Positions 1-64,000 of a DNA stretch of 64,000 nucleotides are shown piece after piece. The stretch's first letter is position 1; every line of letters begins with the position of its first letter. Made by a program: the position numbers and the translations under genes. Source of the DNA: Prostheceraeus crozeri (taxonomy: Eukaryota > Platyhelminthes > Polycladida > Euryleptidae). The DNA is taken from positions 124,001-188,000 of the forward strand of contig CAJQUW010000506.1 of NCBI GenBank assembly GCA_907163375.1, in the 5' to 3' direction. The notes under the pieces were generated by a model. The model worked only from the letters and a program-made list of their open reading frames with translations, had not been told where the DNA came from and did not search any database.

Positions 1-177
1 TTTTCTTAGATCAGCTGATTGTTAAAGCCAACTAAACTGAGAGAAACCAGAATATCTAGCCAATATCCTGAAATCACAGTAGAAATAATACTTTCTAGGT
101 TCAACAAAATAAATTTAACAGACGCATTAACTTTTGGTGGGATTATTTGATTAACCCTTTCCAGGCCACATAGCTGC

Positions 178-193
178 GACGCGTATACGCGTC
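178..193. repeat. 16-bp perfect palindrome in the piggyBac left end
   Basis: GACGCGTATACGCGTC reads identically on both strands and begins 23 nt inside the element end. Subterminal palindromes often serve as transposase-binding sites. The two CpG-rich ACGCGT half sites stand out in AT-rich surroundings. Confidence 0.5.
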
Positions 194-539
194 TTTTGTT
201 TATATTCAAATGTGTTCGAGTCTTCTATCAACTGGAAGATATCCATACGTCTTGAAGATCTGCCTGGCTGTCAGACAGGCTCATTAAAGTTCTTCCGATC
301 GACTGTTGCAGACACACACACGCGCGCGCTTATAACCTTGCAGCATCGCTACGGCAATGTTTCGCTGCTTGTTCATAACAATAGAACTGCGCAAACTTTA
401 GTGCTTCGATCGCGTGTAACTGTGTTCTTATTGGAGGACAAAGAACTTGTGTGATCGAAATACACTACGATGTCACTTTCAGGTCATTATTATCATCGAA
501 TTCACATTAAGCAACCGTCAGTTCTATGACGCCGTTTTC

Positions 540-783
540 TATGAGCACCCGTCCGCGACGAATTCGATCACCGGTACTTCGATATGGATTCGACGCTGAC
601 ATGTCATCTGATGTTGATAATGGCATGCATGTACAAGATATTTCCCAACATGAAAGTCACAGTGACATACATAAGCACTTCGAGTGACGAAACAAGTGAT
701 GCAGGTGAACCTATTATCAACCGGAGCGTTAGATGGACACAAGTGTTTTCACCTAATGATGCAGCGCCAACACATGCATTTTA
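540..783 (+). pseudogene. piggyBac transposase N-terminal acidic region (broken)
   Basis: An ATG at 540 opens an Arg-rich then Asp/Ser/His-rich stretch (short runs such as SSDVDNG and HESHSDIHKHF). After a frame change near 684 it continues as SSDETSDAGEP ... RWTQVF ... THAF and then a stop. An acidic N-terminus leading to a tryptophan-containing segment is the usual start of piggyBac-derived transposases, before the DDE domain. The call rests on composition, the WT-F spacing and the position inside a TTAA-bounded element. At least one frameshift and a terminal stop make it non-functional. It could instead be an unrelated low-complexity reading frame. Confidence 0.4.
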
Positions 784-794
784 AGGTCAGTCAG

Positions 795-3300
795 GTTGAA
801 AGCATAATCTAGCACCATCAACCAAAGTGTCTAAATATGTTAAGTGTGCAATCAACTCATTGCTCTAATGTATTTTTTTGGCGACAAGTCACTGTGCCCA
901 GAGTAACCAGCTGTAGGAAATTCCATCGTCATCATGAGAATTGAACGAGATGATCCCACACTAACAACTCGACTTTTACACTTGCGACGTCATACTGAAT
1001 CGTTGTCTGACTGTTGTTATTAAAGAGTAAAGCAGGCAGCGACAGACAATGACTAAGTGAGACTGTGTGAACGACAGGCTGAATGGCGCATGGTGTTATA
1101 AATTTTGCTGTGGAAGAATCATTCTGACAGCATAAAATGGCGTCTGGTAAGTGTTGTTAATGATAGTTGGTTTATCAAACTTAAATCGTCAAATTTGCGC
1201 AACACCTAGTGAAAGGTCTACATATTATACAATTGATGTTTCATGAACACGGTTCTACATCTCAGTTAGCAAGAATATAGCTTTTTAGTGCCAACTCATT
1301 TATGTTCAACTGCATAGTCCACTAAATCTCATTTATGACAATGTTCATTGTTGACGTACATCCCATTCATCTAGTGGTTCATCTAGTGTAAAATATTATG
1401 ACACATTTAACTGGATCAGTAAGTCGGTCAAATGTTTGGCATATAATGAAACTAAAAGCAACCACCATAAATGCAGACAGTGCGTTAATTTTCACCACGT
1501 GAACTATACATGAGCAACTAAATAAATTTCGCAAAGATGATCCGGTTCAACCCAGTTTACCACATGAATGTCATAAGAATAGCTTCTTCAAAGTTGCGAC
1601 GTTGAATAGTGAGCGTCCTTTAAGAACAGTTTCAGTAGGCCTATTTAAGAAAAATGAACGGCAGCTGACGAAAGGTGGTGCAATATGTGAGTTAGTACTT
1701 TCATTTTAAGAAAATAAGAGGTTCTGCAGCCTAATTCATTCAGCTAATATAAAGTTGATTTTGTATTACCAACTCATGACCTGATTTGATGATGACTGAT
1801 CAGACACTAAATGACATATTATTCGCACGCAATGTTGCGTGTAAATAACCGGATAACTGAGGCCCAGTTATTCCCCCGTGAAAGTGTGTACCAACAGCCG
1901 AAACTATGCAGTGAGGTTATTTAGACGATACAATTTGTCTAACACAATCTAACACCAACTTGTAATGACGTTGTTCGCAATTGCTTGTTATTTTATTTTT
2001 TATCTAAGCTTATAGCCGAAGCTTAATAATCAAATTCTTATCAATTTAGAAAAGGTCTTCCTTCAACCAAAAAATATATATGAACTGCAAGTTTACAAAA
2101 TAACCATCTCACATCTTATTTTGTGTACAATATACATTTATAGAATAAAGCATGTGTGTGTACTAGGATGAAACAAAGATCTCTCATAAAGATGAGAAAA
2201 ATGGCAAGTGAAAAATATGAAGCTATAAGATACTATTTCATAAAATTCTTCATTATGAATGCCTACAAATCATCAAAATGTAAAGTTAACTCACTCATCT
2301 AAATGGATCGTTTCCTACAATCTGATGCAATACATAAGCTTCTTTGATGCTTATAGGTTATCTCTCCCAAATTTATCTAGAATCTGCAAGACTCGTCACC
2401 AAACTTCGAATGCACGTACTTAAGCATATTTTCTACCTACATACAAAATTTTGTGCAGATCGGACAAGTACTTCTTGCATTATAGACGATAACGTAAAGT
2501 GTAGCGATGTCAACAGCTGCAATTTTATATAAATTTCGTTGGAAGACCTTTTGCGAATTGATACAGCCTATAATATTCTAACCGATAAAATCAAATCTAC
2601 TTAATTCAATGTCCGATGTCCCAAATGTTTTAACTTGCTTCTGAATATTTCGTGTTGCTTTCCATTTTTTGTTGTGAATATAGTTTTATTTTTCAGCGAT
2701 TGCCGGAAGCCGAGGAACTATTGTGTTAATTGCTCAATATATTCAAATGCAGTTAATACATAGCATCTGCAGCTTAAGGCAGGATCATCATTCATCATTT
2801 TTCCATATTTGCATCAGACCGGTCACTAGCTAACAATCAATCATTTAAGTGATACATCGATATTTTAGTGATCATTTTAGTGAATTGAAATCTAAAACTG
2901 ATCAATGAATGCATGCACAACTGATTATCAACAAGAAGATGAAGTATTTGTAGATTCCAGACAAAGATTACAATATGTTCAGTGGGCAAAAGTTGGTAAA
3001 TGCATTAATATAGGAAACATCATATAGGCCCACATCAATGTGTAGATAAATGATTAATTAATGTCTATGCCAAATCAACTCTGACATTCTAGCCATAGAA
3101 ATGGAACTTCATCTATGTTTTTGTCTTCCAAGCGTCTACGGATAACTGTGATTTTTCGCTGATTCATAGTTTTGACATAGATATTCAGTCCCTTCCCTTT
3201 AATTCAATACTCTCATGTTATTAATTGAGATATCAAATAAAACTGCTTATAAGAGCTAGCGAAAAAGTAATATCATAGATGTCCCCACAAATCATGCTTT
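795..3300. other. Non-coding interior of the piggyBac element
   Basis: No convincing coding sequence, RNA gene or tandem array was recognised. The sequence is AT-rich with short spurious reading frames. It may be a large intron or later insertions between the two transposase fragments. Confidence 0.4.
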
Positions 3301-3328
3301 GATTGCATACATACTTCACTTATATACT

Positions 3329-3580
3329 TACTTTGCCATCAACCATTGAAGACTACATCCGAATATTTCTGCCAGATCAATTGATAGAAGAAATTAGCGA
3401 TTGGACAAATAAGCGAGCTAGTATCTTTGCAGCAAGGAACGACACATCGTCGACTTATGTGGACACTACTACCGAAGAGATGAAGGTGTTCATTGGTTTA
3501 TCTTAGGGAATGGGAATAATCAGGAGGCCCACAGTGGAATCCTACTGTGCCACTGAGTATTTGATGAAGACGCCGTAAAT
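3329..3580 (+). pseudogene. piggyBac transposase DDE-domain N-terminal fragment
   Basis: The frame reads as the start of the piggyBac DDE_Tnp_1_7 domain: a D-Y-I-R-I-F segment, LIEEISDWTNKRA (the family's 'DEL...I...TN.YA' block), then TTEEMKVFIGL and, after one in-frame TAG (3505-3507), GMGIIRRPTVESY. In intact family members this block reads roughly 'ei.afLGl.ilmGi...p...dYW', a close match in order and spacing. The catalytic aspartates lie further downstream in the family and are absent here, because the element ends about 170 bp later. This is therefore an internally deleted, inactive copy. Confidence 0.65.
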
Positions 3581-3756
3581 TTATAAATGACATTTGCACG
3601 TCATCAGCACGATTTTATAATCAGAATATATGTTTTGTTGACTAATTAAATATGTATAAATGTAGTAAAATACTAGCAATGTAAAGCATGAAAATTCGCC
3701 TTTTTTCGGCTGCATAGGTGGAATTAGAGTAAAGGCTGCGGATGGGAAAGGGTTAA

Positions 3757-4125
3757 GATGGTTGTGTATAGTGATTTCACATAAATTGTTAATTTGCATC
3801 AACCTACTAACCTTCTCATAATTAAGTAAAAACTATTTATAGGATATATTTGGCCTATATGACACATTAACGATAGGTCTATTACTCCTGAACCATACCG
3901 CATCCGCATCAGTAGATTTGGAGAAAATGTATATTCTGGTATGTGACCTATTAGCATCAAAATTACTCACATTGAAGTCATGTGGATAGCGAAAAGGTAG
4001 ATGCAACACTATAGTTTCATGAAACTTGAACCACGATTTTTTCACCTAAAATGAGGAATGCACTTCCACTTTGTTTGAGATTAACTTGAAATCAGTTAAA
4101 GCATCTGTATATTCTGATCAGACTG
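3757..4125. other. Unannotated AT-rich stretch
   Basis: Nothing supportable was seen between the piggyBac right TTAA and the foldback element. Confidence 0.3.
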
Positions 4126-4130
4126 GTATC

Positions 4131-5337
4131 GGGCTATTACTAAAAGAAATTAAAGCCAAAATTCCAAATTACTAAAGGACACAAAAACCAAAATAGTCCA
4201 CTTTCAGACCATTTTAAAGAAAAATAAAGGTGTCCATGGATCAAAGCAGCTCGAAAAACCCCTTATAGCAGACTACTTTATCAGAAAATGAAAGGAAATA
4301 CTCAAAAACGCTAATTCAAATTTAATGTAAATTTTCGAAAGAACACATTTATACCATTAACCGTAACTTTGCCAATTGTTAATATTTATCAATCAAGCTT
4401 CACACACACATTCTCTGGATCACTATCTAGGTGGCAGCATAACACCCGAGTCCTAGGTAGTCACAACCCAAAGATATCGGAATTTAAAACACGTATATTT
4501 TCATGTAAATGTTCGAAAATCGGCATTTACACCTATAACCATAACTGTGCCAATTTCTAATAAATTTTACTCTCGATATAACGCCACTCGATGTAACGTC
4601 AAATTCATTTAACGCTCATCTTTTTACAGAACAAAAAGATTTTAGCATTAAATATTCGGTTTAACGCCAGATTTCATGAACCGCCATCCGCCCATGACAT
4701 TATGGGACAAAACGTTTAATTTAGCAGTACATTCTCGATATAACACCAATCCCAGATCTCAATAGCGTGTTGACGAATTACTTTTCGATAGGTAGTTGTG
4801 AAACTTTTGATGATGATTGGAGACAATGATAACACCCCAATATGACATCTCACTTCCAACCATGTGACGCAGGTATAATAAAGGCTTTTAAGACGTGTCA
4901 TTACAGCAAATTATACACTGCATATTTATGCTGATAATGAGAACCACATCTCCATCACAGTGGCTGGTGCAATTCGATTCTGTCATTCCTGAAAAAATCA
5001 TCTTCAGGTTGTGACTACCTAGGATTCGGATGTTATGCAGCCACTAGATAGTGATTCAGAGAATGTGTGTGTGAAGCTTCATTGATAAATATTAACAATT
5101 GGCAAAGTTACGGTTAATGGTGTAAATGTGTTCTTTCGAAAATTTACATTAAATTTGAATTAGCGTTTTTGAGTATTTCCTTTCATTTTCTGATAAAGTA
5201 GTCCGTTATAAGGGGTTTTTCGAGCTGCTTTGATCCATGGACACCTTTATTTTTCTTTAAAATGGTCTGGAAGTGGACTATTTTGGCTTTGGTTTCTTAT
5301 AGTAATTTGGAATTTTGGTTTCTTTTAGTAATAGCCC
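4131..5337. mobile_element. Foldback/MITE-like element with ~335-bp inverted arms
   Basis: The left arm (about 4131-4468) starts GGGCTATTACTAAAAGAAA and reappears in reverse complement as the right arm (about 5007-5337, ending TTTCTTTTAGTAATAGCCC). Matching blocks along the arms include the CCATGGACACC segment, the GTAACTTTGCCAATTGTTAATATT segment and the ACACACATTCTCT segment, in mirrored order. About 540 bp of core separates the arms. The core repeats a diverged piece of arm sequence (about 4480-4560) and carries two CTCGATATAAC motifs. No transposase is present. The long arms fit a foldback transposon or non-autonomous DNA element; the superfamily is unknown and no clear target duplication was recognised. 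Confidence 0.75.
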
Positions 5338-6426
5338 TGATATCGCTATTCAAATTTCTAAAATCAAAATAAAATAAATTTCTTAAGTTTCATCTAAAAG
5401 TGGATTAGTCGACCTCTATTTGGGCTAACCCAAACCACTATCCGTATTCAATAGACCATTTTATTGTAAAATGGTATTTTGTTAAATCATCTTCTGTTGA
5501 AATGTAGAGGAAGAAGCTGAAGACGAAATTGAAGAAGATAAAGAAGACGAAGAAAGGAAAGAAGACGAGGAAAAATATCTTGAGGAAGACACAGGACTAA
5601 GAAATAAGAAGCGTAGAAGATCCAAAGTGATTGACTTTAGAGCATACCGTATAAACTGAAAAAGAATGTAAGGAGTGAAAATATATTCAATTGTTTTATG
5701 AATGATTTTTTCATTGTAAAGCTGACTTATACGGTAGGCTATATATGCCAGACTGATAATTTTCATGAAATTTACTGCTTTGTAACTCGGTTGGTGAAGG
5801 AGATATCGAAAGAAGAATAGAAATTTTAGCGTGATGTTCTGCAACAAAATTATCAAAATTTACGTAAATGCACGTCTGGAGCGATATTGCACCAATTTAT
5901 TGGTGCAATGCGAGCAAAGGGCTTTTCAATACGTATGACCGGTTAACAAGCATAAATACCGATGAATAAAGAATGTCATTATCATGATTCAGCAAAATTG
6001 TGAACTTATTGCATAAAGGAATTTCTAAATTTGCAATGATTAAAAAGTTTGTTATCAAAGTTTTATAACGTATGAGTACTAGAAAGCTGCAGATTCCAAG
6101 TAAGAACATACAGTCGGTGTCTTGCAGTGTTTTCTCTAAAGATACAATAAATTGAAGCGTTCGAACACAATCGGGAACTCATTGTTCTTCGGAGTCCGTT
6201 CATGAAGGGTTACATTACATAGGTTAGATGAAATTATGTCATTCATTAATTTCATATTGGTGATCACACTAAACGCACATATTAACTGATAAGGCTATGC
6301 GCAATTAACTTAATTCTTCGCTGAATTCTTAAGATTTTTCCGCTTATAAAAAAGCGATTTGAATGCAATCATGGCATAATTTAACTGAGATCAGATAAGA
6401 AGGATTTTCGATACTAAAAATAGCAT
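5338..6426. other. Intergenic AT-rich stretch
   Basis: Apart from the acidic/basic reading frame at 5501-5659, only short spurious frames are visible. No repeats with clear boundaries were recognised. Confidence 0.3.
5501..5659 (+). CDS. Possible terminal exon, acidic then basic C-terminus
   Basis: A 52-codon frame runs from just after a TGA at 5498 to a TGA at 5657. It encodes a strongly acidic run (Glu/Asp/Lys) followed by a basic segment (NKKRRRSK) and ends ...FRAYRIN. A TAG/AG acceptor-like sequence sits at its start (5505-5509). Acidic-then-basic tails occur in nuclear proteins, but GAA/GAC-rich DNA also yields such frames by chance. No homologue was recognised, and no upstream exon can be linked to it. 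This is a weak candidate. Confidence 0.18.
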   Translation, partial: NVEEEAEDEIEEDKEDEERKEDEEKYLEEDTGLRNKKRRRSKVIDFRAYRIN

Positions 6427-6596
6427 TGAGGCGAGAATGCTACTTAATTATAATTGTTATCGATTTGAGGCGAAAGTGTTAGATATGAGGCGAGAGTGCT
6501 ATGAATGAGGCGAGAATGCTAATTAATATTACCACCATGAGGCGAGGGTGCTAAATGTGAGGCGAGAGTGTTACTTATGGTGAGGCGAGAGTGTGC
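6427..6596 (+). repeat. Seven-copy 16-bp motif array (TGAGGCGAGAGTGCTA)
   Basis: Copies start at 6427, 6466, 6486, 6506, 6538, 6558 and 6581. Start-to-start spacings are 39, 20, 20, 32, 20 and 23. The 16-mer core tolerates a few substitutions (GAGAATGCTA, GAAAGTGTTA, GAGGGTGCTA) while the spacers vary freely. The array ends directly against the trinucleotide tail of the LINE at 6600. Confidence 0.85.
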
Positions 6597-6599
6597 AAT

Positions 6600-6627
6600 A
6601 ATATAATAATAATAATAATAATAATAG
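6600..6627 (-). repeat. (TTA)n microsatellite tail at the LINE 3' end
   Basis: On the minus strand the LINE ends with GAAAATAAAGCATTC followed by about nine TTA units. A poly(A)-signal-like AATAAA followed by a short tandem repeat instead of poly(A) is typical of 3' ends of RTE-like LINEs. Confidence 0.65.
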
Positions 6628-7009
6628 AATGCTTTATTTTCAATCAATACAACGAGCGGTATGACTGGTTACAGCAATTACATCATGTGAATCTCGAGTA
6701 TTTCACGAAACTTCCATTGTAGAGTGAGGAGGATCATCGTTGAGGTAGCAATTTCCGGGAGCGACGAACAACACGAGTAGGGTCTCTCACAGTAAAATAT
6801 TCGACAAGTGGATGAATATGGGGATTACCACTGATCTTTTTGATTAGTTTAACACACATTTTGTCCAGAAAGTCACGCAGATGGGGTTTGCCTTGAACAT
6901 TTGACCATCGAATTGCAAGACGGTATAGACGGTCAAGTCAGGCAGAAGCCAGGCAGAATTCGGCAGACGAGCAGATTCGTAGTAGGTATAGGGTGCACAA
7001 TACTTACTC

Positions 7010-7825
7010 TTACTCCACGTTTAACGTCCGTTGAATCCCATCTCCTGGGGCTGGACGGTTGATGGCTCTCCTCCATTCATCTCGGTTGGCAGCGAGTTCT
7101 TCGGGGATTCCTATTTTCTTCAGATCTTCTGAGACACATTGACGCCATGTTCTTCTTGGTCTTCCGACGGCTCGACGCCCTGGGACTTCCATGCTTTCCA
7201 CTCTGCCCAAGCAGTTTCCCTCATCCCTCTTTACATGACCGAACCATCTCAGACGCCCTCTTCTAACCCGATCTTCCAGCTCCTTCAGACCACACATTCT
7301 TGCCACTTCCGCACTTGATCTTCCGTCGCTCCATTTTACTCCTGCCATGTATCGCAGCATTCTCCGATCACATGCTCGCAATAGTTCAAACAACTTCTGT
7401 GTCAAGGACCATGTTTCTGAGCCATACATAAGGACAGATCGTATGCTGGACTCATACACATGAGCTCTGGATCTTAGGGGGACACTCTTGTTGTTCAGAA
7501 GTCTGGCTAACTCTCTCCATTTGGACCAAGCATTAGCTACCCGAGCTCTCACTGTCCTTTCTACTCCACCTTGACTGTCCAGCATATCTCCGAGATAGCA
7601 AAAGTGGCTAACCTCTTGTATGCTAGGACTACCATCAATTGTTACAGAGTCGTCTGTCGGAATATTGGTTGTATTTGCGCTTCGACACTTAGGACATTGG
7701 AAATGTGTCACTCCCACCAGAGAGCGCAGATGGGAACATCTTTTATGACACCACTTGTGGCATGAGGTACAGAGAATCGAATTCACCCCAACTCCTTTTC
7801 CACAACATCCACACCGTCATTTGCC
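7010..7825 (-). pseudogene. LINE PHD-like finger plus C-terminal domain
   Basis: Begins with a C-x2-C ... C-x2-C-x3-C-H-x2-C ... C-x2-C array (CTSCHKWCHKRC ... FQCPKC), a treble-clef/PHD-like finger inserted between the RT palm/thumb and the C-terminal LINE domain. The latter reads FCYLGDMLD, RVANAWSKW, VYESSIRSVLMYGSETW, RRGRLRWFGHVKRD and GRPRRTW, all standard LINE C-terminal blocks. The first cysteine pair of the finger lies upstream, across a frameshift and a TGA. The finger probably binds nucleic acid, which is inference. A related finger occurs in the LINE fragment at 22.9 kb. Confidence 0.75.
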
Positions 7826-9138
7826 AGATTTGATTGTTTCTTGCCGTTTCTTCCCTCCAGGTTAACTTTCATTCCCCTCTTCTCAATGCTGCTTTTCCAC
7901 CCACAAAGCATTTGCTCCACATCGTTCTTCGTTTCAACAGTCAATAAAATGTCATCAGCGTACAGGAGCTCCCATGGACCCTCGCCTCGACACTCCTTGG
8001 ACAGTTCCTCCATCGCAGTGATAAAGAGAAGAGGACTGAGTGCAGAACCTTGATGGACTCCTACCTCTATCATAAACTCCTCCGATGTGCCTGCCATGGA
8101 GCTTACCTTTCACGTCAATCTCTCGTACAGTGACATCACAGATGCTACGAGGCCTTCTGGAATCCCTTGGCGTCTTAAGGCCCAAGCTATTACTTTTCGT
8201 GGAACACTATCGAAGGCTTTTTGAAGGTCAACAAAAACATGAAACAACCTTTTCTGTTTCACACAGTACTTCTCTTGCAGCTACCGCAGAATGAAGATCG
8301 CATCGGTCGTCGACTCTCCAGTGCGGAATCCAAATTGCCGCTCGTCTATTTGCATGAACTTCTTCAACCTCATTTCGAGAACCTTTTCGAATATTTTCAT
8401 ACCGTGTTCAAGCAGCCGTATTCCCCTGTAATTTCCACATTCCATCGCATCGCCTTTACCTTTGTAAAGTGGAATAGTTACGCTGCTTTGCCATGATGGA
8501 GGTACTTTTCCTGAGAACAAAGTACTTTGGAAGATACCTCTCAACACTTGAACCGCAGTTTCACCTGCTCCTTTGATGAGCTCAACCACCATGCCGGATG
8601 GTCCAGGAGCTTTCCCACTCTTCATGCTCGCTATAGCATGCCTTATTTCTGCCTCCGTAACTTCCTCCAGGGGACCTTCCGTCACTTCTGTCTCAAAGTC
8701 ATTTTGCATATTGAGCAGATTTTCGAAATATTCCTTCCATCTTTTACTGATCTGATCCTCAGTTAGGATTATTTCACCGTCTTCGCCTTTGATATATCTT
8801 GAACCACTGATGTCTTTCCGTTCGCTCTTCATCTGTCTTGCCAATCTGAACATTTTCTTATTCATTTCATTTCTGCTCGTCTCATTTACCCAGTTTTTCC
8901 AAGACTGATCCTTCGCTACTGCCACCTCTTTCTTTACCAGCTTCGACTTGATTTTGTAATCGGACCGATCTTCAACATTCTTTGTCGTCTGCCACTTCTT
9001 GAAGGCTGCTCTGCTAGTTTTAATGGCTTCTTGCACCCTGGCGTTCCACCACCAAGTCTCACGGTTGAACTGCCTACGCTTCCCATTTGTTTTGCCACAT
9101 AGCTTCCTGGCCGTCTCTAACATTTTCTCATGAAACAT
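7783..9138 (-). pseudogene. LINE reverse transcriptase domain
   Basis: Contains the ordered LINE RT blocks: SGKAPGPSG, VTIPLYKGKGD, NYRGIRLL, RQFGFRTGESTTDAIF, VDLQKAFDSVPR, GVHQGSALSPLLF and the catalytic LYADDILL. These match RTE-like RTs, including the tryptophan-rich linker (WWWNARVQEA) upstream. Two in-frame stops, at 8281 (TAG after ...AIFILR) and about 8113 (TGA after LYERLT), and a frameshift near 7830 interrupt it. The stop contexts look like single point mutations of a continuous frame. The YADD catalytic pair is intact. Confidence 0.85.
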
Positions 9139-10132
9139 CTCCCATCACTCCATTGTTTTCTTTTTCTTGAGTCATCTGTTGTCTCAGCGATTCTTCGAAT
9201 TCCTTCTTCAGATCTTTTGCGCTCAGTTTCCAAACTTTGATCTTCTTCTTGCAACTCTTCCTATCTTTCACTTCCAACCCACTTTTCCTCTTTATGTCCA
9301 TCACCAGAATCCGATGTTGCAGAAGACAGGCTTCGCCAGGGATCACCTTGCAATCTCTCACCACACCGGCATCCTGTTGTTTTACCAACAAGAAGTCTAT
9401 CTGGGTTTGATGGTCACCACTCTTGTACGTTATTTTCTTCTTCATGCCCTTTGAGAAAAATGTGTTCATCACCTTCAAACCATTGCTTTGGCAGAATTCA
9501 AGGATTCTGTTCCCTTCACTGTTTGCTTGCCCGTATCCAAAGGGACCAACACTTTCTTCGAAACCAGCTCTGTCATTCCCAATGTGACCATTTAGGTCTC
9601 CGGCTACAATAACGCTTTCAGATGAGGGTACGCGCATTATTTCATCGTCCAGTCTCCCCCAAAAGGCATCCTTTTCGACATCTGACTTCCCAGCCTGGGG
9701 CGCATACACTGAAAAAATGTGTGTCACTTTGACGTCAAGGATAAGTCGAATTTTCATTATCCTTTAAGTTAATCTCTCTACTTCCAGCACATCACTGGTC
9801 AAGCATTCTTTTAGCAGGATACCAACTCCTCCTCTGCTTGACTTCTCTCCAGACCACCAAAATTTGTACTTTTCATCGCCTTCACCGATGTATTTGCATC
9901 CACAACCTTTGAATTGGGTCTCCTGCACACAGCAGACATCAACTCCTCTTCTCAACATCTCAACCACCTCCCTACTTCTCCCATACATTGAGCCAACATT
10001 AGCTGTCCCAATGCGCAAGTTTTTCATTTTCTTCTCCCCGGACATTCTTCGCACCCCTTGCCTATTCAAAGGCTGCCGGTCACTAGGGGCCATTTGAGAG
10101 TGAGCCATTCCATAAAAAATACGGTGCTGCAA
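9128..10132 (-). pseudogene. LINE apurinic-type endonuclease domain
   Basis: Reads as an exonuclease-endonuclease-phosphatase (APE-like) domain of a LINE: RIGTANVGSM near the start, the VDVCCVQET magnesium-site motif, SRGGVGILL, FSVYAPQ, the catalytic AGDLNGHIG block, and TQIDFLLV before a conserved C/H-spaced ...GEAC...QHR stretch. The endonuclease would nick target DNA to prime reverse transcription. One in-frame TAA (9764-9766) interrupts it between the GILL and VYAPQ blocks. The frame shifts near 9130 before the RT domain. The catalytic E, D and N residues are present, so only these lesions separate it from an intact domain. Confidence 0.8.
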
Positions 10133-10439
10133 TTTTTACGGCTGCATGCCCTTGCTGACGCCAACCATGATTATCCGTCATGGACCTAGCCTTTTCCCAT
10201 CAATAGATGGGAAGACCCTACAAGGTAAGGAGATTAATTTTTTAGAGACGGCGCCTCTCCGTCTCGACACTGACTTCAGGACAAATCCAGAAGACAGCCG
10301 CTAGCTGGTCAGGGACTGCTTATTCGAGCCAACGGCCTTATTTCGCAGCTAACCATCAGCCAATGATGGCCTCTCGCTATCCGCCACCTGCGACCCTGGA
10401 GGTAGCAGCCAGCTATGCCCCCCCTAATGTAGAACATTC

Positions 10440-12540
10440 AATGTAGTATCAATGTAGTACAATGTAGTAGAACAATGTAGATCATTCTGTGAAAGTCTCA
10501 TTTTCGGTCTCGCTCCCTACAGAAACTCGCTCTGGCTGTCTGACAAATTATTGGTTGCGATTTTCAGAAATGCAATATAATTGAACTTCTTTAAAATAAG
10601 TGTACCAACATTGGAAACAATTTCGAGAGCATCTTAGACACACGAAGGTTCACAAGATGAATTCGTTTTTAAAATATTCAGAGCTGGTCGTTTTAACTTA
10701 TTTGCTAAAATCGTATTTTATTAATGGCATCGGACCATATATAAGTCCCACAATACGAAATGAAGATTGAAAATTGCTGTGTTACACACTTCCGATTGGG
10801 ACAGCAAATCACCATACCGATCAGTTACCTTCTCAAGTGCAATTTACAAAGTATTCATCAAGAGTAAAGCTTGACTGGACGTAGGGAATTCGTAATGAAA
10901 GTTAAATGGCTGGTTGAAAATGATGAGGAATGTTCATGAAGGACTCATAAAAGAATCTTTCTTGCTTTCTGATGCATCCTGCTGGGAAACTACTGTGAGA
11001 GATGCAATCACAAGAAAAATTCATGAAATAATTACCAATGAATGTTTCTTTTTTAGGTCTCTCCTCTTTCCTGGTTTTCTTCGATTCAGTTGCTTCGATC
11101 GGGGAATCAGTAGCAGTCGCTTCTCGAGAACATGCAGCAAGTAGAGAAGATGCAGATTGCGTAGAATTTTTGGAGGCTGAAATTGTAATATTTATTGCGT
11201 GAAGTGTCACTATCGTTTTGACAAATTTAATGACAGATTGTTTGTGAGACTTAGGAGCTATAGAATCACCGACTGGCGTCATCAAATGCTATGCATATGG
11301 ATAAAAATAATAAAAACTTCATATCGATCAGAAACTTCATTTACAATGCAGGAAATCAAATCTATGAATGCGCAGCATATCTAGGTTTTAATAAGTAACG
11401 TTTCTGTTTTAATTTTCTTATTTATCCTGCGGTATATTCTAACATAACAGAAATATCACTTTAACGAGTATTGTCTACTGTCTAGTAGCATTTACTGATG
11501 CCGTTTCTCGAAATGGCCGCAATGCACAGTAAATGGCAAGAGGCGTCCATAAAGCTTTACACGAAAGTCGAGCGTCTTTGAATAAAACCGTTGTCTCTGA
11601 AATTGACAGGCATTTTATTGTCAACAATTGGGAATTTTGCATGCGCTTGAGCAGTTTACAAGAAATACAATGAACGTCATTATTTAAATGATATCTATAG
11701 ACAAAGCACGTGGGTAGCTGATTTTAAGCTGAATCAGTGTTGCCACTCTCGAATATGGAAAAATATCTTTGCAACAAAAAATATCTCCGATATGAAGTAA
11801 CCCTAAAACAGATCCACAAATCTTTTAGCATCCACTTAAGCCACTGCATGCATGCGTGCACCCCAGCACAGTACAATCCTCTATTCCTGATTGCACGATG
11901 CAAGACTTACTGATGATTCCCATACAGACCAATGCATGAGCGCCCTTACCCGACTTCTAGTCCATTGCTCTGAGGAGACTCAACTGAAGGGGCCCTCATG
12001 GGGGAGGGGAACGCCACTAATTTTCTGATGTACTTTAAAATGGGCAGATAGTTTACGCGAGCGACGCCTGAAAGGTTTTGCGGTAGCGCATGAGATAGGA
12101 GAACAACTCATACTAGACGGGTTGCTCAGTGAATCAGTGTTTGTTAGAGTTATTGTTTGAAATAACAGGATCATGGCGCCCTGAAGAGGGCGGAGTAGGC
12201 GCTCGGGGAAGAATAGCAGGTGCGAGATCCGAGTCAGGTTCATTGTCTCTGAGAGGATCGGGATACCAGGCCTGTGATTAGCCTATGAGAAAAATTGAGG
12301 ATTTTCCTTGAAAAATTTGAGGAATGGAAACGGAGCCTAATGTGGTAATTGCAAAAAAAACTCCAAACTTTAGCATGGATTTTGGACCAAACTTCAAGTC
12401 ATGAAAGTCACAACTAAGAAGGTAACCCCAGGGTTGACCACACCACACCTTTAGAAGTTGTGCATGTTACAAAGGGATATTGGGCCTACGGAGAAAAAAA
12501 GTGTGGAAAAAAATTACGGAGAAAGAAAGTGTGTGAATCG
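10440..12540. other. Unannotated stretch around a candidate exon
   Basis: Apart from the candidate exon at 11036-11176, only short frames without recognisable domains are visible. A GC-richer patch at about 11980-12240 is open on the minus strand for 87 codons but resembles nothing I recognise. Confidence 0.3.
11036..11176 (-). CDS. Candidate internal exon (Ser/Thr/Lys-rich)
   Basis: On the minus strand a pyrimidine-rich acceptor (ATTACAATTTCAG) precedes a 141-nt open segment followed by a GTAATT donor-like site. The frame encodes a Ser/Thr/Ala-rich then Lys/Glu-rich stretch (TDSPIEATESKKTRKEERPK). It starts in phase 1 and ends in phase 1. The AAGAB exon at 26748 also ends in phase 1, so this could be its poorly conserved middle region, but about 15.6 kb and several transposons intervene. 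No homology supports that, and splice-like sites occur by chance in AT-rich DNA. Confidence 0.25.
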
Positions 12541-13780
12541 CAGTCGACTACAATGGGCGTGTAGAAGGGAGTCCAGACACAGATGTCACGGGAAGGTGTG
12601 GTACGGGAGTTAGAAATGAGGGAGGAGATCGGATAGTGGACTTCGCCACTGCAAATGGCATGGCCGTTATCAACACCTACTTTCAGAAAGGGTTAAGAAG
12701 GCTATCGACGTACACTAGTGGAGGTGCAAATACAGATCTCGACTTTATCATGTGCAAGAGAACTACAGAAAGTGCATGACTGTCATATAGTACCGAAGAA
12801 AGCAGCAGCAAAGCAACATAAACTGTTGATTTGCAAAACACTACTGCAAACTAAGGAAATGAAAAACCAGTCAAACTGCAGAAAACGGGCTGGTGGAAGC
12901 TGAAGTTGGAAGAGCAAAGAGAAATGTTTGCACGGAAAGCAGAGGGAAAATTAAGTGGGAAAGAAAAGTCGTGAACGGTGTTGAGTACCACTGTGAAGGA
13001 AGCAGCAAAGGAAGTTCTTGGGCTTACTTCAGGGAAATGCGGAAGCAGACATGGTGGTGATGCAAAGAAGTGCAGGATGCTATCAAGGGTGAGAAGAAAA
13101 TGAAATGAGCAAGGGACTTGAACAAGTGTGAAGAGACCATTGAAGCATGCAAGAAAGCAAACAAAAATGAGAAACAAGCAGTTTTCGCCGAAAGTAAACG
13201 AGCAGAAAGCCAAAAGTATAGCATATGGGAACCTGTATAAAAGCTTGGAAAGTAAAGATGGACAACAGATGGCGATTAGACTGGCGAAACAGAGGCATTA
13301 AGAATCTCAAGATGTGTACCAAGCCAGGATAATATAAGACAGAAATCAGCGGGTTTTAACAGATGAGGTACATGCACTGACTAGGACTGACTGACTAGTC
13401 AGTGGGTACATGTCAGAGGTAGATGAAAGAGAACTACCAGCTGCTCATGAATGAAGAAAGCCCGAGGATACAAAGACAGATCGAGCCAAGGCAGAAGACG
13501 GAGGTGTATCAGTTAAATGAAATGCAGGTCTGTGAGACTTTGAAGGGGATGAAAAGTGGGAAGGCAGTTGGTCCTGACGATATTCCAGTGGAAGCTTGGA
13601 AAGTGTTGGATAGGACAGGAATAGAATGGTTAACGGCAGTGTTACGAAAACTCATGGAGACTGAACGGATGCCAAACAAGTGGAGGGAAAGTACATTGAT
13701 CCCTGTCTTCAAAAAGAAAGGAGACATCATAGACTGTGCGAGTTATCGCGGCATTTAACTCATGTCGCATACCCTGAAGC
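12541..13780 (+). pseudogene. RTE-type LINE, 5' half (endonuclease to early RT)
   Basis: Degraded LINE coding in shifting + frames. The endonuclease C-terminal blocks come first (VRNEGGDRIVDFATANGMAV, NTYFQKG, TYTSGGANTDLDFI, then a stop). A Lys/Arg-rich linker full of stops follows, then RT blocks MKSGKAVGPDDIPVEAW, WRESTLIPVFKKKGD and CASYRGI. It breaks off at 13780 exactly where hAT-1 begins, and the next expected RT segment resumes at 19402 on the far side. It is 5'-truncated before the endonuclease's first catalytic motif and inactive. It is a different family from the LINE at 6.6-10.4 kb. Confidence 0.8.
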
Positions 13781-13795
13781 CAGACTGACCACTTC
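13773..13795 (+). repeat. hAT-1 left TSD and terminal inverted repeat
   Basis: CCTGAAGC (13773-13780) is followed by CAGACTGACCACTT. The reverse complement of the right end gives CAGGCTGACCACTT, one mismatch in 14, and the same 8-mer follows the right end. An 8-bp duplication with a CAG start is diagnostic of hAT elements. Confidence 0.9.
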
Positions 13796-14603
13796 GAAAG
13801 AAGAAAAAAAGAGACCTGTAGTAAGTAGTATGGAAAACGCGAAAAATTACACTTCATGGAGTAAGTTGTTCTGGACATGGTAGTAGTTATTAAATTCAAA
13901 CTAGGTTGCGCATGTCATCAAACTCGAATATTACGCACTTTCGATATCATCCATAGCACATGTAGCAATTAAGGAGTGTCTATGAGACATGCTGATCATT
14001 GCAAGCATGCATGCACGACCACAACTACATGTATTTAAGTAAACATTGCCCATGCACGTGCATGAACCTGTTAAATAAAAACGGACAGACGTGTGAAAAG
14101 GATATGATGTATTTTGTAAATTGGAGTAAATAAGAGTACAAAACAATAACAAAAACAAAAGGCTGCATGATCGCTGATTAGACCGGAAAAAATTATGTAT
14201 CACAAAATTGAGATCAAAACGGATTATTAGACTAACAAGTGGCAAAATGACTACATGATAATAACAAGATTGAAAATGGTGAGTGATGAGAGACGACTAT
14301 GGTCCATGTGAGGCAACTAAGGATCACTCTGAGACTTGGGACATATGGACTGAAAAGTTTTTCAAACAACTAGCAATTTTCATCACGAATTTTAAGATAT
14401 TCGGACTTAACACGCAAAGTGAACTTTTGCGTAAATAAAAATCCAAACTGAGCCGATTATTTTGAGTGTCGTCTACAGTTGCTTTTACAACAAGGATTTC
14501 TTATCAAGATGTTCTACATCACTGCCCATAGTTTTACTTTATATGTTACATGTTCAACAAAATTTAAGGAACAAAGGAATGGTCGAAGGGAGAAATTCAC
14601 TGC

Positions 14604-16929
14604 CTAAGAACGCGAGTTAAAAAATCTGTCAATTACCGATGCCGATACAGTCTCATATCGATCGGAATGGCTTCGGCGTTCCTCTTCTAATTTTTGCCGT
14701 TTGGCACGAAGCTTCTCCATATCTTCCTCAGCTTTCTTTAACTCTTTGTCAACCGCTATTATATCCGCCTTGACACTCGATGGATTTCTCCGCTTATACA
14801 CCTGCAATTCTCGCCGCAGTTCCATTGATTTCAGCGACACAATGGCTTTCTGTTCTGTCATTTCCTTTGAAACTGCTCTATACTTGCTGCTTGCCTCAGA
14901 CAAGAGCTTCAACAAATCAGTAGGCGGTTCGTAAGATTCAAATGTATCTCGACTGAAAAAACCGCTAACAAAACGTCTACTGTCGTAGGTTTCAAGAGTG
15001 ATGTTCGCCTGGAACTTCGATTCACTATAGTTCATTTCACTGAATCCCCTTTCGACAGACATATTATGTGGTAAAATGAGCAAAACACTTTTACAAACGT
15101 GAAGCAGCAAAGGGTACCCTCGCAAATGTCCCTTTTCGAAAGAAGTTACCAGGCTTAAATCCATGATACCTTCGGCTTGAGTTTTCACTCGAAGTGAGCT
15201 TAACTCATCCTGAACGGTAGAACGAGAGCAATCGATAGCTTCGCACAGCAAACCAAGCCTGTTCACGCTTTCTTTTGAAAAATCTTCGATTCTCAAGAAG
15301 AGAACGTAACAATAATGCACTATGTCCGATGACAGAAAAGGTGAAAAGCGATTCAATAACCGTGAAAGCTGATCTTCGTTGTGCTTGTCCCATTCAGCTT
15401 TGATGTCACGAATTTCACTGTCAAGCAAGTGGTCTAATGCAGCGATTAAGTGATGATTGTTCTTCGAGTATTGTAGATTTGAGCACTGTGAGGTTTGAGA
15501 ACTGAAGCTTCGTGCAAGTCGCGGCTCTCCTCGGCCGGTAGGCTTCATGTACAACTTCGACAAGTAGGAGCGAGGAGAAAGTTCCACAGATTGACCCAGT
15601 CGAGTGAGTAACTTCGATATTAGTTCCAACAAAGTCAAAAGGCAGCCATAGATTGTAAGATCTCCGCGTTGCATGCACTTGGTAAAGTCAAAGATTGGGA
15701 CACTATGGATCAGAAACTGATCCACGTGAACAAGAAAAAGTCAGATTCAACGCATTTTATGAGCTCCTGGTCATTTGACATCAAAATGATCTTTTTGATG
15801 ACAGGAAACTGACTGCAAAATTCATGAAGCACTTCGAAAAGTGACAAAAATCGTGTAGGGCAATAATCTTTTATTCTTTCGAGTTCTAAGAACTTCTCAC
15901 ATTGGTGAAGAATTGACTTCACTTTTGATTTGTTATCCAAAAAGTTCGACAAATGCTGAGCAAAGTTGACAATACCTTGAATTGTTGAGCTCTTAATTTC
16001 GTCCTTCTGTAGTAGATGAGCGGTATGGCATATGCAACCGGTGGTTTCCATGAGATTGGGACAACACTCTTTCAACTGCGTCTTAAATCCTTTCCGATTG
16101 CCAGTCATAACATTGCAGTTATCGGTCATCAGAAAGATCAAATTTCCCAAGTCGAGATTGAATTTTTTCAACGTGTTCAGGGTTGCGTTCAGGATATTTT
16201 CGGAAGTTACTAATGTCATATCATCAAGTGTAACTGAACTAGACGAAGAAAGAAACTTTTCCACATCCAAGTCAACATGCAATTCTTCAGTGCTGAGATA
16301 CTGTAACCGACGATGATTCGCTTCGTCAAAATAGATAATCCAATATTCGAGTCGAACTTTATTGTTGTACGTACTTTCATCCACCAGTATGCCAAACTCA
16401 TTTTCGTGGAGAAGTTCTGTCAATTGCTGTCTCGCAAATGGAGCAATTGCATGGTTGAGAAGATATGTGGCTTTGATCCTACCGCAATTTATCTTCGCAT
16501 ATTTAGAGTCCGGAAACATTACACAATAAATAGATCGCTTTCGAGTACATGGATCACTACTTCTCAATGGTGCCTGGTTCAAGACAATGTTCAAAACATG
16601 AAAAAAAGTTGCTCGATTTCTCATCGCCGAGTCATCACGAACTTTTGACAGAGCGGAAGGTTTGACAGAGCGAACTTTTGAAGGTTGCCCAATATTTGAT
16701 TTACATGCATTTTGGTGAATTTTCGTCGATTCGTGTTGACGAAGATTTTTGACCCCGACTTGACACCAATAATTTTGTTATCATATTTGCATCGCACTTC
16801 GGAAGGGGAGTTAGGAACCGGAAATGCCCACGGAAAGTCCGTCTTCATCGACGCATTGAACGAGCATGACATCTGAAATAACAGTAATAAAATGGAATCA
16901 AGAGACACTAACAAGATGATACCAAGCAT
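14604..16929 (-). pseudogene. hAT-1 transposase (BED-like finger, RNase H-like, dimerisation, coiled coil)
   Basis: Three minus-strand segments in order. At 16929-16621 is a degenerate BED-type finger (RCKYDNKI...GSKIF) missing its second cysteine. At 16624-15710 is the catalytic domain with FGILVDEST (first Asp), LMTDNCNVMTGNRKGF (second Asp) and a CICHTAHLL block, then ...YCPTRFLSL. At 15725-14604 is the insertion domain and the hAT C-terminal dimerisation block (LILPHNMSVERGFSEMNYSES), followed by a Lys/Glu-rich coiled coil of about 70 residues. The catalytic and C-terminal parts are joined by a 1-nt frame change near 15720. In the family this enzyme excises and reinserts the element. It resembles the ZBED/SCAND3-like hAT group. 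Confidence 0.85.
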
Positions 16930-19300
16930 ATTTTTATTTCAAGAGGTGTAGTAATCTCGATTTTAATCAGTTTTCTACGTTTTACATTCCCTCTTCAATA
17001 AATGAGCAACTCTGATGATCTCTCGATGACTAAAGGTAAGTCCCGAAACTTTGTACATTTTGTATTATTATTCATTTGTCTTTACAAAACTAAGATTACC
17101 TACGAAAGCTTGGCCTTACACCTTAGTTTTCCAGAGATCATCATCAGATCTAACCCTGATTGTCATATTGCAAAATAGGCTGATCATAATATATGGCAAT
17201 TTTACAATTAATTATCACGCTAAATGATAATTACGAGTATATGGTAAGAACAAAATATTCTAAGACCCAGGCTTTCCTAACCGGTCTGTTCAAAAGCAAA
17301 TATACTATTTGAACATAAATTCCAATATCTAGTATCATACGCTGTATTCAAGCTGTTGTAGAACAAGTTGATCATTTTTATGATCAAGCTATGCATATAC
17401 TACAGCTTCCTCCAACGCTAACTGCAATTCAAGATTCTCCTATTAATACAAACATGCTCATTCACTTAGGGGATGTCGATAGGATGAGTTTTTAAACAAT
17501 TATCATGGGATGAATCAATTATCAACCCATGGGAATTACAAAGGCCCACGGACTTAAAAATAGCATGTTCAACGGCTTAATGCGTCAGTCTGCACAAATT
17601 ACATGAACATTCATATAATGATGGCTAAAACTCGGAAAATGATAATTCCACATCCATAGGCCAATTGATACGCAACTGCTGCAAAGGCATACCAAGTTAT
17701 AGATAAGCCTACATGTACCGGTAAATACAGACAGTACTGTGTATAATCCTTTAACTTTTACCAAGTGCTCAGTGATCTTCCTAACTAACAGTCGCACCGC
17801 ACTACAATTTGAAAGAACGACTACATGTATTTGTACACCTCTATCGCTACCGATGCATACACAAGCCACAGGCCTGTATATCAGAGTATCTTTAATTTGA
17901 GTGTGCAAATGGATACGTCGTACATGCATTGTAAATGTATATAGTGCATTCATACTCTTTTTACTTTGAATTAGCACAAGACCAAAAATGATTCTACGAA
18001 AGCCAAAATGCTATGTCATACAGTACATACGGCTCATACTGCGCCAATTAGTTAAATATTTTGACTGAAGTTGAAAAACGCCTCCATTCAATCATGTTCA
18101 ACTATATGATTTTTTGGATGGCATCGATACTAAAATCTAATTTCGGATCATTCAACTTCAACGATCGCCACAAAAACTTGAGAAACAGGCAAATGAGTCC
18201 ACATCTACGTGGGCTTTCCATTTATGTTTCCTAGCCTAGTTCTCGTCCAGGCCCATGGGCCACAATACCAAGCGGCCTACCCCTGCATAGGTACTTTCTC
18301 AGTATTGCAATATAAAGTTCGATATTTAATGACCATATGACGCACGAAACAGTGGCAACAAGATTGGTCTATGACATTGATTTCTATAGCATGCAGCATT
18401 TTGTTTACCCCCTTATAATGCAAGCACTTAACGGAAGTTGAGCATGCTCCTATAGAAAATTTGTGTTGTAGGAATGATTCATAAAATCTAGCTAGACGAA
18501 GTTAACTGGTAAGTAAACTGCAAATACATGTAGGTCTTAACCGCACAAATACAGTCACGACAGCAATATCCATGTTACGAATTGCAATCGAAAAACCAAG
18601 CTTAAACATGCTTACCGAGTACATCATCAGTAATTCAAAACAATTATTTTTCAAGGCGAACATATCTATTGTAATGAAAAAAGTCAGATCTGAACAGACT
18701 ATGAAAAAAACATGTCAGAGTACATTAAAAACATACAATTGCATAGGCATATACAAAATTTTACATACAAACGTATCAAAGCATGACTACTTCGATAAAA
18801 AATTGTCTGTCGGCAAGCGACTTGCAAAAATCATTCATGGCATGAAATGATAGCACTCCAATGTTGTGGATCACAAATTGAAGTGAATGACTTTCGGCGA
18901 CGAGGAGTTGATCATGAAGTTCAGGAGCGAAACTTGCGGTCACGTCACATGAGAGTTGAAAAATAGGTGCAATGATATGATGATTTTTCATTCTAAAACC
19001 CCAATTATAACCCAGATCACGACAAATCAATATATTCACAAAATTACTTTGCCATCACCAATCAAGTAAAGATTTCGTAGCTGTTCCTGAAAGCAAAATA
19101 CACTTTTGAGCCAAAGCATGCTGACTTTCAAAACTTATTTTACTCATAAATTATATATTGTGCCATCGATTCATCAATCTTTGAGAATCTTAATGACACA
19201 TTGTGATTGAATTTTCTGTATCAGGAAAATTGATTGATTTGTTTAGATAGTTTATGCATCCGCTTGCATGAAAAGAATATCCCACACTTCAGATTAGTGA
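16930..19300. other. Non-coding 5' flank of the hAT-1 transposase
   Basis: This is about 2.4 kb of element-internal sequence without recognisable coding potential. It presumably holds the promoter. Only short frames are visible. Confidence 0.4.
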
Positions 19301-19307
19301 CTTAAAG

Positions 19308-19401
19308 AGAGGTCTCTAAAAAAAGAGACCTGTGGAAAAAAAGAGACCGAAAAGAGATGAAAAGAGACCGGTCTCTAAAAAGAGACCAAGTGGTCAGCCT
19401 G
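19308..19401 (+). repeat. hAT-1 right end: AAAGAGACC subterminal repeats and TIR
   Basis: AAAGAGACC occurs four times and its inverse GGTCTCT twice within about 85 bp, immediately inside the terminal repeat (AAGTGGTCAGCCTG, 19388-19401). One copy also lies near the left end (about 13809-13817). Clustered subterminal hexamers are transposase-binding sites in characterised hAT elements; that role here is inference. Confidence 0.7.
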
Positions 19402-20633
19402 CCTGAAGCTATGAGAAAGAATAGCTGACAGGCTACGAAAGAAGGTAAATGTGTCACGTCAGCGATTTGGATTCATGCGGGGAGAAGCACGTCAGATGCA
19501 ATCTTTGCACTCCGTCAGTTGATGGAAACATACAGGGAAGGACAAAAAGATCTACATTTTGTATTCATTGGTCTGGAGAAGTCGTACGATCGGGTGCCAA
19601 GGCAGGAGGTATGGAACTGTCCACGACTGAAGGAAGTGGAAGAAAGGTACATCTACCTGATTCAGGATATGTATGAAAAGAGCAGAACGAGAGTAAGATG
19701 TGCAGCGGCCAGCGGGTGACACAAAAGACTTCGAAGTCAAGGTTGGGTTTCATCAAGGCTCGGGCCTTAGCCTGTTCTTGTATGTGGGCATCATCGATTG
19801 CATTACAAATGAGATCCACAGAACGGCACCATGGGATATGCTGTTTGCCAACGATGTTGTGGTGTGCGGAGAAACGCGAGAAGAAGTGCAGCAAACGCTA
19901 GAAGTACAAAGAGAAGCGATGGAAGAGAGAATGAAAGTGAGCAGGCAAAAGACGGAATATGTGAAGTTGAAAGCAAGAAAGGAGAGAGTAGAGAGCGAAG
20001 AGACGGAAGTGAGGTTACAAGAAGTGTTACAACAAATGAATAAATTCAAGTCGTGGGATCGACGGTGCAAGCAGACGGTGGATCGGACAAAGAGGTGGTA
20101 AAGCGAACTCAAGCGGTTGGGTGCTTAGAAAAGGGCTACATGAGTCATGTGCGACAGGAAGGTGCCAAAGAAAGTGAAGGGGGAAATGTTCAAGGTGACG
20201 GTGAGACCGGCGATGTTATACGGAATGGAAGAAGTTGCGATGACGAAAGCACAAGAGGAACAGATGCAAGTAGCAGAAATGAAAATGCTTAGTAGGCTTG
20301 ACAGGCTTGACGAAGTTGGACAGAGTAAGAAATGAGAACATCCGAAAGCGAGTGCAGGTTTGTGAGAGACACGACTGAGATGGCTGGGGCACGTGACGAG
20401 GAGAGAGGTGGATTAAGTCGGGAGAAGAGTGAGAGCAATGGAGATCGGGAAACGAAAGAGAAGGGGCCAAATATACGATGGAAGGATTGCACAAAAGAGG
20501 ATATGATGGCCACGGGATTGACGGAAGAAGATACAAAGGACAGGAAGCGATGAAGAAATGGGACCCGGAGTTCGAGTGATACCCGCACTGGCGACCCCAC
20601 TTAAAGTGGGATCAAAGCCACAGGAAGATCAAT
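19402..20633 (+). pseudogene. RTE-type LINE, 3' half (RT core to 3' end)
   Basis: Continuation of the LINE at 12.5-13.8 kb after the hAT-1 insertion. RT blocks in order: RQRFGFM, RGRSTSDAIFALRQLMETYREGQKD, the FIGLEKSYDRVPRQEVW block, VKVGFHQGSGLSLFLY (GxHQGS, with the usual SP replaced), and LFANDVVV in place of the canonical YADD, so the catalytic motif is mutated (FAND). C-terminal blocks follow in other frames (LGSTVQADGG, VRPAMLYGMEEV, RLRWLGHVTRR-like). The 3' UTR contains CCCCACTTAAAGTGGG, a hairpin common near 3' ends of RTE elements. Multiple frameshifts are present. Confidence 0.82.
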
Positions 20634-22560
20634 GGAAGTGGAAATCATACTTACGAGCGATGCTATATAATGGATATTCAATGTGCAAATGTCATGACAT
20701 GGAACAGTTAATTTTTTCGTAGCAGTTTGTCTTGAACGATAAGTCAACAAGAAAAAATAGAAATGAGATAATTTCATTATCGTAAATTGAAATCTGCGTC
20801 TCGGCCTTTCCCTAGATGTCAAACTCCGCCGAATGTAGCTCAATTAAATTCGTGTAATGAATGTATTTCATCCATGAATTTCATCAGTGTCAATTCTTGT
20901 AGAGGATAACAAATGCAATTTGTCTTGGGACGCAGTTGAACTTAAATGCACTTAAGTGAGGACTCAGTGTGGAGACATTAGATTTGTGATTGCGTGAATT
21001 TTTCAAATACAGTGAATGCAGTCGATTCGCCAAATTTTGTGTGGACACAAAACTTAAGACGTAGGTGAGTCGCTGCTCAGTATGATAGTGAATTGTCAGA
21101 AGTCATAATTAACTTTAATTTCATCTACAAGTTTTGTATTTCATGAGTGATTTCTAGGTTTTAGTTATTGAAAAAGTGATTTCAATAATGACATCGAATT
21201 TAATAAATGACTTTGTGACTTCAAATGTCATCAACGGAATCTAAAGGGAAGATTAAAAAATTATGGAGGTAAAAGGTTTTCAAAAGCTTCATAGCGTTAC
21301 TGAATTACGGGGAATAACTCCGGCTACTAATTCCGGAGAATTATTTGGAATAGCCAAATAATATTGTTATGTTACTGCATAAAAGCTGTTCACTAATTCA
21401 ATCGTAATTTATTTAGATTATGTAGTAGGCAATTAATTATATTCACGTCACTTTTAGTTAAATTATTGACATTTCGATCTTAGAGTCAAAGGTTGAAGAA
21501 CTGGAATTAGTCCAAATCCTATTCTTGACTTTCAACGGCATAAAAGATTTGGTCAAATACAAAATTTGAAATCCCTACTCAATGGCAGAAAGTTTAATTT
21601 TCTAAACATCAACTTTTGTTTTTTATTTATGATGACTTTATTACAAATAGCAAACAAACGTTTATGTCATAAAATGAGACGTTCTACCATGGTGTAGGAA
21701 TTAAAAGTTTGTCTTCGAAAAAAATCGTTCATTTCGTTGAGAATTTTGGATGATGAGATTTAGTTTGATCAGGAGAATGTTCAAAAATTCTGTCAGCAAT
21801 TTTTGACTTGTTCGTACTTAGCACTACTCAGTTAATGCATCGATCTGCTAGCTTGTTACTAGTATTTAATAGTTGAAACCCATAAAGGCTGTTAAAGTGC
21901 TGGGATCTTCAATCGTCATTGCCCGCTATCGTCAGAGGAAGTGAATGAAGAACTAGTCTCAGACAACAGCTCACATAGCAATCTGCCTGCACTGCTGTCA
22001 AAGTCACGGTGCCAAATATAAAAATACAGAAGTAAGATGACTACTCACTACAAGGAGCAGTAACAGTAAAATGCGGAAAATAAGTGAAGAGAAAGTCAAT
22101 ACAATCATTTCCACAGAATTAGATAGCTAAGTTTTTTACTTTCAGTTTGCTCGAAGAGTAGACTAATTCAAAACGATGGCATATGCAGGGACTTATTAAG
22201 TGGGAAAAAGGAACTTTCACTATCTTACTTAGATGGGAAAAAGTAGTGCATTGGAAAAAGCTTGTGCATTGCTGTAAATTCACTCAAAATGCTTCGATCG
22301 CCCCGATTCCTTCAGATTCGAAGAATTCAGATCACTACGCACAAGTTTTCTCCATAATATCGGTCTCTTAGATTTTTTGTTTAGAAGTTGGTAGGCGTCA
22401 GAAATTTAGATCACTGTCTCTTCGCAAGATTCATAAATGAATTGCACCGTGACATCGATGTGTGACTGAACGAAGAACTGAAAGTGATATTGTAACTCGC
22501 GCACCACTCGCTGGTCTCCAAAGCTCACTGCTTATTCAGTGACGACTAATAGTGGCTGTT
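20634..22560. other. Unannotated AT-rich stretch
   Basis: No coding exon, RNA gene or bounded repeat was recognised. Confidence 0.35.
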
Positions 22561-22564
22561 AACG

Positions 22565-23600
22565 GCCGCGATGTCACTTTACAAAACATGCTCGCACTTT
22601 TGTCAGGTCACGAGTTGTCGACACTGAAGGTTTCCCCGTGAACGTAGGGGTGCATCAGGGATTTGTTCCTAGTCCTCTTCTGTTCGCCATTGTTATGGAT
22701 TGTTGGTCTCCCATGGGAATGCCTCTATGCTGATGACATACTGTTGATAGATGCCTCAATTGAAGGCATGAAGTTGAAGTCGTCCTCTTGGAAAACAAGT
22801 TTGGCATCAAAAGGAATGAGTCAGCGTTGAGAAGACGAAGATCATGGCGCAATGCAAGGTGCCTCCAGCAAAATCTAGAGAGTGGCCATGTGGAGTTTGC
22901 AGACAGGGGGTGGGTTCCATTAAGTGCGGCGTGTGCAACCACTGGATCCACAAACGATGCAGTGGTGTGAAGGGAACTTTAAAAGCAGCTGCGTCTCATT
23001 TTGTGTGTCCAAGATATTTCGGGACGGCCTGTAGTAGAGACTCCGTGTGACTTCGAGAGTAAAGTGTGGATGGGAGAAGTTCCATGAACTTGCACCTTTC
23101 GTGACATCCAAAGCTCCTACCTTGAAAATGAAATGCCAGCTGTATTCTACTTGTGTCCGTAGCGCGATGATGTACGGGAGTGAGACGTGGGCCGTGAAAG
23201 GTTATTAGATCATTAAGATTTAAAGAACAAAAAGGTAACGGTGAGAAGAATGTGCGGTGTGAGGCTGGCCGATGGACACATGAGTGAAGACATAAGAAAG
23301 AAGATGAACCTGGAATGTATTTCCGATATTCTGTGAAGGAGACTGTGGTGGCATGACTATATTCTGAGAGGGGATGAGAATGACTGGACGAACAGATCAT
23401 TCCAGTTGGAGGTCAAGGGCAGAAGGCCGAGAGGAAGACCAAGAAAAACATGGTCGCAAGTTGTCTCCGAGGATCTTCAAGCTCTAGACCTGAATCCAGC
23501 AATGGACTACGATCGACAGAGTGGAGGCGCGCCACTAGGAAACAACAACCGTCTGGCCCTGTTCAACGTGGACAAGGACAAAAAGCGAGGAAGTATGTAA
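22565..23600 (+). pseudogene. Zinc-finger LINE fragment (RT palm to C-terminus)
   Basis: A 5'-truncated LINE on the + strand: VGVHQGFVPSPLLFAIVMD, then LYADDILLID (catalytic pair present), then the cysteine/histidine finger PCGVCRQGVGS...IKCGVCNHWIHKRCSG...FVCPRY, and a decayed C-terminal domain (RRMCGVRLADG, ...GRRPRGRPRKTWSQVVSEDL). The finger sits in the same place as in the minus-strand LINE at 7.7 kb, but the sequence is clearly diverged, so this is a second family of the same type. Its last finger cysteine is replaced by Tyr. Several stops and frameshifts are present. It ends near 23600 without a recognised tail. Confidence 0.8.
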
Positions 23601-26600
23601 GTAAGCACTGAATTCATTTTCTGTCTTTCACATTGTATGCTATCGTGCAATACCAGCTTCAAATTGGTATTACAATTTGTAAATTCTGGTATTATTCTTG
23701 TTTTGAAAAATATTCATATTTCATGAAGAGAATTGTTTTGTCAAATATACCTTATATTCCGACAAGTGGGAGCGTGCTTATTTTTCGCTCCCTTTGGATG
23801 GTAACCCTGGGTATAAGCCATGGCACGCTGTATCCCAGGGGTGCTATATCAGTATTATACTGTAATAAGTTTCGAAAATGATCATGCGTCTTTTACAAAC
23901 TGTCGTGGAGACGATACTCTAATTACATCTCTACTTTGTGTGTTCTACTATATATTATGACGGGCTTCAAATAATTGTGCATGATTAGAAACACCTATAG
24001 GATTCAGTTTATACGGTCCTATTTAAAACAAGACAAAATTGAGCTGGGTAAAAGAAAACGTCGACCATTTTAACAGTCGGCACATCTCACAAACTCAGCT
24101 CAAATCCAACATTAATCACATGTAAAAATGGCTCTTTACAGGCAAACTGAAATTGAAAGTTTTTATTTTAAACCAAAGATATATTCCCATAACAAGAACA
24201 AACCTAGGAATATTTAAAATGAGATCTGAGCAGATAAAATAGGAAGAATTCACAAAAATTAAATATGAGGTGTGTAGGTTACCGTGGAACGACTAAATTG
24301 GATTGTTTCAACAGTTTTTATAAGCACAGACATTCATTGTCATCATATATGATTACCATTGACATGAGGTAAAGGAAGCTCAAATTGACGTCAAAACTAT
24401 CTCCCAGGAGGCAATTTTCGGTTACTGATCAAGCGCTATGACTACTTACAAGTAACCGGTGATTTCAAGCTTTTGACATGTTCAGTTGGTAAGTTTATTT
24501 TGATCAGCAAGCTCTGACCAGTAAACAGTGGTATGAGAAGTGATTGAATTCGTCTTGATTAGTAACAAGTTCTTGCTTGCACAGAATTACACTGCTCGCT
24601 CCCTATTTCTTGTTTCCTAGAAGGGCGGAGTCATATCCCGTATGCGATAATGAAATGGCACACACACGATCTACGATCAAACAATAAGGCGTAATTTGCA
24701 TCATTACTAGGGATCGATCACCAAATTTCGTACTCCTAATTCAGCATTGGGTGGAGACCTATAAGATGACTTTAAATCTAGAGAAAAGTAAGCAGATCAT
24801 CATCAGGGAGTCAATGACTGCATCAATGCCGCTATATGACGATATTTCTCTCTCAGACTCATTTCATATCTTGACTCTTGAGTGTGTCGTGGAATAATCG
24901 CATGTCATACCATTTCAGTAAAGTTTACAAAGAGTCCTCAGACCATTTGTAACGAAAGAGAAGCTTTTTACCGTGTTCACTGGCATGATTCTGTCTCTCT
25001 TGCTTTATGCCACACCGCTATTCGGCAACCAACCCGATTTCGCTCAAACTTCATCGGGTATTGAAGCGCGCGCATTATATCATTTGTGAAGACAACTGTG
25101 AATGTTCAATTATTCATTCTTTGAGTTCTCGTCGTGAAACTTTGATGTTGAGACACTTAAGAAAGTGTGAATTCTCGAATCATCATCTACATCATCTTTT
25201 GCCAAGCAAACTACCTGTTACAGGTATTGTTGTCTTTCTTATTGCTCAACCGTGAAACATTCTAAATCGTCTATTCCTTATACCTGCAAACTTTATAATG
25301 CGAAGCACTTACGTAATTTGTGATTTTCATTTCTTCAATATAGTGCTTATTATTATCATTATTTCATTGCTACGGTATTATTAGAAAAGCTATTTTTCTA
25401 AGCAAATAATCAAAAAATCGCACATAACAATAAAAACTGAATTTTCGCCTGAAATTCAAAATATCAGGAACTTGATGACCTGCACATATGATATCCCATG
25501 TCTTCACTCGTGTTCCTTTAATGGCCGCTGGCCTCGTCAAATTTTCCAGACAGCATGTCTCTATTTTTCAAATTCTTCGTAGCATGAGAAGTTTCCTTGA
25601 AGTTTCGAACTTAAGACCCATCTTTATCGATGCTCTTATTTGCTACGACTAGTTAGATTTCGGCGCCCTTCTACTAAAGACCGGGTGTCGCAGACTTCTA
25701 TGGTCGTGCACAGAAAATTCAGTCTAATTCTGTGAAATTCACTGTTATTTTTAGAAGCAATATCATATAATTAATTTATGTTATATAAAGAAGAAATATA
25801 TTTTCTTTGGCATCTTGAAGATTATTATAATCATTCGTAAAATATAAATGCTATATTAGCATAAAATCGAAATGAAAATCTATGACGGAAGTTTCTCATG
25901 TAGAATTCTCCATAATTTGCCTCACTATGTTGTGCACCACTTCGACCACAGCTCCGCATAATCCACCGTTGTTAAGCATGGCAAGCTATATATTGACAAG
26001 TGGTTGGTTATCAAACCGAAGAATCGAAATCATGGTCACCTGTCAAGACTAACTAGTCATAAATCACTGGTCACTAATTATTAAGTCATAACCGAAGAAT
26101 TGCTTCCAGAACGGTCACGTTCAACAGGGAACGTACAACAAAGGCGCTAGTGGATCTAAGTTCGATAATAGTTTGATGTCTCCTCCAAAATTGGATGGCA
26201 CTATGAATTCTGACGGTTGGTAAAACCAGTGATGAGACATGGATCCTCCTCGACTCCTTTTTTTGCACAGCTGTTCAATTTTTTTTAAAAAAATCGAAGG
26301 TCTGAAATTGAGATACCAATGAATAAAAATTTCAATTTTTCTACTATTTTTCAGCTAGCCATCATGCACGGATAGAAATATTCGCTGAGGAAAAGAATAT
26401 TTCAAAAATTTTGTTGTAAAGCGGTAAGTCGCGTTGCTACAAAACATCAAACTGCACTGCATCATGTAACTACTTAAACATGCCACATTATAACAGACAT
26501 CGTAAATTCAATCTTCATACAGGTCCTACTTGCATACTTATTTGTGAAATACTTTTTAAGAAGAAGAATCATTTCTTAGTCCCTTTAATTCTTTTAGAGG

Positions 26601-26740
26601 ATTTTCAACCCCAGTACAACTACAAGCCCATGAATGAAGCTAGGGTTTACTTAATAATGAATTTGAAGGAATGCGTGCTACGAAGTCTGACGAAACAAAA
26701 CTCAATTTATCGGAGGCATAACATTAAAATAATAAACTTG
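23601..26740. other. Unannotated AT-rich stretch, possibly AAGAB intron
   Basis: No feature is supportable. If AAGAB continues on the minus strand, this lies in the intron downstream of the exon at 26748. I looked for the conserved AAGAB C-terminal helical region and did not see it. Confidence 0.3.
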
Positions 26741-26747
26741 TACATAC

Positions 26748-27048
26748 CTTTTAAATGCATATTTGGCCAAGATACACACTCGAGTGCGCCTTGTACCCGA
26801 CTCATTCCGTAGCAACGATCGTCGTCATTATCATCATCATCATCATCCCCTGATTTTTCAGGTTTCATCTCTATCAATTCAAAATCGTTTTCGAGACACC
26901 ATTTCAACACAGGAGAAACTCCGTAGGATGATTCAATCTTTTCGTCAGTTCCACAGAGTAGCAAAAGCTTCACTGATAGATTTGGTAGAGCATCATCAAT
27001 TTTCTTGCTCCAGTCACAAACTTGATTGAACTGTTTTTCACTAAGACT
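26748..27048 (-). CDS. AAGAB: AAGAB (p34) homologue, internal exon
   Basis: A minus-strand exon with acceptor TGTTTATTTTAG before 27048 and donor GTATGT after 26748, 301 nt, phase 0 in and phase 1 out. It encodes the end of the GTPase-like fold and the acidic linker of alpha- and gamma-adaptin-binding protein p34: a hydrophobic strand (VKLLLLCGTDEK), then LKWCLENDFELIEMKPEKS, a run of Asp, then YGMSRVQGALECVSWPNMHLK. The human family member has WC...GFELVE.SPEE, an acidic run, RIVQALNANVW.N..MK in the same order. In animals p34 is a cytosolic chaperone for assembly of clathrin adaptor complexes AP-1 and AP-2. The Asp run is encoded by a GAT/GAC repeat that may vary in length. Assignment is by remembered family pattern, not alignment. 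Confidence 0.75.
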
Positions 27049-27189
27049 CTAAAATAAACAGGCATGCGATTAGAACTTATAAAGTATGCCAGATTATTAC
27101 ATAGTTGTGGAATGCAAAACTTTTTTTTATTTCAAGAAAAAAACATTTTACAAAAGGATGCACAGTATAAGTAATAAAAAGTTCATAAA

Positions 27190-27648
27190 AATGTTCTATT
27201 TCCATGCTCCTAACAAACAGGCCGCATTCCCTCGCTGGATGTCGAGACTTATTTTCTGCATCAGCCACGCAGCCTTCCACTTGTCTCCTATTGTCCTTGT
27301 CAGACGCCTGCCGACTGATTCCAAGAAGGTCTTTAGTCGAATCCCCAATGGCACCGCACGTCTCAACAGCCACTGGTTGGACTACAAAGCAGTCAGCGAG
27401 AGTGAGTATTTGGCTAACTTCCTCAATTCAACCGCATTCGCAGCAACTCCAGCTCCACTGGCAGATGCCGACAAATTCGTGCGAGAGAATGTGTCGGAGC
27501 ATGTGGCATCCCACACCATGCATCTACCGCTCTTGACAGAAAAGAGAGTCAGTACATCTGGACGCTTGCCATCTCCGCGGTCTAATCCTGGAAGCTCAAG
27601 AATGGGGTGAAAGGCCACACTTTGATGAAGCTCGACGCACTGTCTCAT
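27190..27648 (-). pseudogene. Retroelement fragment with RLE/PD-(D/E)XK-like terminal domain
   Basis: Minus-strand frames read RPDVLTLF ... GRCMVWDATCSDTFSRTNL ... GVAANAVELRKLAKY, then after a frame change VAVETCGAIGDSTKDLL ... and a further shift to GRRLT...QKISLDIQRGNAA. An 'RPD...(K)...WDxTxxDT...KxxKY...xAxET.G' pattern recurs at the C-terminus of RT-bearing elements in many invertebrate genomes. It resembles the R-PD...D-x-T layout of restriction-like endonucleases. No RT domain is visible here, so this is a 3' fragment with at least two frameshifts, lying in the AAGAB intron. The exact element family is uncertain. Confidence 0.5.
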
Positions 27649-27699
27649 TCAGACCTGAATGGCGGGAAGTTCTATCTGCGCTGATCCATCAAGACAAGG

Positions 27700-28640
27700 T
27701 GCGAATTTCAAACTTATCGATCGTGTCTTTGCACACATGCGGATTATTCACAAACTCTACTGCCGACACGCATTGTAACAACAAACCGAAGGGATTGATT
27801 ATCAAGCATTGTTCCGGCGCTGGCGATTGGGCCAGCATGCAGACAAAAGCCGCTGTAAGTCGATTATGCTCCAAGAAGCTTTGCTCGCTCCAAGTCGTTA
27901 GTGTTGGCAAACCATTCCTGAATTTGATTATTATGAATTTGATTTTGGTTTGTCCCAAGCACATTGCTGATTCCTGACGACAGCGTTGTTGGATTGTTCT
28001 CGTTGTCGATTGTTAGAAAGGCACGTTATTCATCTTCGACAAAATGGTTCTATATTGGCGATTCTGGCAACGAAATAAATATAAGGGCTACTGTGACCAT
28101 GAGGCTATGGAGTACTTTATAATAGATGATCAAATACGTCATTGATTTTTAACACAAAATCTGCTCTACCTTGCTTGTGTATCAAAAATAAGACACCGCC
28201 TATGAGAGGCTTTGTAGGCCAACCTTACATGAATTGTGAACATTTTTCTTCCTTTAAACAACACACTACTTACTGCACATCTATCATCACGTATGGAAAT
28301 TACTAGTCGCTACTCCATTGGCATTAACTTAATTGATTTCTTCACAATTTCATATAACTGCTACATTGATAAACTACTATAACTACTCACATTGATTTCC
28401 TTCCATCACTATACTATTCATGGAAGAGTCTGTGAACATCTATTATCCCCAGATATCTATGAATAGGCTGGTGTAATACTCTACACATGATCTAAACATA
28501 TGCAGCATATCATTATTTTCAAATAATTCACATCATTAGATTCAAACAATTCAAAGACATTTGCCACTATGAGCCATTTTAATCTACTACGAGTACAGTA
28601 GAACGTAATTTTCCTTAAGCAGCATTTTGACGGAATTTTG
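27700..28640. other. AAGAB intron, no recognised feature
   Basis: Open frames on both strands at about 27690-27975 overlap each other and match nothing I recognise. The rest is AT-rich non-coding sequence. Confidence 0.3.
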
Positions 28641-28642
28641 AG

Positions 28643-28893
28643 TAAATTATGAAATATGCCTTGCTGCTGATTATTGAATAAAATCTTTGATAGATTTAGT
28701 TTTGAAACAACATTTCGGAGTTATGACTGCATTTTCAAGGTTAGATAGAAAGACTAAGCTATAGCTAAATAGTCATTTTATTTTCTATAACTTGAGAATG
28801 GAGTCATGACTCGAAATATTGTTTCAAAACCAATAAGATAAAAAAAATCTATCAAGCATTTTATTCAATAATCAGCAGCAAGGGTTACGGCAT
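28643..28893. repeat. ~250-bp foldback (inverted repeat) element
   Basis: The left arm 28643-28740 contains CTTGCTGCTGATTATTGAAT, TTTTGAAACAA and TTTCGGAGTTATGACTGCATT. The right arm about 28790-28893 carries the same blocks in reverse complement and mirrored order, with a ~50-bp loop and small indels between them. An 11-bp direct repeat (TACTACGAGTA) lies outside both arms at about 28586 and 28903 and may be a target duplication or element end. It is probably a MITE or a decayed palindrome, inside the AAGAB intron. Confidence 0.65.
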
Positions 28894-29189
28894 AATTCAT
28901 AGTACTACGAGTATGCTCGCATTGGCAAGTGTTGGTGTACGAGGGGCGTACCAAAAGTTCGTGACGTTTGATTACTGTGGTTTTAATTCGACCTTTTTCT
29001 TTGATCATTGATCGTTGTCATGTTGTATCAATCATGTGCATTGCCTGTGAGGTATTATCAGTTGATCGGTAACCTATAGAGATGCGAACTGAAGCCGGTA
29101 ACTGGTGAAGCAATTTTACTTTTTGTCAGCATGACGGACTTCACAAATCGTAACTGGAGATCTTGTCTGCTCTCTCTGTCCAAGTAACG

Positions 29190-29850
29190 GGAAACACCAA
29201 CCCGATCGGCTGAACGTCTAAAAGCAGTCTTCGAAACAATGCTCCTGCAAGAGCGATCACCAAGCAAATGCTCCTACAGGGGCGGAAGTTATTGGAAGAT
29301 GGTGAGCGCTGTGGCCATCCATCCAGTCAAGCCAGCGAAGAAAATGAAGATTTGGTTTGGCAGCTGACCCAGTCTGGCAGACGTCCAACATTTGATGAAC
29401 TGGAGGAAAAGTCTGGCCTGCTGTCGCGTGGGACTCATGAGCGTATCTTCCATGACCGCCTTGAGTTGTCCAAGGTTTCGGCTCGTTGGGTGCCACGGCT
29501 GCTGACTGCAGAACAGAAAGGCGCCTCGGGTCACCAACTCAACTGTTGTTCTTTGTCTTCTGGAAGCCCATGACGAAGGGTTTTGGAGGAGATTCATCAC
29601 GGTGAGCGGAACTCCGCTGCCAAACTTCATGCCATAATAGAGACGAAAAGAAAAATGAATGCAGTGGATAATGCGAGGTGAGCAGCCACCAGATCACGCC
29701 GAGACAGCATCTTCTGCAGGTAAGTTCCAAGTGACAGTCTTTTGGGATTGCGAAGGTGTGATTCATGTTGACTTCTGCCCTCCTGATCACACAATCAACC
29801 CCGAAAACTACAGCAGCCTACTGAGACGGCTGATACCTCAGTCGTGATGC
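29190..29850 (+). pseudogene. mariner-type transposase pseudogene
   Basis: Reads as a degraded mariner (IS630/Tc1/mariner) transposase. The helix-turn-helix region gives KLLEDGERCGHPS, SEENEDLVWQL, LSRGTHERIFHDRLELSKVSARWVP and RLLTAEQK. After frameshifts come DEGFWRRFIT and MQWIMRGEQPP, then GKFQVTVFWDCEGVIHVDF and INPENYSSLLRRL. Order and spacing match mariner transposases. Aspartates of the catalytic triad are visible only in the FWD region. A GAGGGGCGTACCAAAAGTTCGTGAC sequence at about 28936 resembles a mariner left end. No clear right end was found. Many stops are present, so it is inactive. Confidence 0.8.
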
Positions 29851-30163
29851 AGCCAGCGCTCTGTATGGCTGCCGAACTTTGTCCTTATTGTCACTTTATC
29901 ACAGCTGACTTCATCACCGAGAATTGCTCGACTCGTAGCGGGAAAACTACGCCTCGAGTTGCGAATCGAAGGCGATAAATCATCTTAACTGATGCCGTAG
30001 CATCGATGTGGACCAACTTCAAAAATTGACCGGAGCAAACCTTTTATCATGTTGTGGTAGCTTGTTTGGACTCATTCGAATGTATGCTGCACAAGAAATG
30101 TGAATAAAGCAATTACAAGTGACAAAAGACATGGCATCTGCTGTTGCATAATTCGTCATCGTG

Positions 30164-30330
30164 TGTTTTTGAAATTAAAATCAATTAATTGTTGGCCTAT
30201 TAGCCCTTCTTCCGCAAAAAAAACAACTAGGTAGTTCTCCTTAGGGTCCCTAAAGAGAACTACCTAGTTGTTTTTTTGCGGAAGAAGGGCTAATAGGCCA
30301 ACAATTAATTGATTTTAATTTCACAAACAT
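30164..30330. repeat. Near-perfect 84-bp-arm hairpin with TTAGGG-T-CCCTAA loop
   Basis: The two arms (30164-30246 and 30248-30330) are reverse complements apart from one 1-nt indel in an A/T run and about two mismatches. The centre is TTAGGGTCCCTAA with its axis at 30247. Arm blocks include CAACTAGGTAGTTCTC and GGAAGAAGGGCTAATAGGCC. No coding sequence is present. It is a probable short palindromic MITE or the product of a head-to-head duplication, in the AAGAB intron next to the mariner relic. Confidence 0.85.
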
Positions 30331-32579
30331 AACTTGATCCGCAATGGCCAAAATTTTGGACAAAATCGTCATCGTCAGACATTCCCTTCTTCCGCCCCTC
30401 GCTACGGGTCTCAGTGTGAACAGGTGCTTGGACACGCCGTGTCCGGTGTGAATGGACCATAAAGACGATCAAAACTTGATGAAATGCTAGTACGATTATT
30501 GCTTCCTATATCTGCACTGTCACGTACAAATTGAAAAAAATGCTAGGAGCAGACAGCTACATCATGCAAACAAACGCTTGAATGGAAGGAATTCATATTG
30601 ATGAGCTAGGAAAAAATGAAGCAACATAAGACATCATGAGTGCATGTCAATAAATGAGACTGCTGTTCTTTTACATCTTGGATCTCTGAACAAATGAAAA
30701 TTCCAGAGCACCTCTCATGACGGTGCGCTCCTTCTGCTGCAGTCCATTTATACTCTAGGATCTTTATCAGAGAAACCCAAAAAGTCAGAATAATACTGAA
30801 ATGACCTGAAGGCCACTTTTTGGATGACGACCACCCTCAAGTCTTCCAGGTACTCCAAATCGACGTTGAGAGCAACCGTGTTGATGATCCATTCCTTCTG
30901 GGAAATGCGGACGTGTTTTCTTCACTCGCTAATGCAACCTTATCGCACAATAGGGGCATTAGGGGGAGGTCAATAAATAATATTACACCTGTCAATCGCA
31001 TGCAATGCTGAAAGAATGAGCACCACTGACGCTGTTGTGAAGCTCTTGAGGCAATGACCACAATTTCATTTACTACAATGTCCAGTGTTGCCGCGGAAAA
31101 TTAGCGCCAATAAGTCTCGTACTCTGAGCCTGCAGTAGCATAAGCTGCGCTGGGTGGTGTGCCAGCTACGCTCTCTGGTCAATCCCAACTTTAAGGTCCA
31201 CACTAATTTAAAGATGTTGCTCGGTCTAATTTTGAACATTGCCTCACCGGCTACTTCATTGTATGCCTAGTCAATCTTGCTAACTTGGACGCACACCTGA
31301 TGCCTCACTTAACCGCAATCATCAACTTCAGGAGACGTGATGACGTCATATCTGCCTGTGCTGCCTTTGCCTGATCTGAAACGCCACAGCTAGCATGTTT
31401 CGTGACGAATCACCTGTGCGTAAGACGATCAATGCACAGAGAGATAATGAAAATGAAGTCACTTGCTTATAATCTCTGAAAACATGAAGAAGCACTAACA
31501 CTGATGCGTATGCCACTGTACAAACAATACATTCGATCCAAAAGAACTTGCCTTCTACAGCATTCAGAAAGACAAAAGACTGAAAAACTGTCGTGTATTC
31601 GCAATACATTGAACGAGTTCATTTTGAACTGACGAGTCAGTGTTACATGTTTTGAATATTTCAAAGAAATAGATAAAGTAGAAAATCGAAGGTGCACCAT
31701 GTTAAAAAAAGGCAGTGCAAAATCAGACAGCCCTTTTTCTACTTGAGAAAAGAAGCTGTACCATACCTCAAAACGGGAAGCTATTTGGTTAAGATTTTCC
31801 CTCACAAAAAAACGAATGCTCTAGGAGAACTGAACGAAAGTCAGACCAAGTGGAAATACCAATTAATTCGCGAGTCGAACTTGAGACTTCTACTGATGAA
31901 TTGGATGCTTATTTTGATAGTTTCTATGTGATGCATAACTAGAAAGTGATGAGCGAAGTCAGCCAACTCAACTCCTCTAGTTCGTCGAACTTTCAATTTT
32001 CCAAATAATCATAAAACGTTAAGTGTTCAACTGCAGCACCGGTATCTGTCTAATGTTAATTGTAGTGTTCTAATATGTTAAATTTCTGCACCATGGCAAA
32101 TTATGCTACGGCAGGAGGATAAACCTAGAAAGTCTATTTCTTGGCTTGTTCCCGTTAGCAGTTTTAAGTTTATTAATTCACGTTTTGAAAAAGTAGGTAT
32201 GTATTGAAGTCATTCATGATAACTCAAATATCCATTACTAAAAATGCACATGCACTAAAAATATATTTACCGACGTCGCCCAGAAAAACAGGATGTTTTA
32301 GACATGGTGGTCATCTGAAGATCACAGATGCAGAGTCTCACTCAGTTTCGAATATTGTACCATTGGAGAGAAGGGATGACAATTCTTTCAGGTGTGCTCA
32401 ATGGCTAGTGGCTTGCTGAACAGTGACCACTGATTGTGATTACGACAATTCGGTAGAATTGAAAGATCATGAATTAGATGAAAATGCTAGAATGCTAAGA
32501 AGACATCGAACTTTAAGAAAAGCTTAAAAATCAAACGAGGGCACAACAGCGATGACTACACATGTATACAGTGATGGAC
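30331..32579. other. AAGAB intron, no recognised feature
   Basis: Several 60-110-codon frames on both strands were inspected (30820-31061, 31346-31805, 32204-32419) and none shows recognisable domains or splice context. Confidence 0.3.
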
Positions 32580-35500
32580 GCAGACCACCCAGCCGATTCG
32601 AATTTAAAAAAAGCGAGAAAACGAATCCTTAACTTAGAAAAGCGAAAAAAAGCGAACCGATAATTTTTACATCAAGGAATGTAGAATAGCCATACATCAA
32701 GCCATACATTTCCACGAATACTACGAACCTGTGTAGATTGCGAATATTACTTTCTGGTACAAAAATGATAGCTTGTCGGAGCACCCCTTAGGAGGTATTT
32801 TTCTTGCATCTTGTTAAACGATTTGCAAATGCACCAGACCTTATTTATAAAGACAACAAGTTTTTGTATTCTATTAATGATCAGACATATAACCAGTAAT
32901 CAATTTAGATTGTTTCAATTTTAGACAAACAATGTAGATCCCAAGATTGTTTCATAGGATTGTTGGAACATAAAGTAGAAAAAATTAAAAAAAAATGCTG
33001 CTAGAAAATTCAGCAGAAAGAAGATGATTTTATAATTTCTAATGTGGTTAAGGAAATTTCTCTATCTGCCATGCTTCCAACTGCTAAATTAGCCTAAAAC
33101 TTTGAACATCTCTTTCATCTGAATATTTCAAAGCATATTGGTATTTTCTAATATTCATTAGATAGAGGTCTATCAACTTAAGTCATGCGAAGTGGATCAT
33201 ATCAAAATTAAAGGATCCTTAATTAGGTTTTACACCAATATGGCAATTATTGCATAGATTGATAGAATGTGCACAACAGGTTTCATCTGATAATAACTGT
33301 AGTTTCTTCAGAACTCGCAAGCATAATATTATGCTAATAATATTGCTTACTAGGATGTTCTTTTGTAAAGGAAGATAATGCTCATACTTAAGCTATATTA
33401 TTGAAGCAAAATTGATATTTTATTGGATGGGCATTGTTGCAAACGTTACTTTACATGCAAAAGTGTCAACTTGTATGTTTACTATCAATGAAATTGATAT
33501 TGCTCAATTATGCAGCCCCATAGTGATTAGATGATAAATATTAAAAAGACCAGTTTTTTGAAAAACAATCCGGTAACTTACATCATAGGTCATTATAGGC
33601 TTAGCTGAACCTATTTTTGGTGATCATTGCTGCATCAATTATCAATCATTATCGATGAAGGTTTATCAAATGTCGCTTTAAGTTGGATGCATACGACTAG
33701 GCTCCTCCCATCTTTTTGATGTGTGCTTCACACGATTTTTCTCCAGTCTCTACCAGGCAGGAAAATCCCACATCTTTCTCCAAAAAATATCTGTACACTT
33801 TCGATTTTAGTATGCACCTTAGAGGACCCATCACATACACGATTAACGTGAGGGTAGGAGGTAATGTTCTCAAACAAACTAGCATTTCATTTTTGTCTCT
33901 GATGTGACCTTTGGTGCGTAGATGTGATCGAGGCTAGGAAGGCTTGTCTTCTCTACTAAATCACCAAGTGAAAAGACAATCCTGTTTTTCACTATCACGG
34001 TTCATTCCTCAACTATTACAAGCTTTGCATATACTGCTGTCTCTGTACCTTTGTCTGATGGAGAAAGTTGACATCAAGACAGTGACAGCTATGCACGAGG
34101 ATAAATAATTTGTTTGTATTATATTTCGGGTCCATTTATAGGCCGGAGGCCGGAGTCCTATCATTTGATAGGACTCCGACTCCGACTCCAGCAAAAATGA
34201 TAGGACTCCGGGACTCCGACTCCACATCCCTGCTTACATTCGAGTGGGTTCTTTGCAGACCATTTCCGTCAAGCTTTAGACTGTAAGTGGGCCTATTCCA
34301 GAGATCAAAACTGCCTGTTATGAGATATATATTACTACTTTTCAATCAAAGCTTCACAGTGCAAATATGCATCAATATTATAAATCTAAATTGATGAAAA
34401 CCGACGATAAATTATAATATTGGCTAAATCTTTGAAAATATTCCATAAAAAACTATCGCCATGCAGCCTACTTCAAAGGCCAATTATCAAGATCATGTTC
34501 CATGCACTTCTACTAAAACATGCAACCAAGTCCAAGCTTTGAATTGAATTGGAGAAAGCCAATATTGAAAAATGTTGTGTAATTTTTAAACAATATTAAT
34601 AATTATAAATAATATAATAATTTTTAACAATAATTTTGATATTTAATAACAATATTAAATATTATTTTGTAATAAATAACGAAAACGAAAATAAAATCAA
34701 TGTCTTTCAATATTGGTTCTTTCCCATTCGATTCAAAACATGACAAATAGCCAAGATAACTTATCTAAAACCAAGCCCAAGCTTTACGATGCAAGATCCT
34801 CATTGTCTTGGATCGTTGACACCACTTTCTCTGGTTGAATTTTATATGAGCACTCATATTTACTAACGCATTTGCCAGAAGTCACGAGTTGTTGAAGCAC
34901 ACGAGATAAGTCGATATCGCATAGAAGCTATGAAAATACATGTATATAGCGGGTGAAGTATGACGTAATCAGTATGACTACAGCAATGAAAACAGCAGTC
35001 AAATTATTTACAAAATAGTGCATTAGGGCTACTATTCTTACATCTATTCTTCAATCCATAACAGGAAGTTTCAGGTGGCTATAAGAAAATAGGCTACACA
35101 TATCTGATCATATCAGTATCATATTAATGTCTTTATCAGTAGATGCAAAATGATCATTATACACATCTACTTTTTGTCTAGTTACACGTACTTCACGAAA
35201 ATCACAGTGAAAGTGACACTGCAATAAAAATTCAACAAAAAATATTCCATTGTGTATATTATCATCTCAATTTCTTAGGCCCTTTTATCAATATTATGCA
35301 ATGCACCTCACTCATTCGCATAAACTGAATCCAACATCAATCTTCTAAGAAAACTCGATAGCAAGCCTACCGTGTGTCTCTGGTAAGTCAGCATGGAATG
35401 ATGCCTCGAATTCCTTGACTGATAAATTCGATAACATTCATTTGTAGCATGTAACCCGCACATACTTTCAGCAAGCATCAATTCAGAATCGTGTAAAAGC

Positions 35501-35878
35501 TAAAGCGCCATGGCCTCAGAGTTACTGTAAAAAATTGTGCATTTCCGGAACGCACTAAAACGAGGCTTTGCCATCCTGAATTGCTACATGACTTTTTTGC
35601 TGATAATGGCACATTTTACAATTCCTATATCATATAGTTATTACATAAGAGGATGCAATCGTTAAGATATGCATTCAATCGTCAACACATGGATGATAGC
35701 CTGACTAAAGTAAAGGACAACATGACAACAGGTCACGTTGCGTTGTCAACATGTGAAAAAGGCCTGTACTACGAAACATTTTTCCTGCTCTACCAAAAAA
35801 GCGAAAAAAAACGAATGCCACTCGATAAAAGCGAAAATTCAGGCATATTTTCGAAAAAGCGAATGTCTGGGTGGTCTG
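32580..35878. mobile_element. Non-autonomous TIR element, 3.3 kb
   Basis: The left end CAGACCACCCAGCCGATTCG (32581) is mirrored at the right end, where CGAATGTCTGGGTGGTCTG finishes at 35878, giving a terminal inverted repeat of about 12 perfect plus further matching bases. TGGAC occurs immediately outside both ends (32575-32579 and 35879-35883), a possible 5-bp target duplication offset by one base on the left. Both ends carry subterminal AAAAGCGAA repeats. The CAG start is hAT-like, but an 8-bp duplication is not visible. No transposase was recognised inside. The element lies in the AAGAB intron. Confidence 0.65.
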
Positions 35879-35883
35879 TGGAC

Positions 35884-37437
35884 ATAACCCTAAACCATGA
35901 TTTTCCCGCGTGAACACAGAAGAATTCACTATTCTGAATGATTCACCTCCAACTCTCTTATGACAAAACGAAGAGGAAATATAAATGTATGGTCAATTAA
36001 GAGAGAAAAAGACAATTTCTTCCTTACTTCTCGCAAAAGGGTATTAAGAAGAAGTCCTTCACAGAGAAAACACACATAAAGCTGAGTGATGCAGGCAGCT
36101 TTCACCTGATATGCATTTAAACACGTAGTTACCCTTTTGATACAACCACAAAAAGACGTTAATTTTTAATCAGTCACTTTGTTGCACAATAGAACAATAA
36201 AAGTCTATAGAACAGAGATCATAAATTGGTTACGAAGTAAGTCACTGCAACTGGAATGGTTGGTTTGCACCTTGCATGACCAGTCCGTTGAAAAATTTGT
36301 GAATTTCGTTATCTTGTTGCTTGTACAAGATTGCAATTGCAGTTATCAGGATCACGCCTTTTCAAATTTTGTGATAATTATGTTCGCTTTCGCTTCATAC
36401 TTGCTATTTGATCGTGAAATTCATTCTTCCTGTATCTGTCATCCTTTATCACATGATTCTCGGCAAGATTCTCAAGAAACTCCATTCCCTACCTAGATGA
36501 AACCTAAATCAATAATCTATACAGGGGGTGTCGACAGAAATTCACGGGCCGAAATAAAGGACTTTAAAGGACTATTTTTTGCATCAATTCAAATAAAAAC
36601 AAACATTTTAATTGCATGAGATCATCTTAGTAAAACAAGCGTCAGATCTTATTGCCCAGAGATGATGATCTTAAAGATCAAATCTGTTACGGAAGAACTC
36701 TCTTCAATATGGGTTCGTCATCCACTCCTCTGGGCATGCAGTTCTTCTGCCATAACTTTAAGTCTGTTCTTTTTTTTAATTTCCGATATCGCTTTTTTTT
36801 AATTCCCGATTCTTCTTGGAATGGCCGATGTCTAGGAATGTTCTGACCCTGACAGCTGTCTGTCACAATCTTATGTCTCATATCTTGCTTTCACAAATTA
36901 TAGATCAAGGTAAGAAAAGGAACGGAAATTCGGAAAATCAGGAAATTTCTAATTTCAAGCCTTGGTTGGAACCAACTCTGTCACGATAACATTGTTTAAG
37001 CCACTACATGAATGTTGAAATTACGTCAAAATTGCTGACACTTCTGTTAACAGAAATTTCGAGCTCTTCTAAAATATTAATCTATATTCTTCTGCTGGTA
37101 AAATCAGGAGATAGTAGCATCTAAGAAAATATATGCAAAGGACCGCTGAACTATGAAACAATTTGACTTTGATCGAAATGTTGATATTCCCCAGTTTGCA
37201 TGTTCTTAGGTATGCTTGGCTTCCCATGATTTTCGAAGCATTCCGTCATCTGAACTTATTAAGCGCACTTTGATTTCTTAAGAAAACAACTTATTCTTGT
37301 CACATCAAAATGTTCGTATTTATGCTTTCGATACAGCTTCTATCCATCATTTCTGTCAATGAGAAAGAGCTTTTCTACTAGAAAGATTTATACAATCAAA
37401 TAGTGTCGCATAAGATATTAAAAGCATGAATACTTAC
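35884..37437. other. AAGAB intron, no recognised feature
   Basis: AT-rich sequence with short spurious frames. Confidence 0.35.
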
Positions 37438-37610
37438 ATTGCTTCCTGGGGTCATAAGACAAACAGATTCTACAGAAGTGACGTGATCCGGATCTATCGC
37501 ATCGATGTCGTCACATATCATTATTCGAATTTTGCAAGTGTAATATTTGGTCTCTAAACTCCATGAATAGCAGCGGCTAATGTCTGGATTCTCTGAACAC
37601 CCATTAAGTT
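37438..37610 (-). CDS. AAGAB: AAGAB (p34) homologue, upstream exon
   Basis: A minus-strand exon with acceptor TACTTTTTCAG before 37610 and a consensus GTAAGT donor after 37438, 173 nt, phase 1 in and phase 0 out. The outgoing phase matches the start of the next exon at 27048. It encodes LNGCSENPDISRCYSW, SLETKYYTCKIRIMICDD and a VTSVESVCLM strand. The human protein has ...F-Y-P-W-x-I-x-N-K-Y-Y-x-A-x-I-x-L-C-V-V followed by an AESVQAFVVYF-like strand, so order, the W..(K)YY core and the ESV strand agree. The reading frame is open upstream but the initiating exon was not found; it must lie at higher coordinates, probably beyond the PLE array. The 10.4 kb intron between the two exons is full of transposons. 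Confidence 0.7.
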
Positions 37611-38179
37611 CTGAAAAAGTACAAGCAAATTCGAGTGAGTCACGGAATGATGTTTCATTTAAGCATATCATAAGAAGTTTCAATGTCTTAACTTTTATAT
37701 GAAAAAATCATTCACGAAAGCTTTTTTCCATTTGATTATGTATATGTATCAATAACTTTAACCGCTTTATATCAATTCATAAAGAATTGTCGAATGCTCT
37801 GTCTGACATCCTTATAACTAGACAACTGATAGTTTTCCATGAGTAACTCAAATTCCTTCATGACTAGGAATTTGAGATGTAAGATCTTTGCTCAAAGATA
37901 CTTCATCAGAAGTCCTTAGGACCAAAGATTTGAATGCATTGAAATCGAATCCGGTAAAAATATGGCCGGCTTGGTTTTTCTTATATACAACTGCCGACAG
38001 AAGAAAGTCATTTTTGGCGGAATTTATTATATATTAAAAAGTCGAATATTCGGTTGAATTTTAAGTCTTGAGGGTCTTAACATATTCCCAGAACAGTCTT
38101 AAATCAATTGTCATATCCCTAAAACTAACTGGGTTCCACATAATATGCATTCATATATCCATATAATATAACATAGCCT
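37611..38179. other. AAGAB upstream intron, no recognised feature
   Basis: AT-rich, with nothing supportable. Confidence 0.3.
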
Positions 38180-38350
38180 GGTCTCCGTGTCACAGTGAAG
38201 TGCTTGACCCAGCGATCTTTCGGTCAGGGAGGTCGAGCGACGAAAGCGTCATTGCAAGTCGTCAGGAAGGGCATCCGGTATAAAGATCACAACGCTCCAA
38301 TTAAAAGTCTGGCTATGTCAGCACCGTCGATGAACCCCAGTATGGGGGAG
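38180..38350 (+). mobile_element. RTE/SINE-like 3' tail interrupted by the PLE
   Basis: Contains GACGAAAGCGTC and GTCAGGAAGGGCATCCGGTATAAA followed by a CCCC...GGGG hairpin. These phrases recur near the 3' ends of RTE-type LINEs and tailed SINEs in many invertebrates and fish. The PLE array begins immediately after, at its 12-bp target duplication. The family call is from memory. Confidence 0.4.
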
Positions 38351-38362
38351 TATTGACGTTAA
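38351..38362 (+). repeat. PLE array left target-site duplication
   Basis: TATTGACGTTAA, identical to 46486-46497 on the other side of the array and in the same orientation. Confidence 0.85.
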
Positions 38363-39790
38363 TGACAGTGAGAAGCCGTAAGCTTTTGATAGGTTTATTA
38401 GCAGCAAACATGTTTCAGTAGGCAAGCTACCATCATCAGTGACAACGGTCAATAAACAAGGATGCAATATATACAGTGCGAATGAGACAAGAAAAATCAA
38501 TATAGGAAAAGCGGCTGTGATTGGCTGCGGTTATTCATTAGGTACTGTGAATGAAGGAATGACTTAATGTACAATGATTCAGCAATTTTCGTGTATGGAG
38601 TGCGATTGAGAATTTTAAAATTATCTTTATTTGGGATGTGAACATGAAGAGATATTTCGGATGCTGGTCGACCTTTCACGTGTTCGTTTATCCTAGTGAA
38701 AATATGGCGACGGGTTTCACCGACGTAGCATTGACTGCAATGCTCACAAGTATACTTATACACTACGGAAGATAACTCATTGAAAGGAATTTTATCTTTA
38801 TTGCTTATCATGTTTTGTGTTTTGTATGTGTTCAAGGCAATTCTTAAAATACTATTTTCTAAAGCACTATTTATGTGGCGAATATTACGTTTTATTCGAG
38901 AAAGAAGAGTTGAAACATAGGGGAGCTTCCAAAATATTTCAGTTTTTTCGCTAGATTCTATTTTAGTCATAGGATTATCACAACGCTCAAAGACTTTATT
39001 TATTCTATCCGGATGATATCCGTTTTGAATAAAAAGATTCCTAACTTTGTTTTTGTTATAATCGCGGTCGGCAGGGAGACTGCTTAGTTTTTGAGATCTT
39101 TTGTACAAGGCTTTAATCGCGTTGTTCTTATAAGAGTCAGGACTGTAGGAGTTGCTATGAGTATACAATAAAGTATTGGTTTCTTTTGTTATCCAATTGG
39201 TTTCAAATTTGCCATTTTTTATGAAAATATTCATATCTAGAAAATTGATAGTCATTTATGGGTTCTTCTATCGTAAATTGAAGAGATGAATTAACAGCAT
39301 TGAGCTGGTCTAAAAAAGTGAGGACTTCGGTTCGAGACCGAAAGACTGCTAAAATATCGTCGACGTACCTAATGTAAAAGTCCGGCATTTGCATTTTACT
39401 TTCTATAATATTTAAAGAGAATTCAGCCATAAGAGGTGCAAGGGAGGATCCCATACTCATTCCTTCTTTTTGAAGGTAGTTTCTACTGTTGAACAGGAAC
39501 GTCACATTAGTGCAAGCTAGTTGCAAGAGAGTACGCAAAGTATTATCATTAATAGGAAATCTATCAAAATTGACTAAGCTAATTATATGGTCGATAGTGT
39601 TATTGACTGGAATATTAGTGAAAAGTTGAACAGCATCGAAACTGACTAAGTAAGGATTTTCATACGGAAAATCGAAAGAGTTAATTTTTCTTTCAGCTGT
39701 AAAGCTATCCTTAGTTGAAAAAGACTTTGGCAAAAATGGTTTTAGGTGAGCAAGAAGCCAGTCGCAAATGTTTTTGCAGAAGGAGTCAGG
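38363..39790 (-). pseudogene. PLE inverted copy: RT core, GIY-YIG endonuclease, pLTR end
   Basis: A minus-strand copy lacking the 5' third. RT is read from PKSFSTKDSF through FDAVQLFTNIPV, MSMGSSLAPLMAEF and YVDDILAVF (39733-39203). It then passes a frame change into NFLDMNIFIKNGKFE and on through KYTCEHCSQCYVGETRRHIFTRINEH, the GIY-YIG endonuclease, to the stop at 38497. It retains the 198-bp RT block missing from copies 2 and 3 and the 6-A run that keeps the second half in frame, so its 3' coding region is the best preserved together with copy 3. It includes the ribozyme-like terminus. Confidence 0.88.
38393..38457 (-). ncRNA. Hammerhead-ribozyme-like motif, inverted copy
   Basis: On the minus strand CTGATGA (38439-38433), a short GTAG/CTAC stem-loop, and GAAAC (38416-38412) appear in the order of the hammerhead core. 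Flanking GTTTATTG and TAATAAAC can pair as an outer stem I. One extra unpaired U precedes stem II. Stem III would be only ACA/UGU, as in minimal motifs that work as dimers. Confidence 0.5.
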
Positions 39791-39796
39791 AGTCAG

Positions 39797-41965
39797 GATT
39801 GCCTAGATTTGAAAGTTATTCCAAATTCCTTGAAATGCCGGCTGCCGAGATCGATCAAACAACATCAACATCTTCTAAAGAAAGGGCAATTCAAAACCCT
39901 CCACAAAGTCCACAATGAGAATATGGCAAAAGTCGAATCAACCAACGAAGCACTCAGAACCTTCGAAAGTACCTGCCAACCAGATGTCCTTCCTATCATC
40001 CAAGTCCTAAGTCAATCTTCCAATGTCAAAACAATCGATCGAATCAAACTACAACACTCAAAGAAGTTAGAGAATCTACAATTCCACTCTCAAGCTGAAG
40101 CTGATCCCGAACCTTCCACAAAACTGAGGATCGTCAGCCTGTCCAAAAGAGTCCTGACCGATCAGGAGAAGGAGGTGCTGACATATGGTCTTGGAATGTG
40201 TTGGCCCTGCAAACCGAACGAGATGAAGCTCAAGATAGAAGGTGAAGCAATTTTCAAGCGTATCAAGTCGACAATCAGACTCATATTGAAGAAGAAGCAA
40301 AGTATCCCAAGGAAAATCATACAAATGATGAAGACTCTCAAGGCCATCTGCAAAGAAAAGGACCTCTACATCACAAAACCGGACAAAGGCAATTGCGTGG
40401 TCCTCATGGACAAAGACCAGTACATTAAGAAGATGGAGAAACTGCTCCAGTCACCTAAATTTTCCCAAATTCCAACCAATAAGAAGAATGTTTTCATTTC
40501 AAAGGAAACTCAAGTCAACAACAAGCTACTCCAACTCAAGAACAATAGGCAACTCACCGATTCTCAATACAAGCTGCTGCGAAATACCGGTTGCCAGCCA
40601 AGCAGACTCTACCGTCTTCCTAAACTGCACAAGAACGTCAATGATCCTCCAATGAGACCGATCCTGACAATGACTGACTCCTTCTGCAAAAACATTTGCG
40701 ACTGGCTTCTTGCTCACCTAAAACCATTTTTGCCAAAGTCTTTTTCAACTAAGGATAGCTTTACAGCTCAAAGAAAAATTAACTCTTTCGATTTTCCGTA
40801 TGAAAATCCTTACTTAGTCAGTTTCGATGCTGTTCAACTTTTCACTAATATTCCAGTCAATGACACTATCGACCATATAATTAGCTTAGTCAATTTTGAT
40901 AGATTTCCTATTAATGATAATACTTTGCGTACTCTCTTGCAACTAGCTTGCACTAATGTGCCGTTCCTGTTCAACAGTAGAAACTACCTTCAAAAAGAAG
41001 GAATGAGTATGGGATCCTCCCTTGCACCTCTTATGGCTGAATTCTCTTTAAATATTATAGAAAGTAAAATGCAAATGCCGGACTTTTACATTAGGTACGT
41101 CGACGATATTTTAGCAGTCTTTCGGTCTCGAACCGAAGTCCTCACTTTTTTAGACCAGCTCAATGCTGTTAATTCATCTCTTCAATTTACGATAGAAGAA
41201 CCCATAAATGACTATCAATTTTCTAGATATGAATATTTTCATAAAAAATGGCAAATTTGAAACCAATTGGATAACAAAAGAAACCAATACTTTATTGTAT
41301 ACTCATAGCAACTCCTACAGTCCTGACTCTTATAAGAACAACGCGATTAAAGCCTTGTACAAAAGATCTCAAAAACTAAGCAGTCTCCCTGCCGACCGCG
41401 ATTATAACAAAAACAAAGTTAGGAATCTTTTTATTCAAAACGGATATCATCCGGATAGAATAAATAAAGTCTTTGAGCGTTGTGATAATCCTATGACTAA
41501 AATAGAATCTAGCGAAAAACTGAAATATTTTGGAAGCTCCCCTATGTTTCAACTCTTCTTTCTCGAATAAAACGTAATATTCGCCACATAAATAGTGCTT
41601 TAGAAAATAGTATTTTAAGAATTGCCTTGAACACATACAAAACACAAAACATGATAAGCAATAAAGATAAAATTCCTTTCAATGAGTTATCTTCCGTAGT
41701 GTATAAGTATACTTGTGAGCATTGCAGTCAATGCTACGTCGGTGAAACCCGTCGCCATATTTTCACTAGGATAAACGAACACGTGAAAGGTCGACCAGCA
41801 TCCGAAATATCTCTTCATGTTCACATCCCAAATAAAGATAATTTTAAAATTCTCATTCGCACTCCATACACGAAAATTGCTGAATCATTGTACATTAAGT
41901 CATTCCTTCATTCACAGTACCTAATGAATAACCGCAGCCAATCACAGCCGCTTTTCCTATATTGA
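39797..41965 (+). pseudogene. PLE direct copy 1: RT plus GIY-YIG endonuclease
   Basis: RT frame through 41260. It starts at CLDLKVIPNSLKCRLPR, having lost the N-terminal ~50 codons at the inversion junction, so there is no native start codon. It contains the N-terminal helical region, TKPDKGNCVVLMDKDQY, RLYRLPKLHK, the full palm with FDAVQLFTNIPV, MSMGSSLAPLMAEF and the catalytic RYVDDILAVF. A +1 frame change near 41208-41260 leads into FLDMNIF, a second 1-nt loss (5 A instead of 6 near 41515-41519) truncates that frame at 41570, and a third frame (41627-41965) carries the CEHCSQCYVGET endonuclease. It is the only direct copy with a complete RT palm. Confidence 0.88.
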
Positions 41966-41988
41966 TTTTTCTTATCTCATTCGCACTG

Positions 41989-41996
41989 TATATATT
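41989..41996 (+). promoter_or_regulatory. PLE pLTR TATA-like box (also 44201-44208, 46413-46420)
   Basis: TATATATT lies 34 bp upstream of the ribozyme-like CTGATGA in each direct unit and in the inverted copy (38466-38473, minus). Together with the downstream ATG and an AATAAA in TAATAAACC, each boundary could start and end transcripts. It is inferred from position only. Confidence 0.4.
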
Positions 41997-42004
41997 GCAT
42001 CCTT

Positions 42005-42069
42005 GTTTATTGACCGTTGTCACTGATGATGGTAGCTTGCCTACTGAAACATGTTTGCTGCTAATAAAC
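42005..42069 (+). ncRNA. Hammerhead-ribozyme-like motif, copy 1/2 boundary
   Basis: CTGATGA at 42023-42029, a GTAG-CTTGC-CTAC hairpin, then GAAAC at 42046-42050. Outer helix GTTTATTG (42005-42012) can pair with TAATAAAC (42062-42069), giving a type I layout. The putative cleavage site follows ACATGTT, within 5 nt of the RT frame's ATG (42051). Hammerhead ribozymes in PLE terminal repeats are established. Deviations here are a one-base bulge before stem II and a weak inner stem I. Confidence 0.55.
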
Positions 42070-44177
42070 CTATCAAAAGCTTACGGCTTCTCACTGTCAA
42101 TACTGTCTTGCTGCTACTGCCGATCGAATATCAGACAACTGCCCGTCAACACAAGAAGCTTTATCTCAAATCTGAAAAGGCAATTCTGCACCAGAAATTT
42201 ACAAAGGATTGCCTAGATTTGAAAGTTATTCCAAATTTCTTGAAATGCCGGCTGCCGAGATCGATCAAACAACATCAACATCTTCTAAAGAAAGGGCAAT
42301 TCAAAACCCTCCACAAAGTCTACAATGAGAATATGGCAAAAGTCGAATCAACCAACAAAGCACTCAGAACCTTCGAAAGTACCTGCCAACCAGATGTCCT
42401 TCCTATCATCCAAGTCCTAAGTCAATCTTCCAATGTCAAAACAATCGATCGAATCAAACTACAACACTCAAAGAAGTTAGAGAATCTACAATTCCACTCT
42501 CAAGCTGAAGCTGATCCCGAACCTTCCACAAAACTGAGGATCGTCAGCCTGTCCAAAAGAGTCCTGACCGATCAGGAGAAGGAGGCGCTGACATATGGTC
42601 TTGGAATGTGTTGGCCCTGCAAACCGAACGAGATGAAGCTCAAGATAGAAGGTGAAGCAATTTTCAAGCGTATCAAGTCGACAATCAGACTCATATTGAA
42701 GAAGAAGCAAAGTATCCCAAGGAAAATCATACAAATGATGAAGACTCTCAAGGCCATCTGCAAAGAAAAGGACCTCTACATCACAAAACCGGACAAAGGC
42801 AATTGCGTGGTCCTCATGGACAAAGACCAGTACATTAAGAAGATGGAGAAACTGCTCCAGTCACCTAAATTTTCCCAAATTCCAACCAATAAGAAGAATG
42901 TTTTCATTTCAAAGGAAACTCAAGTCAACAACAAGCTACTCCAACTCAAGAACAATAGGCAACTCACCGATTCTCAATACAAGCTGCTGCAAAATACCGG
43001 TTGCCAGCCAAGCAGACTCTACCGTCTTCCTAAACTGCACAAGAACGTCAATGATCCTCCAATGAGACCGATCCTGTCAATGACTGACTCCTTCTGCAAA
43101 AACATTTGCGACTGGCTTCTTGCTCACCTAAAACCATTTTTGCCAAAGTCTTTTTCAACTAAGGATAGCTTTACAGCTGAAAGAAAAATTAACTCTTTCG
43201 ATTTTCCGTATGAAAATCCTTACTTAGTCAGTTTCGATGCTGTTCAACTTTTCACTAATATTCCAGTCAATGACACTATCGACCATATAATTAGCTTTTA
43301 CATTAGGTACGTCGACGATATTTTAGCAGTCTTTCGGTCTCGAACCGAAGTCCTCACTTTTTTAGACCAGCTCAATGCTGTTAATTCATCTCTTCAATTT
43401 ACGATAGAAGAACCCATAAATGACTATCAATTTTCTAGATATGAATATTTTCATAAAAAATGGCAAATTTGAAACCAATTGGATAACAAAAGAAACCAAT
43501 ACTTTATTGTATACTCATAGCAACTCCTACAGTCCTGACTCTTATAAGAACAACGCGATTAAAGCCTTGTACAAAAGATCTCAAAAACTAAGCAGTCTCC
43601 CTGCCGACCGCGATTATAACAAAAACAAAGTTAGGAATCTTTTTATTCAAAACGGATATCATCCGGATAGAATAAATAAAGTCTTTGAGCGTTGTGATAA
43701 TCCTATGACTAAAATAGAATCTAGCGAAAAACTGAAATATTTTGGAAGCTCCCCTATGTTTCAACTCTTCTTTCTCGAATAAAACGTAATATTCGCCACA
43801 TAAATAGTGCTTTAGAAAATAGTATTTTAAGAATTGCCTTGAACACATACAAAACACAAAACATGATAAGCAATAAAGATAAAATTCCTTTCAATGAGTT
43901 ATCTTCCGTAGTGTATAAGTATACTTGTGAGCATTGCAGTCAATGCTACGTCGGTGAAACCCGTCGCCATATTTTCACTAGGATAAACGAACACGTGAAA
44001 GGTCGACCAGCATCCGAAATATCTCTTCATGTTCACATCCCAAATAAAGATAATTTTAAAATTCTCATTCGCACTCCATACACGAAAATTGCTGAATCAT
44101 TGTACATTAAGTCATTCCTTCATTCACAGTACCTAATGAATAACCGCAGCCAATCACAGCCGCTTTTCCTATATTGA
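42051..44177 (+). pseudogene. PLE direct copy 2: RT with internal deletion plus GIY-YIG
   Basis: The RT frame opens at an ATG (42051) that directly follows the GAAAC of the ribozyme-like motif and runs to 43472. The palm is missing 66 residues: ...DTIDHIIS joins directly to FYIRYVDDI, removing the segment that holds MSMGSSLAP while keeping the YVDD. The deletion junction shows 3-bp (CTT) microhomology and lacks GT-AG ends, so it is not a spliced intron. The same +1 frame change (43420-43472) and the same 5-A frameshift as copy 1 follow, and the endonuclease is in a third frame (43839-44177). RT activity is very unlikely. Confidence 0.88.
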
Positions 44178-44216
44178 TTTTTCTTGTCTCATTCGCACTG
44201 TATATATTGCATCCTT

Positions 44217-44281
44217 GTTTACTGACCGTTGTCACTGACGATGGTAGCTTGCCTACTGAAACATGTTTGCTGCTAATAAAC
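44217..44281 (+). ncRNA. Hammerhead-ribozyme-like motif, copy 2/3 boundary
   Basis: Same layout with CTGACGA (44235-44241) and GAAAC (44258-44262). The T-to-C change falls at core position 7, the one base in CUGANGA that tolerates any nucleotide. A second T-to-C (GTTTACTG, 44217-44224) weakens outer stem I. Confidence 0.5.
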
Positions 44282-46348
44282 CTATCAAAAGCTTACGGCT
44301 TCTCACTGTCAATACTGTCTTGCTGCTACTGCCGATCGAATATCAGACAACTGCCCGTCAACACAAGAAGCTTTATCTCAAATCTGAAAAGGCAATTCTG
44401 CACCAGAAATTTACAAAGGATTGCCTAGATTTGAAAGTTATTCCAAATTTCTTGAAATGCCGGCTGCCGAGATCGATCAAACAACATCAACATCTTCTAA
44501 AGAAAGGGCAATTCAAAACCCTCCACAAAGTCTACAATGAGAATATGGCAAAAGTCGAATCAACCAACGAAGCACTCAGAACCTTCGAAAGTACCTGCCA
44601 ACCAGATGTCCTTCCTATCATCCAAGTCCTAAGTCAATCTTCCAATGTCAAAACAATCGATCGAATCAAACTACAACACTCAAAGAAGTTAGAGAATCTA
44701 CAATTCCACTCTCAAGCTGAAGCTGATCCCGAACCTTCCACAAAACTGAGGATCGTCAACCTGTCCAAAAGAGTCCTGACCGATCAGGAGAAGGAGGCGC
44801 TGACATATGGTCTTGGAATGTGTTGGCCCTGCAAACCGAACGAGATGAAGCTCAAGATAGAAGGTGAAGCAATTTTCAAGCGTATCAAGTCGACAATCAG
44901 ACTCATATTGAAGAAGAAGCAAAGTATCCCAAGGAAAATCATACAAATGATGAAGACTCTCAAGGCCATCTGCAAAGAAAAGGACCTCTACATCACAAAA
45001 CCGGACAAAGGCAATTGCGTGGTCCTCATGGACAAAGACCAGTACATTAAGAAGATGGAGAAACTGCTCCAGTCACCTAAATTTTCCCAAATTCCAACCA
45101 ATAAGAAGAATGTTTTCATTTCAAAGGAAACTCAAGTCAACAACAAGCTACTCCAACTCAAGAACAATAGGCAACTCACCGATTCTCAATACAAGCTGCT
45201 GCGAAATACCGGTTGCCAGCCAAGCAGACTCTACCGTCTTCCTAAACTGCACAAGAACGTCAATGATCCTCCAATGAGACCGATCCTGTCAATGACTGAC
45301 TCCTTCTGCAAAAACATTTGCGACTGGCTTCTTGCTCACCTAAAACCATTTTTGCCAAAGTCTTTTTCAACTAAGGATAGCTTTACAGCTGAAAGAAAAA
45401 TTAACTCTTTCGATTTTCCGTATGAAAATCCTTACTTAGTCAGTTTCGATGCTGTTCAACTTTTCACTAATATTCCAGTCAATGACACTATCGACCATAT
45501 AATTAGCTTTTACATTAGGTACGTCGACGATATTTTAGCAGTCTTTCGGTCTCGAACCGAAGTCCTCACTTTTTTAGACCAGCTCAATGCTGTTAATTCA
45601 TCTCTTCAATTTACGATAGAAGAACCCATAAATGACTATCAATTTTCTAGATATGAATATTTTCATAAAAAATGGCAAATTTGAAACCAATTGGATAACA
45701 AAAGAAACCAATACTTTATTGTATACTCATAGCAACTCCTACAGTCCTGACTCTTATAAGAACAACGCGATTAAAGCCTTGTACAAAAGATCTCAAAAAC
45801 TAAGCAGTCTCCCTGCCGACCGCGATTATAACAAAAACAAAGTTAGGAATCTTTTTATTCAAAACGGATATCATCCGGATAGAATAAATAAAGTCTTTGA
45901 GCGTTGTGATAATCCTATGACTAAAATAGAATCTAGCGAAAAAACTGAAATATTTTGGAAGCTCCCCTATGTTTCAACTCTTCTTTCTCGAATAAAACGT
46001 AATATTCGCCACATAAATAGTGCTTTAGAAAATAGTATTTTAAGAATTGCCTTGAACACATACAAAACACAAAACATGATAAGCAATAAAGATAAAATTC
46101 CTTTCAATGAGTTATCTTCCGTAGTGTATAAGTATACTTGTGAGCATTGCAGTCAATGCTACGTCGGTGAAACCCGTCGCCATATTTTCACTAGGATAAA
46201 CGAACACGTGAAAGGTCGACCAGCATCCGAAATATCTCTTCATGTTCACATCCCAAATAAAGATAATTTTAAAATTCTCATTCGCACTCCATACACGAAA
46301 ATTGCTGAATCATTGTACATAAGTCATTCCTTCATTCACAGTACCTAA
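44263..46348 (+). pseudogene. PLE direct copy 3: RT with internal deletion, fused C-terminal frame
   Basis: Same structure as copy 2: ATG at 44263 after GAAAC, RT to 45684, identical 198-bp palm deletion. After the shared +1 frame change the second frame (45632-46348) is continuous through the linker and the GIY-YIG endonuclease because it has 6 A where copies 1 and 2 have 5. A 1-nt loss near 46320 (TACATAAGT versus TACATTAAGT) alters only the last residues and stops early. In the family, the endonuclease nicks target DNA and RT primes from the nick. Confidence 0.88.
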
Positions 46349-46428
46349 TGAATAACCGCAGCCAATCACAGCCGCTTTTCCTATATTGATTTTTCTTGTC
46401 TCATTCGCACTGTATATATTGCATCCTT

Positions 46429-46485
46429 GTTTATTGACCGTTGTCACTGATGATGGTAGCTTGCCTACTGAAACATGTTTGCTGT
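46429..46485 (+). ncRNA. Hammerhead-ribozyme-like motif at the array 3' end (truncated)
   Basis: CTGATGA (46447-46453) and GAAAC (46470-46474) are intact. The insertion stops at ...ACATGTTTGCTGT, about six nucleotides past the putative cleavage site, so the 3' strand of outer stem I is missing. The end of the inserted DNA therefore lies close to where a cleaved RNA would end. Confidence 0.5.
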
Positions 46486-46497
46486 TATTGACGTTAA
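46486..46497 (+). repeat. PLE array right target-site duplication
   Basis: TATTGACGTTAA, identical to 38351-38362. It follows directly after the terminal GCTGT of the last ribozyme-like motif. Confidence 0.85.
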
Positions 46498-46880
46498 ATC
46501 ATCATGGCAATAATGCCTAGATTTTGAAAGCATCAATGAGTCGCATCAATAAGAGATGAAAGCATTTTAATCCATGATTATGAAATTAGCAAAAAAAGCA
46601 ACAGTTGATCACTTCAACGCAGGACTGAATAGAATTACAAGTTAAGCAGTGCCACAATTTATAATCAACCATTGAGTGATACTGTACAATTATCATAAAA
46701 TCATGACTCTATTGACTTAAAATGTAGAAATAGTCATTTCATTAAAAAAGTTTATGTCTGTTATCTTCAGAATCCTTGCTATTCAAGGAGAAAAATTCAC
46801 TTTGATTTAAATACGTTCAATAGCTCTTCTTCGAACTTCCTTTCCTTCAGCAATTTTCTCATTGCCAATGGATTCTATAT
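46498..46880. other. Unannotated flank of the PLE array
   Basis: Nothing recognised. Confidence 0.3.
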
Positions 46881-47927
46881 ATACAATGAATGGACGAACA
46901 TGAATAGTGAACACCTGCAGTCAATGCGGTAAGGCCCATCGTATTCGCTTCCACTTATTCTCGAAAGACTGTAAGAAATGGGTGGCGAATCTCCGAAATT
47001 CTTCGTTGGATTCTTTGCCATTTAAAGAATTGTGGAAGGCTCACCGCCGAATATGCTCTTTTGAAGATTCGCAATACAACTGTCCAAAGGATCGTCACAC
47101 ATCATCAAGGCTTACTCCGACAGTCATTCCTACTGTAATTGACGCTCCTCATCCTCCAATCCTCCAACAAAGCCTACTCCAATAAAGCCACCAAAGCTTC
47201 GGTGCACGATCAACGAAACATCAGACTCAACTGACACTCCCAGACCGCCTCAGTCGACACAGCCAGTTCTTCAGTTCCCCTTCGCAAGATCCGAAATCTG
47301 CAAAGCTTCTTATGATATTCTAAGAAGACTGTTGAGTGACTCAGACATTAGCTTAATGCGAAGATGTGGATTGTCATCGTTGTTGAAAACAGGTTGGATC
47401 GCTTCTTGAAAACTTTAATGGATCGATAAAAACAAAAGTTAGCTATGTACAATAAAATCCGCCAGTACTTCGTGTCACTGACACTTCTATGGGCGCTCTG
47501 GTTTAGTGATTCCGACACAGACTATTAAACGAAGATGTGGATTTCCAGTTGGCATTTCTCAAAGGGTGGTGTGAAGTCTTCGATGCCTTTTGTGACTGCA
47601 TAGCTCATTTCGATCTCTAGTATGATTGAAATTGTCAACGAGATATTTCTCACCGCTGAAATGCAGTACATCATTACTTGACGGCACACGCAAGACCACG
47701 CCGGAAATTTGTTTGCCGCAGTTCGAAGTCACAATGGTCCGAATGAAACTCCTGAGTACAAACAATTCAAAAGTGCAGTCAAAGCTTGTGATGTTTCCCA
47801 ACTGTTGAGACCTCTGAACTCAAGAAATAATTGCAACGAGGACGATGATCTTCTTCTCTTGAGTCAACCCACTCGCTGTCAGTCAAGGAACGTCGCTCAT
47901 GAAGAAAGGCAACCAAATCAAAGTTAA
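46880..47927 (+). pseudogene. P-element remnant: THAP finger and transposase C-terminus
   Basis: The 5' part (about 46908-47185) reads as a THAP-type zinc finger: CSQCGK, FHLFSKDCKKWVANLR, RICSFEDSQYNC and a LTPTVIPTV segment (the conserved 'L...AVPT' end). The 3' part (about 47640-47900) reads with frame changes as a P-element/THAP9-like C-terminus: IT.RHTQDHAGNLFAAVRSHNGPNETPEYKQFKSAVKAC. The family has '(Y)ltxRLxQDxLExFFxxiRxxgGxNxxPtxxqFxxalk' there. The catalytic RNase H-like core between them is largely absent. A stop precedes the THAP start, so no initiation codon is evident. Most likely an internally deleted P element; the THAP part alone could belong to another THAP gene. Confidence 0.6.
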
Positions 47928-48253
47928 GCCATTGAAGAAGACACGATTGACTCTGTCATACAGGTCTGTTCTTCAAGAATCCTCTTCCTCCGATGGACAT
48001 TATTCAGATTGAAGTACTCTACTATATCGGCGGATTTATAGGCCTGCTGCATAAACTGGATATACATGTGCCATGAGTGTAAAGCTGCATTGATTGATTC
48101 GTCAAGTAGTGATTCGAGTCTTGGGCTTATACACCAAAATAAAGCATTTATTAGTATTTTGAAAGAATAGGAAACAAATTTACGCAAGAATGCACCTGTT
48201 TCCTGTTTAGGTGTTGACGTTTTAAGGACTATGAAGCTGAAATTTGGAGACAA
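47924..48253 (-). CDS. Unrecognised open segment (hypothetical)
   Basis: A 109-codon minus-strand frame with reasonably mixed composition (SPRLESLLDESINAALHSWH, KSADIVEYFNLNNVHRRKRI). No domain was recognised. It abuts the P-element remnant and could be part of another decayed element or chance. Confidence 0.15.
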   Translation of the reverse strand: MSPNFSFIVLKTSTPKQETGAFLRKFVSYSFKILINALFWCISPRLESLLDESINAALHSWHMYIQFMQQAYKSADIVEYFNLNNVHRRKRILEEQTCMTESIVSSSMA

Positions 48254-48952
48254 ATGTTTATTGCTTGCTAGTTAATGATCATAAGCATCATGACATTTTT
48301 TACAAATTGTGCACTTTTTATTCGTTTGAGACTTCATCATTACTGTAAATTGTCAAATGAAAAAGTTCGATAATTTCAGGAAACTCAGAGAGAAAAATAA
48401 GGAAAATGATGTCATGAGCAAACTGTTGTTTTTATTTACAAATACTATCTTGCAAAGGACAGTAGAGAGCAGAGAGAATAGAATGACATAGAAGAAAGTC
48501 TTCAATCTGGTCGGTATTGACTAAAATAAGCGACAATAGCATGATATAGAGTTATCAGTTTATAAATGGTCTAGATTGTGAGACCAGAAAAGATGCTGAC
48601 TTTGATGTCATATATGCATCATTCTCATCGTTCATCCGTTCAATGTTTTTAAAATTACCATATTCAATATGAATCGAATAGATCAGTAATAGTTAGTGTT
48701 TTAATAACTTGCAATATTACTATGACATCGGAATCATTCTTTTGTACACACTAACTAATTTACTTTCAACTATGACATCGTTCTTGCAAACAAGCTGAAC
48801 GAAAATCAAAGTGATGCAATTTCATCAATTGTCAACATTCTGTTGCCACTAAGACGACCGCACAGGTGCAAACAAAAAGGAAAAACTTGGGGCGGACACG
48901 CGTTACTGCTTTTTAACATGGGAGGTGTGAAGTGTCGCCTCTCATACTTTAA
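48254..48952. other. Unannotated stretch
   Basis: Nothing recognised before the hAT-2 target duplication. Confidence 0.3.
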
Positions 48953-48971
48953 CGCTCTCTCAGGGTTGGTC
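48953..48971 (+). repeat. hAT-2 left TSD and terminal inverted repeat
   Basis: CGCTCTCT (48953-48960) then CAGGGTTGGTC. The right end is GACCAACCCTG (54668-54678) followed by CGCTCTCT (54679-54686). An 11-bp perfect TIR with an 8-bp perfect TSD is a textbook hAT signature. Confidence 0.93.
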
Positions 48972-49031
48972 AAAACCCACCAGGTCAGAAAAAAACCAGA
49001 TTTCACCCGCCCGGCGGGCGAAATCGGGTGA

Positions 49032-51139
49032 AATAGATTTTTCCATATTGTCACTTTTTCGATGCTTCTAATTAAAATACAGTAATGCCAATTCATTTTT
49101 CTGATTTATTGACTGCCCCTTCTCAAAAATCATCGTATGGAATGTATACAATTCCATAATCTACATGTTTCTTACTACAACACCAAATATTGAAAAGGAA
49201 AACCGAATAATATGTCAACGTCCGATGTTTTCATTGCGCAAGAAACTTAACGCCTATGCTGATATGATGCCCATTGTCCATCCCTGACTCGCCGGACATC
49301 AGACAGCCTGGATTTGTCAACAGCGGACTGTAGTGATGCATTCGTGAGATGATGGGGAATTCGGGAGAGCGCACGCATCTTGGTTGACGCTGCTGGTCGC
49401 ATGTCTTTGAGTGGCTGGTGCAGTCGAAAGTGCGTAAGATAAGATCGATATTGGCAAACAATGATTTAAAGACACTGCCCACAAGTCTGGTCATTAATGT
49501 TATTATCCCATACAAAAGACACTAGGAAATGATGGGGAGTTCGGGGTGGCGCGTGCGTGGTACGCGCGAGTCATTACTGATACCGCAGCAGGCTGCAAGT
49601 CTGCGACGGACACTTCGGACCATAAGAAAGAGCGTGCGTCCTCGATTTCACATTTTTTGCTTTGTTCGTTACTCCGAGAAATCGCAGACTTGCTACTTAC
49701 TGCTCCCTACTGTGTCTCAGACTGACTGATTTTCCATTTATCGTTACCGGAAGTACAACCACGCCGATTATTCTGCTACTCTGCACATTGATACATTAAC
49801 AATTCCAACTCCACAAAAAGGTAAGCAAAAACATTTTCCTCCTTCTGATACAAGTACGGTATCGATTCTACTAAATATATAGTCATCAAGCTATCCTTAA
49901 TTTATATTTTACGTCCGTACAATAAGAGATGTCATCATATTTATATTCTTAAATATCGTTTTTAATCCTGCTTAAATTTAATTTATTTAAACTTTTGAAC
50001 TCAAAATATGTTACTCTACCATACACTACTTGTTACGCGATGAAGTACAAATAAAAATGAGGCAAAATATTACAAATCAGTTAACTAATTAGCATTATTG
50101 TCTTTTGTCTTGTTCTACGTAAGATTATTTGATACATGTGTGTCAAGTACTTACTTACTGATAGGTCACCCGGACATAAAAATTGCAAGCCTTCTAACAA
50201 TGCCTACGTGAGAATATGGATTGAATTTTTATATTTCGGTTACATTTATCTTTGGATTCTTACATGTTTTTACATACGATTTATTATTACATACAGGTGA
50301 TATACGTTTAGTATAGGCCTACTGTAATATGTATCGTCTATGCATTCATATTTAGTATTATTCTGTTATTTATTAATTCATAATGGTGCATATACGAGAT
50401 AGACTATACAAACACATCAGTTTAGTTTGCATACTTAACATCTACTTTTTTGTTAGGGTAAATGAATAGACATTTTCATGTTTCATGTTATGTTTTCACT
50501 CATTGTCAACTAAAGAATTTAATGTTTTTCATGTTTGATATATATATTTATTGATAAAATTTAATTTTGATATTTATGTTTAAAGTTCCTAGTACTTACT
50601 GGATTTTGTGTAGGATCTTATGATCTCGTATTTTTCAATCGTGTATTGATCCACTTTGTTCGGGTAATGTTGAAAAAGTGATTATATTCCAAAAACAATC
50701 TGATCGTCAGTTAACCGTTTTTCTATTTAGCCAAAGTCATCCGGATTACAACAATTAAATCACTAGGATGGATCTTTTTTGTACTGATATCATTATTAAA
50801 CTATCTAAATGCAGCAATGATCTCATACAGAGGTATCGTCCTATGAATTGCCCAGCTGTACATCATAAATTAACGAATAATAATTCTAATGCAATTGATT
50901 GTTTACGTCCATAAGCGTTATCGTACTTTAATTCTGTAACTCAGTGCACAATTTATTTATTTTCATTTTAGTGTCACTTAGATACCAATTACTATGGCCG
51001 GAAGAAAATCGGATAACTGCCGCACCTGAACGAAGAGGTTGACCTCGAAAATTTGTGCATTTTCAATAATACGTCATATTCAGCAGCAAAGCTTAATTTT
51101 TTCTTATCGCAATTGTTGATAATGCTGCTAAAGGGAAAC
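49032..51139. other. hAT-2 5' region with possible leader intron
   Basis: No coding sequence. A GC-richer block (about 49250-49740) contains two related phrases (GATGGGGAATTCGGG and GATGGGGAGTTCGGG). A GTAAGC donor-like site follows CACAAAAAG at about 49820 and an acceptor-like TTTTCATTTTAG lies near 50972, just before an ATGG at 50994. This may be a 5' leader and intron for the transposase; it is inference. Confidence 0.35.
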
Positions 51140-53572
51140 TTTGATTTATGGAATATGGGATCATTATGAACAAGTTTCGATGGCGCCATTAAAGTATCGA
51201 TGCAAGTCTTGCTCCAGTCTCATTATGATGTCTCGCAAAAGAGTTGATTGACTTAAGGAACACAAGGTGTGTTGTCGCGGACATCGATCGGTCTCGGTTA
51301 TCAGGTCCACAAGCTCGAGCAATCCCGTTGAATCAGCTACAGAAAGTAAAACCCCTGAAACTGTTGTAGTGGACCTAATAGAGGACGAACAAGATAAAGC
51401 GGAGCAACCAGATGAAGAGCCAGACAAACCTGAGATCCCAGAATTTCAAGCGCAATCATCTGAAGATGATTTACCTCCAATTCATTCGGAATGTCTGGCA
51501 GCATCGTTCTTTCCAGCATTAGCACCGTCATTAACGCGGTCTACATCAGAACCGAAAAGAAAACGCCATGCTTCAGCGAAGAGTTTCGAGGAATTTTGTT
51601 TTCGAACAACTGACGAAGACCGGATGAAAACAAGACAGAAGTGGGCCGAGTTTTTCTTCAAAAATCGTCTTAGTTTCAGATTAGCAGATGACAAATCGTT
51701 TCGAGAAGCTATAGAGGCAACTCGTCCAGGTATTTCTGGTCCAGATTTACTTAAATCCAAACCACTGCTAACTCGTAAGTCTCTTAGCGGAAAATTGCTT
51801 GATGAGGCAGAGCAACGTTGTGAAGACGCACTTCTCAAATTCTGGAAGGAAAATTTGTAGTTCTTTCACAGGACGGCTGGAGTGGTATTCATAATGAGCC
51901 TGTGATCGCGGCAAACATTCACTGCGATGGGAAATGTATCCAGTGGATTTTGAAGCAACCGGTTCAAACACAAAAACAACGGAATTTTGTGCTGACTTAG
52001 CTAAACGTTTCATTGAGAAAGTAGAAACAAAGTATAGATGCACCGTTGTCGGATTCGCATCCGATAGTGAAGCGAAGATGGTGAAACTTCTAAAGCAGCT
52101 CTCCGAATGGCGTGACCTGATGGTTTACGGATGTAGTGCTCACGCTCTCAATCTGGTACAAAATATAGCGACACCACGTCAAGTAATGGCACCGATTGTT
52201 GCAGTGTCAAAATATTTTCGCAATAATCACAAGGCGTCATCGCTTCTGAATGAGTATGGAAGTTGTATCCCACAGTTACCAAATGACACCAGATGGTCAA
52301 GTCACACAGATACCCTCAATACTTATATAGACAACTACGAATTCTACGGAAAAGTCATGGACTCAGGTGAAACAGAAACACCCTCAGACATACAAGGATT
52401 CATCAACAGAGGATTAGTATCTGAAGCTAAAGCGATGCTCTCCCAATTGAATCATATAACATCGATTTTTAACATATTTCAGGTACGTAATTGCATGCAC
52501 ATACATACATAGCTATATTTTTGCTAGCATATATGCAAGTATTATACTTGTCTGTGATGATTTATCTTAATTCTTAAATAGGCTAATAAATGACAGTGTG
52601 TCGTTTTAGAATGTACTCATTTCAGTTACGTGTATCTGTAATTCATCCGATAATTTCTTAAAAGGTTGTAATTGGTCATATTTATGGTAAAACGTGATAC
52701 AGACTTAAGTGCAATGCAATAGCTTGAAAATTATAGTTATTGTAAAAAATATAATAACCTGCGCAAAAGTGGGCCTATAGAACCGATTTTTTAGGATTTC
52801 AAACCCCTCCCCTTTAATCGAATCTTAAGATTTGAACTGATCGCTTTTTTCTGGATTTTTAACCCGCTCTCCTTTAGGAGATTACGTAATTCTTGAACGA
52901 CCCCTTCCTTCTTTTTGTAGAATATGTAACTCATATTTAAGGTGATTTCGACTATTGAATATGATTTTATCTTTCAGAATGATCATTCAAACTTGTCCGC
53001 GTTCAAGTGCGTGAGGGGGTGGCTCAAACTACTTGAGGATGACTACCAATAAGGAGGTACGAGATAGTATTGAATCTCGCTTCAAGAAGACTATGACGAA
53101 CTGGCATCTGTTAGCCTATCTATTGGATCCTCGCGATCAGGCAGATTGTCTAATACTGCCTGACGATCTTGCAAAACAGGCAAGACATCATGTGATGGAG
53201 ATGGGATTTATTCAGCCACTGGCCGCATACGAAACAATGGACACTTCTTCCGGGTTCCGGGTGAAAATAGTCTTCAATACCCAAATCAAAGCGGTACATC
53301 CCACCAAGTATTGGGCATATATATCGAAAGTTACTACCGAACAAACTTTTAAAGAATTTGCAGACATTATGTACAAAATCTTTCTTCTTCCTCCATCTTC
53401 GGCCGGAATCGAGCGAATATTTTCTACTGCCGGCCTGATTCGATCTAAATTACGAAATAGACTCTCTGTCACGAAAGTTGGCCGTCTGGTGACGGTCTCA
53501 AGACTTCCAAGATCTATTGATCAAGACGATGATGAAGCTGTAGAACTGGAAGAGACTCTAGAAGATGTATAA
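51140..53572 (+). pseudogene. hAT-2 transposase (BED finger, catalytic domain, hAT dimerisation), with intron
   Basis: In order: a BED-type finger (YRCKSCSSLIMMSRKRVD, stop, LKEHK) at about 51140-51270; an acidic linker; FFFKNRLSFRLADDKSF; LSQDGWSGI; DFEATGSNTKT; FASDSEAKMVKLL (second catalytic Asp); YGCSAHALNLVQ; LPNDTRWSSHTDTL; an intron with donor GTACGT (52483) and acceptor TTTCAG (ends 52977); then WHLLAYLLDPR; and the dimerisation block FLLPPSSAGIERIFSTAGLIRSKLRNRLS, ending at 53572. One in-frame TGA near 51249 and frameshifts near 51853, 51930 and 53040 break it. The order is complete for a hAT transposase of the BED class. Confidence 0.85.
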
Positions 53573-54590
53573 ACATTGTTTTGTATCAATTGTTAGACTT
53601 TTGTACTTCGAGGTCGTTTCGTCAAGCTATACGTCTCTATTTTGAATGTTGAGTTAGTTTTAGTATCGATACTATACATACAACAATCCAAAGTAATTGA
53701 TTGTTCAAAATAGCCTTAGATAGAGGATGACGGGTCTAGTCATATTATCCGACAAAAGATACTCTCATCAATATTCATTATTAAAGAAGATAGCTCGCAT
53801 CAGAAAATAGGACTAAATCCTTCAATTTCTGTACCAATCTGGTCAAACATTTCTAACAGCCAGTTTCTTGGGATGTATATGTAAAGTATTTCAGTGAAGT
53901 ATACTAATTATAAATTTCCTTTTGTTTGATGTGATGAGAGAAGCCTTTTTTATTGCTAAAAATAATGCATTAGGACGAGGTCTTTCGACCACACCAAGCG
54001 ACCATTCTCAGGTAATCCAAAAAAATAAAATGAATCGAAATTATGATATGAAAGTTCGACGAAACGATCTGCGTATTATTTAGCTTTAGTATCAGTAATA
54101 CTGCTAACAGTTGGGCCTATATTTTTGTCTAGGCCTATATTTTCTTACTTTTTGAATACCGGTATAACAAACAGATATTTGGTGATCGATGTTTAGATGA
54201 CTCATTAGATCTTCCCCGTTTTGACCATATTTTTTATATAAAGTTCAATTTATAGACCTCTACACATGTGTTTTCTCTCTGACAATACAATAATAGAAAA
54301 AAACTTATAAATTTTAGATAACAGCCAATCTTTTGTAAAGTATTCGTAAATGTAGGTGAGGGAATAACTTCATATGATTCCTTATTTAGATAGCCTGCAA
54401 TTATCTGAATATTTTGTACGGCTAAAATACAGTAGCCTATACTAAGTACTCACCGATATTTTCTCATGATATTGTATTTTAATCATGGTTTACATTACAC
54501 TCATGTGTGCAATGTAGTTTGATTTTTCAATAAAATGATAATTATATAATAAGAGATTACCTATTAATTTCAAGAAAATCGAAATAACTA
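53573..54590. other. hAT-2 3' non-coding region
   Basis: AT-rich sequence between the transposase stop and the subterminal repeats; no other feature. Confidence 0.4.
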
Positions 54591-55309
54591 GATTAAACCC
54601 GAAAAAACCCGGTATAAAAAACCCGCCCGGATATAACCCGATAAAACCCCGGGTGGGTTTTTTTGCCGACCAACCCTGCGCTCTCTGGCCCAGGGCTGCC
54701 ACCTATCAAAAATAAAAACCGGAAAGTCAAATCGGAATGGGCCCCCTTAAGTAAAAAAAATTACGAATCCTCAGTCAGTAAGTAAATAAATGGCATAACA
54801 TTGCTATTGATGTTTTTCCAATCATCAGTTTTTAACAGGTGCACTAGAATGCATGACTCGAAAAACTACTATTTTTAAAAGAACTGCTTTTGAAGGCTAG
54901 ATAGGATGTATTACTGAGACTCCTTCCCATCCCACAACACCAGCACGAATAATCAGCTCAACTGTTTCAAAGATAAACTTCTTCATTTTATTAAAACTTT
55001 TACATTCAAAATTAAAAGGCTCCGTGCAGCTATGTCATTTTATATTAATCATGCCATGACGTCACACGATAAAAGATCTCGTCTTTATTGTGAAGATTTT
55101 TTATGAAACATCTAGGGAATTGCAGTTCAGCTGTTCGATGTTTGGAAGACCACTTCTGAAGAGCGGTCTGGTCACAACACATATCTTCACACAAATTCCA
55201 CGGATCAACGCAGTCTAAAAGCTTGGGCATTGGCATTTCCTTATGCGCAATTGAGCCATTTTTCTTTCGAGAAACTGACAATGAATGATAAAACTTCCTT
55301 TCCATGCTG

Positions 55310-55629
55310 TATAAAGTGATACCGAATGTCACTGAGGATAGGAGCATCTTCATGCAGGATGGAGTGCCAGCACTACTACCGACCGATCGCAAATTATTTA
55401 AAAAATCAATCATTTTCCTAAATCATGGATTGACCATCATGACAGCCTATGGAATGGCTTCCGATATTACCAGATTTAATGCTTCGTGACATTTTTTTGC
55501 GCTTGAACACGTCAAGGAAATGGTGCATTGGAATCCTCCTATGAATTTGGATGAACTGGAAAACAAAATTTGCACCGTTTTTCACCAGATTGACGAGCGA
55601 TTACGTAGAGACATGCTCTTGCGCTGCTG
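55310..55629 (+). pseudogene. mariner-type transposase C-terminal fragment
   Basis: Reads NVTEDRSIFMQDGVPALLPTD (the 'I.QQDGAPaH' block with the second catalytic Asp), then with frame changes a decayed Asp-containing P-D-L segment and HVKEMVHWNPPMNLDELENKI..VFHQIDERLRRDMLLRC, the usual C-terminal end of mariner transposases. The N-terminal half is missing and stops are present. It is a different relic from the one at 29.2 kb. Confidence 0.7.
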
Positions 55630-56765
55630 ACCGAAGAATTAGATTGTGTTCGGGCGAATGGAGAGCAAGTAGAAAATAAACTGTCATAGTGCTGCTAGTG
55701 CTACTAGTGTCAACAACTGTGAGATTGCGAACCCAGTGAGGTCACATTAAAATAGTAACGAAAATGCATGTATTTACTGGTTTTACCTTTATTGTAACTT
55801 TGTCCTGATGAATGTCCAATAGTGACATGAAATCGATCGACCAACACTTGTAGTTTTTATTTTAAAATGTTAACAACTACTTTCTTTTTATTCATAAATA
55901 ACTTACAGAAAGTCATCACTGAGTCGTTAATTGCCATTTCAAAAAACTTTGAAATGATTAGTGAGAGAATAGGGAATTGATAAGTGACGTTGGGGGTATG
56001 GGATATCCTCTATATTAACAGGAAAGAAAATTATATCATAAACAAGGTTCAAAGTAAAGCATCATCCGCCACGTTACACAAAAAGAATAAATCCATGTCA
56101 CACAGACTGAATTGACGATTAAAAACTATTGCACACTACAGACACCATGCTAGTTAACATGATATTTAATTTAAAATGTTGCCCAGACCACGACAGGAGA
56201 TATATAGAGATTTGATTTAAGCCACTACGAGAAGCAGTGTACTAACTTTTCTGGAATTTTAGCCGTGCAGTCAGCATGCCTGTAAATAGTCAGTAACTCA
56301 CATGCAGATCAATCTTCATCCGACCTACAAAAATCTAAAATTGATAAAATGCATGTAGTTGAAATCTCAGTGTGTAGAGCTCGTTTTTTAAAATTGATAT
56401 TTACAAACAGTAATGCAAATAGCACAAAGGTCAGCTGCCGAATTTCCAAGCACATCCACCTACTGATGGTTTGCGCGGTGTTACTGATTCCTTACAATAG
56501 GGAAAATTGCAGTGATGACGGCTAAGAAGCCAAAAACGTTTACAGTTCCGACTTAAACGTAAGTTCCTTATTTCAAACATTAGAAATAAAAAAAACAATG
56601 ACATATCCAAAAGAAATTTTAAACAAGATTGTGACAACAGCTGCTTGATTATAGCTCAGACGCCATGGCATAATTAAACGTAGCATCAATAAGAAAGGAA
56701 ATGCTTATCACATAGGCAGTTGCTTGCAAGATTTCAATTTCCGTTGGTGTCTTAGACGAAATTTA

Positions 56766-56961
56766 ACCGCTTTTACAACAGGTAATCGCATATTCATTCG
56801 TCACTCCCCTGTATTCACGAAACTTTTTGTAGATATCTCTTTCATTCTCTTCTTTTTCTAGCAAGCCTCTTGAAAGGAGCATTTTGTGGAGAATCAAAGC
56901 AATCAAAACTCCAAACGAACGTAGTACAACTTTTTCGTCAAGCATTCCCACCTAAAATTAT
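56766..56961 (-). CDS. Possible exon, unrecognised
   Basis: A minus-strand open segment after an acceptor-like AATAATTTTAG, encoding a hydrophobic helix-like part (VLRSFGVLIALILHKMLL) then a charged part (EKEENERDIYKKFREYRG). No clear donor and no recognised family. It could be chance. Confidence 0.15.
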
Positions 56962-57072
56962 TTCTTATTTCGGAATCTTGATTACTTGCAATTGTAGAAG
57001 GATCTTCTGTTCAAGTGTCACGCGGATTTTTAGAAAGTACCTGCTTTGAAATTCATAATTGTTTAAAATTGA

Positions 57073-57466
57073 AGGGCCCCTTCACGAGCTGAATAGGCTC
57101 CTTAACAATCTAAGAAGGTCCCCACACAATATCAAGAGAGCCCCTAACGATCTCGAAAGGTCACCTTTACAATATAAATGAAATACCTTTCGATCTCAAG
57201 AGGGCCCTTCTCGATTTTAAAAAGGGGCCCATCACAATCTAAAAGAACCCCTCACGATCTCAGAGGGCCCTTTCACAATCTAAAAGGGTTCATCACGATC
57301 TCAAGAGGACCCCTCTGATCTCAAGAGGGCCCTTCACAATCTCAAAAGGGCCCCTCACAATCCTAGAGGGCCCATTCACAATGTAAAAGGGCCTCATAAC
57401 AATCTCAAGAGGGCCCCCTCAAAATCTTAAAGGGCCTCTCACCATTTCGAAAGGGCCTCTAAAATG
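57073..57466. repeat. Degenerate ~20-30-bp minisatellite (AGGGCCC ... CACAATCTCAA)
   Basis: About 15 diverged units of a GAGGGCCC(C)TTCACAATCTCAA-type phrase. Units differ by substitutions and small indels; the GGGCCC core is the most constant part. Confidence 0.8.
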
Positions 57467-57561
57467 CTTCAGAAAGCAAATTATTTGTTCCTTGGTAGAA
57501 CATTTTAGTTTAGTATAAAAAAGACGGAATTCCGGTTAAAACCGGAAGAATGGCAGCCCTG

Positions 57562-59534
57562 CTGGCATCACCTGATGTCAGAATACCACCAACACATCAC
57601 CAAAATCAGTCCATTTCAGCACACGGAACACTATTCCAGGTCCTTAACATTGACGTTCAACTCAACATTGAACTGAAACCATATCCTAAAATCTTCTATA
57701 GGCCCTACACAAAAATCAAAAAAATCAAATGTCGAAATTAATGAATGGAAAATTTAGCATTCCGACGTTGCATCAAAAATTGCAATGGTTTAGGAAGATT
57801 CTATAAGAATTGCATTATCAATAATTATTAATAAATTCACTCGAAACTGAAATAAATGTTTCAGAAAAAAATTACAAGCTTCCTTTTGAAAAGAATCTAG
57901 CTTTCAAAATTTTACTGTCACATAAATTTACTGACATTTTACCTACAAAAAAATTTATATATAAAATCAAAAATTGTATCTTTATATTAAATAAAATTGT
58001 CTAAAATATCTATGACATCGTTGTGGTATCTATGTCTCTATATAAGACGTACAAGATGTATGCAATTACATAAATGAGACTTTCGGCAGAAGATTTTTTT
58101 TATGAAATACTACCTCACTTTTTGGGCTTGCATTCAATGGCTGAGATGGAGTTGTGCACTCTAAAGCAACCCACAGACAGAATGAGTCCAGATCGACCAA
58201 AAACATGTGAGAAAACTTGCAAATCTTCTAGATTTTTGTGGATCAGCACTGCTGGGGAACGCTCTCATTTATTTCAAGGTCAACAACGGTAAGTGGAGAA
58301 ATTTATGGCAGTCTCACGATCGTTCTGTCAACAGTTTGTCATTATTTTCTTACGGGAAGTCATGACGAAGATCTAAATGGCTGAATTTGCTATGGCTGAA
58401 CAATTGCTATGGCGTCGCAATTTTTGCACCGGACACGTCAAGTGAGTCAAAAAGCATAAAAACATGTATACCAACTTTGACAAATACTTGATGAGTATTC
58501 GCAAGTAAATATGGCACAGAATAAGCCTAGACATATTCTCACACGAGATAATATTTTAAAACTTATCATGACATTCTCTGCCATAAGTTTGTTCGGCAAC
58601 TCCATTGGCAACTGGATGTGAAATCAGAAAGCTACATAGCATCATCATCCCGCAATAATGTCGTTCGATTTACCTCTTATCAGATTTTCAGATTGAATAC
58701 GGTCAAAGTTTGAAATGAAGAGAACAATTGGTAAATCATCTTGCTCCATTAAATGAATAATCCCAAGTTTGGAAGAAGCGGGAATCAAGAAGCGAATAAA
58801 CGTGCTAAATTTTTATAACTGCGTCGCACAGACTAGTTATTGCAATTTTACGATTTAAAACAAATCTGTGACTAAGTCCATGCATGCAGGTTTACAGAAG
58901 ACCATGCTACAAATGACGCTTCATTAAGTGGCATTCCAAAATTAACATTGACGATTAAAATCAAATCAAAAAAGGCCATGATCATCATAGAACGGTGTCT
59001 GAAAGCTTTCTCAAGCACTGCCCCATTGATCATGCCCATAGACATCGAACATTAATCATTAAGGTCCTAGTTAAGACCTAGTTGTTGTTGTTCGATGTCT
59101 ATGCTCATACCCTTGCGGACTGACATATCAATCGCCTTCTTATGTCATCATTCATCAATCATTCATCATGTCATATGGATCAATCAACGGACTAATGACC
59201 AGTCAGCGAAGGTGCTTGTTGAAATATCTCCATGAAGTCAGTGGCAGTCAATGGCATGATTTTGAGCAAAGGAGTGTACTCTACATTAACTCAACAAAAA
59301 AAAAGTAATGTGATTTCCTTCACTAAAAGAGATCTTATAGTCAAAGATCTCTCGCATATATTAACTCGACTTCAATGTGAATTCTCGGCTTTTGATTGAG
59401 AATTTGCTGCGCACAAAGCGGAGGGATTGTGAAAATCATTGTAAATAGCAGTACATAGTAAAAGATGCAGGATTATTTTGTTTTAATTTTCATTTTAAGT
59501 TGGTAACTGAGCCCTAGGCGTCAGAATCAACAAG
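57562..59534. other. Upstream region of the FoxJ2/3 exon
   Basis: Nearly 2 kb without recognised genes; it presumably contains the promoter and 5' UTR. A nested hairpin lies at 59037-59103. Short frames (e.g. 58074-58292, +) show no domain. Confidence 0.35.
59037..59103. repeat. Nested hairpin 430 bp upstream of FoxJ2/3
   Basis: CATAGACATCGAACA (59037-59051) is the exact reverse complement of 59089-59103, and the loop contains a smaller AGGTC...GACCT hairpin. It may be regulatory or a small palindromic element remnant. Confidence 0.6.
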
Positions 59535-59849
59535 ATGGCTGAGCTAGAGAGTAGTTTGACAGCCATGGATTGGCTCCCTAAACTGACAGTCGGTAGCATG
59601 GCAAACGGGAGGGACCCAAATTCATCATTAGCAGGAAGCTTGTCTATACGAAAAAATATGGCTGATTGTGATGCTGACAGGGGGGAAATTAACTGTACGA
59701 AAAGTGACGGGAAACCTCCATACAGTTATGCAAATATGATAACGTTTGCTATACAAAGCTCCCCGAAAAAGAAAATGACTTTGAGTGAAATTTATCAGTG
59801 GATATGTGAAAATTTCCCTTATTACAATAAAGCTGGAAGTGGATGGAAG
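59535..59849 (+). CDS. FOXJ2/3: FoxJ2/3-type forkhead transcription factor, first coding exon
   Basis: ATG at 59535 in a good initiation context (CAAGATGG) opens 105 codons, ending in phase 0 at a consensus GTAAGT donor (59850). The N-terminus MAELESSLTAMDWLPKLTV closely resembles vertebrate FOXJ3/FOXJ2 (ELESSLTSMDWLP...). Residues from about 60 begin the winged-helix DNA-binding domain: GKPPYSYANMITFAIQSS, KKMTLSEIYQWICENFPYY and NKAGSGWK. The SPKKKMTLSEIYQWIC phrase is typical of the FoxJ2/3 subfamily. The recognition helix (NSIRHNLSLN in the family) must lie on the next exon, beyond the window. The protein would act in the nucleus as a sequence-specific transcription factor. It is the only clearly intact host coding start in the window. 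Confidence 0.88.
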
Positions 59850-59855
59850 GTAAGT

Positions 59856-60249
59856 TAATACTCCGGGATGGTTAATTGCTCAAAAATAATGTTGGTCCTT
59901 TATCGAACAAGTTTGCTGATGTAGACAGGTACAAAAATTATATGTTGAACCATGATTATCAAGATTTACAAACCGTTTATGGTTCGAGAGTACATGCACA
60001 GGTCGAGTTGTATGGATAGGTCCTAAGTTTTCAAAATGACATGAAATTGAATTCTATCAGGTGTCTGGAAATGACCACCGTGACGTAGGCTATTTGATAA
60101 TAGCGTGCCTAAAAGGACATTATTCATGTCTGGACTATGTACTATTTGTGACTATTATTTGACTTGTGTGGGAAAATCCTTCATTCGTAGATTTTGCATT
60201 CATGGATGTAACGGAATATCTTTCAAATAAGAAAAGCTACTTCCTTACA
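59856..60249. other. Start of FoxJ2/3 intron 1
   Basis: No recognised feature before the LINE fragment. Confidence 0.4.
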
Positions 60250-60825
60250 TTTATGATTGTCCGCTACATCAGCAACTGGCAAGGATGATCTGTTTGCCAG
60301 TTCTTTCATCTCTAATAATTCTAATTTTGATTCATGCCCTATAGTACTTCCACATCTTGTGGTCACCGATGCCCAGATGCCATTCTTCGACATCTCTGAG
60401 AGGAAAGTTTTGAATATATTAAGGAATTTGAAGCCATTGAAGTGCTGGGCACGATGATATTCCAGGTATTGTGTTAAAGAAGTGACCTCCATAGTCGGTT
60501 CCAGTACTCAATCGACTGCAACAGCTATCATTCGCAGCGGTTAGGTGCACTTCTTTTAAAGTTGCCCACGTGGTTCCTATTCCAAAGAAGAAATATAGGA
60601 GATTTATGTGACCCGTGCAATTATTGTCCATTTCCAATTACTTCTATTATAAGCAAGGTTTCGAATCTTCGACATCTGAAACCTTGATTTCCCATCTCCA
60701 ATGCCACAGCTTGTTAAGTGCTCGTCAGTATGGGGTTAGCAAGGCTCGTTCCACAGTTGACCTTTTAGCACATGCGCAGAGAATATTTTCCGGAGATCTG
60801 AAGAATTCCACTTGGGCTTAATAAG
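60250..60825 (+). pseudogene. CR1/jockey-type LINE fragment (RT N-terminal part)
   Basis: Decayed RT in several + frames: DLFASSFISNNSNFD, LPHLVVTDA, ISERKVLNILRNLKP, VPVLNRLQQLSFAA, FKVAHVVPIPKKK, then SISNYF (for the RPI block), HSLLSARQYGVSKARSTVDLLAHAQRIFSGDL. The 'QYGFRK.RST.DLL' block is typical of CR1/jockey-like elements. The sequence breaks off at about 60825, and the next expected RT block resumes at about 61436 past an insertion. It lies inside FoxJ2/3 intron 1 in the gene's orientation. Confidence 0.75.
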
Positions 60826-60962
60826 TGTGCCTAATGTGTTTTTAATTTTTCTTTTCGGGCGCTCTTGAAATGTGAATTTCCATCGTGCCCCGCGTTAACC
60901 CCATTTGCATCTCTGATATGCAACTCATCTTTGGTCATCATCGCTTGACTAGTTTGGAGAGT

Positions 60963-61446
60963 CTGCAGCCCGACTGGAATCTTTACATGTTTTGCTGGAT
61001 TAATCCGGCGCGCCGACGCGCTCGATAAGCGATATTTTCTAAAAATAGAACATATCCCGGCGCGCCAGCGCGCCGGGATCTTAGAATTTCTATAAATAGC
61101 GCACTTCCCGGCGCGACGGGGCGGCGCGCTTTGGCCTTTGATGAAGTACATTTTAGGATACTATTCGTTCGTGCAAATATAACGCAAAAAAATTGCGAAT
61201 GAAAGGCTGAAAACGTATTCGTTCAAGTTAAATTACTGTGTTCGGTTACGGCGCGCATTAACCTCATCATGCGGATTTTGATTGAGTAGAATCTATAAAT
61301 AGAATTTGGCGCCGGCGCGCTTTAATCCGGAAGGATCTATAAATAGATTTTGCTCCCGGCGCGCCGGCGCGCCTTAGTCTGGAATAATCTATAAATGGAA
61401 TTTGTTGCCGGCGCGCTTGATGTAAAGATTCCAGTCAGGTCTGCAG
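60963..61446. repeat. GC-rich foldback with GGCGCGCC / CTATAAATAG tandem units
   Basis: Outer arms CTGCAGcccGACTGGAATCTTTACAT (60963-60989) and its near reverse complement (61420-61446) bracket about 430 bp. Inside are several diverged units that combine a CGGCGCGCC-type block with TCTATAAATAGA (TATA-like phrases near 61091, 61295, 61337 and 61388). The insert splits the CR1/jockey RT between its 'SGDL' and 'SFDVSKAFDR' blocks. The very high CpG content contrasts with the flanks. Confidence 0.7.
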
Positions 61447-61602
61447 CAGTGTCCTTTGACGTGTCAAAGGCATTCGATCGAATCTGGTGCCTGGCTTTTC
61501 TCAATAGGCCTAAGCTTCTATCACACAGAATCCATGCGGAAGTTGTTAGACGGATAGATGACTTCCTGACTATAAGTTCTATTATAGTTCCTGTCGACGT
61601 GT
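61436..61602 (+). pseudogene. CR1/jockey-type LINE fragment (RT block with SFDVSKAFDRIW)
   Basis: Continuation of the RT at 60250: SAAVSFDVSKAFDRIW (first catalytic-Asp block, 'DisKAFDrvwH' in the family), LLSHRIHAEVVRRIDDFL and VVPVDV-like strand sequence. It ends where the satellite begins at 61603. The YADD block is missing. Confidence 0.75.
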
Positions 61603-64000
61603 GTGAAGTTAGCGGAACCACTCAGCGGAACCATTTTTTATTATAGCTTAATTCTATTCGAAACAGCTGCTAGTTTGTCAATTTCAGTCTCCTGATTACG
61701 AATCTGAGCTCAGATTTCACAAATTCACAGTCGCTTTTGAGAAATTCAAGTTTAAAGACAAAAGTGGTCCCGCTGTGAAGTTAGCGGAACCATCCAGCAG
61801 AACCAATTGCTGAGTCTCGCTGATTGACGCAGTAAATCAATTTCTTTTGGTCACTACCCGATCAATTTTGTTGTGCTGATCACGAATATGTGCCTCATCT
61901 TTCAAAACAGTGCAGATTTCACCCGGAAATCTGAATTTCACTTTTTCTGCAAGCTGATTGTGAAGTTAGCGGAACCATTTTTTAATACAAAGAATTTCTC
62001 AGCGAAATCCATCCTCTCCAACTAATTTGAAGCTCCTAATCACAAATCTGTAATCAGATTTGCAAAACTCGCCCGCATTGCAGAGATATTCCTCTATCTG
62101 GGTCCTCTGTGAAGTGCCCGGAACCACCTACTGGCATTAAAATTTCAAATTCTAATTTTTGCACAGAATCACTGCAATAGACATACCAAGAGAATGGAAT
62201 TGCTTCACTGATCACGGTTTGCCGTCCGATTTCACGGGAGAATAAGTACTTGCCGAGAAAAATGGATTTTACGGTTTTCATGGACTTTTCTGCAAGCTGA
62301 TTGTGAAGTTAGCGGAACCATTTTTCAATACAAAGAATTTCTCAGCGAAATCCATCCTCTCCAACTAATTTGAAGCTCCTAATCACAAATCTGTAATCAG
62401 ATTTGCAAAACTCGCCCGCATTGCAAAGATATTCCTCTATCTGGGTCCGCTGTGAAGTTAGCAGAACCAATTGCTGAGTCTCGCTGATTGACGCAGTAAA
62501 TCAATTTCTTTTGGTCACTACCCGATCAATTTTGTTGTGCTGATCACGAATATGTGCCTCATCTTTCAAAACAGTGCAGATTTCACCCGGAAATCTGAAT
62601 TTCACTTTTTCTGCAAGCTGATTGTGAAGTTAGCGGAACCATTTTTTAATACAAAGAATTTCTCAGCGAAATCCACCCTCTCCAACTAATTTGAAGCTCC
62701 TAATCACAAATCTGTAATCAGATTTGCAAAACTCGCCCGCATTGCAGAGATATTCCTCTATCTGGGTCCGCTGTGAAGTGCCCGGAACCACCTACTGGCA
62801 TTAAAATTTCAAATTCTAATTTTTGCACAGAATCACTGCAATAGACATACCAAGAGAATGGAATTGCTTCACTGATCACGGTTTGCCGTCCGATTTCACG
62901 GGAGAATAAGTACTTGCCGAGAAAAATGGATTTTACGGTTTTCATGGACTTTTCTGCAAGCTGATTGTGAAGTTAGCGGAACCATTTTTTAATACAAAGA
63001 ATTTCTCAGCGAAATCCATCCTCTCCAACTAATTTGAAGCTCCTAATCACAAATCTGTAATCAGATTTGCAAAACTCGCCCGCATTGCAGAGATATTCCT
63101 CTATCTGGGTCCGCTGTGAAGTGCCCGGAACCACCTACTGGCATTAAAATTTCAAATTCTAATTTTTGCACAGAATCACTGCAATAGACATACCAAGAGA
63201 ATGGAATTGCTTCACTGATCACGGTTTGCCGTCCGATTTCACGGGAGAATAAGTACTTGCCGAGAAAAATGGATTTTACGGTTTTCATGGACTTTTCTGC
63301 AAGCTGATTGTGAAGTTAGCGGAACCATTTTTCAATACAAAGAATTTCTCAGCGAAATCCATCCTCTCCAACTAATTTGAAGCTCCTAATCACAAATCTG
63401 TAATCAGATTTGCAAAACTCGCCCGCATTGCAGAGATATTCCTCTATCTGGGTCCGCTGTGAAGTGCCCGGAACCACCTACTGGCATTAAAATTTCAAAT
63501 TCTAATTTTTGCACAGAATCACTGCAATAGACATACCAAGAGAATGGAATTGCTTCACTGATCACGGTTTGCCGTCCGATTTCACGGGAGAATAAGTACT
63601 TGCCGAGAAAAATGGATTTTACGGTTTTCATGGACTTTTCTGCAAGCTGATTGTGAAGTTAGCGGAACCATTTTTCAATACAAAGAATTTCTCAGCGAAA
63701 TCCATCCTCTCCAACTAATTTGAAGCTCCTAATCACAAATCTGTAATCAGATTTGCAAAACTCGCCCGCATTGCAAAGATATTCCTCTATCTGGGTCCGC
63801 TGTGAAGTTAGCAGAACCAATTGCTGAGTCTCGCTGATTGACGCAGTAAATCAATTTCTTTTGGTCACTACCCGATCAATTTTGTTGTGCTGATCACGAA
63901 TATGTGCCTCATCTTTCAAAAGAGTGCAGATTTCACCCGGAAATCTGAATTTCACTTTTTCTGCAAGCTGATTGTGAAGTTAGCGGAACCATTTTTTAAT
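61603..64000. repeat. Higher-order satellite with an 18-bp box at each monomer start
   Basis: Monomers begin with GTGAAGTTAGCGGAACCA or a variant (GTGAAGTGCCCGGAACCA, GTGAAGTTAGCAGAACCA) at 61603, 61775, 61960, 62109, 62303, 62452, 62624, 62773, 62967, 63116, 63310, 63459, 63653, 63802 and 63974. Lengths after the first two (172 and 185 bp) alternate strictly between an A type of 149 bp and either B of 194 bp or C of 172 bp: A-B-A-C-A-B-A-B-A-B-A-C-A. The A-B pair is the 343-bp repeat and A-C a 321-bp repeat. Copies are nearly identical. The array continues past the window. Confidence 0.93.

Follow-up and report, generated by a model that had tools for sequence, protein, structure and literature searches.

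The Penelope-like array and its flanking duplication

The 64 kb window (the whole stretch of DNA analysed) contains a block of Penelope-like element (PLE) sequence that consists of one partial inverted unit and ~2.9 direct units (Table 1). The 12 bp sequence TATTGACGTTAA is present in the same orientation at both outer edges of this block; its left copy directly adjoins the inverted unit, and its right copy is separated from the last direct unit by one extra T. The earlier note had described four PLE copies, one inverted and three direct, bracketed by this exact repeat. The repeat withstood scrutiny: these are its only two exact matches on either strand of the 64 kb (0.02 expected), and none of 100 shuffled windows contained two. 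Random pairs of 20 bp pieces of the window had at least 12 bp in common in 3 of 20,000 draws, and among 306 mismatched flank pairs of real insertions none shared a 12 bp run and four shared at least 9 bp. The order of the copies was also described correctly, but the inverted unit (arm I, 1.43 kb) and the first direct unit (A, which begins at unit position 146) are both 5'-truncated.

Table 1. Features of the PLE array and their positions in the window
Feature	Position	Strand	Basis
Left putative endonuclease half-site, here GAG, A at -2	38348..38350	.	Loose family consensus AAK, 16 insertions
Left 12 bp target site duplication copy, TATTGACGTTAA	38351..38362	+	Sequence match; chance controls
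Arm I, inverted 5'-truncated unit, unit positions 1025-2410 plus tail	38363..39789	-	Sequence comparison
Tail, unit positions 1-40; long (L) reverse-transcription start, left break end	38363..38402	-	Sequence comparison; parts of PMC3846280 and PMC11167929
5 nt filler between arms	39790..39794	.	Sequence comparison
Direct unit A, 5'-truncated at unit position 146, 198 bp segment kept	39795..42059	+	Sequence comparison
Reverse transcriptase domain (RVT_1), unit A	40652..41194	+	Pfam E=5.9e-10
198 bp segment shared by A and I, missing in B and C	40885..41082	+	Edges uncertain by 3 bp microhomology
Hammerhead-like motif: CTGATGA 42023-42029, GAAA 42046-42049	42004..42067	+	Core letters by eye
Direct unit B, 2212 bp, 198 bp deletion	42060..44271	+	Sequence comparison
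Direct unit C, 2213 bp, 198 bp deletion; outer end is short (S) start, unit position 1	44272..46484	+	Sequence comparison
GIY-YIG endonuclease domain, unit C, weak match in the right place	46121..46279	+	Pfam E=0.0025, below gathering score
Extra single T, boundary of unit C and right duplication	46485..46485	.	Sequence
Right 12 bp target site duplication copy, TATTGACGTTAA	46486..46497	+	Sequence match
Right putative endonuclease half-site, here ATC, T at +13	46498..46500	.	Loose family consensus MTT

The block and its relatives have several of the features by which PLEs are recognized: a reverse transcriptase (RT), with an RVT_1 match in unit I (Pfam E=2e-10) as well as in A; tandem or partial-tandem units that give pseudo-LTRs (pLTRs); an inverted unit or pLTR that faces a direct one head to head; an optional 30-40 nt tail at one end; and a target site duplication (TSD), found in the window and in the family insertions below. 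The RVT_1 match is weak in unit B, which lacks 198 bp of the domain, and the matches to the C-terminal GIY-YIG domain (PF01541) are also weak (E=0.0025 in C and 0.0069 in I), lying in the expected location and below the curated score. The RT and endonuclease reading frames of the window element are broken. NCBIfam and PDB searches gave weak bacterial RT matches and nothing else, no relatives were found in viral contigs, and there are no tRNA genes in the 64 kb window.

The A/B and B/C junctions are seamless. The repeat distance is 2212 bp between B and C and 2410 bp between A and B in their 5' parts, because A keeps the 198 bp segment that is missing from B and C. The outer ends of the two arms lie 38 nt apart in unit coordinates (the tail), and the filler between the arms together with the next 2 nt repeats the adjoining GAGTCAG.

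Common source of the units and origin of their number

Are the four units copies of one source, or did they arrive separately? At five positions spanned by all four, all four carry a base that none of the other stretches compared (21-45 per site) has, and a 301 bp probe ranks the four window units above all other copies scored (40 of 593 candidates). As judged from sequence, both arms of the window array derive from one source, since these private variants are common to all four units. Serial insertion, in which new copies home into the pLTR of an older copy and leave no duplication, is thus highly unlikely; the enzyme may nick its own pLTR (as proposed in the available part of PMC11167929) and cutting precisely at the start site would give a seamless junction, but separate arrivals from a large family would not be expected to share variants unseen in the copies compared.

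The number of units is another matter. Over 2212 bases there are 5 differences between units B and C, each of which has private ones; the 198 bp deletion is confined to B and C among the copies scored (40 of 203 candidates); and shared variants conflict: B and C agree at position 262, A and B at 488, and I, B and C at 1120. The unit number may therefore have changed after entry. Both this conflict and the restriction of the deletion to B and C suggest that units exchanged sequence within the array once it was in place, and a mixed source would fit them as well; a mixed multi-unit template was not seen directly, as no source copy with the window's private variants (40 scored of 593 candidates) or with the deletion (40 scored of 203) was found. 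Splicing as the origin of the 198 bp gap was rejected by eye, as the gap has no GT...AG ends; the 3 bp microhomology at its edges is consistent with deletion or a template slip.

The deletion, the conflicting variants and the few B/C differences would also agree with a single entry of a smaller two-armed insertion, made up of I and one or two direct units, whose direct arm later grew or was homogenised by unequal exchange or gene conversion between near-identical units. We consider this a serious possibility, although on balance a doubtful one, as B and C also have private differences and other independent insertions have tandem arms (below), so multi-unit templates look normal in the family. 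Such later growth retains a single entry and alters the origin of the unit number alone. The earlier note's single integration of a multimeric template is supported as regards the single integration, by the one duplication, the common private variants, the seamless A/B and B/C junctions and a second, larger array with one duplication of its own (C2550, below); the one outer duplication means one entry of the block and is no proof that the unit number was fixed then.

Two-armed insertions across the assembly

All 27 resolved two-armed insertions of the family follow the same plan. They comprise 18 of 20 loci from a tail-probe sample, 5 of 6 loci picked for a short end, 3 of 3 picked because both ends were listed, and one picked for a tandem junction and present on two contigs; 20 of 31 listed contigs were examined. 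Of nine extra 3' ends, the six short ones were followed, and L038 and L043 (long) and L040 were left out. Also outside the 27 are L015 (one-armed), L027 (no duplication and an odd inner piece) and L046 (one-armed, with a 13 bp duplication). The duplication is exactly 12 bp in 19 of the 27; L019 has 9 bp, and five insertions have 13-18 bp. In every one of the 27, a long "tail" start (unit position 38-61) forms the end of one arm and a short start (unit position -13 to about +21) that of the opposite arm, so that each insertion has exactly one tail end; the gap between the two starts is 20-52 nt (23 insertions from the tail-probe and short-end samples).

A larger array, C2550, is 16.8 kb long and has two inverted and six direct units (partials counted), the direct arm being five full units and a partial one, within one 12 bp duplication. 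It is another array with one TSD, such as the earlier note had proposed to look for in the genome; further tandem arms are present in C6038 and C7646/C12877. The note's view that such an array is rarely this clear did not survive: the layout is found in all 27 resolved insertions, and the available part of PMC3846280 describes a single TSD that encloses both inverted and direct pLTRs as typical of Penelope. Nor was the empty allele that the note had called for found, the right flank being fully matched by itself alone (40 scored of 813 candidates).

Misassembly is a very unlikely origin of the window array. The assembly is in 14,165 contigs, and one-base length differences that resemble residual errors are present (direct unit d5 of C2550), but the units each have distinct private differences, the same plan recurs on many contigs, and the window array lies in a 339 kb contig and the larger C2550 array in a 1.17 Mb contig.

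The two arms of one insertion differ at 11 of 6590 bases (0.17%), and different insertions by 0.87%. Of 17 insertions, 14 show less divergence between their own arms than, on average, from other insertions, and three (L017, L019 and L022) show more; 13 of the 17 have a perfect match, over the overlapping part, in some other insertion. The family-wide sequence evidence that both arms come from the same source is modest.

Target sites

Among the 16 insertions with an exact 12 bp duplication used for the motif count, A is present at -2 in 15 and T at +13 in 13 (p = 6e-5 and 0.004, respectively, after correction for 144 column-letter tests; joint p ~4e-11, uncorrected). Three later insertions with exact duplications were inspected by eye; all three fit at -2, and two of them at +13. 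The target is thus loosely palindromic around A-2/T+13 (AAK-N12-MTT), and it is compatible with the ATT cleavage of the anole PLE enzyme in the available part of PMC11167929. Priming by the target overhang on a similar pLTR stretch, TATTGACCGTT, was rejected because the best match between duplication and element is not above chance; of 1000 random 12-mers taken from the window, 19% match equally well or better.

Inner junctions and unit boundaries

Where the arms meet there is either microhomology of 0-10 nt or a short filler, from a few nucleotides to 17 nt long. Palindromic junctions are interpreted in PMC3846280, in the part available, as self-priming on antisense RNA. Such a snap-back origin of the inverted arm is disfavoured here, since the inner ends of the two arms usually lie at different positions; L014 and L025, whose inner arm ends are no more than 20 nt apart and near-palindromic, come closest to it. 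The unequal arms thus favour two primers over self-priming, though two of the 19 junctions are nearly symmetric.

Could the direct arm have been made by rolling-circle reverse transcription of a hammerhead-released circular RNA monomer? The earlier note had allowed for rolling-circle-like RNA. The seamless unit junctions, the near-identical direct units of C2550 (d2 and d4 have 0 substitutions in 2461) and the short arm of L049, which ends at unit position 2405, near where a hammerhead cut would lie by eye, would all agree with this. However, the 198 bp segment is present in A and I and absent from B and C, which disfavours one monomer circle for the window array unless it changed later. The ribozyme is putative: Rfam, at E up to 5, gave no match at 37-48 kb, hammerhead included, and the predicted minimum-energy fold of the hammerhead-like stretch is not a hammerhead. 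Moreover, hammerhead cleavage was unnecessary for insertion in vitro in the anole study (available part of PMC11167929). We regard a circular-monomer origin as very unlikely. In L049 and L050 the long-start arm is very short and ends at the unit boundary without crossing into the next unit, so the idea that every arm reaching the unit start continues into another unit is wrong.

A proposed integration mechanism

The array is probably the product of one integration event of an endonuclease-bearing PLE, in which both 3' ends of the break primed synthesis on a multi-unit RNA of the same source. A pair of enzyme molecules would make a staggered break at AAK-N12-MTT, with 12 bp between the cuts in the two strands and probably with 3' overhangs, and each free 3' end would prime reverse transcription on same-source RNA, possibly one molecule, spanning several tandem units. 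The end that starts at the long (tail) site would give the inverted arm. The direct arm would come from the end that starts at the short site, which lies further in by 38 nt in the window array and by 20-52 nt in the family. Both cDNAs would halt at variable points and be joined head to head with microhomology or filler; with the two arms joined, the 12 bp overhang would become the duplication around the whole block. The unit number may have been altered later through exchange between units.

A stronger form, which we offer tentatively, is that integration is obligatorily asymmetric and coupled: two subunits, a palindromic 12 bp stagger, and always one long and one short start on the same multi-unit RNA would give every two-armed insertion one tail, and multi-unit arms in a single step.

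Comparison with known systems

LINE-1 twin priming also places an inverted segment inside one TSD, as two 3' ends of one break prime cDNA. There the inverted segment corresponds to an internal 5' portion of the same RNA, whereas both arms here begin at the element's 3' end, tandem units included.

The following comparisons draw on the available parts of the papers cited. Adineta vaga Penelope elements (Pen2a_Av and others; PMC3846280) likewise have direct pLTRs with an adjoining inverted pLTR, partial tandems and one TSD. Their TSD is 8-10 bp in the cases considered, rather than the 12 bp that predominates in the family studied here, their 31 bp tail at one inverted pLTR is optional whereas one tail end is constant here, and the five full units plus a partial one in a direct arm here set C2550 apart. 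A tail at a PLE end is described in both PMC3846280 and PMC11167929. The protein of the anole PLE (Poseidon PAc of Anolis carolinensis; PMC11167929) cuts and extends both strands in vitro, prefers ATT and uses two adjacent internal starts, the gap between which corresponds to the tail; these properties and its tandem organisation are as here. However, no difference in its start site was observed between strands in vitro, whereas each two-armed insertion here has one of each, and its commonest start lies 111-118 bp into the ORF, whereas those here are near the ORF start. Retrozymes with hammerhead circular RNA (PMC7761336), for which PLEs are proposed as helpers, share tandem units and hammerhead-type motifs with this family, but here there are (broken) RT and endonuclease reading frames, and a monomer circle fails for A versus B/C. 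The available part of PMC12910113 has nothing on insertion structure.

Relatively little is known of PLE integration, according to the abstract of PMC11167929. The array is ordinary in kind, and the strict pairing of long and short starts is the newest point. The insertions of this one genome form a record of PLE integration, with a near-fixed 12 bp stagger, a palindromic cut motif and paired starts, to which the window array adds two arms from one source. An in vitro observation thereby becomes a rule that is testable in living cells, and the plan offers a reason why PLEs have inverted and tandem pseudo-LTRs.

Structure of the array and its outer duplication

The array consists of four Penelope-like (PLE) units, one inverted (I) and three direct (A, B and C), whose coordinates are listed in the table with those of other window features. 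The 12-bp sequence at its outer edges, TATTGACGTTAA, occurs twice and nowhere else in the window, and a single T separates unit C from the right copy. At least 12 bases were shared in 3 of 20,000 random 20-bp pairs drawn from the window, and among 306 pairs of mismatched flanks from real insertions 12 was reached in none and at least 9 in four. The exact duplication claimed in the earlier note is confirmed. PMC3846280 describes as typical a layout of direct and inverted pLTRs inside one TSD, in which one inverted pLTR may carry a tail, and tandem and inverted pLTRs with short 3' extensions appear in the curation guide PMC8969392. The array thus belongs to a kind already described, of which it preserves an unusually clear example.

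A reverse transcriptase domain is recognised in units A and I, and a GIY-YIG endonuclease gives a weak match at the expected place in C and I. The reading frame is broken at the same place in all four units, and in B and C the reverse transcriptase frame is also 198 bp short. A 2-nt length difference near the break (unit position 1564) is found in 16 of 31 other stretches compared, so the state of the frame varies within the family. At unit position 620, 51 extra nt are present in 10 of 14 other stretches compared and absent from all three direct window units. A hammerhead-like core was seen by eye in the array, for which Rfam and folding give no support; hammerheads in PLEs are reviewed in PMC7761336. 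Elsewhere in the window, the palindrome is possibly a small inverted-repeat element.

Coordinates of the PLE array, other window features and the related array on contig C2550
Feature	Position (strand)	Basis or remark
Left duplication copy, TATTGACGTTAA	38351-38362	Exact match search
Unit I, inverted, 5'-truncated	38363-39789	
5-nt filler, I/A junction	39790-39794	
Direct unit A	39795-42059	
Direct unit B	42060-44271	
Direct unit C	44272-46484	
Right duplication copy, TATTGACGTTAA	46486-46497	Exact match search
C2550 array (loci L009/L010/L035)	G000:C2550:1089984-1106770	
Fragments resembling a non-LTR retrotransposon	7010-9763 (-)	Weak reverse transcriptase match at 8281-9144; remainder by eye
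hAT-like transposase remnant	14604-16777 (-)	By eye
hAT-like transposase remnant	51252-53572 (+)	By eye outside the ORF
ORF in the latter remnant	53015-53572	hAT dimerisation domain match just under cut-off
Near-perfect palindrome, about 166 bp	30164-30329	95.8% identity to its reverse complement
Tandem array, 343-bp unit	61796-64000	Copies about 96-100% alike; reaches the window's end

A probable single source, and evidence against a simple single step

Did the inverted and direct units come from one source? At twelve sites the window units differ from 80% or more of the stretches set against them, and at the five of these covered by all four units the window base occurs in no other stretch compared, although several stretches come from the same arrays and not all are independent. 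With a 301-bp probe the four window units rank above all other scored copies (40 of 593 candidates scored). These private variants and the probe ranking are the strongest evidence that both arms probably had one source. Family-wide the sequence evidence for a common source of the two arms is weaker than in the window. Where the arms overlap (17 insertions), the two arms of one insertion differ at 11 of 6590 bases (0.17%), against 0.87% between insertions. In 14 of the 17 the arms are closer to each other than the mean distance to other insertions, and in L017, L019 and L022 they are further apart. Between the arms of L013 there is no difference in 1368 bases, nor in 1281 for L014, and for 13 of the 17 at least one other insertion matches perfectly across the overlapping part.

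The earlier note read the array as a single entry of a multimeric template. This reading is partly supported: one source for both arms and one duplication agree with it, and the B/C deletion and the conflicting shared states speak against a simple one-step story. Among the scored copies (40 of 203 candidates) no unit other than B and C has the 198-bp deletion, and derived states are common to B and C (position 262), to A and B (488) and to I, B and C (1120). The units may have come from an array that was mixed from the outset, though such a source is unseen in the assembly, or they may have exchanged sequence once inserted; a single outer duplication is compatible with both. Rolling-circle-like RNA was among the templates suggested in the earlier note; a single monomer circle is excluded as the sole template of the direct arm as it now stands. 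A search with the right flank gave no empty allele: of 813 candidates 40 were scored, and the window's own locus was the sole full match.

Multi-unit arms and their template

Another array inside one duplication does exist: the 16.8-kb block on contig C2550 comprises roughly 1.5 inverted and 5.3 direct units within one 12-bp duplication. Its five full direct units differ pairwise by 0 to 5 substitutions and one-base length differences. Compared with these, the full inverted unit shows 8-11 substitutions and an additional segment of 25 bp, with the differences clustered mostly in the 5' half. Arms longer than one unit are also present in C6038 and C7646/C12877, and a unit-junction probe matches 10 contigs end to end or nearly, one at 91% identity (40 of 847 candidates scored; two contigs of one insertion counted separately). 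Arms long enough to pass a full unit run on seamlessly into the next in the window, both C2550 arms, C6038 and C7646/C12877, which points to templates that would be multi-unit or circular. A template with an end near the boundary, such as a ribozyme-cleaved one, is possible for some insertions, since the very short long-start arms (about 40-60 nt) of L049 (2046-2112) and L050 (1595-1671) stop there, at about unit positions 2405 and 2, with AT-rich filler beyond. Judged by eye, the L049 stop is close to where a hammerhead would cut.

L051 (C7646) and L052 (C12877) share their flanks and represent a single insertion, apparently as two alleles, so the assembly seems to keep some haplotypes apart; one copy has gaps in the element match that resemble further insertions.

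Paired ends and the target site

The window's contig is 339 kb of a 2.05-Gb assembly in which family copies are many (2231 candidates at first look, 40 scored), and the insertions sampled are the best-matching copies. In the first sample (20 of the 31 contigs on the first list) 18 of 20 loci were two-armed, with an inverted and a direct arm head to head and both ends placed; the two exceptions were L015, which is one-armed, and L027, which resisted resolution. The tail was part of the probe behind this sample, so a second one was drawn with a tail-free probe (40 of 978 candidates scored) and gave nine new 3' ends: six short, two long and one otherwise. Traced to their other ends, five of the six short ends belong to two-armed insertions, with a long end opposite in all five, and L046 is one-armed. 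One further insertion, picked for its tandem junction and lying on two contigs with identical flanks, and three tiny insertions with both ends already listed were added. All 27 two-armed insertions have one long end (unit position 38-61) and one short end (-13 to about +21), with no long-long or short-short case among them. For the first 23 the chance of this is about 1e-7 if ends are independent and, as we assume, the two kinds equally common. No statement of such strict pairing was found in the open-licence literature searched, and priority is uncertain.

The duplication is exactly 12 bp in 19 of the 27; a 12-bp duplication with a single mismatch was read by eye in L053, L019 has 9 bp, and that of L045 is cut off at the end of the sequence stretch. 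Five (L011, L017, L022, L024 and L049) have 13-18 bp, of which the extra bases may be chance matches to element sequence. With the long end placed left, 16 exact 12-bp cases have A at -2 in 15, G or T at -1 in 14 (never A), A or C at +12 in 12 (never T) and T at +13 in 13 (p = 6e-5 for -2 and 0.004 for +13, corrected for 144 column-letter tests). The target is a loose palindrome, AAK-N12-MTT. In PMC11167929, on the biochemistry of two-strand cutting and two starts, the commonest cut by an anole PLE protein is reported at 5'-ATT-3' on each strand. If both strands are cut before MTT, overhangs of 12 nt, presumably 3', would result, and extension of both 3' ends from these would yield exactly the observed order. 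Coupled asymmetric priming, in which long and short starts are used as an obligate pair, is a reading of the family's insertions that we put forward tentatively, at somewhat less than even chances.
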